A stretch of 34,938 nt of DNA from an uncultured Bacilli bacterium (GTDB lineage: Bacteria > Bacillota_I > Bacilli_A > RF39 > UBA660). The notes beneath the pieces were generated by a model that was not told the DNA's origin, did no database searches, and worked only from the letters and a program-made list of their open reading frames with translations. Positions 1 through 34,938 of this stretch are shown one piece after another (positions within the stretch are counted from its first letter, which is position 1; each line of letters begins with the position of its first letter). The position numbers and the translations under genes were made by a program. Location: the NCBI GenBank assembly GCA_944327365.1, contig CALVHI010000009.1, positions 1 to 34,938 of the forward strand, in the 5' to 3' direction.

Positions 1-51
1 TATGATAATATTTCTTTTTAAATGACTTCTTTTTAATACTTCAAATTCCAT
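1..51 (-). CDS. N-terminal fragment of an unknown protein, cut by window edge
   Basis: An ATG at 51 reading leftwards gives 17 open codons (MEFEVLKRSHLKRNIII) to the edge of the window. A good ribosome binding site (GAAAGGA) lies nine bases upstream, and a strong promoter with 17-bp spacing sits at 118-146. The basic start followed by isoleucines could lead into a membrane segment, but too little is present to assign a function. It is divergent from the small regulator gene at 206. Confidence 0.5.
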   Translation of the reverse strand, partial: MEFEVLKRSHLKRNIII

Positions 52-99
52 AAATCGACATCCTTTCGTGAAGTAGAACTTCATTTTTAAAATTTTATC

Positions 100-150
100 A
101 ATACGCTATCTAAATACAATATATCAAATTTAATACGTATTGTCAATACG
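100..150. promoter_or_regulatory. AATACG operator repeats in divergent intergenic region
   Basis: The hexamer AATACG occurs at 100-105, 132-137 and 145-150. At 132-141 it forms the perfect palindrome AATACGTATT, and CGTATT/AATACG at 136-150 form an inverted repeat with a 3-base gap. The copies flank or overlap the leftward -35 and the start of its transcript. They look like sites for a dimeric repressor, perhaps the small HTH protein at 206-418. Confidence 0.5.
118..146 (-). promoter_or_regulatory. sigma-A promoter for the leftward gene
   Basis: On the minus strand TTGACA (141-146) and TATATT (118-123) are separated by exactly 17 bases. The -35 box is embedded in the AATACG operator repeats, so binding there should block RNA polymerase. 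Confidence 0.65.
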
Positions 151-177
151 CGTTAAAAGATAAATAAAAAATTTTTT

Positions 178-186
178 TGCTATAAT
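178..186 (+). promoter_or_regulatory. extended -10 promoter of the small regulator
   Basis: TGCTATAAT at 178-186 lies about 20 bases upstream of the start codon. No good -35 box is seen at the right distance; the TG of the extended -10 probably compensates, as at several other promoters here. Confidence 0.5.
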
Positions 187-205
187 GCACTAGAGGTAAA
201 AAGTT

Positions 206-418
206 ATGGAAATAAAAGCTAACAATTATGAACCAAATGACATCTTAAAATTCATGAGACAAGCGACAGATTTAACACAAAAAGAATTTGCCAAAACAAT
301 AAATAAATCTAAAGATTGGTGCCAATCAAATGAACTAGGAAGAAGTAATTATTTATTTAAAGATTTACTAGAACTAGCCAACAAAAATAACTTTGAAATA
401 ATTATTAAACACAAATAA
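206..418 (+). CDS. small helix-turn-helix (XRE/Cro-like) protein
   Basis: This 70-residue protein has the layout of a minimal XRE-type DNA-binding domain: residues 14-55 read as a five-helix HTH (FMRQATDLTQKEFAKTINKS, then a recognition helix near KDWCQSNELG). No ligand or dimerisation domain follows. AGAGG stands nine bases upstream of the ATG, and a terminator follows directly. It faces away from the gene at 1-51 across AATACG repeats, so it may control that promoter. The family assignment is by pattern only. Confidence 0.7.
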   Translation: MEIKANNYEPNDILKFMRQATDLTQKEFAKTINKSKDWCQSNELGRSNYLFKDLLELANKNNFEIIIKHK

Positions 419-445
419 CCCCAACAATAATTGGAGTTATTTTTA
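413..445 (+). terminator. Rho-independent terminator
   Basis: Arms AAATAACCCCAA and TTGGAGTTATTT (one mismatch) enclose a six-base loop and end in a T run. The stem overlaps the stop codon of the HTH gene. Confidence 0.75.
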
Positions 446-464
446 AATACTGTAATAATTTTAA

Positions 465-524
465 ATACAAGATTTAAAATATCAATATTATATATTTAGG
501 AATATCCATAGATCAATCTTGTAT
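465..524. repeat. inverted repeat ATACAAGATT ... AATCTTGTAT
   Basis: Perfect 10-bp arms at 465-474 and 515-524 enclose an AT-rich 40-base middle that has smaller internal complementarities. It lies just downstream, on the minus strand, of the GC-rich remnant at 564-689. It could be a terminator-like fold or the scar of a mobile insertion; no transposase is present. Confidence 0.4.
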
Positions 525-563
525 CCTAATGCTTTTTAGTTTAATCGTAATCAAACCCTAAGT

Positions 564-689
564 TTAAAAGGATATTGGGCGCACACCATACGTGTTATCC
601 ACGTTGTTGTTGTTGAGGGAGCCACTCGAATTCACACGAAACACGACAGCACCACCGTTATAATTATACGGAGACATATATTGTTCCAC
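564..689 (-). pseudogene. C-terminal remnant of a C-type-lectin-fold 'GVRP' protein (variable-protein-like)
   Basis: Read on the minus strand this segment encodes YNYNGGAVVFRVNSSGS followed by LNNNNVDNTYGVRPISF and a stop. The pattern is the conserved C-terminal end of C-type-lectin/FGE-sulfatase-fold surface proteins, the fold used by diversity-generating retroelement targets. The normal protein is hundreds of residues long; here an in-frame stop lies four codons before 689, so only the end remains, and it stops early after GVRP. The base composition is about half G+C, far above the neighbours, and asparagines are AAC instead of the local AAT. Imported or decayed DNA is likely. A short expressed ORF from the ATG at 677 is possible but has no ribosome binding site. 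Confidence 0.5.
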
Positions 690-747
690 TCTCTTAGATT
701 AACCAAATATATTATAACACAATTAAATAGTGATTAAAATGTTTACT

Positions 748-1614
748 TTATATCTCTACAGGATTAACATGTATAATTACTTTATATACTTTTTTAAAAT
801 TCTTAAGTATTTCATTTTCTAAAGTATCAGCGATAGTATGTGATTGAAAAGTACTCATATTTCCATCTAAATCAATAGTTAAAACAACAACATATTTATA
901 CCCAACAGGAATAGTATAAAAATCCTCTACATGAATAATATGTTTATTTTTTAAAATATAATCAACAATCAAATTCTTATCTTCTCTACTAATAGATGCA
1001 TCCATTAGCACACGATAAGCTTCAAGCATAATCCCAAGCCCAGTAATAATTATATAAACAGAAGTAATAGAACCAAATATTCCATCAAAAAAATAATAAC
1101 CAAAATAACCAAAAATAACAGATAACAATGTTCCACAAGTAAGTAGAATATCATTTCTATGATCTTTCATAGTAGCTTTTATTAAAATATTATGATGATT
1201 TTTAAAATTATTCTTTGCATATAAATATAAAAATAATTTAACACCTATTGTCACAATACATACCAATATTAAATAAAGGGAAAAAGTAAAATCATCCCCT
1301 CTTATAATTGCCATGACTGAATCAAAAAGTATTTTAACCCCAACTAAAATCATAAAAATACCAATAAACATAGAAAATATATACTCAGCTTTCCCATGCC
1401 CAAAATTATGATCTTCATCACTAGGAGTACAAGCAATTTTATTTCCTATATAAGACATAAGAGAAGAAAAAATATCTCCAGCTGAATTTATTGCATCTGC
1501 CATCATTGCCTCACTACGACTAATAACTGCCATAATAAATTTAATGATAAGCAAAAAAATATTACCAATAATTCCTAAAATACTAACTCTTTTAGTGCTT
1601 TCAAATCTATTCAT
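748..1614 (-). CDS. cation diffusion facilitator (CDF) family metal efflux transporter
   Basis: A 288-residue inner-membrane antiporter of the CDF family, which exports Zn2+, Fe2+ or Mn2+ in exchange for protons. Six hydrophobic segments fill the first 200 residues. The two metal-site motifs are visible: ADAINSAGD in helix 2 and HRNDI (HxxxD) in helix 5, with the family signature DHNFGHGKAE after helix 2. Residues about 205-288 form the cytoplasmic ferredoxin-like domain. AGGA precedes the ATG, and an extended -10 box at 1641-1649 gives the gene its own promoter. The metal cannot be told from sequence. Confidence 0.88.
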   Translation of the reverse strand: MNRFESTKRVSILGIIGNIFLLIIKFIMAVISRSEAMMADAINSAGDIFSSLMSYIGNKIACTPSDEDHNFGHGKAEYIFSMFIGIFMILVGVKILFDSVMAIIRGDDFTFSLYLILVCIVTIGVKLFLYLYAKNNFKNHHNILIKATMKDHRNDILLTCGTLLSVIFGYFGYYFFDGIFGSITSVYIIITGLGIMLEAYRVLMDASISREDKNLIVDYILKNKHIIHVEDFYTIPVGYKYVVVLTIDLDGNMSTFQSHTIADTLENEILKNFKKVYKVIIHVNPVEI

Positions 1615-1640
1615 TTCATCATATCCTTAAAAACTACATC

Positions 1641-1649
1641 ATTATATCA
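1641..1649 (-). promoter_or_regulatory. extended -10 promoter for the CDF gene
   Basis: On the minus strand TGATATAAT lies about 27 bases upstream of the ATG at 1614. Confidence 0.5.
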
Positions 1650-1670
1650 TACTCGATACTAAAAAATATA

Positions 1671-2249
1671 TTAATTTAATTTATATAAACACAAACACTC
1701 CCGATTCTGAATAGGCCCCAAAGCAAAATCTCTATGAGTAACCGACAAAAACCTAGACATCTTTACCTTACGATTATAGGAGAACAATTTATCAAAAATA
1801 ATTTCTATTTGTCTATCACTATCATAATATTCTCTAGCAATATAATAAGGATCCCAAATATAAACATAATCATCATCCATACCCGTAATTAAAACATAAT
1901 GTTCACAATCTTGATAAGTTCTTAAAACAATACAGCCCTTCTTATTTAAACATATTTTTAAATTTTCCATATTAACATCTTCGTTTAATAAATGCTGTGC
2001 TATTAAAGAAAAATCATGAGTCTTACAATAATCATTTATCCAAGTTGCAACAAGTTCTATCGCCGCCTTACTAGTACCTCCCTCACCACTATTACCATCT
2101 TTATCATAGCAATCAAGTGTATATAAAGATATAAAACGGACAACTTCTGCTGGTATCTTTTCTCTTTCATATAAAAAGTTTAAAGCATTTGCAAGTGTTG
2201 TTGTTGCGCAATCATATTCTGTAATTTGAAATCTCAATGGAACTTTCAT
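1671..2249 (-). CDS. C39-like papain-fold cysteine peptidase
   Basis: A 192-residue protein starting MKVPLRFQITEYDCATTTLA, the usual N-terminal pattern of peptidase C39-like domains, with the candidate catalytic cysteine at residue 14. The matching histidine region is CEHYVLITGMDDDYVYIWDP, giving the His and Asp of the triad. There is no transporter domain and no clear signal peptide, so it is a stand-alone C39-like protein with unknown substrate. The ATG at 2249 is preferred because GGGGGAG stands five bases before it; it overlaps the nitroreductase stop (TAATG), indicating translational coupling. An upstream in-frame start at 2267 has no such site. Confidence 0.7.
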   Translation of the reverse strand: MKVPLRFQITEYDCATTTLANALNFLYEREKIPAEVVRFISLYTLDCYDKDGNSGEGGTSKAAIELVATWINDYCKTHDFSLIAQHLLNEDVNMENLKICLNKKGCIVLRTYQDCEHYVLITGMDDDYVYIWDPYYIAREYYDSDRQIEIIFDKLFSYNRKVKMSRFLSVTHRDFALGPIQNRECLCLYKLN

Positions 2250-2770
2250 TATATCTCCCCCAACCAATAACTAACTTCCTCTAAATCTTTCCTAGGTCTT
2301 TTACTAGGAAAAGAAAGAGTATATCCTAAAGCAACCGCTGATACTAATTTTTTATCTACACCAACCATCTTTTTTACCTCATCTTCAATATTTAAAATAT
2401 AACCCATCCACAAGGATGCAACACCTAAATCTCTAGCCTTTAATATCATATTTTCAATACTTGCTCCAACCGAAACCAAATCCATAATCGTATCTTCTAT
2501 ATCTGCAAAAACTAAAATAAGTGCTTGTGCCTCACGAATGACATCACAGGTTTTCTTGCCTTCAAGCCCCATTTTTTCTTCTAATGTATCGCCTATTTTT
2601 TTCTTTTTATCTTGATTTTGTATCACAACAAAATACCACGGCTGTCTATTATGAGCAGATGGAGCTAAAATAGCATATTCTAATATATTTTTTATTGTAT
2701 CAGGTAATAATGCTTTATTATTATAATTTCGAACACTTCTTCTTTCTTCTAAAACTTTACTAAATTCCAT
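2249..2770 (-). CDS. nitroreductase-family FMN oxidoreductase
   Basis: A 173-residue protein of the nitroreductase family: an FMN-dependent NAD(P)H oxidoreductase. The N-terminal RRSVRNYNNK and LAPSAHNRQPWYFVVI are the FMN-phosphate and dimer-interface motifs, and DLGVASLWMGY is the conserved second half. It is shorter than classical NfsA/NfsB (about 220-240) and fits the small nitroreductases of anaerobes. It lies two bases after the ucpA-like gene, whose end carries its ribosome binding site (GGGAG), and its stop overlaps the next start. The substrate is unknown. Confidence 0.88.
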   Translation of the reverse strand: MEFSKVLEERRSVRNYNNKALLPDTIKNILEYAILAPSAHNRQPWYFVVIQNQDKKKKIGDTLEEKMGLEGKKTCDVIREAQALILVFADIEDTIMDLVSVGASIENMILKARDLGVASLWMGYILNIEDEVKKMVGVDKKLVSAVALGYTLSFPSKRPRKDLEEVSYWLGEI

Positions 2771-2772
2771 TT

Positions 2773-3561
2773 TTACACTCCCATAGGCATTGTTTCAGGT
2801 AATGTAGACCCACCATCTATCACAATACCTTGACCTGTAATATAACTAGCTTCATTACTGGAAAGAAAAGCTGCTAACTCTCCAATTTCTTCTGGTAGCG
2901 CAAGTCTACCCATTGGAATTGATGTTGCTATTCCCTCTACAACTGATAAAGGATTATCTGCATTTGATTCTTTTGCCATACCATCTACCATAGGTGTTTT
3001 AACATACCCAGGCATAATCGCATTAACCCGTATTTTATCTTTAACTACTTCTGCAGCCAAACTTTTCGTAAACCCAAGAACAGCGGCCTTACTAGTTGCA
3101 TACGCTACTTCTCCTGGATCAGCAACCATTGGCCCTGTTACACTAGATAAATTTACTATAGCTCCCCCCTTTACCTTTAAAAGAGGTAAAAAAATATGTG
3201 TAACTTCCCATACTCCTAAAACATTTATATCAAAGTGAAAATCTCTTACCTCATCACTCATCTCCTCAAAAGAAGCAAGCTTACATACACCAGCATTATT
3301 AACGAGTATATCAACATTACCATAAGTGTTTTTAACTTTATTAAAAATCGCCTCAAGTAAAGACTTCTTCCTAATATCAACAATAAATCCATTTATCATT
3401 CCTGGATATTTTCTATTTAACTCTAAAATCGTATCTTTAAGCTTTAGAGAACTATCAAGAATAATAACTCTAGCCCCATACTTTAAAAAAACATTCACAA
3501 TACCTTTGCCAATCCCCATTGCTCCACCAGTAACAATGGCTACTTTCCCATCTAGTTTCAT
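2773..3561 (-). CDS. ucpA: short-chain dehydrogenase/reductase, UcpA-like
   Basis: A 262-residue SDR oxidoreductase. The NAD(P)-binding GGAMGIGKG is near residue 15, NNAG near 90, the catalytic Ser in LSSVTG, and Tyr/Lys in YATSKAA. The signature stretches VADPGE and IDGGSTLPET match E. coli UcpA closely along the length, as I recall that sequence. ATG 3561 is chosen because AGGAGG stands four bases upstream; an earlier in-frame ATG at 3576 lies before that site. It heads a three-gene coupled operon with the nitroreductase and the C39-like peptidase, preceded by an extended -10 box. Confidence 0.85.
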   Translation of the reverse strand: MKLDGKVAIVTGGAMGIGKGIVNVFLKYGARVIILDSSLKLKDTILELNRKYPGMINGFIVDIRKKSLLEAIFNKVKNTYGNVDILVNNAGVCKLASFEEMSDEVRDFHFDINVLGVWEVTHIFLPLLKVKGGAIVNLSSVTGPMVADPGEVAYATSKAAVLGFTKSLAAEVVKDKIRVNAIMPGYVKTPMVDGMAKESNADNPLSVVEGIATSIPMGRLALPEEIGELAAFLSSNEASYITGQGIVIDGGSTLPETMPMGV

Positions 3562-3582
3562 AAGACCTCCTATCATTTTTTA

Positions 3583-3591
3583 ATTATAACA
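3583..3591 (-). promoter_or_regulatory. extended -10 promoter of the ucpA-like operon
   Basis: TGTTATAAT on the minus strand, about 22 bases before the ATG. A weak TTTAAA is present 17 bases further upstream. Confidence 0.5.
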
Positions 3592-3642
3592 TACAAACAA
3601 TAAAATTTAAACATCAAACCATCTTTAATTCATGTAAATAAT

Positions 3643-3671
3643 TTGACAATTATACCATTATATGTTAAAAT
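3643..3671 (+). promoter_or_regulatory. sigma-A promoter of the acyltransferase gene
   Basis: TTGACA (3643-3648), a 17-base spacer, and TAAAAT (3666-3671), followed by a strong ribosome binding site (AAGAAGGGGGAAG) before the ATG at 3705. Confidence 0.65.
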
Positions 3672-3704
3672 TTTTACTGTATTTAAGAAGGGGGAAGAGT
3701 TTAT

Positions 3705-5183
3705 ATGATAAAACATATATATGATGAACCATTTACAGAAGAAGAAATTAAAAAAGCAACAGAAGAAGCTTATAAAGAAGGAACAATATCTGTAGACGAA
3801 TATCAAGCAATAATAAATGAGAAAGAGAAAACTAATACTTTTGATGGCAAGTTAAGCAAAGAAGAATTAAATGAACTAAGAGAAAAACTAGTTAGTGAAA
3901 AAAAGATAAGAAAAATTGAACATTACCTAACAAGATACAAAGAGCATTTATCAGGATACAAAGATTTAGTAGGTGATGACTTAGTTTTTGATAATCTATT
4001 TTTATTTAATTTAAAACACTTTGGTTATTTACTAAAAGATGAACCTGAAGAGGTAATGTCAAGGGCCGGAATGCAATTTAGAAGGCACATTATTTACCCA
4101 TTAATCCAAAAATTTGGGCCAGCCTTTTTAAATTCTAAACAAATTTTTGAAAACAGAAACGATCTATTACTGGAAAGAGATTATAAAACAGGTAAACCAA
4201 ATCAAGATTTAGAAGCACTACCTGATTTAGGAATTAGTTTACCAAAAGAACCAGTAATATGGACCTTAAACCATCACTTTAAAGATGATGCTCTAGCATC
4301 CGTCCTAGCGTGCCAACGACCAATTTACATTTTATTTGGAAGCTTACCACAATTTTATAATACCTTTGATGGAATTTTAGCTTATTTAGTAGGTAGTATC
4401 ATAATTAACAGAAAAGTTAAATCAAGTAAAGTGGCTTCTATGGATAAAATGAAATATGCTCTAAATTTAGGATCAGATTTAATGGTTGCTCCCGAAGGAG
4501 TATGGGAAAAATCTTCAAATGAATATTTATTAAAATTATGGCCGGGAATATATAGAATAGCTATGGAAACTGGTGTAAATTTAGTACCAGTAATTCATTA
4601 TATTTATGATCATACGCAAAAAATAGATAAAAAAGAAAACCCAATCCATACCGTTGTAGACGAACCAGTTAATTTAGCTACATCAGGGTTATCAGAAAAA
4701 GCAGCATTAGATTATTACCGCGATATTATGGCACAATGGTATATATTAATGCAAAAAAAATATGGATATGCTAAAAAATATCATATAAATATCCCTGCTA
4801 CAAAGATAAAAGATGAAAAGGAATTAAATAATTTATCAGATAAAGAACTAAAAAGATACTATCATGAATTAATAACTACCCTTTATAATGAACGAATAGA
4901 TAGAAAAGAAGATTTAACAAGTCGAGAAATATTATTAAGAGGATTTAATAATGCCACCAGCGCTTGGGAAGCATATTTAACTGATTTAATGGATACCGTA
5001 GATCGCTATGATCTTTCAATTGAAACAACAGCTCACTTTAAGCCAAAAGATGTTGTGACGCCATATGATGTATATAAAGATATTGCCTCTTTACCAATAA
5101 CTAAAGAAAATAAAGATACCGTAATTTATGCCAGAAAATTAGTAAGAGATTATAAATTAAACGATTTTCAATCAAGATTCTAA
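3705..5183 (+). CDS. PlsC-like 1-acyl-glycerol-phosphate acyltransferase with long extra domains
   Basis: A 492-residue protein with a central glycerolipid acyltransferase domain at about residues 180-330. It holds the catalytic HX4D box in TLNHHFKDDAL, and APEGVWEKS as the equivalent of the phosphate-binding EGTR box. PlsC enzymes acylate lysophosphatidic acid at the membrane. Typical PlsC is about 240 residues, so both the charged 180-residue N terminus and the 160-residue C terminus are additions whose role I cannot see; there is no obvious transmembrane helix. It is a single gene with its own promoter and terminator. Confidence 0.72.
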   Translation: MIKHIYDEPFTEEEIKKATEEAYKEGTISVDEYQAIINEKEKTNTFDGKLSKEELNELREKLVSEKKIRKIEHYLTRYKEHLSGYKDLVGDDLVFDNLFLFNLKHFGYLLKDEPEEVMSRAGMQFRRHIIYPLIQKFGPAFLNSKQIFENRNDLLLERDYKTGKPNQDLEALPDLGISLPKEPVIWTLNHHFKDDALASVLACQRPIYILFGSLPQFYNTFDGILAYLVGSIIINRKVKSSKVASMDKMKYALNLGSDLMVAPEGVWEKSSNEYLLKLWPGIYRIAMETGVNLVPVIHYIYDHTQKIDKKENPIHTVVDEPVNLATSGLSEKAALDYYRDIMAQWYILMQKKYGYAKKYHINIPATKIKDEKELNNLSDKELKRYYHELITTLYNERIDRKEDLTSREILLRGFNNATSAWEAYLTDLMDTVDRYDLSIETTAHFKPKDVVTPYDVYKDIASLPITKENKDTVIYARKLVRDYKLNDFQSRF

Positions 5184-5204
5184 AACGCATTTTTTGCGTT
5201 TTTT
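5182..5204 (+). terminator. Rho-independent terminator
   Basis: AAAACGCA / TGCGTTTT stem with a five-T loop and a T tail, starting just inside the stop codon of the acyltransferase gene. Confidence 0.8.
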
Positions 5205-5205
5205 A

Positions 5206-5235
5206 TTGCACCATTATAAGTTAACATGTTATAAT
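5206..5235 (+). promoter_or_regulatory. promoter of the histidine kinase operon
   Basis: TTGCAC (5206-5211), 18 bases, then TATAAT (5230-5235) extended as TGTTATAAT. It abuts the terminator of the preceding gene. Confidence 0.6.
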
Positions 5236-5254
5236 TATAATTAGGTGATAAAAT

Positions 5255-7078
5255 ATGGCAGGAATTCTTTTACCAGCATGTGCAGTATTTTTTTCTGGAT
5301 TATTATGCACAATATATTTTTCAAAACAAAGAGTAAATTTATTAGAAAATAAAATGTATTCGATTATGATGATATCGATACTTATTGATAGCATTCTTGT
5401 AACTATTTTACAAGCCTTTCCTGCTGGTGGAGTATCCAACATAGAACTAGCTTTTGTTCCTTTAATAAACAAAATTGATTTTATCTTTTTAATAGCTTTT
5501 TGCAATTGCTTATTTTTTTACACAATGCTTATAACCATTCCTAAATTTAAAGAAAAATTTAAACTTTATCTAATTCCCTTTTGCTTATTAGATATTATAA
5601 CCATAATATTAATAATGTTTACCCCTATAAACGTTATTAATGAAGACATTCATTATAGTGTTGGAGGCATAGCAGTTTATCTTGTATATATATTATGTTT
5701 ATCCTACATTTTATTATCAATTATTGTCGTATTAAGTAACTTAAAAAAAGTAGACAAAAGACATGTCCCAATATTTTCAATCATTTTCATTTTAATTTTA
5801 CTATTCATACTATTCGAAATCAATCCATATCTAATTATCATTTCTATTGCTCTAACTTTTGTCAATTACATCATGTACTTTACCATTGAAAATCCCGATT
5901 TAAACCATATTAAAGAACTAAATTTAGCAAAAGATCAAGCAGAAAAAGCAAACCGTGCTAAAACTGAATTTTTATCTAATATGTCGCACGAAATAAGAAC
6001 TCCATTAAATGCCATTGTTGGCTTTAGTGAATGCATGTTAGATTCTAACGATTTAAAAGAGACAAAAGAATATGCCAGCGATATTGTGGACGCATCAAAA
6101 CAATTATTAGAAATTGTTAATGGTATTCTTGATATTTCCAAAATAGAAGCAAATAAAGTTGAAATAATCCCCAAAAATTATAATCCAAGAGAAGTATTTG
6201 ATGGATTAAAAAAATTAGTCTTACCTAGAATTAAAGAAAAACCCATTAAATTTAAAATGATTTTCTCTCCAGATTTACCAGGCGTATTAAAAGGTGATGT
6301 TTCCAAAGTAAAGCAAATAATATTAAATATTTTAACAAATGCTACCAAATACACAGATAAAGGTGAAATAATATTTAATGTAAACTGTATTAATCGCTTA
6401 GATACCAAAGAGTGTTTAATGTACATCTCCGTAAAAGACACTGGTCGTGGCATAAAAAAGGAAAAACTTGAAACAATATTTGGTAAATTTGAACGAGTTG
6501 ATGAAGAAAAAAACACAACAGTTGAAGGAACTGGATTAGGACTTGCTATAACGAAAGGACTTGTCGATTTAATGGGAGGAAGAATCACCGTTTTCTCTAA
6601 ATACGGGGAAGGATCAACTTTTAGAGTTTACTTAGAGCAAGAAATAGTCAGCATGGAAATACCGAAAATGGAAGAAAATGAAGAAGAAGAGATTAACTAT
6701 ATAGATTACAGTGGAAAAAAGATATTAATTGTTGATGATTCAAAAATCAACCTTAAAGTCGCCCAAACTCTTATGAAATCTTACAATTTTGAAATTGATA
6801 CTGCAACAAATGGTGAAGAAGCCATTGAAAAAACAAATAATAAGAAATATGATTTAATATTTATGGACATCATGATGCCTAAAATGAATGGCGTTGAAAC
6901 ATTAGAAAAGCTAAGAGAAAAAGAAGATTTTACAACACCAGTAATAGCCCTAACTGCTGATGCCATCGAAGGAACTGATGAAAAATATTTAAGTGTAGGA
7001 TTTAATAGTTACCTATCAAAACCAATTGATAGAAAACTACTAAATAAAGTAATTAATAAGTATTTGGGAGGGAAATAG
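5255..7078 (+). CDS. hybrid sensor histidine kinase with multi-pass N terminus and C-terminal receiver
   Basis: A 607-residue membrane sensor. Residues 1-215 contain about seven hydrophobic helices with no large external domain, so the signal is probably sensed in the membrane. A short coiled coil leads to HisKA with phospho-acceptor His245 in SHEIRTPLN. The ATPase domain shows the N box ([10 protein letters not shown]), DTGRGI and GTGLGL. Residues about 485-607 form a receiver domain with Asp538 (FMDIMMP) and a lysine in SKP. It should autophosphorylate and pass phosphate to its own receiver, then to the HPt protein encoded four bases downstream. Confidence 0.9.
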
Positions 7079-7081
7079 AGT

Positions 7082-7825
7082 ATGGAAAAAGTTGATTTAT
7101 TAGTGAATAATAACGTCGATGTAAAAGGAAGTTTAGAATTTTGGGGAGATTTAGATTCTTATAATGAAAACTTATTAGAATTTAAAAATTCTTTAAAAGA
7201 AAAACTAAAAAATTTAGAAGAAGATAAAAATAATCAAGATTGGCAAAACTACAGTATTTTAGCCCATAGTATGAAAAGTGAAGCAAGATATTTAGGTTTT
7301 AAAGAAGAAGCAGAAATATTTTTAGCTCATGAACAAAAAGGTAAAGAAAATGAACAAAATTTCATAGAAGAAAATTACCCGACTTTAGTTAATACTGTAA
7401 ATAAGATAATAAATATACTAGACAAATATTTTGATATAGGAGAAAAAAAAATAATTTTAATCGTTGACGATTCCAATATTATCTTAAATTTTCTAGAAAA
7501 AAGTATTCAAAACGAATTTGATATCATTAAAGCCAAATCAGGGGAAGAAGCAATAAATATAATTAAAAGCAAAAAATTATATGCTGTTTTATTAGATTTA
7601 AACATGCCAAATCTAAATGGATTTGATGTTCTTGCCTTTATGAAAGAACAAAAATTAACAGATAAAATACCTGTTGTTATTATCACTGGTGATGATACGG
7701 AAGAAACAATAAAAAAAGCCTTTAATTATGGAGTACTTGATGTTTTAAATAAACCATTTACAGAAGATAATATAAAAAGAGTACTTATGTCTATTAAAAA
7801 TTCTTATGAAAGAGATAATATATGA
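7082..7825 (+). CDS. HPt domain fused to a receiver domain (phosphorelay protein)
   Basis: A 247-residue soluble protein. The N-terminal helical part carries an HPt motif, AHSMKSEARYLG, with phosphorylatable His62. Residues about 120-240 form a receiver with the acidic pair in IVDDS, phospho-acceptor Asp172 (LLDLNMPNLNG) and Lys in NKPF. There is no output domain. It directly follows the hybrid kinase, so the likely order of transfer is His245, Asp538, His62 and then Asp172 or another receiver. It overlaps the adenosine deaminase start by four bases. Confidence 0.85.
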   Translation: MEKVDLLVNNNVDVKGSLEFWGDLDSYNENLLEFKNSLKEKLKNLEEDKNNQDWQNYSILAHSMKSEARYLGFKEEAEIFLAHEQKGKENEQNFIEENYPTLVNTVNKIINILDKYFDIGEKKIILIVDDSNIILNFLEKSIQNEFDIIKAKSGEEAINIIKSKKLYAVLLDLNMPNLNGFDVLAFMKEQKLTDKIPVVIITGDDTEETIKKAFNYGVLDVLNKPFTEDNIKRVLMSIKNSYERDNI

Positions 7826-8766
7826 AAAAAATAGAACTACATCTACATTTAGATGGCAGTATTAGACCAACAACAATTAGTGAATTATTAAATATTAGCT
7901 TAGAAGAAGCAATAAAGCTTTCAAGTGTATTAAACAAAACATCATCATTAAAAGAATATTTAGATAAATTTGATATTCCCATAAAAATCATGCAAACAAA
8001 AGAAAATTTAACAAGAATTGCAAAAGAACTTGCAATAGATCTTAAAAAAGATGATGTTATTTATGCTGAAATTCGTTTTGCCCCTAATAAACACCTAGAA
8101 AATGGTTTATCACTTGATGAAGTCATTACTTCAATCATGCAGGGATTAAAAGAAGTTCCCATAAAAACTAATTTAATACTATGTATGATGCGTGGCGACT
8201 CTTACGAAAAAAACTTAGAAGTCATAAAATATGCTAAAAAATATTTAGGAAAAGGAATCGTTGGTATTGATCTTGCAGGAAATGAAACAACATATCCTGT
8301 AAACGATTATCAAAAACTATTTGAAATAGCCAAAAAAGAAGAAATTCCTTTTACAATTCATGCTGGAGAAGCAGATGGTCCTTTAAGTATAATAAATGCC
8401 ATTCACTTAGGTGCCAAAAGAATTGGTCATGGCGTACGGGCAATAGAAAGTGAAGAAGCCCTAAATTTAATTAAAGAAAAAGACATAACTTTAGAAGTAT
8501 GTCCTAAAAGTAATATCGATACTAATATGTATGACAAACTAGAAGAACACCCGATTAAATTGTTATTTGACAAAAAAATTAAAGTAACATTAAATACTGA
8601 TAATCGAACAGTATCTAATATTACTTTAAATCAAACTTATGAAAAACTAAAAAATATATTTAATTTCACTCAAAAAGATTTTCTTAATATGAATAAAAAT
8701 GCCATTCAGTGTGCTTTTATAAGCGAAGAAGAAAAACAAGAATTATTAGAATTATTAGTAAAGTGA
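7822..8766 (+). CDS. add: adenosine deaminase
   Basis: A 314-residue metal-dependent hydrolase converting adenosine (or deoxyadenosine) to inosine in purine salvage. Zinc ligands are visible in HLHLDGS (residues 7-13), HAGEADG (with the catalytic Glu next to it) and RIGHG, and the final Asp in LNTDNRTVS. The length is close to the family norm. The ATG overlaps the preceding TGA (ATGA), so translation is coupled to the HPt-receiver gene, an unusual partner. The last 12 bases overlap the convergent amidotransferase gene. Confidence 0.92.
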   Translation: MKKIELHLHLDGSIRPTTISELLNISLEEAIKLSSVLNKTSSLKEYLDKFDIPIKIMQTKENLTRIAKELAIDLKKDDVIYAEIRFAPNKHLENGLSLDEVITSIMQGLKEVPIKTNLILCMMRGDSYEKNLEVIKYAKKYLGKGIVGIDLAGNETTYPVNDYQKLFEIAKKEEIPFTIHAGEADGPLSIINAIHLGAKRIGHGVRAIESEEALNLIKEKDITLEVCPKSNIDTNMYDKLEEHPIKLLFDKKIKVTLNTDNRTVSNITLNQTYEKLKNIFNFTQKDFLNMNKNAIQCAFISEEEKQELLELLVK

Positions 8767-9336
8767 TTTAATAAACGCATCAAATATTAAATCACCTTTT
8801 TTATTATCTTCAGGATGCCACTGTACTCCAACAAAAAACTTTTTACTCTTATCCTCTATTTCTTCTATTATTCCATCCGTACTTATAGCGCCAATATCTA
8901 ATATAGTATCTTTAATCGCACTATGATGTCTACTTATAACAAAGCAACTTTTTTTATTAGTAATTTTATATAGTAAGGAAGATGGATAAATATTTACTAT
9001 ATGTTTCTTATCATGATGAGTAGTTTTTATTTCTATTCCCTTAAAGGCAATACCCATGATCTGCATACCAAGACATATACCTAAAGTAGGTATATTTTTT
9101 TGGTATAAATAATGAATTAAAGAAATATCTTCATCAAAATATTTATCCCCACCTCCAATAACAACTCCATCACACATAGAAACTAAATCAACTACATGAT
9201 TAAATGGAAGAATAATAGGAATGATTAACAGTTCTACATCATAAGCTAAAAATGCATCTATTAGTCTTTTTTTGCATCCCACAAATTCTTTATCATTCTC
9301 CATAAAACTTCGTATGATAATACCAACCTTTTTCAT
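8755..9336 (-). CDS. class I glutamine amidotransferase-like hydrolase (peptidase C26, gamma-glutamyl-GABA hydrolase type)
   Basis: A 193-residue protein with the nucleophile elbow GICLGMQ and the catalytic dyad in QWHPED; GVVIGGGD matches the GG-D motif of the C26 gamma-glutamyl-gamma-aminobutyrate hydrolase family (PuuD-like). It probably hydrolyses a gamma-glutamyl amide. It is shorter than typical PuuD (about 250). The start MKKVGIIIRSF is a sensible first beta strand, but no good ribosome binding site precedes it, and a terminator stem for the upstream gene ends just before it. The gene converges on add with a 12-base overlap. Confidence 0.8.
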   Translation of the reverse strand: MKKVGIIIRSFMENDKEFVGCKKRLIDAFLAYDVELLIIPIILPFNHVVDLVSMCDGVVIGGGDKYFDEDISLIHYLYQKNIPTLGICLGMQIMGIAFKGIEIKTTHHDKKHIVNIYPSSLLYKITNKKSCFVISRHHSAIKDTILDIGAISTDGIIEEIEDKSKKFFVGVQWHPEDNKKGDLIFDAFIKSLY

Positions 9337-9350
9337 ATTAAAACATATGA

Positions 9351-9378
9351 AAAAAATCTAAAATTATTTAGATTTTTT
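9351..9378 (-). terminator. terminator overlapping the end of the small membrane protein gene
   Basis: A perfect 12-bp inverted repeat (AAAAAATCTAAA / TTTAGATTTTTT) with a four-base loop; the coding end and stop codon at 9364 form one arm. It ends in a T run on the minus strand. Confidence 0.65.
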
Positions 9379-9600
9379 ACTACTTTCTTCTACTTCTATT
9401 TTATATAATGACAAACCTTTTTTAGTAAATAAATTAACTGCATAATAAAATGTAATTACTACAGCCAAAATAGTCCATATAACCCCAAATAACCCCATAT
9501 TAGGTATAGCATAGAAAAAACCAAATATAAAAAAACATAACCCTCCAATAAAACCAATAAAAGAAACGGGTTTAGATGGTTTAAAAGAAAATTTTTTCAT
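9364..9600 (-). CDS. small two-helix membrane protein
   Basis: A 78-residue protein with a basic N terminus (MKKFSFKPSKP), two hydrophobic helices (about 13-33 and 36-56), and a charged, lysine-rich C-terminal tail. I do not recognise a family. Its ATG overlaps the stop of the PepSY gene by one base (TAATG), so the two are translationally coupled and probably work together in the membrane. Confidence 0.75.
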   Translation of the reverse strand: MKKFSFKPSKPVSFIGFIGGLCFFIFGFFYAIPNMGLFGVIWTILAVVITFYYAVNLFTKKGLSLYKIEVEESSKKSK

Positions 9601-10370
9601 TATCTACCTCTCTCATATTTTAATATTTCACCAGTAATTGCATCTATTTCATAATCATATTCAAAATAATTATAATAAAACTCTAATTCATAAGTAGCCA
9701 TATGATAATCAACATCTAATTCTACCTTACTAAAACGAACATTACTACTAGATAAACCAGCATGATTTAAAACTATTTCCTTAGCTTTATCTGCACCAAT
9801 ATAATTTGTAGTTTCAGGATTATTACCCATTCCTGTCAAATAATCTTCTTTATAACTTACAACTTCCTTAGTATCTACATCAATACTAAGTTCATATTCT
9901 TTTTCATTATCATAAAAATAAACATCATAAACAGTAATACCATTTTCCCTGTCAATTCTAACTCTTGTAAAAGTTACTTCATCTTGATTTTTACCTACTC
10001 TTTGTAGTGCAATACTTCTAGCCTCTTCTTCACCCATTGACACAGTAGTATTACCACCCTGATTAATATTAGCATTATCTCGTAAATCTTTCTCAAAATT
10101 GCTAACTCTACCACTATTATAATTTACATCTACTTCATATTCATACATATCATCATAAAAACGAATCTCATATTCTCTATCTTCCCTATCTTTTTGAATA
10201 GAAAGAATTGTAATATTACTAGCACTTACTCCTGCATATTGATAAGCAATATTTTGGGCTTCCACCTCTGTAATAGACTCTCTAAATAAAAAGAAATATA
10301 ATGCAAATCCAATTAAAACGAGTACCAATAAAACAGTAATAAGAATTCCATAAATTTTCCATTTTTTCAT
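9600..10370 (-). CDS. membrane-anchored protein with three PepSY-like repeats
   Basis: A 256-residue protein with a single N-terminal transmembrane helix (about residues 5-27) and an extracellular part made of three repeats of about 70 residues. Each repeat opens with an 'EAxxIAL...AG' helix followed by a YEIxFY.....YxxxxVD strand pattern, the PepSY fold. PepSY domains often bind or inhibit peptidases outside the cell. ATG 10370 has AGGAG eight bases upstream; a GTG three codons earlier is less likely. It is coupled to the small membrane protein that follows. Confidence 0.82.
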   Translation of the reverse strand: MKKWKIYGILITVLLVLVLIGFALYFFLFRESITEVEAQNIAYQYAGVSASNITILSIQKDREDREYEIRFYDDMYEYEVDVNYNSGRVSNFEKDLRDNANINQGGNTTVSMGEEEARSIALQRVGKNQDEVTFTRVRIDRENGITVYDVYFYDNEKEYELSIDVDTKEVVSYKEDYLTGMGNNPETTNYIGADKAKEIVLNHAGLSSSNVRFSKVELDVDYHMATYELEFYYNYFEYDYEIDAITGEILKYERGR

Positions 10371-10390
10371 AAGCCTCACTCCTATAAATC

Positions 10391-10399
10391 ATTATAACA
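10391..10399 (-). promoter_or_regulatory. extended -10 promoter of the PepSY gene
   Basis: TGTTATAAT on the minus strand, about 20 bases upstream of the ATG at 10370. Confidence 0.5.
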
Positions 10400-10517
10400 A
10401 AAGAAAAAAAAGATGTAAATTCTCTTTTAAAAAAAATTAAATTAAATCCAGTTTTTAAATCTCCAAAACAATCTACACCTATAATACTTCACTCCAACAC
10501 ATACCCTGAATTCCAAA

Positions 10518-11516
10518 TCATTTTTGTAACTCCTCTGCTAAAGCTTTAGGAACACTTCTAGCACTACGCACTGCTTTAACACCATATTTCTTTAACTTAC
10601 TAATAGGAAATTCATCCTCATCATATTTTTTTAATAGCTTTAATTTCATCAAAAAAGTAGTATTTACAGTAGGTATATTTGCCTCAATTACTTTACATTC
10701 AAAAAGAATCGCTTGATAAGGTTTCGTTAAATAAATATAGACAAAATCTCCATCTATTGCTTTTATATCCTGATGCCAAGTAATTACATCGCACTTAGAA
10801 AAAGCTTGAAACACATCATAATATTTAGGATTAGCAGGAATAATCCAACAACCAGATAGATTAGCTAATTCATAACTAATATCCACCATTTCCATGATTT
10901 CTTCGTCAGTTAAAGCATCATCTAAAATAATGGAAACCCAAGCTTTTTTATTCATATGATAAGCTGGATATATTCCATCATGTTGAATATAATCTAATAC
11001 TTTATCATCCAACTTAAAATTAATGATTTCTACTTCACCCGTTAAATTGTGAATCATTTTACTTTTATCAACATTTAAAATAATTCCAAACCATTTATTA
11101 CTTCTCTTGTTTCTAAATATTCCATATCCAGGATATTTATCCCATAAAAATTCAGGATAAATTTTATATTTTTCCCAAATTAAATTTGCAATACGATTAG
11201 CTTGATCAAAAACAAAATATTTTAAATCCAACACATTCTTAGCAATATCTTTTAATATCAAAATATACTCTTCTCTTACTTGATAAGCAAAACCTGTTAA
11301 ATCAGCAATTCTAAAATTAGTATATTCCAAATTAGTTTTTAAATCATATACCTTTCCTGAAACATTACCATCTAAATCAATCGTAATATCCGCCCTAAAG
11401 TTTTTCATAAATTCTTTAGAAAAATGATAAATATTATTCTCCTGTATAAATCCATAAGAACCTAACTTTTGACAATTAATCTTTCCTCTTTTAAATATTT
11501 CTCTTTCTATATCCAT
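10518..11516 (-). CDS. YjbR/MmcQ-family protein fused to an EVE-like domain
   Basis: A protein of about 332 residues in three parts. Residues 1-100 resemble the N-terminal extension of some YjbR proteins. About 105-215 carry the MmcQ/YjbR core (IYPEFLWDKYPGYGIFRN, KWFGIILNV, GIYPAYHMNKKAWVSIIL). About 225-335 read as an EVE/PUA-like domain (GCWIIPANPKYYDV, GDFVYIYLTKP). EVE domains bind modified bases in DNA or RNA; YjbR is a CyaY-like fold that may bind DNA. The fusion suggests recognition of modified nucleic acid. The start at 11516 is tentative: the upstream site is weak and an ATG at 11531 is also possible. Confidence 0.7.
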   Translation of the reverse strand: MDIEREIFKRGKINCQKLGSYGFIQENNIYHFSKEFMKNFRADITIDLDGNVSGKVYDLKTNLEYTNFRIADLTGFAYQVREEYILILKDIAKNVLDLKYFVFDQANRIANLIWEKYKIYPEFLWDKYPGYGIFRNKRSNKWFGIILNVDKSKMIHNLTGEVEIINFKLDDKVLDYIQHDGIYPAYHMNKKAWVSIILDDALTDEEIMEMVDISYELANLSGCWIIPANPKYYDVFQAFSKCDVITWHQDIKAIDGDFVYIYLTKPYQAILFECKVIEANIPTVNTTFLMKLKLLKKYDEDEFPISKLKKYGVKAVRSARSVPKALAEELQK

Positions 11517-11566
11517 CCAAACACCATCCAAAAAGAAAATCTATTGTTACCAATAAATTATCTATT

Positions 11567-11956
11567 TTATTCACACTTATAATCTTGAAGCTCTAAAACT
11601 TCTTTTAACTCACCATAAGTGATTTCTTGATCCATTTTAATTCCCAAAAACTCTTCAGAATCATCTTTTGTAATAAGTCTAATTTTTCCATCAACAATAG
11701 ACACATCCATATAAGGTTTACTGTATTTAATGTTATTGGCAATCATGGGAAGTTGTGTCTGATATTCACTTGGAAATTCCATATCGACAATAAATTCCAT
11801 GTCTGATACCTTATTTTCTTTTATCTTAATTTCTAAAGTAGAATAAGATTTAATATCCTCTTCAGTATTGCTAGCTGTACATACAAGTTTTTGGGTATCT
11901 CCACAACCAGTTAAAAAAATGAGCATCAATAATAAAACTAAAAATCCTTTTTTCAT
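11567..11956 (-). CDS. small extracytoplasmic lipoprotein
   Basis: A 129-residue protein with a lipoprotein signal (MKKGFLVLLLMLIFLTGC) and lipobox LTGC; cysteine 18 should be lipidated. The mature part is about 110 residues, with two further cysteines that could form a disulfide. No family is recognised with confidence. It follows the thioredoxin-like gene after seven bases and so belongs to the CcdA redox operon, where it may be a thiol substrate. Confidence 0.75.
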   Translation of the reverse strand: MKKGFLVLLLMLIFLTGCGDTQKLVCTASNTEEDIKSYSTLEIKIKENKVSDMEFIVDMEFPSEYQTQLPMIANNIKYSKPYMDVSIVDGKIRLITKDDSEEFLGIKMDQEITYGELKEVLELQDYKCE

Positions 11957-11963
11957 AAGCCAC

Positions 11964-12407
11964 CTATTCTAATTCACTCATAATGGTATCTTTATCTACA
12001 GCCCCAATTAAAGTAGCAACTTCTTTCCCATCTTTAAAAATCATAATAGTTGGTGTTGCATCAGTTGGATAATCATCTCTTACTTCTTTCGTATCTTTTG
12101 CATCTACATTTAAAGTCGCCACTTTTACATCTTTATTGGTTTTAGCAATATCAACTAAAGTCGTAAGCATCGCTACACAAGGTGGACAAGAATTAGATGA
12201 AAACTCTAAAATAACAGGCTTATCAGAATTTAAAATTTCTTCTTCAAAATTATCATCCGTTATTTTTACAACCCCGACACTAACGGACTCTTCTTCCACT
12301 TCTTCTTTATTTGTACTATTCGTACTAAAATAATAAACACCGGCAATAACACCTATCACGACAATAAACACAACAATTTCTATAATTAGTTTAATTTTTT
12401 TATTCAT
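11964..12407 (-). CDS. membrane-anchored thioredoxin-like protein
   Basis: A 147-residue protein with one N-terminal transmembrane helix (about residues 5-28), an acidic linker, and a thioredoxin fold with active site SCPPC and the cis-proline segment ATPTIMIF. It should act outside the membrane as a thiol-disulfide reductase (ResA/StoA-like role), fed with electrons by the CcdA protein encoded 11 bases upstream. AGGAGG precedes the ATG. Substrates are unknown; no cytochrome c genes are in the window. Confidence 0.85.
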   Translation of the reverse strand: MNKKIKLIIEIVVFIVVIGVIAGVYYFSTNSTNKEEVEEESVSVGVVKITDDNFEEEILNSDKPVILEFSSNSCPPCVAMLTTLVDIAKTNKDVKVATLNVDAKDTKEVRDDYPTDATPTIMIFKDGKEVATLIGAVDKDTIMSELE

Positions 12408-12418
12408 AAAATATCCTC

Positions 12419-13072
12419 CTAACTAAATAAACCAATAATTCCCATAATAAGTTTATAAATACCAAAAACAACTAAAATACTACCTGATATTTTATTAATA
12501 ATATTATAATGTTTTTTAATAAAATCAAAAGTCTTCTTCATCTTTTCTAAAAAGATAGTAGTTACAATAAAAGGAATAGCAAGCCCTAAAGAATAAAGCA
12601 ATAATAAGATGGCTCCCTGTAATACACTACCTGTTGTACTAGCAAGAATAAGTGCTGAAGATAAAAAAGCTCCTACACAAGGTGTCCAAGTAACAGAGAA
12701 AATACCTCCAAAGAAAAGGGATGTAATAAAATTTAAATTTTTCTTTTCACTATCTATTCCTTTTGTTTTATTAAATAATTTAATTAGTAATAATCCCATA
12801 TAATTAAGACCAATAACAATTAAAAACAAACCAAATAAAATATTAAAATAATCAACATATTCATGAATAAACTTTCCAAATGTACCCGCAAAAACACCAA
12901 GTAATATAAAGATAATACTAAACCCACTAACAAATCCTAAAGCATTTAAAATAGCTTTTTTACTACTCTTACTATCGGTTGCAAAATAAGAAATATAAAT
13001 AGGTATCATGGGTAATACACAAGGAGATACAAAGGAAGCAATTCCCTCAATAAACGTAATTAAATACTGCAT
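12419..13072 (-). CDS. ccdA: CcdA-type transmembrane thiol-disulfide transporter
   Basis: A 217-residue protein with six hydrophobic helices, matching CcdA. The paired redox cysteines lie in FVSPCVLPMIP (helix 1) and TWTPCVGA (helix 4). CcdA carries reducing equivalents from cytoplasmic thioredoxin to exported thioredoxin-like proteins, here the next gene. The ATG at 13072 is chosen for the GGGAGG four bases before it. It is the first gene of a three-gene operon (CcdA, thioredoxin, lipoprotein). Confidence 0.88.
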   Translation of the reverse strand: MQYLITFIEGIASFVSPCVLPMIPIYISYFATDSKSSKKAILNALGFVSGFSIIFILLGVFAGTFGKFIHEYVDYFNILFGLFLIVIGLNYMGLLLIKLFNKTKGIDSEKKNLNFITSLFFGGIFSVTWTPCVGAFLSSALILASTTGSVLQGAILLLLYSLGLAIPFIVTTIFLEKMKKTFDFIKKHYNIINKISGSILVVFGIYKLIMGIIGLFS

Positions 13073-13087
13073 AATCCCTCCCAATTA

Positions 13088-13096
13088 ATTATAACA
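13088..13096 (-). promoter_or_regulatory. extended -10 promoter of the ccdA operon
   Basis: TGTTATAAT on the minus strand just upstream of the GGGAGG ribosome binding site. No convincing -35 box. Confidence 0.5.
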
Positions 13097-13187
13097 CATT
13101 TTATATATCTTAACATAATAATTTAGACTTATTTTAAATTAATTATCCTCATTAACTATGCCAAAAAAGCATCTACAAATATATTAT

Positions 13188-13730
13188 TTAACGATCTTTA
13201 TACATAAAACAATCCTTATCATGAGAATATATAAAACCAGTTGCTTGTAAATAAGAATAAATAATAGTAGAGCCAACAAACTTCATACCTTTTTTGATTA
13301 AATCTTTTGAAATAGTATCAGATAAAGTATTTGTAGTTTTATTTACCTCATATATTATTTTATTGTTTGCAAAAGTATTTAAATAATTATAAAAACTACC
13401 ATATTCTTTTTCAATATTCTTAAATACTTTAGCATTATTAATACTAGCAATTATTTTTAATTTGTTTCTTATAATTTTTTTGTTAGCTAATAATTCATTT
13501 ATTTTATCTTCCCCATAATTTATAACTTTGTTTATATCAAAATTATCATAAGCAATTCTAAAATCTTCTCTTTTATTTAAAATACATTCCCAAGATAAGC
13601 CAGCTTGAAAGGATTCTAAAATCAACATTTCAAATAAATATTTATCATCAAAATTAGAAACTCCCCATTCTAAATCATGGTATTTTATATACAAAGGGTT
13701 ATCTAAATTACACCAACTGCATCTTTTCAT
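13188..13730 (-). CDS. tag: DNA-3-methyladenine glycosylase I
   Basis: A 180-residue base-excision repair enzyme that removes 3-methyladenine from DNA. MKRCSWCNLDN, the YHDLEWGV motif, and LILESFQAGLSWECIL are diagnostic of Tag; the N-terminal Cys and His and a C-terminal HDKDC provide the zinc ligands. The length is normal for the family. Its ATG overlaps the stop of a 38-residue upstream reading frame (ATGA), so its translation may depend on that peptide. Confidence 0.92.
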   Translation of the reverse strand: MKRCSWCNLDNPLYIKYHDLEWGVSNFDDKYLFEMLILESFQAGLSWECILNKREDFRIAYDNFDINKVINYGEDKINELLANKKIIRNKLKIIASINNAKVFKNIEKEYGSFYNYLNTFANNKIIYEVNKTTNTLSDTISKDLIKKGMKFVGSTIIYSYLQATGFIYSHDKDCFMYKDR

Positions 13731-13843
13731 ATTGCAATACCTTTATATTTACACATTTCATGTTTATGAATTAAAATAACAACTTTATTAAGCCATTTAT
13801 AAACCACAAAAACACCTCCTAATACTCCACTAATAATAATCAT
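13727..13843 (-). CDS. 38-residue small membrane peptide coupled to tag
   Basis: ATG 13843 opens a short frame beginning MIIISGVLGGVFVVYKWL, a hydrophobic helix, followed by a basic tail ending in KYKGIAI. The stop overlaps the tag start in an ATGA junction. GAAAGTGAG just upstream could serve as ribosome binding site, and an extended -10 box lies at 13877-13885. It has no recognised family; it may be a real small protein or a coupling leader. Coding status is inferred from context only. Confidence 0.5.
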   Translation of the reverse strand: MIIISGVLGGVFVVYKWLNKVVILIHKHEMCKYKGIAI

Positions 13844-13876
13844 CTCACTTTCAAATCGCTATTTGCTATTTAGATA

Positions 13877-13885
13877 ATTATATCA
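13877..13885 (-). promoter_or_regulatory. extended -10 promoter of the small peptide/tag unit
   Basis: TGATATAAT on the minus strand, about 34 bases before the ATG at 13843. The rest of 13886-13989 is AT-rich with no gene seen. Confidence 0.45.
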
Positions 13886-13989
13886 CAGATATTATAAAAT
13901 TAGTTTCCCTTTTCAAGTTTTAATTCATTATTGTAAACAATTAATTTTAATCAATATATCAAATAACCCTCTATTCTACAGTTTTATTT

Positions 13990-14020
13990 AAAAAGCCATC
14001 ACTAAACAGCAATGGCTTTT
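13990..14020 (-). terminator. terminator of the TetR operon
   Basis: AAAAGCCAT / ATGGCTTTTT arms around a 12-base loop, followed by T's on the minus strand. The stem is nearly symmetric and may work both ways. Confidence 0.75.
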
Positions 14021-14021
14021 A

Positions 14022-14377
14022 TTACAAATTCAAATCATCTATCCAATTTAATATATCGTTTTCATCAGATGAAGCTGTAAATCTTCTACTTTTAACGTAA
14101 GTGGCAACTGTTCATACAAACTTTTAGCAGCATTACTATCATTTAACTCAAAAATAACAGTATGAATACCATCACTAACTCGAATTACCATTTGTTCACC
14201 TTCCTTATCAAATTCATTTTCTTCTTCATTAATCAAAATATTATTTTGTGAATTAGTATTATCTGTTTCTTCTAATAAATTATTATGAAAACCATTTTTA
14301 TTATTTAAAATAAAATAGCCTACTACTCCTACAATAATTATTAATAAAACGAATATAATTCCCACTATCTTTTTCAT
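14022..14377 (-). pseudogene. broken cyclophilin-like-fold membrane protein with a foreign-looking tail
   Basis: The intact frame (109 residues, 14048-14377) has an N-terminal transmembrane helix (about 5-23), an Asn/Glu-rich linker and then MVIRVSDGIHTVIFELNDS through YEQLPLTLKVED, the first third of a cyclophilin-like fold domain (usually about 110 residues). The frame then ends in a short unrelated tail. In the next frame the same DNA reads FTASSDENDILNWIDDLNL and stops at 14022, which looks like the C-terminal helix of a flavodoxin. A deletion joining two genes, or two domains of one fused gene, would explain this. It follows the TetR gene by 12 bases. Confidence 0.55.
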
Positions 14378-14389
14378 AGCTTGTCTCCA

Positions 14390-14995
14390 TTACCCTAACA
14401 ATTTTTTTATCCCCATATAAGCCATATCATATATAGAATAATATTTATAATCTATCCCTGCCATCTCCATTGCTTTTGCTTGTTTTTTAGTTACTACAGT
14501 ATAAGGATAAATACCAAACATAAAAGGAAAGAATGAATATAAAAATTCTATTTTTTCTTCTTCACTCATATCATTAAAAAATTTATCTAAACACATTTTA
14601 ATCGTATGAACAGCATCACCATAAAACTTTTTAAATTCCACTAATTTTTCTAATCTACTATTTTCCTCTAAATCATACATATTCATGGATAAAAGTTTCA
14701 AAAGTATTTCTCTATTTTCAATAGTATGAGCTAGAAGTTTGGCAAATTCATCTTTAGTCAAAGTATTATTTTGATTTATTATTTTAGTAAGTTCTTTTGC
14801 CCATTTTTCATACTCCTCTCCAAATAACGCTAGAAAGATTTCTTCTTTCGTTTCAAAATAATTATAAATAGATGGCCTAGAAAAACTAGTATGTTCACTA
14901 ATCAATTTTATGGTTATTTCTTTAAAACTATATTTTTGATACAGTTCCTGACAAGCTTTAATAATTTCTCTTTTTCTTAAATCAAAATGTTCCAT
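14390..14995 (-). CDS. TetR-family transcriptional regulator
   Basis: A 201-residue regulator. Residues 8-55 form the TetR HTH (IIKACQELYQKYSFKEITIK ending SFSRPSIYNYFETKEEI), and the rest is an all-helical ligand/dimer domain without recognisable binding residues. GGAGG stands six bases before the ATG. The promoter upstream has two identical operators, one across the -35 box and one after the start of transcription, so it is almost certainly autorepressed. The only downstream gene is broken, and no intact target gene is adjacent. Confidence 0.88.
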   Translation of the reverse strand: MEHFDLRKREIIKACQELYQKYSFKEITIKLISEHTSFSRPSIYNYFETKEEIFLALFGEEYEKWAKELTKIINQNNTLTKDEFAKLLAHTIENREILLKLLSMNMYDLEENSRLEKLVEFKKFYGDAVHTIKMCLDKFFNDMSEEEKIEFLYSFFPFMFGIYPYTVVTKKQAKAMEMAGIDYKYYSIYDMAYMGIKKLLG

Positions 14996-15010
14996 TTAAC
15001 GCCTCCAATT

Positions 15011-15066
15011 CTGACACGATGTCAATTCATAATTTAATTATATATCAAAACTGACACGATGTCAAT
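15011..15066 (-). promoter_or_regulatory. tetR promoter with two identical palindromic operators
   Basis: CTGACACGATGTCAAT occurs at 15011-15026 and 15051-15066, exactly 40 bp apart; the core is the palindrome TGACA-CGA-TGTCA. On the minus strand TTGACA (15060-15065) lies inside the distal operator, and TATAAT (15037-15042) follows after 17 bases. The proximal operator covers the early transcribed region. Confidence 0.85.
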
Positions 15067-15285
15067 AGTGTTTTTAAATTTAAAGTTCCATATATCAAAA
15101 TCTCTCATTTTCAATTTTAACTTTATCTAAGATTATACAACCAAAGAATTTATGCAGACGCCATCTGCACTTTTTCACTTTCACTACATTCAATATAACA
15201 TTTTTTATACTTTTACGCTTACAGGAAAAACTTATATAACATTTTAAAAAATTTCAAGATATTTTAAATAAAAACATACAAAAAC
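15067..15285. other. chromosomal flank left of the mobile island; no gene seen
   Basis: AT-rich, no reading frame with a ribosome binding site. It contains one strong hairpin, TGCAGA-CGCCA-TCTGCA (15153-15169), followed by T's on the plus strand, which looks like a terminator although no plus-strand gene precedes it. The divergent target one would expect next to a TetR gene is missing here. Confidence 0.5.
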
Positions 15286-15449
15286 GGAACCACAAGGGCT
15301 CCTTCAGGGGGCTATTCATATATAGTCCCTTTTACCGTTTTTTCAGTTATTTTTAATCATTTTTACATATTTTTTCCCTTCTTTAATTAAAAATAATTAA
15401 AACTGTTTTATAAAATTTCAAAATTTTGCTACTTAAATGCTACCTAAAT
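15286..15449. repeat. left end of mobile island (att site 1, terminator hairpin and arm-type repeats)
   Basis: A segment of about 160 bp repeated at 16982-17145. It starts with the hairpin GGAACCACAAGGGCTCC (15286-15302) followed by CTTCAGGGGG (15302-15311), the sequence shared with the other two sites. 116 bases inside lie two 11-bp direct repeats, GCTACTTAAAT and GCTACCTAAAT (15428-15449), like integrase arm-binding sites. On the minus strand the hairpin is followed by GTTTTTG and works as a terminator. Confidence 0.6.
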
Positions 15450-15854
15450 TTATTTTCCAACAACAAATTTAATTCCTTTTTCATCTTGAATAATTTTTGC
15501 ATTTCCTGACATTTTTATCATCGCAGTATTGCCATTAACAGAAATCTCTGTACTATCTGTTTTACTAGTCGTGTTTTTAATAGCTATACTACTCTTAACT
15601 GTACTCGTATGATAATTTATAGCCTCATTAGAATATATTTTAGAATTTTCAATACAAAGTGTACCGTTATCTATCAGGAAATCTATAATCTTTTCAGATT
15701 TAACATCTGCCCCTTCAATTTGAAGATAATTAGACAAATCATATATAATTTCCTTTCTTGTTTTACCTTTAGAAATAGATAGTTTGATAAAATCATATAT
15801 TATATTAGACGATAAGTTGATACCCAATGACAATAAAAGAGTTCCAAAATCCAT
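15450..15854 (-). CDS. unknown 134-residue partner of the YhcG-like nuclease
   Basis: Not recognised. The N terminus (MDFGTLLLSLGINLSSNIIY) is a possible membrane-interacting helix. The middle (about 33-80) reads as a small winged-helix-like segment (IIYDLSNYLQIEGADVKSEK). The C terminus is Ser/Thr/Asn-rich beta-forming sequence with a repeated turn, ISVNGNTAMIKMSGNAKI. A strong ribosome binding site (GAGGAGG) and a 20-base gap put it in one operon with the nuclease. Its stop runs directly into the arm-type repeats of the element end. Confidence 0.7.
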   Translation of the reverse strand: MDFGTLLLSLGINLSSNIIYDFIKLSISKGKTRKEIIYDLSNYLQIEGADVKSEKIIDFLIDNGTLCIENSKIYSNEAINYHTSTVKSSIAIKNTTSKTDSTEISVNGNTAMIKMSGNAKIIQDEKGIKFVVGK

Positions 15855-15874
15855 TTTCCTTCCTCCTCAAATAA

Positions 15875-16879
15875 TTAACTTTCTACATCCATATGCAAAT
15901 GCAAATCTTCTTCAGACGGCAATTTATCTTGCAGTTCTGCTGTTAATTTATCAAAAATTTTATATTCACTTACGCCTACCGGTTTATTTATAAATTTCAA
16001 AGTATAATCTACTATCTTATTACTTTTATTTTGGCATAATATTAACCCAATAGATGGATTATCATTTTCATCTTTAATTTCTTCATCTAGTGCAGTAAGA
16101 TAAAATCCCATTTTACTTGCAAATTCCGGTTTAAAATCTCCTACCTTTAACTCTACAGCAATGTAGCATTTAAGCTTAATATGATAAAAAAGCAAATCAA
16201 TATAAAAATCTTGATTATCTATAGTAATTTTGTATTGATTTCCGACGAAAGAAAAGCCATTTCCTAATTCTAGAAGAATATTCTTAAGTTTTTCTAGAAT
16301 TTTATTTTCTAATTCCTTTTCTTTATAGTCATCTGTCAATTCAATTAAATCAAATACATAAGGTTCTTTCATAATATTATTAGCAAGATCACTATTTTGC
16401 TTCAAAGTTAAATTAAAATTATTATGTTTAATTGTTTTTACTTGTCTATTATAAAGATCAGTATCTATTTGATAAACCAAAATATTATCTGACCAACCTT
16501 CTTCTAAGCATTTACCCATATACCATTTACGAATTTCTTTGTCTTTTACTTTTTGCATCAAAGTAATGTTATGCTTCCATGGTAATTGTGCAACCAGTTG
16601 CACAAATTCTTCATCATCTTTATATTCATTATAAAAAGATTTCATATATTTTAAATTACGAACTGAAAAACCTTTTAAATTAGGAAAAGACATTTTTAAT
16701 TCCATAGCAACATTATCTATAAACTTATTTCCCCAACTACTATTTTCTTCTAATGTTTTACCAATATTAAAGTAAAGATTAACTAACTTTTTGTTAGCAT
16801 CTGTCATGATTTCTAGTTGAGTGTTAGTTATTGCATTTTTAATACTACTTGTTATTTCTTGAAACGACTTATCTAGCAT
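15875..16879 (-). CDS. YhcG/DUF1016-family PD-(D/E)XK nuclease
   Basis: A 334-residue protein with the DUF1016 N-terminal helical domain (FNIGKTLEENSSWGNKFID, GFSVRNLKYMKSFY, VAQLPWKHNITLM) and a C-terminal PD-(D/E)XK nuclease fold with Asp228, Glu243 and Lys245 (FYIDLLFYH ... AVELKVGDF). The catalytic residues are intact. The family is scattered on mobile elements, often near restriction systems, and is thought to cut DNA; its exact job is unsettled. AGGAGG precedes the ATG. It is the first gene of a two-gene cargo operon. Confidence 0.85.
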   Translation of the reverse strand: MLDKSFQEITSSIKNAITNTQLEIMTDANKKLVNLYFNIGKTLEENSSWGNKFIDNVAMELKMSFPNLKGFSVRNLKYMKSFYNEYKDDEEFVQLVAQLPWKHNITLMQKVKDKEIRKWYMGKCLEEGWSDNILVYQIDTDLYNRQVKTIKHNNFNLTLKQNSDLANNIMKEPYVFDLIELTDDYKEKELENKILEKLKNILLELGNGFSFVGNQYKITIDNQDFYIDLLFYHIKLKCYIAVELKVGDFKPEFASKMGFYLTALDEEIKDENDNPSIGLILCQNKSNKIVDYTLKFINKPVGVSEYKIFDKLTAELQDKLPSEEDLHLHMDVES

Positions 16880-16902
16880 AAGTTTATCCTCCTTATATAA
16901 AG

Positions 16903-16911
16903 ATTATAGCA
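16903..16911 (-). promoter_or_regulatory. extended -10 promoter of the nuclease operon
   Basis: TGCTATAAT on the minus strand, about 24 bases upstream of the ATG at 16879. Confidence 0.5.
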
Positions 16912-16981
16912 TTTTATAAGCGTAATTAAAACTTTTTATATGTGATATTTTAAACAAAATTAATCAAGAACAACAAAAAAT

Positions 16982-17145
16982 GGAGCCACAAGGGCTCCTT
17001 CAGGGGGCTATTCATATTCAGTCCCTTTTACTATTTTTTCATTTATTTTTAGTCATTTTTGCTTGATTTTTCCCTTTTTTAATCGAAATCAATTAAAAAC
17101 ATTTTATAAAATTTCAAAATTTTGCTACCTAAATGCTACCTAGAA
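16982..17145. repeat. internal att site 2: second copy of the 160-bp element end
   Basis: Hairpin GGAGCC...GGCTCC (16982-16998), core CTTCAGGGGG (16998-17007), then 116 bases to the 11-bp repeats at 17124-17145, the same spacing as in copy 1. On the minus strand the hairpin is followed by ATTTTTTG and terminates the gene at 17136. The second 11-mer overlaps that gene's stop codon. Confidence 0.6.
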
Positions 17146-18239
17146 TCATTAATTAAATTAGGAAGAGAACTATCAATTCTTACAGCATTTGTAGAAGCCA
17201 ATACTTTACCAATAGGAGTTAAAGTGATTGAATATGCAGCAATGTATTGATTCCACCAATTCCTAACTCTTTTCATACTAGGATATTTATCCATAAAAAT
17301 ATTAAAACTATTTTTAGTATCATTGTTCTTTTTGTCATAGCTATCATAAATTTCCTTCAATGTAGTTTTTTGCAATTCTGTGAATTCTTGCCAATTTGTT
17401 TTACCATCAGTACTTTTTTTAAAAAAGCCTAAGGAATCTATACTATCTTTTTTAAAAATCGGTAATCGCAAATAATTCTCATGCAATTCGTTTGGAACTA
17501 ATATATTAATTGATATATTCGAAGCTTTTAATTTTTCGATAGCTTCATTATATTGATTACTATTTTTTTGAATTCCCAAACACGAATAACCATCATATTC
17601 ATTATAGAGAATATCTTCAAATTTTTCACTAACAAACCCCTTATTAATTCTCACTGCATTAATAAGTTCTAAATTTTCTAACCAAGAAATACTCTTTGGA
17701 AGTTCAAAATATTCTAATAAATGGCTATACAGAGAATCTAAAGCAGCAAAACCTTTGGATATACTCCCAGCTGTTGGAACATAATGAGTTATTGAAAAAA
17801 TTAGAGTTAAAGCCATTAATGCTTCATCGGAAATATTATTAACCTCACTAATAGCTTTTTCCACCGCAGTAGATATGACATAATCATCACTTTTTTCAAT
17901 TTTATGTATTAATAATTCAGACAAAATTTCATAATCGGTCTTTCTTTCAGTGCAAATCGCAGTTTGTTCAGTCTTTCTAAACAATACTTGAAACGCTGGC
18001 TCGTTAAAAACCGATAATAATTCTGCCTTCACTAATTTAGGCATTAAAACTTCTGTATAATTATCTAATCGTTTTTGAGCAATACTTGCAGCTATTATTT
18101 TCGCATTTTCTAAAAGTAAAGCATTTTCTTCTCTAATAATTTTTCTTACTTCTGTTTCAGTTATGCCAAAATTAATATTATTAGCTTGCAAAGATATAGA
18201 ATTATCACCAGTCCTTTGATGCATACTATTTTCTTTCAT
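17136..18239 (-). CDS. LPO_1073/Vpar_1526-like family protein (probable defence effector or sensor)
   Basis: A 367-residue protein. It begins with a polar motif, MHQRTGDNSISLQANNIN, then a helical region (GITETEVRKIIREENALLL...) and a long mixed domain ending TLTPIGKVLASTNAVRI. The layout matches, from memory, the NCBI family called LPO_1073/Vpar_1526; no catalytic motif is seen. The ATG at 18239 has AGGTGA five bases upstream and overlaps the preceding membrane-peptide gene by 14 bases. The N-terminal GDNS..LQ..NIN motif resembles the tail of that peptide (DNSLQVQIGDIN), suggesting amyloid-type pairing. Family assignment is moderately sure; function is inferred. Confidence 0.6.
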   Translation of the reverse strand: MKENSMHQRTGDNSISLQANNINFGITETEVRKIIREENALLLENAKIIAASIAQKRLDNYTEVLMPKLVKAELLSVFNEPAFQVLFRKTEQTAICTERKTDYEILSELLIHKIEKSDDYVISTAVEKAISEVNNISDEALMALTLIFSITHYVPTAGSISKGFAALDSLYSHLLEYFELPKSISWLENLELINAVRINKGFVSEKFEDILYNEYDGYSCLGIQKNSNQYNEAIEKLKASNISINILVPNELHENYLRLPIFKKDSIDSLGFFKKSTDGKTNWQEFTELQKTTLKEIYDSYDKKNNDTKNSFNIFMDKYPSMKRVRNWWNQYIAAYSITLTPIGKVLASTNAVRIDSSLPNLINDSR

Positions 18240-18396
18240 TTATGTCACCTATTTGTACTTGTAAAGAGTTATCTCTTGATTTTTGAATTTGCTTTTTCTT
18301 AACATTAATATGTAAAGAATATTGATAACCTCCTATAAAACCTGCAATCAAATTAAATATCCCACTGATTAATGCAGCTAAAATTGTATCATTCAT
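18226..18396 (-). CDS. 56-residue membrane peptide with VQIG amyloid-like tail
   Basis: Starts MNDTILAALISGIFNLIAGF, a single transmembrane helix, then a basic stretch (HINVKKKQIQKS) and the C-terminal motif DNSLQVQIGDINERK. VQIG has the (I/V)Q(I/V)G form of the RHIM core and related bacterial amyloid signalling motifs. ATG 18396 is chosen because GGGAGG lies eight bases upstream and an extended -10 box sits at 18437-18445, inside any longer reading frame. It overlaps the next gene by 14 bases; the codons for IGD form that gene's ribosome binding site, so the two proteins are produced together. Confidence 0.65.
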   Translation of the reverse strand: MNDTILAALISGIFNLIAGFIGGYQYSLHINVKKKQIQKSRDNSLQVQIGDINERK

Positions 18397-18436
18397 TACA
18401 ATAACCTCCCATAAAAAATTATATAACCACAAAATA

Positions 18437-18445
18437 ATTATATCA
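18437..18445 (-). promoter_or_regulatory. extended -10 promoter of the two-gene cargo system
   Basis: TGATATAAT on the minus strand, about 41 bases upstream of the ATG at 18396. Confidence 0.5.
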
Positions 18446-18737
18446 AATACTAAATATAAAGTCATAAAACTTTTTTAACTAAAATTTTTAAAAACAATTA
18501 AGATAACATAAAAAACTATATTAAATAATAAATTTCTTAAATAATATAAGTACAAATACAAAATTTAAGCAAATTTAAAAGCATTAATATTTTTTTATCG
18601 TCAAATACAAACATAAAAATTACTGTTCACTTAATTATAGGTATTACAAATTACATAACCAATATATCTCAACATACAACTTGCTTATGTTTCTCTTTAT
18701 TTAAATAACATCTTAATTAAATACTTATATTAAGTTT

Positions 18738-19040
18738 TTATTTAATTATTTTTTTCGTACTTAAATATTTTTTAAATTCATCATTTTCTTTTTTTATTTT
18801 ATAAACATTTAGAAAATATAAAACTATTAAAATAATATCAATTATCTTAATAAAAAACATATTTTCATCAGTTTCAGCCATAATTCTTAAAATTATAAAG
18901 ATAGTAATAGGAATTATAAAAATTAATAAGCATTTATTAAAATCATGAAGTTTTTCTCCAGTTACACCATTATATTTGCTTCTAAACTCTTTTATATATT
19001 TGTTTTGTTCTTCTTTAGTTAAATCATACCAGCTTTTCAT
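18738..19040 (-). CDS. small membrane protein with two central helices
   Basis: A 100-residue protein. Residues 1-35 are charged (WYDLTKEEQNKYIKEFRSKY), two hydrophobic helices follow (about 37-53 and 62-80), and a lysine-rich tail ends the chain. No family recognised. GAAGGG precedes the ATG, and the gene lies 19 bases after the 206-residue gene, with which it is probably co-transcribed. The 270 bases between it and the cargo pair (18466-18737) are very AT-rich and hold no gene I can support. Confidence 0.7.
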   Translation of the reverse strand: MKSWYDLTKEEQNKYIKEFRSKYNGVTGEKLHDFNKCLLIFIIPITIFIILRIMAETDENMFFIKIIDIILIVLYFLNVYKIKKENDEFKKYLSTKKIIK

Positions 19041-19059
19041 ATTTACCCTTCTTTCTATA

Positions 19060-19680
19060 CTATAAATTTTCTATTTCTATATAAAATGCATTTATATATG
19101 GAATAGTAATTGAAGAATTTAAAATAGATGTATATGTTTTTAATCCATTTAATTTACCGTACAGTGTAATAATATCTCCTTCAATTATTCTTGGTGTGCC
19201 TTCCATAGGCATATAATAAACATAAATTGTATCTTCATAGTTGCCATACTCATTTTCTGTTACATTAACTCTCATTTCATAAATCGCAAATTCCATTGTA
19301 TTATCTTCCATAACCTGAATTACTTTTCCAGTAAATTTTGCTAATTCTCCCTCATGATCTTCTGCATATCTATAAATATCTTCATAATCATATTCTTTAC
19401 AATTTTCTTTATAATAAGTAATTTGCCATTCGCTATAAGGCAATTTTTCACCTTTTTCTTCCTCATCTAAGTTATTATCATTATCAATTAATTCACAATT
19501 CAAATTATTTTCATTCAAAACATATCCATCAGGGCACTCATAACATTGGTTATTTATTAAAACTCCACTACCACTACACAAAATATCTTTATTATCAAAA
19601 ATTGCATTATAAGTACAAGCAAATAATATAAACAAAACTACTACTATTCCAAATATTATAAATGCCTTGTTATTATTCAT
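19060..19680 (-). CDS. membrane-anchored protein with Cys-rich stalk and OB-like domain
   Basis: A 206-residue protein. One N-terminal hydrophobic helix (about 5-25) is followed by a small cysteine motif (LCSGSGVLINNQCYECPDGY, then NCEL) and an acidic linker. The C-terminal domain (about 85-206) has a strand pattern typical of an OB fold: LAKFTGKVIQVMED, TIYVYYMP, IIEGDIITLYGKLNGL. The mature protein should be outside the cell. Related C-terminal domains occur in lipoproteins of Gram-positive mobile elements, but I cannot name the function. A TATAAT box lies upstream. Confidence 0.65.
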   Translation of the reverse strand: MNNNKAFIIFGIVVVLFILFACTYNAIFDNKDILCSGSGVLINNQCYECPDGYVLNENNLNCELIDNDNNLDEEEKGEKLPYSEWQITYYKENCKEYDYEDIYRYAEDHEGELAKFTGKVIQVMEDNTMEFAIYEMRVNVTENEYGNYEDTIYVYYMPMEGTPRIIEGDIITLYGKLNGLKTYTSILNSSITIPYINAFYIEIENL

Positions 19681-19897
19681 AAAACTCTAATACCTCACTT
19701 TAAAAATAATTAAATTATATGCTTAAAATACAACCATTGTATATCATAATATAAAATACATTTTAGCATTATTTTTTCATAAATGCCTACAAACCATACT
19801 AATTTATTTGCTTAAATTATAACATAAATATTAAGTAATTCATATCACATTTTTACCAATTTTAGAATTTCTTAACTTCATAATATAAATTGCCTCA

Positions 19898-20170
19898 TCA
19901 TTCATTTTTTCTATAAGTTTCATAAAGTTTCAATTCACATTCTTCAATACTTTTATTATAATCTATTAATTTCTTCTTTTGAAAGAAGAACGGTTTAGTA
20001 TTCTCCAAAAATTCTATCTCTGCTCGGTACATCTTTGCTTGTTGTCCGAGCATTTTTAAATGTAATTCTGATTCTTCAATATCATAAGAAACTATAATAG
20101 ATAATAGGTCTTTTACTATTCCTTCATCAATCCCATTCTTTTTAATATATAATACCCTTCTTTCTAGCAT
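19898..20170 (-). CDS. unknown small protein of the element
   Basis: A 90-residue, mostly helical, charged protein (ESELHLKMLGQQAKMYRAEI and KKLIDYNKSIEECELKLYET read as helices able to form a coiled coil). No family recognised, and no clear ribosome binding site before the ATG at 20170. It is divergent from the regulator at 20265. It may be real or may start at an internal codon. Confidence 0.5.
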   Translation of the reverse strand: MLERRVLYIKKNGIDEGIVKDLLSIIVSYDIEESELHLKMLGQQAKMYRAEIEFLENTKPFFFQKKKLIDYNKSIEECELKLYETYRKNE

Positions 20171-20264
20171 ATCCCTACACTAGAGCAAAAAGTTGTTGTT
20201 ATATAGTCCAATTTACATATTTTCAAATACTTATTATCATAATATTAGTGATTAAGACTGCGAG

Positions 20265-20540
20265 GTGTGTAAAATAGACAATAAAACTGTTACTAATGAA
20301 ACTAGCATTTTATTAGGAAAAAACATTGTGTATTTTCGCCAATTAAAAAATTGGTCGCAGGACACTTTATCAAGCAAATTAGGTTCTGATAAAGCCTACT
20401 TATCACAAATTGAAAATGCTAAAAGAAGTGCTTCTACAGAATATATTGATAGACTTTGCCGAGTTTTCAATATTAAAGCCGAAGAATTGTTTAAGGAACG
20501 TAACTTTGACTTAAAAAAACGTGTAGATAGCAAAAAATAA
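20265..20540 (+). CDS. XRE-family regulator
   Basis: About 91 residues with a clean HTH_3 domain (residues 18-75: LGKNIVYFRQLKNWSQDTLS, then AYLSQIENAKRSAS, and FNIKAEELF). The start is uncertain: the only standard start in frame is a GTG at 20265 that overlaps the GAGG which should be the ribosome binding site, so translation may begin at a non-standard codon such as the ATA at 20274. A terminator follows. It is probably a regulator of the element. Confidence 0.75.
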   Translation: MCKIDNKTVTNETSILLGKNIVYFRQLKNWSQDTLSSKLGSDKAYLSQIENAKRSASTEYIDRLCRVFNIKAEELFKERNFDLKKRVDSKK

Positions 20541-20562
20541 CTCTAACGTAGGGTTATTTTTA
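20535..20562 (+). terminator. terminator after the XRE gene
   Basis: AAATAACTCTA / TAGGGTTATTT stem (one G-T pair), three-base loop, T-rich tail. Confidence 0.65.
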
Positions 20563-20590
20563 TTTTACCATATTTGTAATAAAATTGTTA

Positions 20591-20632
20591 GTAAAAATAG
20601 ATTACTTTTTTGTAAAGATAGATTACTTTTTT
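20591..20632. repeat. 21-bp tandem repeat (two copies)
   Basis: GTAAAAATAGATTACTTTTT plus one T at 20591-20611 is followed immediately by the same unit with one change at 20612-20632. The period is two helical turns. It lies in the promoter region of the next regulator and so may be its operator or an iteron. Confidence 0.6.
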
Positions 20633-20675
20633 TATTTAATATTTATGAGAAAATTTTTTACAAGAGGTGGTAAAA

Positions 20676-20987
20676 TTGTCTAACATACCTACATTTCAAG
20701 AATTACAAAAGAAAATGGCTAATTTTAATTTATCTGATTATCAAGCAACAATATGCAAAAATATAAAAAGAATAAGAAAAGAACTATATGAAGAATATAA
20801 ATCTTACTATAAAGATAACAATTTAGATAATCCCTATTCTTCACAGTCAGTAGCAGAGTTACTTGGAATTAGTTATGAATATTACAAAAGATTAGAAAGT
20901 TTTGATAAATCAAAACCAATATCTATAAAGATTTTTCTAAAAGTTGTAGTATTATTTAATAAAGATATAAATGACTTTTTTATTTAA
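20676..20987 (+). CDS. HTH-domain protein of the element
   Basis: A 103-residue protein starting at TTG 20676, six bases after AGAGGTG; the GTG three codons earlier overlaps that site. The pattern SSQSVAELLGISYEYYKRLE is an HTH recognition region of XRE type, and the region before it is a long charged helix. It is preceded by a 21-bp tandem repeat. Possibly a control protein for copy number or excision; the role is not visible. Confidence 0.65.
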   Translation: MSNIPTFQELQKKMANFNLSDYQATICKNIKRIRKELYEEYKSYYKDNNLDNPYSSQSVAELLGISYEYYKRLESFDKSKPISIKIFLKVVVLFNKDINDFFI

Positions 20988-20995
20988 TAGCTAAT

Positions 20996-21062
20996 AAAAA
21001 TGACAGTATGACAGCATTTAGAGATATGCCTCTCACTTTTTGCTGTCATCTGTCATTTTTTT
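20996..21062. terminator. bidirectional terminator between convergent genes
   Basis: Arms TGACAGTATGACAGCA (21001-21016) and TGCTGTCATCTGTCA (21041-21055) pair with one bulge, flanked by A's on the left and T's on the right, so they serve both strands. The right arm lies in the last codons of the gene at 21033. Confidence 0.8.
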
Positions 21063-21491
21063 CATAGTTTGACTTGCTAATTTTTTTGTTTCGTTATAAA
21101 CTTTTTCTTCTGAAATATATAAACATACTTCAAAAAATATAGTAAACAAGAACAATAAAATAATTACATAAAAATTATCTTGAGATAAAACACCTAAATT
21201 TTGTAAAAATATAATTGCCAAGAAAATCAAAGCATACACAACTACAAAAGTTATAGAATAATTATCCAGTTCACTATAAATATTTTTTGATTTTCTTTTA
21301 TCAATATTTAGACCACTTTTTAACCACTTTCTTAAAAACCAAACATTTCCTAATAAGGAAGCATACATAAATAACCAATAAAAAGAAACTGATAGAGTAT
21401 GTTTAGTAATTAAATAAAATATAAAAGATATAATTAAACCTATATTACTTGTAATTTGAACTAGGTTTAATGCTTCAATTCTTTTTTTCAT
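21033..21491 (-). CDS. four-helix membrane protein coupled to the repressor
   Basis: A 152-residue protein with four hydrophobic segments (about 12-30, 35-52, 75-95, 100-120) and charged ends. No family recognised. Its ATG (AGAGG nine bases upstream) lies inside the end of the repressor gene with 17 bases of overlap, so the two are translated together. It could sense a membrane signal for the repressor, or be an immunity-type protein; this is a guess from position. Confidence 0.7.
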   Translation of the reverse strand: MKKRIEALNLVQITSNIGLIISFIFYLITKHTLSVSFYWLFMYASLLGNVWFLRKWLKSGLNIDKRKSKNIYSELDNYSITFVVVYALIFLAIIFLQNLGVLSQDNFYVIILLFLFTIFFEVCLYISEEKVYNETKKLASQTMKKMTDDSKK

Positions 21492-21981
21492 TATCTAACC
21501 TCTCTTTCGTTTTAGCACTATGTAGCAATTTTACAATTTCATTTGCAGTATTAATTTGATATTGAGTATCTTCGATAGTTTGAAATAAAACTTCTTTTTC
21601 AGTTTCTAAAATGTTTGGATCTTCTAATCTTTCCTTAAAAGATTTAACTAAAGCCTCCCAATTTTCAATACTTCCTAAAGTATTTACTAGTGCTTCATCT
21701 AATTGTTTCCCTTTTAAACTAGAATAATATCGTTTTAAAAAAGGGTTAAGTGGACTAACTTGTGTACCAAGTCCAGCAGCATACATTAAATCATTATAAT
21801 TAACACCAATAAACTGACTTATTTTTCTTAATGTTTTAGGATTAGGTACAGCTCTTTCTCCTGATTCTATCCGAGCAATTTCAGTATGGCTTACATTTGC
21901 TAACTCAGCAAGTTGATTTTTAGATAAACCTACTTTTTCTCTAGCCTCAGTAATCATTTGTCCTACTGTTTTATTTTCCAT
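21475..21981 (-). CDS. XRE-family repressor of the mobile element
   Basis: A 168-residue protein from ATG 21981 (AAAGGAG five bases upstream). Residues 8-65 form a canonical HTH_3 domain (MITEAREKVGLSKNQLAELA, VSHTEIARIESGERAVP, NYNDLMYAAGL). The C-terminal 90 residues are helical and probably a dimerisation part. It faces the strong promoter of the replication/mobilization operon across a region with GGTTC/GAACC operators, so it is the likely master repressor. There is no RecA-dependent autoproteolysis domain. Confidence 0.85.
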   Translation of the reverse strand: MENKTVGQMITEAREKVGLSKNQLAELANVSHTEIARIESGERAVPNPKTLRKISQFIGVNYNDLMYAAGLGTQVSPLNPFLKRYYSSLKGKQLDEALVNTLGSIENWEALVKSFKERLEDPNILETEKEVLFQTIEDTQYQINTANEIVKLLHSAKTKERLDNEKKN

Positions 21982-22069
21982 AATTGCTCCTTTCACGACC
22001 AATTATACATCATTTTGCACTAAATTACAAGATATTTTTATTTTTTTGCACTTTTTGGTTCGAAAAGTG

Positions 22070-22115
22070 TTGACAAAGGTTCAAAAATATATTATAGTTG
22101 AACCGAATGGTTCAA
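22070..22115 (+). promoter_or_regulatory. operator-promoter of the element's replication/mobilization operon
   Basis: TTGACA (22070-22075), 17 bases, TATAGT (22093-22098). The palindrome TTGAACCGAATGGTTCAA (22098-22115) covers the start of transcription, and further GGTTC half-sites occur at 22057 and 22078 around the -35 box. This looks like a repressed promoter controlled by the XRE protein encoded in the opposite direction. Confidence 0.8.
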
Positions 22116-22355
22116 TACTATTCTAAATTGTTCTTTGAAAACTATATAGAGTTATATATTGTGAGTGCCGTAACTATTAACTCGTAAAACATGGCAAGGT
22201 ACTTGAAAAATATCCTCACTAGCCAGAGGAGTTGTAAGTAATCTAAAACTTTCCTTAGATATATTGGTAAGTCCTAAAATTAAGGATAAATATACTATAT
22301 ATACATCCTAAAAGGGAGTTAGAGGTAACACTAAAACCTCACAGAAAGGAAAAAG
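22116..22355 (+). promoter_or_regulatory. 240-base leader with rRNA-type boxA
   Basis: The untranslated leader begins with TTGTTCTTTGAAAACT (22128-22143), very like the boxA antitermination site of Gram-positive rRNA operons. It then holds several short hairpins (CCTC-8-GAGG, ATCTAA-8-TTAGAT, AAGGAT-ATCCTA). It may keep transcription going through the long operon, or be a regulated leader. No reading frame with a ribosome binding site is seen in it. Confidence 0.5.
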
Positions 22356-22628
22356 GTGATAATTATAAGTGCAAATGAAACTTTAGAATTAATATCAAAA
22401 CAATGGTGTGATTTAAGTGATTTAAAGAAACTTACAGGACTAGGAAAAAATAGTACAAGTAAATTAAGAAATGAAATAAAAGCCGATTTATTAAGTAAGG
22501 GCTATCTTCTGCCAAATAAATTACTACCAATGAATGAAGTAGTAAATTACTTAAAAATTAATGTATCATACTTGCAAAAGATGTCAAAAGATACAAACGA
22601 GAGGAAAAAAGTAATTGAAAACAATTAG
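22356..22628 (+). CDS. small DNA-binding protein (DUF3173/excisionase-like)
   Basis: A 90-residue protein from GTG 22356 (AAAGGA five bases upstream). The pattern SDLKKLTGLGKNSTSKLRNE is a winged-helix/HTH like the small DUF3173 or excisionase-type proteins found in Gram-positive integrative elements. It is the first gene of the operon and overlaps the RepA-like gene by 14 bases. It may act in excision or in replication initiation. Confidence 0.6.
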   Translation: MIIISANETLELISKQWCDLSDLKKLTGLGKNSTSKLRNEIKADLLSKGYLLPNKLLPMNEVVNYLKINVSYLQKMSKDTNERKKVIENN

Positions 22629-23559
22629 TGAAATGCAAAAAGATTACAAAAAAAACGACTTCATCGTAGAAAACTTAATGAAGTCTAGGGGACTATATTG
22701 CTTAGTTGCTAGACCAAAAGTTGGCAAGTCATTATTAGCATTACAGCTTGCCAACTCTGTGGCAGCACAAAACAGTTTCTTAGGTTTTAAAACAATTAAA
22801 TCTCCTACTCTATATATTAGCACAGAAATGAATCATACACAAATACTTGATAGAATAAATATTATGAATTTACAATTTACTGACACAAATTTCTTTTTAA
22901 AAGAACAAGAACCAAATGAAAGAAAATTAAATTATATGGATTTACAAGTAGATTTTCAAAAATTTGCTAATGAATATAATGGTAAATTAGTAATTATAGA
23001 TATGTTGTATGGAATTGATATGAATAATGGCTATGATATAAACAATTATCAAGACACAGGTCAATATTTAATTCCAAAATTTAGAGAACTATGTCAAAAA
23101 TATAACTTTACAATTCTTCTAATACATCACTTAAACAAAAGTAATACTTCTTTGGGAAGTACAGCCATAGATGGTTCTGTTGATGGTATGCTAATATTAA
23201 AAGAAGATACTCATATTAAAAATAAAATAATTCTCGAATACGAAAGTAGAGATTATGAGGGCTTTGAATTAATATTAAAAAAAAATGAGAACCTAATCTT
23301 TGAAAGGTCAGAAACTGAAATAGAAGATTTAGATTATAACTTAACTGTTTTTCTTAACTATGCAATTAAACAAAAAGAATTTACTTTTACTGTATCAGAA
23401 ATAACTAGTAAATTAAACCTTAATATAACACCATCAGTATTTGGAAAGTTATTAAATAATAACTTATCCACATTAGAAAAAGAGGGACTATCTATTACGA
23501 TGAAAAGAACATCAACCGAACGAACCTACTTTGCTAAATATCAAGAACCACTTGATTAA
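22615..23559 (+). CDS. RepA-like AAA (RecA-fold) ATPase
   Basis: A 314-residue protein with Walker A ARPKVGKSLLALQ (Lys38), Walker B LVIIDMLYGID, and LLIHHLNKSNTSLGSTAIDG, the sensor region of hexameric RepA/DnaB-like RecA-fold ATPases (AAA_25). The C terminus (about 240-310) looks like a winged helix. It probably helps the excised element replicate. It starts at TTG 22615, with AGAGG upstream, inside the end of the preceding gene; an ATG six codons later is also possible. Confidence 0.8.
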   Translation: MKTISEMQKDYKKNDFIVENLMKSRGLYCLVARPKVGKSLLALQLANSVAAQNSFLGFKTIKSPTLYISTEMNHTQILDRINIMNLQFTDTNFFLKEQEPNERKLNYMDLQVDFQKFANEYNGKLVIIDMLYGIDMNNGYDINNYQDTGQYLIPKFRELCQKYNFTILLIHHLNKSNTSLGSTAIDGSVDGMLILKEDTHIKNKIILEYESRDYEGFELILKKNENLIFERSETEIEDLDYNLTVFLNYAIKQKEFTFTVSEITSKLNLNITPSVFGKLLNNNLSTLEKEGLSITMKRTSTERTYFAKYQEPLD

Positions 23560-23578
23560 AACTTTAGTTTTAATCACT

Positions 23579-23804
23579 AAGTTATCGTGGCACGTTTTGT
23601 TTGCGATAGCAAATGAAAGTGGCGATAGATAACTTATTAAAATTAATATTTCCTTTATTCATATTGGAAATATTAATTTATTGTTGAAACTTGATACCCC
23701 TTTTGCAAATAGGGGTATCTTGTGAAAACAATATAAGGGGGTTTTTAGGGAACTCCCTAAACTCACATGGGCTATGCCCTAGTGAGATAGGTCATTAATG
23801 ACCT
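23579..23804 (+). other. probable oriT: cluster of inverted repeats upstream of the relaxase gene
   Basis: Six inverted repeats fill the gap before mob: AAGTTATC/GATAACTT (23579-23635) enclosing TTTGC-GATA-GCAAA; the 14-bp pair AAATTAATATTTCC/GGAAATATTAATTT (23640-23679); GATACCCC/GGGGTATC (23693-23719) followed by TTGTGAAAAC; TAGGG/CCCTA (23746-23759); CTCAC/GTGAG (23762-23786); and the perfect palindrome AGGTCATTAATGACCT (23789-23804). MobV relaxases nick next to such hairpins directly upstream of their own gene. The nick site is not proven. Confidence 0.6.
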
Positions 23805-23828
23805 GAATAAATAAAAGGAGGGCGATAA

Positions 23829-25241
23829 ATGGATAACATTTATGATGGAAAACAAGTATTAAGATTTGCAACTAAATATAAAGCAAAAGATTTATTTAAT
23901 ATAGGACAAGAATTAACCAAAAGAAAAGGTACAGGAAATTATGATAGCAAAAGAACCGAATTTAATGTTAATTATGTTCCTATGAAAGAACGTAATCTAT
24001 ATCAACAAGTAAAGAAAATACTAAAAGAACGTGATATAGAATATTTAAAAAAAGATAGTACCAATATGCTAAATGGTGTAGTGTTCACAAGTGGTAATGA
24101 GTTTTTCCAAAGTTTAGGTATGAAATTTAAAGATAGTGGTAGAACTTACAAAACAGGCAATAAAAAAGGGCAAAGTGTATTTGTACCTGATATAAATGGT
24201 AAGGAAGATATACCTCTTGAAGTAACCTATTATTTTGATAGTTGTATGGAGTTTTTGATAGACTTAGTTGGTAAGGAAAATATTGTCATGGCACAAGTAC
24301 ACTATGATGAAGATACCCCTCACCTACAAGCCTACTTCTTACCTATCGTAAATGAAGTTAAAAGAAAAGTTTATAAAAAAGATAATGAGGGTAATACAAT
24401 TAAAGAAGAAGTAAAAGATAATAATGGCAATGTTAAACTAATACCTATATTACAAAGAGATAATAATGGCAAAATTATATATGAAAATATAAAAGGTAAA
24501 TTTTTAAACAACGACCAATTTTGGAAAGACTTAGGTGGCAAAAATTCTTTTGCTAAACTACAAGATAAATTTAATAAGTTTATCAATGGAAAAGGTTTCA
24601 AACTAGATCGTGGTAATATTGGAAGTCATATAAAAAATCAAACAAAGTTAGACTATCAAATTAGTGAATTAAAGGCTGAATTAAGCGATTTAAAGGAAGA
24701 ACTTAATTACACGGCCAAAGAGATAGAAATAAACAAAAATAGCCTTAAAAATATGGATAAATCAGATAATATTACTAATATAAAAAAAAGAATTACAGGA
24801 TATAGTTCAAAAGATGTAGATAGATTAATCTATTATGCTAAAACGCTTGAAAAAGATAAAATATTATCTGCTAACACGATTAAAAATCAAGAAATTCAAA
24901 TTACAAGGTTATTAACTTATAATAATAGATTTAAAGCTAACAAAGAATATTTAAAACAAAAAGAAATGTTAAAAGAGCAACAACAAGAAATTAAAGAATT
25001 AAAAAATGAATTAAATAAAAAAGATTTATTAATCAATTCTTTAAAAAATATAAAATCAAAGTTAGAAGAAGAACTAGATAGATGGAAAGGTTTATTCGAT
25101 AAAATGGCTAATGCTATTGATAAAATCTTAGGTAGAAAAAAATCAAAATATGTAGAAGACTATGAAGATTTAGCAAATTCTATTAATTATGATTATTATG
25201 AAGAAACAAAAGATAAAGATGATTTTGAAATCGAAATATAA
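23829..25241 (+). CDS. mob: MobV-family relaxase (Mob/Pre)
   Basis: A 470-residue relaxase that nicks oriT and leads the strand into a recipient. The N terminus carries the MobV pattern, with the metal-binding motif VHYDEDTPHLQAYF (first His at residue 158) and the RTEFNVNYVP segment near residue 40. From about 270 on the protein is a long coiled coil rich in Glu and Lys, as is usual in Pre/Mob proteins. AGGAGG precedes the ATG. It lies directly after the oriT-like region. Confidence 0.88.
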   Translation: MDNIYDGKQVLRFATKYKAKDLFNIGQELTKRKGTGNYDSKRTEFNVNYVPMKERNLYQQVKKILKERDIEYLKKDSTNMLNGVVFTSGNEFFQSLGMKFKDSGRTYKTGNKKGQSVFVPDINGKEDIPLEVTYYFDSCMEFLIDLVGKENIVMAQVHYDEDTPHLQAYFLPIVNEVKRKVYKKDNEGNTIKEEVKDNNGNVKLIPILQRDNNGKIIYENIKGKFLNNDQFWKDLGGKNSFAKLQDKFNKFINGKGFKLDRGNIGSHIKNQTKLDYQISELKAELSDLKEELNYTAKEIEINKNSLKNMDKSDNITNIKKRITGYSSKDVDRLIYYAKTLEKDKILSANTIKNQEIQITRLLTYNNRFKANKEYLKQKEMLKEQQQEIKELKNELNKKDLLINSLKNIKSKLEEELDRWKGLFDKMANAIDKILGRKKSKYVEDYEDLANSINYDYYEETKDKDDFEIEI

Positions 25242-25254
25242 AAAGGATGATAAA

Positions 25255-25372
25255 ATGATACAAACAACAATAAAAAAAATATAAATTTGATAAAGACCTT
25301 GCATTAAAAGAATAATTGAATTTTATTGAAATTGAAAGGAGTGAAAAATATGGCAATTATCTTATTAAATAA
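25255..25372 (+). pseudogene. decayed small ORF between mob and integrase
   Basis: An ATG with AAAAGGATG upstream opens a frame that stops after nine codons (MIQTTIKKI). A one-base shift in the A run restores KYKFDKDLALKE, then a stop, then LNFIEIERSEKYGNYLIK to 25372, overlapping the integrase start. This looks like a frameshifted small gene; an excisionase is often found in this position. Weak evidence, because it is short. Confidence 0.35.
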
Positions 25373-26507
25373 AAAAGAATGGACAAAAGACGGTCGAAAA
25401 TGGATATTTTATACTAGATATAAAGACTTAGATGGTAGAACAAAGCAATATAAATCAAAAAAATACATTAATAAAAAAGAAGCTCAAGAAGCTGAAAAAC
25501 AATTTTATCTTGAATTTGATAAATATCGTCCTGACAATAATATGACATTCAAAGATTTGTATACTGCTTTTTATGATTATCAAAAAGACAAAGTAAAAGA
25601 AACAACTTTACACACTTATCATGATAGAATCAGATATATGGCACTTTTAGACAATATTAAAGTTAAAGAATTTAATATCCAACATTATGAGGCATGGCGA
25701 AAAAAGATATTGGAATACAAGTTATCAAATAGAACAAGAAACTATATTTATAAATTCTTAAAAACAATAATGAATTTTGGTACAAAATGGTATGGTATTA
25801 ATTTTAATGAAATATATCCAAAAATGACAAATTTTACTGATCCTAGCGAAATAAAAAAGGAAATGGAATTTTGGACTTATGAGGAATTTGCAAAATTTAT
25901 ATCAGTAGAAAAAAATCTAACTTATAAATGCTTATTTAAAACATTATATTACTGCGGACTACGAAAAGGAGAAGCAAGAGCATTAAATTGGAACGACATA
26001 GATTTTATAAATAATACTGTCAAGATTAATAAAGGATTATCTGATAATGTAAATGGAAAAACTTATATTATCACTAGTCCTAAAACACTAACAAGTAATA
26101 GAACTTTACCATTACCTAAAGGCTTAGTAAATGATTTAAAAAAATTAAAGGAAAAAGCGATGGAATTTACCAATTTTAAAGAAGATTGGTTTATTTTTGG
26201 AAATGCTATACCTCTAGGTGATGATGCTATTAGAAGAAGAAAAAACAATAATTGTAAATTAGCAAAAATTAAACAAATAAGAATTCACGATTTTAGACAT
26301 TCATGTGCCTCATTATTAATTAATAATGGAGCAGACATAACACTTGTTGCTAAATATCTAGGACACTCTAAAATTGATGAAACACTAAACACTTATTCTC
26401 ATATGTTTAAAAACAAATTAAATAATATTATTAACCTAATAGATACATTAGATAATAATACTGCACCTAATAAAAAAGAAGAAATTGATTTTGAAATAAG
26501 TATATAA
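25350..26507 (+). CDS. int: tyrosine recombinase / integrase
   Basis: A 385-residue integrase. Residues 1-60 form the arm-binding domain (WIFYTRYKDLDGRTKQYKSK), 65-165 the SAM-like core-binding domain, and 175-360 the catalytic domain with Arg205 (YYCGLRKGEARAL), His313/Arg316 (HDFRHSCASL), LGH, and nucleophile Tyr349 (TYSHMF). All catalytic residues are intact. ATG 25350 has AAAGGAG eight bases upstream. It should recombine the CTTCAGGGGG-containing ends, and the arm domain may bind the paired 11-mers. Confidence 0.93.
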   Translation: MAIILLNKKEWTKDGRKWIFYTRYKDLDGRTKQYKSKKYINKKEAQEAEKQFYLEFDKYRPDNNMTFKDLYTAFYDYQKDKVKETTLHTYHDRIRYMALLDNIKVKEFNIQHYEAWRKKILEYKLSNRTRNYIYKFLKTIMNFGTKWYGINFNEIYPKMTNFTDPSEIKKEMEFWTYEEFAKFISVEKNLTYKCLFKTLYYCGLRKGEARALNWNDIDFINNTVKINKGLSDNVNGKTYIITSPKTLTSNRTLPLPKGLVNDLKKLKEKAMEFTNFKEDWFIFGNAIPLGDDAIRRRKNNNCKLAKIKQIRIHDFRHSCASLLINNGADITLVAKYLGHSKIDETLNTYSHMFKNKLNNIINLIDTLDNNTAPNKKEEIDFEISI

Positions 26508-26510
26508 ATT

Positions 26511-26545
26511 AATTAGGAAACCAAAGCAATGGTTTCCTAATTTTT
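26511..26545 (+). terminator. terminator of the integrase gene
   Basis: AATTAGGAAACCA / TGGTTTCCTAATT stem with a six-base loop and seven T's. Confidence 0.88.
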
Positions 26546-26576
26546 TTATGGAAAAATTTATTAAAAAGTTAAAAAT

Positions 26577-26598
26577 GCTACCTAAATGCTACCTAAAA
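26577..26598. repeat. arm-type repeats at the right end of the element
   Basis: GCTACCTAAAT (26577-26587) and GCTACCTAAAA (26588-26598) in tandem, in the same orientation as the pairs at 15428-15449 and 17124-17145. The position 79 bp inside the right att core suits integrase arm-binding sites. Confidence 0.65.
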
Positions 26599-26644
26599 CC
26601 CAATTCCATTAAAAGATAAACATTAAAAACTCCCATAAATACTG

Positions 26645-26750
26645 AAAAAAACAAAAGTGTCCAGCATTTCTGCTGGACTTCAGGGGGTTTTGGTTGACTC
26701 ACTTTCACACAAGTCGTAAAAGTGATATCGGACATGATGTTTATCATGTC
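26645..26750 (-). ncRNA. putative small RNA of about 105 nt with C-rich segment, target of element integration
   Basis: A promoter (26757-26785) would start transcription at 26750, exactly at the hairpin GACATGAT-AAAC-ATCATGTC. A second stem (TCACTTT / AAAGTGA) follows, then the unpaired C-rich stretch AACCAAAACCCCCTGAAG, then a terminator hairpin and T run. No reading frame is seen. The C-rich loop could pair with ribosome binding sites, as in RsaE-like RNAs. The last part comes from the mobile element. No known RNA family is recognised. Confidence 0.5.
26659..26687 (-). other. right att site (hairpin plus core)
   Basis: GTCCAGC-ATTTCT-GCTGGAC (26659-26678) followed by CTTCAGGGGG (26678-26687). 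On the minus strand this is CCCCCTGAAG, a hairpin, and ACTTTTGTTTTTTT, so the element end supplies a complete terminator to the RNA entering from the recG side. Confidence 0.6.
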
Positions 26751-26756
26751 ATAATA

Positions 26757-26785
26757 ATGATATTATTTTTTTCGACATTTGTCAA
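26757..26785 (-). promoter_or_regulatory. promoter of the putative small RNA
   Basis: TTGACA (26780-26785), 17 bases, TATCAT (26757-26762) on the minus strand. The predicted start seven bases on is the first base of the 5' hairpin. Confidence 0.55.
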
Positions 26786-26808
26786 TTACCTTTAGTGAAT
26801 TTTTACAA

Positions 26809-28794
26809 TTAATTTAACCTTTCTAAATCACGAACTATTTTTTTATAATTCATATTATTGTTATAAGCCCCACTATTTAAATATTCTTCGCTATCTCTTT
26901 TCGCTTGCATCATAATTTTTAAATCAGTTTTTAAATTGGCAATTTTAAATGTTTTAACCCCACTTTGCATCGTTCCAAAAAGATCACCTTCACCTCGTAA
27001 TTCCAAATCTTTTTCGGCAATATAAAAACCGTCATTACTTTCCTCAAGAACTTTTAGGCGATCTATTTCTTTATCACATATTAAATAGCAATAAGAATCA
27101 AGATTATTTCTCCCTACTCGACCACGAAGTTGATGAATGGTTGCAAGCCCAAAACGGTCAGCATCAAAAATGACCATAATAGTTGCATTTTTAACATCAA
27201 CCCCTACTTCAATAACAGTCGTAGAAATAAGTATTTTTGTTTCATTATTTTTAAATCTTTCCATAATCACATCTTTTTCTTTTTGTTTTAACTTGCCATG
27301 AAGTATTTCAATTGGAATTTTACCCTGATAAGCCATATTAAATTTTTCTTTTAATGTTTCCACACTCTTTAAATCTAGTTCCAAATTATCATCGATAATA
27401 CTTGCTACAACATAAACTTGATGACCAGCCTTTATTTCTTCTAAAACATGCATAAGTACATCTTTAAGTTCACTATATTTTTTTATTTTGGTAACAATTT
27501 CTTTTCTTCCACCCGGTTTATGACGAATAAATGAAACATCTAAATCACCATATAAAGTTAAAGCATAAGTTCTTGGAATTGGTGTTGCACTCATATATAA
27601 AGCATCCGGAACATCTCCTTTGCTTTTAAGGATTTCTCTTTGCTTTACTCCAAAACGATGTTGTTCATCTGTAATAACTAATCCCAACTGATAAAAAGAT
27701 ACATTTTCTTCTAAGATAGCGTGTGTTCCAATCAAAATATCAATATCACCACTAGCAAGCCTTACCTTTACATTATCTTTTTCTTTTTTAGTCATACTAC
27801 CCACTAATAAATCAATAGTTAAATGACACTTACTAAAATAAGAAACAGCTGAATCAAAATGTTGCCTTGCTAAAACTTCCGTAGGAGCCATTAAAACACT
27901 TTGATATCCGGCTAAAAAGTTCGCATACATACTAATAAAACTAATAATAGTTTTACCACTACCAACATCACCAAGTACTAATCTATTCATCTTTTTATTA
28001 CTTTTAATATCACTTAAAATAAAAGATAAAGCTTCTGTCTGACTATCAGTTAACAAAAAAGGAAGACTAGAAATAAACTCATTGACTTTATTTTCTTCAA
28101 AATATTTTTCTTTTTTATACGTATTTTCATTTTCATTTTTCATATAAGCAATTTTAAACAAAAACAAAAACAATTCTTCATATTTTAAAAACACTTTAGA
28201 TTTCTTTATTTCATCAAAATTACGCGGACTATGAATCATCCGTAAAGCTTGTTTTTTACTAATAAAATCATATTTCATCATAAACTCATCAGGAATATAA
28301 TTAGGTATTTTAGCACTATCAACAAGAGCACTTTCCATAATCTTTCTTAAATCATTATTCTTAATTCCTTTCTTAATATGATAAATAGGAATGATCTCTT
28401 TTTTAGTTAAAGGAATTAACTTTATATCATCACAAATAAAAGTATTCTTTTTTAAATCATACTTACCTACCAAAGTAATTGTTTTACCTATCACAATATG
28501 TGATTTTAAAAAAGCCCGATTAAAAATAACAGCATACATAACTTTACCATTATGATTTACTCGAAATTGCAATTTATTAAAATTCTTACGTATGAATGCT
28601 GTAGTTGCAGTTGTCTCAATCACTACATTAATAGCAATTCTTTCATGATCATAATCATCCGTCAAATTAGTAGGTTCAAATAAATCATAGCGATAAGGAA
28701 AATAGGAAAGCAAATCACAAACGCTGGCAATTCCTAAATCCTTTAAATTTTCTAATGTTTTAGGTCCAACACCTTTAATATCTCTTAACTCCAT
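26809..28794 (-). CDS. recG: ATP-dependent DNA helicase RecG
   Basis: A 661-residue helicase that remodels stalled forks and branched DNA. The N-terminal wedge/OB domain starts DIKGVGPKTLENLKDLGI and includes FPYRYDLF. Walker A is LGDVGSGKT (near residue 280), the DExH box is DEQHRFG, and later motifs include MSATPIPRTYALTLYGDLD, STTVIEVGVDV and QLRGRVGRN. The length is normal. In-frame stops just upstream force the start at ATG 28794, but the only good ribosome binding site is 34 bases away behind a hairpin. Confidence 0.96.
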   Translation of the reverse strand: MELRDIKGVGPKTLENLKDLGIASVCDLLSYFPYRYDLFEPTNLTDDYDHERIAINVVIETTATTAFIRKNFNKLQFRVNHNGKVMYAVIFNRAFLKSHIVIGKTITLVGKYDLKKNTFICDDIKLIPLTKKEIIPIYHIKKGIKNNDLRKIMESALVDSAKIPNYIPDEFMMKYDFISKKQALRMIHSPRNFDEIKKSKVFLKYEELFLFLFKIAYMKNENENTYKKEKYFEENKVNEFISSLPFLLTDSQTEALSFILSDIKSNKKMNRLVLGDVGSGKTIISFISMYANFLAGYQSVLMAPTEVLARQHFDSAVSYFSKCHLTIDLLVGSMTKKEKDNVKVRLASGDIDILIGTHAILEENVSFYQLGLVITDEQHRFGVKQREILKSKGDVPDALYMSATPIPRTYALTLYGDLDVSFIRHKPGGRKEIVTKIKKYSELKDVLMHVLEEIKAGHQVYVVASIIDDNLELDLKSVETLKEKFNMAYQGKIPIEILHGKLKQKEKDVIMERFKNNETKILISTTVIEVGVDVKNATIMVIFDADRFGLATIHQLRGRVGRNNLDSYCYLICDKEIDRLKVLEESNDGFYIAEKDLELRGEGDLFGTMQSGVKTFKIANLKTDLKIMMQAKRDSEEYLNSGAYNNNMNYKKIVRDLERLN

Positions 28795-28797
28795 TCA

Positions 28798-28834
28798 TGA
28801 ACCGTCGAGTAGACAAGTCTCGACTGCACCTCCT
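28798..28834 (-). promoter_or_regulatory. recG: recG translation start region: AGGAGG separated from the ATG by a hairpin
   Basis: AGGAGG is at 28829-28834. Four bases later comes the hairpin GTCGAG / CTCGAC with a nine-base loop (28804-28824). An out-of-frame ATG lies at 28798 and the recG ATG at 28794. If the hairpin folds, the effective spacing is 9 bases to the first ATG and 13 to recG. The first ATG opens only seven codons, overlapping recG. Confidence 0.55.
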
Positions 28835-28876
28835 TTCTTTTATTAGTGAGTGCTATCTCATTGCATCTCTTCTACC

Positions 28877-28885
28877 ATTATATCA
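28877..28885 (-). promoter_or_regulatory. extended -10 promoter of recG
   Basis: TGATATAAT on the minus strand, directly after the end of the cohesin gene. Confidence 0.5.
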
Positions 28886-28902
28886 AACAAAAAGAAGAAA
28901 CT

Positions 28903-30519
28903 CTATTTTTTCTTTTCACGTTTCTTCTTTTTCTTTTTATCTTCCTCAAAAAGATCATAAACATCTTCACTTTTTTCCATATCTTCTTGAATAGGCTCTT
29001 CAATCTCTAAAGATTGCACAGATTTTTCCTCTTTAGATTTTTTCTTCTCTTCTTTTGCCTTCCTCTTTGCTTCTTTTTTTAATTCTTTTTTTGACTTAAG
29101 TAAAGCTTTTTCTTCCTCTTTTTGCTGTTCATCTTCTTTTATAACTTTTTGTACATCACTTACTACATCATTTAATTTTCTTGTTGCCTCTAGTTTTGCC
29201 TCTTGTTTTAAAATAAATTGATTGATCTTTTTTTGCTTTTTCTTAGTACTATGAAGCAACCCAAAAATTAAAATAAGCATTAAGAATAAAGCACCTGCAA
29301 AAGCGATAATAACATAAGTATAATACTCAATTGTTTGATTAGCTTCATTAATAAAAGTATCATCAAAAATCATCATCGCTCCATTAGATGGATCATACAA
29401 ATAATGATTTTCCTCATTCGTCTCTAAATTAATCGCATTAATAATAACATAATTACTATTTTCACTATACTTATAAGCATCATAAGAGACACCATTAATT
29501 TGAACACTTGTCAAAGTGTAATCTAGCGAACTCGAAAAGTCAACAGGAACTAATATATAAGATTTAGATCTAAATTGATTGTAATAAGAATACTCTCCAT
29601 CTTGATAACGATACAAAGAGATATCCCCACTCGCATCTTTAAGACCAACTAAAGTATAACCAACACTAGAATTGGTAAAAGCTGGAATATCAAACCCATC
29701 AATTTGCACTGTTGCCTCAGTAAAGGTTACCGGAGCTTCAAGCAAAGTCTCGCTCTTAACAACTATATAATTTTCTCCATCAATTGAAACATTAATTGGA
29801 TTTAGATCTTCAACATTTACAACTAATGTATATGTTTTCTCATCCCCATTTTGAGCCGTAACAACTATAGGAATTGTATTAAGACCTTCCGATACTTCAA
29901 TTTCTCCAGCACCATCAATGGTAGCCGTCGAATCAGCGCGTGTAGCCCCTACATTAATTAAAGTTGTCCCTGTAGGAACCGTAACATTGTACTCTAATAT
30001 ATCAGCATCAAATTCTTGATCGAGAGTATACTCATCTTCACCAACAGTAACACTAATATCACGTAAATTATTATTTTTACTATAGCTAGCCTCTAACTCA
30101 GCTTGAGTCATAATTCTAATACTTTTATTAGAACGACTAATACTCATACTATTCTTATCCCAATCATAAATATCATAACTACCAACAGTAATATTTGTAT
30201 TACCACTCTTTAAAGCTCTAAATTTTAAAGTATATGTTTTAGACTTAGTATTACCATTTTGAGCATAACTAACAAAATAAGTACCATTATTTTCAGCTGT
30301 AGAAGAAGTTAAACGTAAATAACTACTATCATAATTAACATCAAACTCCCAAGAGCCTAAAGAAGATGAACTAGATAAAGTAACAGTGACAGTAACAGTG
30401 TTTCCTACTACTACAGTTGATGAAGAAGAAATCTGTATTTTTCCACTACTAGCATCAACACTAGGAATAAATATTCCTAAAGAAAAGATTGTAAATATTA
30501 ATATTAATAATTTTTTCAT
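28903..30519 (-). CDS. membrane-anchored cohesin-domain surface protein
   Basis: A 538-residue protein. A signal peptide (1-23) precedes a cohesin-type beta domain (about 25-135: LGSWEFDVNYDSSYLRLTSS, KTYTLKFRALKSGNTNITVG). A cadherin-like beta-sandwich follows (about 148-243: DISVTVGEDEYTLDQEFDAD, TVPTGTTLINV), then a further surface region, one transmembrane helix (about 400-422), and a very charged Lys/Glu cytoplasmic tail of about 115 residues. Cohesins bind dockerins; the gene immediately upstream encodes a dockerin protein nine bases away. It should hold that enzyme at the membrane. AAGGAGG precedes the ATG. Confidence 0.8.
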   Translation of the reverse strand: MKKLLILIFTIFSLGIFIPSVDASSGKIQISSSSTVVVGNTVTVTVTLSSSSSLGSWEFDVNYDSSYLRLTSSTAENNGTYFVSYAQNGNTKSKTYTLKFRALKSGNTNITVGSYDIYDWDKNSMSISRSNKSIRIMTQAELEASYSKNNNLRDISVTVGEDEYTLDQEFDADILEYNVTVPTGTTLINVGATRADSTATIDGAGEIEVSEGLNTIPIVVTAQNGDEKTYTLVVNVEDLNPINVSIDGENYIVVKSETLLEAPVTFTEATVQIDGFDIPAFTNSSVGYTLVGLKDASGDISLYRYQDGEYSYYNQFRSKSYILVPVDFSSSLDYTLTSVQINGVSYDAYKYSENSNYVIINAINLETNEENHYLYDPSNGAMMIFDDTFINEANQTIEYYTYVIIAFAGALFLMLILIFGLLHSTKKKQKKINQFILKQEAKLEATRKLNDVVSDVQKVIKEDEQQKEEEKALLKSKKELKKEAKRKAKEEKKKSKEEKSVQSLEIEEPIQEDMEKSEDVYDLFEEDKKKKKKREKKK

Positions 30520-30528
30520 AAATCCTCC

Positions 30529-32304
30529 TTATTGCTTAATAATCTCTACATTTAAAATATGTCGCTGAACAACTAGTAAATCTAAAGCTCCAACTTTACC
30601 ATCACGACTTGAATCAGCGCTTTCTAAATACGCTCCAGATAAAGATTCAACCCCTAATATTGATCTTTGAACATAAAGTAAATCCAAAGCGCCAATTTTC
30701 CCATCACCACTAACATCTCCATAAATAACAACTGTATATGTAGAGGTTGTACTTCCCTTAATTGTAACTTGATATCCTGTTCCTATAACATCATTTTCAC
30801 TAGCAGTTAATCCTTTAGAATTTGTAATAGAGACAACCCCTGATCCTCCAACGCTCTCCAGATTGCCATCTAATTCACCTACCGTTGTTCCAAGCTCAAT
30901 CCCTAATAAATAATTACCACTATATTGATAGCCCGAACTAGTAATAATTGATTGGACAGCTAAAGATGAACTACTAGAACTACTAGAAACATCTTGATCA
31001 GAGAAATTATCATCTGCTGCTCCACTACCTACATTATCTTGATCACTCGTTGGCAATGTAGTATAAGTTGGCATATTAACATAGACAGGAATAGAAAAAG
31101 TAAAATTAGAATCTATTGCTCCAGCACTAAGATAAGAACTATAAGCAGTAGATCCTTCTGACATAGGTGCTTGTATATTCGTCATATATTGATGACTATA
31201 AATACTATTACTATTCTTAGGAACTACATTAAATTTTTGTAAATATCTAGTATATTGCCCTGCTTGAATATAATTATTATTGATAGACTTTACTCCACCT
31301 TCAATCGCCGCATTAAGGCCATACCAACCCTGACTCTTTGCATAACTAAGCCCACAATAAGTCGTACCATTTGTTGTCGCACAGGAATCACTAACCCCAT
31401 AATTATAAAAATTATAATAACCTTCATACCCCGGATAAACCCCACTATACAAATTATATAAAGAATCAGAATTTCCTATTTCCTGAACAATTCTTGAAGC
31501 AATAAAAGTTGGACTAACGCCAATATTTTTACCAGCGCTCTTAATCACTTCACCTAAATCATGTTCAATTCCCAAATGATAAGTATAAAAATGCGCATTA
31601 CGAATAACACTAGTTACAGCCGGAGCATAAACAGCATCTAACTGATCAACATAAGATAAAGTTTCAAACATAAAAATATAACGCTCTGTAAAAAAATTCC
31701 TAGGATCAATATAATACTGAATTGCCCCATAACTAGCAGGCTTCCATGGACTAGAACTAGAATAAGCACTTTTGCAAGTAGAATCTACATAATAAGAATT
31801 AGATGTATAAATATAACTTTTACCACATTTACTTTCCTGTGCCACAACAGTATTAAAGTCCAGTCCCGTAGTTATTGGCTCAAAACTCCAATTAGGATGT
31901 TTCTCTTTTAATTTACATAAAGGAACAAAATAAGAGCTAGGAAATCCCTTTTCAAAAAGTTCAATTTCGCAAGCAGTGGTAGGTTCTATATCATCCAAAT
32001 TAACATCTTCATCATATACATTGACATATTCACTACAAACATATCCGCTTGAACCATTATAATTAATCTCATACCATCCCCCTTGGCAACCACCACTAGC
32101 GTCTTCAATTAAAGCTTCACCTTTAAGATAGTATATCGTTCCAGCCCCTGAAGTTTTTAAAACATCATAATTTGTCCCTGCTCCTATCCTAATATTAACA
32201 GTATCCATTAAAATAATATATTTAGAAGAAGCATAAGCATTCAAAGATAGACAAAAAAAGACAAATAATAAGAAACTTAATACCAAAACACAACTTTTCT
32301 TCAT
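30529..32304 (-). CDS. dockerin-bearing cell-wall glucosaminidase with SH3 domain
   Basis: A 591-residue secreted protein. A signal peptide (1-26) leads to an SH3b wall-binding domain (about 28-92: DTVNIRIGAGTNYDVLKTSG). A LytB/GH73-like endo-beta-N-acetylglucosaminidase domain (about 125-400) has the catalytic Glu in SRIVQEIGNS. After a Ser-rich linker comes a type I dockerin of two EF-hand-like repeats (DVSGDGKIGALDLLYVQRSI and DSSRDGKVGALDLLVVQRHI). It should cleave peptidoglycan and dock to the cohesin protein encoded next. The ATG at 32304 has AGGAGG five bases upstream. Confidence 0.88.
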   Translation of the reverse strand: MKKSCVLVLSFLLFVFFCLSLNAYASSKYIILMDTVNIRIGAGTNYDVLKTSGAGTIYYLKGEALIEDASGGCQGGWYEINYNGSSGYVCSEYVNVYDEDVNLDDIEPTTACEIELFEKGFPSSYFVPLCKLKEKHPNWSFEPITTGLDFNTVVAQESKCGKSYIYTSNSYYVDSTCKSAYSSSSPWKPASYGAIQYYIDPRNFFTERYIFMFETLSYVDQLDAVYAPAVTSVIRNAHFYTYHLGIEHDLGEVIKSAGKNIGVSPTFIASRIVQEIGNSDSLYNLYSGVYPGYEGYYNFYNYGVSDSCATTNGTTYCGLSYAKSQGWYGLNAAIEGGVKSINNNYIQAGQYTRYLQKFNVVPKNSNSIYSHQYMTNIQAPMSEGSTAYSSYLSAGAIDSNFTFSIPVYVNMPTYTTLPTSDQDNVGSGAADDNFSDQDVSSSSSSSSLAVQSIITSSGYQYSGNYLLGIELGTTVGELDGNLESVGGSGVVSITNSKGLTASENDVIGTGYQVTIKGSTTSTYTVVIYGDVSGDGKIGALDLLYVQRSILGVESLSGAYLESADSSRDGKVGALDLLVVQRHILNVEIIKQ

Positions 32305-32324
32305 CATTGCCTCCTATCCATTCT

Positions 32325-32369
32325 ATGATTAATCATAATAATTATAAACGATTTACACGAAATTAACAA
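32325..32369 (-). promoter_or_regulatory. promoter and palindrome of the dockerin/cohesin operon
   Basis: On the minus strand TTGTTA (32364-32369), 17 bases, TATAAT (32341-32346). The perfect palindrome ATGATTAATCAT (32325-32336) lies at the start of the transcript, before the ribosome binding site, and could be an operator. Confidence 0.6.
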
Positions 32370-32417
32370 GAATACCTATAAAATTAACAGTAAAATGATG
32401 TAAAGTGCATATTTAAT

Positions 32418-32446
32418 TTGCAACAAGCAAAAATATATTATATAAT
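32418..32446 (+). promoter_or_regulatory. promoter of the LCP gene
   Basis: TTGCAA (32418-32423), 17 bases, TATAAT (32441-32446), then GAGGG six bases before the ATG. Confidence 0.65.
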
Positions 32447-32475
32447 AGTAATGTTATGATAAATGAGGGTTGTCG

Positions 32476-34488
32476 ATGAAAACATTATTAAATAAATTAA
32501 AAAAAACGAATAAAGCTTTTTTGATCATCTATATTATTACCTTATTAATATATTTGATCACTTATATTCTATTAATTAAAAACCTAATCAGTTTAACCGG
32601 AATTGAAACAGGAATTAGAGTTATATTGCTAATTATTTTTGGTTCCTGGCTTATTATTTATTTCTTATGGAATTTAATTAATTTAATTTTAAAGAAACAT
32701 ATTAAAATCATAATTACAACTGCTATAACTATAGTATTAGCTATTATATTTAGCTTCATCAATTATTATATAAACGTTTTATATACAGGAATAAGCAATA
32801 TTACAGAAGATAAATACATTACATACTCATCAAACTTAGTTGTTTTAAACGGATCAAAAATAACCAATGATAGCATTCTAGGAATGATTAATAATTCAGA
32901 AGATATTGAAGGAAATATCTTAGCTAAAGAATTAATCGAAAAAGAAAACTTAAAAAACGAGATTGTCGAGTATTCCAGTTATTATGAAATGATTTATGAA
33001 TTATTAGAAGGAGAACTAGATGGAATTTTTTTAAGTAGTAATTATAAAACTATATTTGGAAGTGAAGAATCATTTAGTGAATTAAACAATACCACTGTTG
33101 CATACACTTACAGCAAAGAAATGGAAAACCAAGATTCTACTTTAATTAGTAATAAAAGTTTGAAAGAACCTTTTACCATCCTTTTAATGGGAGTAGACAG
33201 TAAAATTGATGGTTTAAACGCTAATGCTTCATTCAATGGAGATACACTAATGTTAATTACATTTAATCCCAAGACATTAAATGCTACCATGTTTTCTATT
33301 CCAAGAGACACATACGTTCCAATCGCTTGTAATAACAATCGATATGCTAAAATCAATTCCAGTGCAGTATATGGAACCAGTTGTGTGATCGATACTGTAG
33401 AAAATCTTACTGATATTAACATTGATTACTATGTTAAAATTAACTTTAAAGGTGTAGTAGAACTCGTTGATGCTCTAGGAGGAATTTTAGTAGACATAGA
33501 AGCTCCCGATTTTAATTATAATCATGGCATAAACTGTGGCGGAAGATTCTGCGAACAAAACAGTGATCGCGACACTAGTGCTGAAGGAATGATTTATCTA
33601 GATCCAGGATTACAGACAATCAATGGAGAAGAAGCTCTAGCTTATTCTAGATGCAGACATTTATATTTACAAAGTGATATTGATAGAAATAAGCATCAAC
33701 AACAAGTCGTAGAAGCAATCGCCAAAAAAGTAGCTAGTTTTGATAATTTATCTAGAATAGAAGAAATATTAAAAGCAGTAACAAATAACATAACAGCTAA
33801 TATGACCTCTGAACAAATCTTATCATTATATGACGTTTTAAAATCCATGATAAGCAACAGCTTAAATGATGAAGATTTCTTAACTATTGAAAAAACTTAT
33901 CTTGAATACTATAGTCTGCCTGTAAGATTAAGTAATAATGGAACATTTACATCAGCGATAGGATATTATCCGGGATCACTGGAAGCAATAACAAAACTAA
34001 TGAAAGAAAATTTAGAATTAATCGATCATGAAGTAATTAAAACCTTTAGCTTTGATGCAAATGAAAATTATACCACTAAAGTAACAGGACAAGGTATTAC
34101 AACTGGTACTAAACTTGAAACAATGCCAATCTTTGTAGGAAAAAGTGTAGGAGAAATTGAAGCTTGGGCAAAAAATCATAATATAACAGTACACACCGAA
34201 TTTATTGATGAAACTAGTCCATATTACAACGCGGTTATTGCACCAGGCCTAATAGCAAATCAAAGTGTATCAGATGGCATTCTATTAAAAAATGTAAATG
34301 AAGTAACTGCCTATATTAACAGTACAAATCCTACAATTACAGAAGAACCTGATGTATCAGAAGAAGAAACGCCAAATAACCCTACAGACAATGATAATCC
34401 ATTAGATATAGTTCTACCATCAGATGATGAAAACAGTGCTGATAACAACGCAGATGATAATTTAACAATCGAAAATCAATCTCAATAA
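32476..34488 (+). CDS. LytR-CpsA-Psr (LCP) family protein with PASTA-like C terminus
   Basis: A 670-residue membrane protein. Three hydrophobic helices fill residues 12-105, more than the single helix usual in LCP proteins, followed by a 120-residue extracellular region. The LCP catalytic domain (about 230-450) shows ILLMGVDS, GDTLMLITFNP, IPRDTYVPI, YAKINSSAVYG and SRCRHLYLQSDIDRNKHQQQ. LCP enzymes attach teichoic acids or other glycopolymers to peptidoglycan. A PASTA-like domain (about 550-615: MPIFVGKSVGEIEAWAKNHN) and an acidic tail end the chain. The ATG at 32476 is preferred over the TTG at 32470 for spacing. Confidence 0.88.
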   Translation: MKTLLNKLKKTNKAFLIIYIITLLIYLITYILLIKNLISLTGIETGIRVILLIIFGSWLIIYFLWNLINLILKKHIKIIITTAITIVLAIIFSFINYYINVLYTGISNITEDKYITYSSNLVVLNGSKITNDSILGMINNSEDIEGNILAKELIEKENLKNEIVEYSSYYEMIYELLEGELDGIFLSSNYKTIFGSEESFSELNNTTVAYTYSKEMENQDSTLISNKSLKEPFTILLMGVDSKIDGLNANASFNGDTLMLITFNPKTLNATMFSIPRDTYVPIACNNNRYAKINSSAVYGTSCVIDTVENLTDINIDYYVKINFKGVVELVDALGGILVDIEAPDFNYNHGINCGGRFCEQNSDRDTSAEGMIYLDPGLQTINGEEALAYSRCRHLYLQSDIDRNKHQQQVVEAIAKKVASFDNLSRIEEILKAVTNNITANMTSEQILSLYDVLKSMISNSLNDEDFLTIEKTYLEYYSLPVRLSNNGTFTSAIGYYPGSLEAITKLMKENLELIDHEVIKTFSFDANENYTTKVTGQGITTGTKLETMPIFVGKSVGEIEAWAKNHNITVHTEFIDETSPYYNAVIAPGLIANQSVSDGILLKNVNEVTAYINSTNPTITEEPDVSEEETPNNPTDNDNPLDIVLPSDDENSADNNADDNLTIENQSQ

Positions 34489-34503
34489 AAGATTGATTTT
34501 TTT
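34472..34503 (+). terminator. terminator of the LCP gene
   Basis: AAAATCAATCT / AGATTGATTTT stem with a T run; the first arm lies in the last codons. Confidence 0.8.
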
Positions 34504-34818
34504 ATGCAAAACATTTAGATAATCGAGATTGACTATATCAATATATTTTAATTGTCTTCAACATTATCTTCCCACACTTTTAAATTCGTTAGACTGTTAC
34601 TTTTTCTAAATTTGTCTTCTTTTCTGTATTGATTTATAAATAATTCTTAGATCATTACAAAATTCTTTTAAATATTTATATAAACTTACAAGATTTCTAA
34701 TTAAATGAGCTATATAACGCGTTTTAAATACTCACCCCTGATAATAAATATAGCGCAAATACATATGCCAAGAACAAATTTTTAAAATACACGCATATTT
34801 TGTACTTTCCTATAAGAT
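34504..34818. other. intergenic region without a supported gene
   Basis: AT-rich gap of about 315 bases between the LCP gene and the tuf terminator. On the minus strand a stretch of about 40 open codons exists (including LIRNLVSLYKYLKEF) but has no start with a ribosome binding site and no family match, so I do not call it. Confidence 0.5.
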
Positions 34819-34843
34819 AAAAAAAGAACCTATTTCTAGGTCC
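34819..34843 (-). terminator. terminator of tuf
   Basis: On the minus strand GGACCTA-GAAA-TAGGTTC (34826-34843) followed by seven T's, nine bases after the tuf stop codon. Confidence 0.88.
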
Positions 34844-34851
34844 AAATTTTA

Positions 34852-34938
34852 TTATTCAATAATTTCTGATACTACACCAGCACCAACAGTACGTCCACCT
34901 TCACGGATAGAGAATTTAGTACCATTTTCAAGTGCAAC
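34852..34938 (-). CDS. tuf: elongation factor Tu, C-terminal fragment cut by window edge
   Basis: The 28 codons before the stop read VALENGTKFSIREGGRTVGA then GVVSEIIE, the invariant C terminus of EF-Tu domain III. EF-Tu delivers aminoacyl-tRNA to the ribosome. The remainder lies beyond the right edge. Confidence 0.96.
   Translation of the reverse strand, partial: VALENGTKFSIREGGRTVGAGVVSEIIE

Follow-up and report, generated by a model that had tools for sequence, protein, structure and literature searches.

In uncultured bacteria of the class Bacilli, we found a conserved small RNA (sRNA) gene downstream of recG, and it is very probable that this is a stand-alone gene whose C-rich seed overlaps the attachment (att) site of several families of integrative elements, the terminator of the RNA being exchanged between them. 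The window, that is, the whole stretch of 34,938 nucleotides that was analysed, carries the sRNA gene on the minus strand (26750-26645, about 100 nt), with a near-consensus promoter, two stems, the unpaired AACCAAAACCCCCUGAA and a terminator. The gene and its neighbor are made up of the following parts.

26809..28794, minus strand: recG, the conserved neighbor upstream of the sRNA (78/92 loci, 45/56 genera)
26780..26785, minus strand: -35 hexamer TTGACA of the sRNA promoter, read from the sequence (TTGACA or TTGACT in most of the 77 order-wide loci)
26757..26762, minus strand: -10 hexamer TATCAT, 17-bp spacer (TAT(A/R)AT-like across aligned loci)
26645..26750, minus strand: the predicted sRNA gene at present, about 100 nt, made up of the host body and a terminator from the element (fold, alignment, covariance model)
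26731..26750, minus strand: stem-loop 1, 8 bp (8/8 pairs changed on both sides in 77 loci)
26696..26729, minus strand: stem-loop 2 (main helix, 8/9 pairs changed on both sides)
26679..26695, minus strand: unpaired, nearly invariant AACCAAAACCCCCTGAA, the proposed antisense seed, its 3' part being the recombination core
26645..26678, minus strand: intrinsic terminator GTCCAGCAGAAATGCTGGAC plus T run, from unit A (hairpin shared with L186 and L187, which belong to another genus)

The promoter hexamers match the consensus at 11 of 12 positions, and the predicted +1 (26750) is the first base of the perfect hairpin GACATGATaaacATCATGTC. A promoter with 17-bp spacing and a start exactly at such a hairpin had been proposed in the earlier note, and both are found (TTGACA-17-TATCAT), as are the second stem, the C-rich unpaired stretch and the terminator that it placed further along the minus strand. 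The terminator hairpin GTCCAGCAgaaaTGCTGGAC spans 26678-26659 and is followed by the T run. The predicted fold of the whole sRNA has an energy of -36.8 kcal/mol (z = -6.6), which none of 200 shuffles equalled. Judged by sequence only, the sRNA is a stand-alone gene with its own promoter; its transcription and termination are predictions, because RNA-seq data are lacking.

When relatives were searched, 28 of the 36 genomes of the genus, the window's own among them, matched the sRNA strongly. The first covariance model was built from 19 sequences of the genus, and covariance searching revealed the sRNA in 214/288 genomes of the window's order (82/102 genera), nearly always as one copy. In 77 loci, 95.6% of cells pair and 17 of the 18 pairs have changed on both sides; both-side changes amount to 258 cells compared with 59.6 ± 6.9 in shuffles (0/500 as high), and none of the slid pairing registers in the same loci came near the real covariation. 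The most conserved part of the sRNA is the unpaired AACCAAAACCCCCTGAA. The covariance model from relatives that the earlier note had suggested recovers the gene across the order, and conservation of 26688-26750 beyond the element, on which that note's reading depended, is borne out, since the body is kept with covariation in genomes with or without an element. Rfam 15 gave no match at the window's sRNA, either at the gathering score or at a permissive threshold, nor did Rfam match the sRNA in 20 further loci; ARAGORN and Rfam together detected no tRNA, tmRNA or known family at the site, and a literature search for an RNA of this lineage returned nothing relevant. Given the covariation, the lineage-limited distribution and the absence of an Rfam match, we take the sRNA as an unlisted family; as far as these comparisons reach, it is a previously uncatalogued RNA family of this lineage. 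A second model, applied to genomes of the class outside the family, gave one match only (G419); the contig in question, 3 kb long and also carrying recG, has probably been misbinned.

The gene recG nearly always precedes the sRNA, with about 60 nt between the two in most loci. In the same-genus genomes without a strong match, recG was absent, incomplete or situated at the end of a contig or close to it, so most of these absences may be assembly gaps. In G003, the sRNA was absent from the 195 bp after recG. At a contig start in G027 (L355), TTGACA follows recG and is itself followed by a repeat known elsewhere in that genome; the sRNA may be interrupted here, or the contig misjoined. In four loci (L147, L148, L152, and L153), a gene whose product has about 580-595 aa and no known function lies between recG and the sRNA promoter, and in L161 (G035, 2930-3002) the sRNA and its promoter follow rplKAJL, not recG, the gene having moved or the flank having been rearranged.

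The short distance to recG in most loci would also fit an account in which the elements target an intergenic terminator after recG, the RNA is a functionless recG 3' UTR or leftover, and the terminators insulate the elements from outside transcription, terminators beside element ends being common in general. We regard this account as very unlikely in the face of a conserved promoter that the RNA itself has beyond the recG stop, stems that covary, an unpaired stretch with almost no variation, and copies behind genes other than recG (the inserted gene of L147, L148, L152, and L153; rplKAJL in L161). Even less credible, to the point of being hardly tenable, is that the RNA does not stand alone but acts in cis, as a leader or attenuator of the downstream gene: an attenuator, too, would consist of a structured RNA followed by a hairpin and T run, but the downstream genes vary by locus and are often an opposite-strand integrase, and the function of the terminator is kept while its sequence is not. 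A cis-regulatory leader was ruled out by the lack of a conserved downstream gene. Hairpin 1 was also considered as a DNA operator and ruled out, since its spacer (the loop, 4-7 nt across the window's genus) varies in length yet the pairing is kept, and the stem covaries across genera.

Conservation of the sRNA gene stops at CCCCCTGAA, the recombination core, where homology to relatives ends. This core is the 3' portion of the unpaired AACCAAAACCCCCTGAA, in line with the earlier placement of the att core in the C-rich part. About half of the same-genus matches break off precisely where CCCCCTGAAG ends, at query position 107-109, and side-by-side loci of the genus have a nearly unchanged promoter and body, then differing hairpins that are each followed by a T run. 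Exactly three copies of the core CTTCAGGGGG are present in the window, at 15302, 16998, and 26678 (with up to one mismatch, 4 matches compared with 0.36 expected), forming a direct repeat at both ends of the window's units. A scan of a genome collection with GTCAACC..CCCCCTGAAG returned mostly unrelated GC-rich chance matches. The units and their ends are as follows.

26678..26687, minus strand: att core CCCCCTGAAG, host-side copy
26576..26597, minus strand: tandem direct repeat TTTAGGTAGCATTTAGGTAGCA, likely arm-type integrase sites
25326..26507, plus strand: tyrosine integrase of unit A, convergent with the sRNA (PF00589, E 3.4e-27)
23829..25241, plus strand: Mob_Pre (MobV-type) relaxase of unit A (PF01076, E 3.2e-14)
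17008..26677, no strand: unit A, about 9.7 kb, predicted integrative mobilizable element (bounded by the cores at 16998 and 26678; gene content)
17123..17143, minus strand: tandem repeat matching the TTTAGGTAGCATTTAGGTAGCA type, far end of unit A
16998..17007, minus strand: att core between units A and B (core search)
16982..16998, minus strand: native-type terminator hairpin GGAGCCCTTGTGGCTCC plus T run by the middle core
15312..16997, no strand: unit B, 1.7 kb, with a DUF1016/YhcG nuclease (PDDEXK) and a 134-aa ORF, without integrase
15427..15449, minus strand: arm-type repeat, far end of unit B
15302..15311, minus strand: outermost att core, chromosome side (core search)
15286..15302, minus strand: displaced native-type terminator hairpin GGAGCCCTTGTGGTTCC plus T run

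Further genes of unit A encode a DnaB-like AAA protein and HTH regulators, and no conjugation genes were recognised among the ORFs, of which only ten proteins were scanned. By its predicted gene content, unit A is an integrative mobilizable element, with an integrase and a relaxase and without a full conjugation set. The far ends of units A and B are homologous to each other. Homologues of unit B directly follow the sRNA in other genera (85% in L216; also L259 and L233), from which we infer that it behaves like a unit moved by the integrase of another element. In L149, a unit B homologue lies behind another element, with a decayed core CCCTCTGAA. The hairpins at 15286-15302 and 16982-16998 are near-identical, being one base apart (GGAGCCCTTGTGG[T/C]TCC), and the hairpin at 26659-26678 is unrelated to these two distal ones. 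All three att copies do carry a hairpin and T run on the same side, as had been claimed, but the hairpins are not three different ones, two of them being one-base variants.

Under a strict test that 0.4% of other positions pass, a hairpin and T run directly follow the core in 86/88 loci, with 48 different hairpins, and in the two loci that fail a hairpin is present by eye. The integrase-bearing loci all passed (22/22, 14 different hairpins). In 31 inter-genus pairs of loci, the downstream DNA is 85-100% identical and the RNA bodies are only 52-79% alike, which indicates that the terminator travels with the element. The swapped hairpins across loci and the flanks shared between genera provide comparative evidence for the proposal that each integrating unit restores a terminator. 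The displaced and supplied terminators are not homologous, so that restoration is functional and not by sequence copy; this lack of sequence similarity suggests that what is selected is termination as such.

To place the integrases relative to the core, we used a landing-site sample of 95 loci from 58 genera, 61 of them informative (at least 1.3 kb downstream), with the caveat that, in these metagenome assemblies, many of the loci are at the end of a contig. Of the 61 informative loci, 19 (15 genera) have a tyrosine integrase that begins 89-182 bp from the core and is always convergent with the sRNA. The other 42 have no adjacent integrase; some are empty, some hold integrase-less units, and the rest are unresolved. 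Most integrase-bearing loci contain tandem direct repeats with an 11-12-bp period, 58-100 bp from the core. Such a layout is that of arm-type integrase sites, as with Tn916-like integrases. In 27/95 loci, the contig breaks off no more than 300 bp downstream of the core, but in only 3/95 does it start within 300 bp upstream; such an excess of downstream breaks would be expected where strains differ at a site. A phage origin of the elements was considered and rejected, since the exact att patterns of two families hit no viral contig and the RNA motif hit only one.

A near-homologous pair of loci, L153 (occupied) and L154 (unoccupied), differs by a 3.3-kb unit inserted exactly at the core and bounded by copies of CCCCCTGAA; the DNA beyond the second copy is the post-RNA DNA of L154 (90% over 1.5 kb). 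The L153 unit lacks an integrase and encodes radical SAM/SPASM-like, methyltransferase-like and membrane proteins (named by eye). In L150, an RNA body identical to that of the window is followed by a native-type terminator, with ccdA 1.1 kb on; ccdA is also present on the far side of the window's units. The empty site that the earlier note predicted is therefore seen in relatives as regards its form (in L150, the identical body, then GGAGCCGTAAGGCTCC plus T run), but not as the exact site for the window's right flank, for which we found neither an exact empty site nor a close counterpart. Likewise, neither a circular junction nor an empty site in the same species came to light.

Taken together, the RNA family, its structure, the core, the terminator exchange and the adjacent integrases are features of the genomes themselves as read by comparison, and from them we infer transcription of the RNA, action of the integrase at the core, mobilization of unit B in trans and an antisense role for the sRNA. 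Crossover in CCCCCTGAA, within the C-rich seed, would part the RNA body from its native terminator, and the incoming unit would bring a different intrinsic terminator directly beside its own core. The resulting hybrid gene, with its own promoter kept, would still make a complete RNA, sparing the host RNA, and the native terminator would be displaced to the far end of the unit. Repeated insertion may then give tandem arrays, as with units A and B in the window.

Antisense action of the sRNA is suggested by its nearly invariant, unpaired seed, as in C-rich Gram-positive sRNAs (PMC3861533), and we infer that it pairs through ACCAAAACCCCC with G-rich mRNA leaders. That the C-rich part pairs with ribosome sites, as the earlier note had ventured, is likewise an inference, and the complement better supported here is GGGGGUUUUGG or AAGGGGG, not AGGAGG. 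The seed complement GGGGGTTTTGG has about 71 exact sites outside the sRNA in the 36 genomes of the genus, compared with 20 for the reversed pattern. Of 31 distinct complement sites read, 18 lie in sense orientation within the locus of a small hydrophobic ORF that has a ribosome site, and 1 is antisense, against a background of 13%. Such sites would be expected if, in the window's genus, the sRNA silences type I toxin-like small hydrophobic-peptide genes through GGGGGUUUUGG in their leaders or 3' ends, and some complement loci have terminal inverted repeats together with a tiny hydrophobic peptide (by eye); however, such sites are almost absent from ten genomes of other genera in which the sRNA is conserved and has the standard seed, the toxin-like loci may encode their own cis antisense RNAs, and their loop may be kept for another reason, so we consider this role rather unlikely. 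Perfect seed complements in the other genera tried were almost only the sRNA itself, and in variant genera two sites that seemed to be additional ones resemble further sRNA copies. As a separate observation, L318, L327, L331, L333, L323, L345, L320, and similar loci resemble type I toxin-antitoxin families, many with GGGGGTTTTGG in the leader or 3' end.

Alternatively, the sRNA might mainly repress translation by covering AAGGGGG ribosome sites, such as those of a MYE[DE]K membrane protein family, in the manner of Gram-positive C-rich sRNAs. MYE[DE]K orthologues in the genus share the conserved site AAGGGGG(A)TTTTGT-ATG, predicted duplexes range from -16 to -29 kcal/mol, and in g48, where the sRNA reads CCGAACCCCC, G330 has GGGGGTTCGGTATG at a start codon. 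On the other hand, one extra base usually interrupts the complement, just one compensatory-looking site was found, and, in the window's own genome, 25 of 300 shuffled leaders pair equally and an AGGAGG control leader pairs well too; this role is thus a possibility that we entertain only tentatively. The leaders of the MYE[DE]K family (L393-L422) contain a conserved GCAAAACCAA...TTGGTTAAGGGGGATTTTGT-ATG and could adopt a fold in which the G-rich ribosome site is exposed. A broader scenario, in which one core-genome sRNA silences many scattered toxin-like peptide genes via GGGGGUUUUGG and, being indispensable, offers a safe permanent landing site where unrelated elements insert in the seed, each with a new terminator, is speculative and in our view improbable.

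With these results, an order of uncultured bacteria of the Bacilli class, with small genomes, gains a strongly supported RNA family that Rfam 15 lacks. The results also provide a clear case of elements that preserve a host RNA by an equivalent, non-homologous part and not by a copy of the lost one, with 48 terminator hairpins at one nucleotide position in 58 sampled genera. The site is also a variable one, at which assemblies break up and the diversity of elements in these genomes is concealed. The complements of the seed in small-peptide genes allow the role of the sRNA to be tested directly.

Integrative mobilizable elements with a Mob_Pre relaxase and integrase-less cis-mobilizable units are both known classes. 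Unit A resembles the former in gene content but differs in its attachment site, and unit B is like the latter in sharing the att ends of unit A without an integrase, although its mobility is only inferred. In C-rich Gram-positive sRNAs (the Rsa family and RNAIII), accessible C-rich boxes are expected to bind ribosome sites (PMC3861533). An accessible C-rich seed is common to both, but the RNA described here has no Rfam match, and its seed, unpaired between stem 2 and the terminator, is also a recombination core. The ryeA/sdsR (ryeB) locus of Salmonella is an insertion hot spot (Balbontin 2008, as cited in PMC6610125); it is a bidirectional sRNA pair of enterobacteria, and the RNA is unrelated. 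At the PrrF1/PrrF2 locus of Pseudomonas aeruginosa, genomic islands integrate downstream of the sRNAs, leaving the sRNA genes intact (PMC8373256). Both systems have islands at a conserved sRNA locus and keep the sRNA, but here the inferred crossover falls within the part that is transcribed, and one terminator is swapped for another.

In the targeting of tRNA and tmRNA genes, the lost sequence is made good by a copy that the element brings along. Integration into these genes with restoration of the 3' end has been described (Williams 2002, as cited in PMC2784084). The sRNA site is alike in that a tyrosine integrase uses a conserved RNA gene and the displaced part is restored; it differs in that the shared block is about 9-10 bp, the restored part is an unrelated hairpin, and the target is neither a tRNA nor a tmRNA. 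The sRNA site separates the selected trait, a working terminator, from recombination identity, which tRNA targets cannot do because the two coincide there. Terminator restoration by unrelated hairpins across genera was not described in the precedents that we found, in a literature covered only in part, so priority is uncertain. The closest principle is the end restoration of tRNA and tmRNA genes, and the closest sRNA precedents found are PrrF and ryeA/sdsR. The sRNA-targeting elements work like the RNA-gene-restoring class without being plain members of it, as the restored segment is not homologous to the displaced one, and restoration by unrelated terminators appears to be a new form of RNA-gene-targeting integration.
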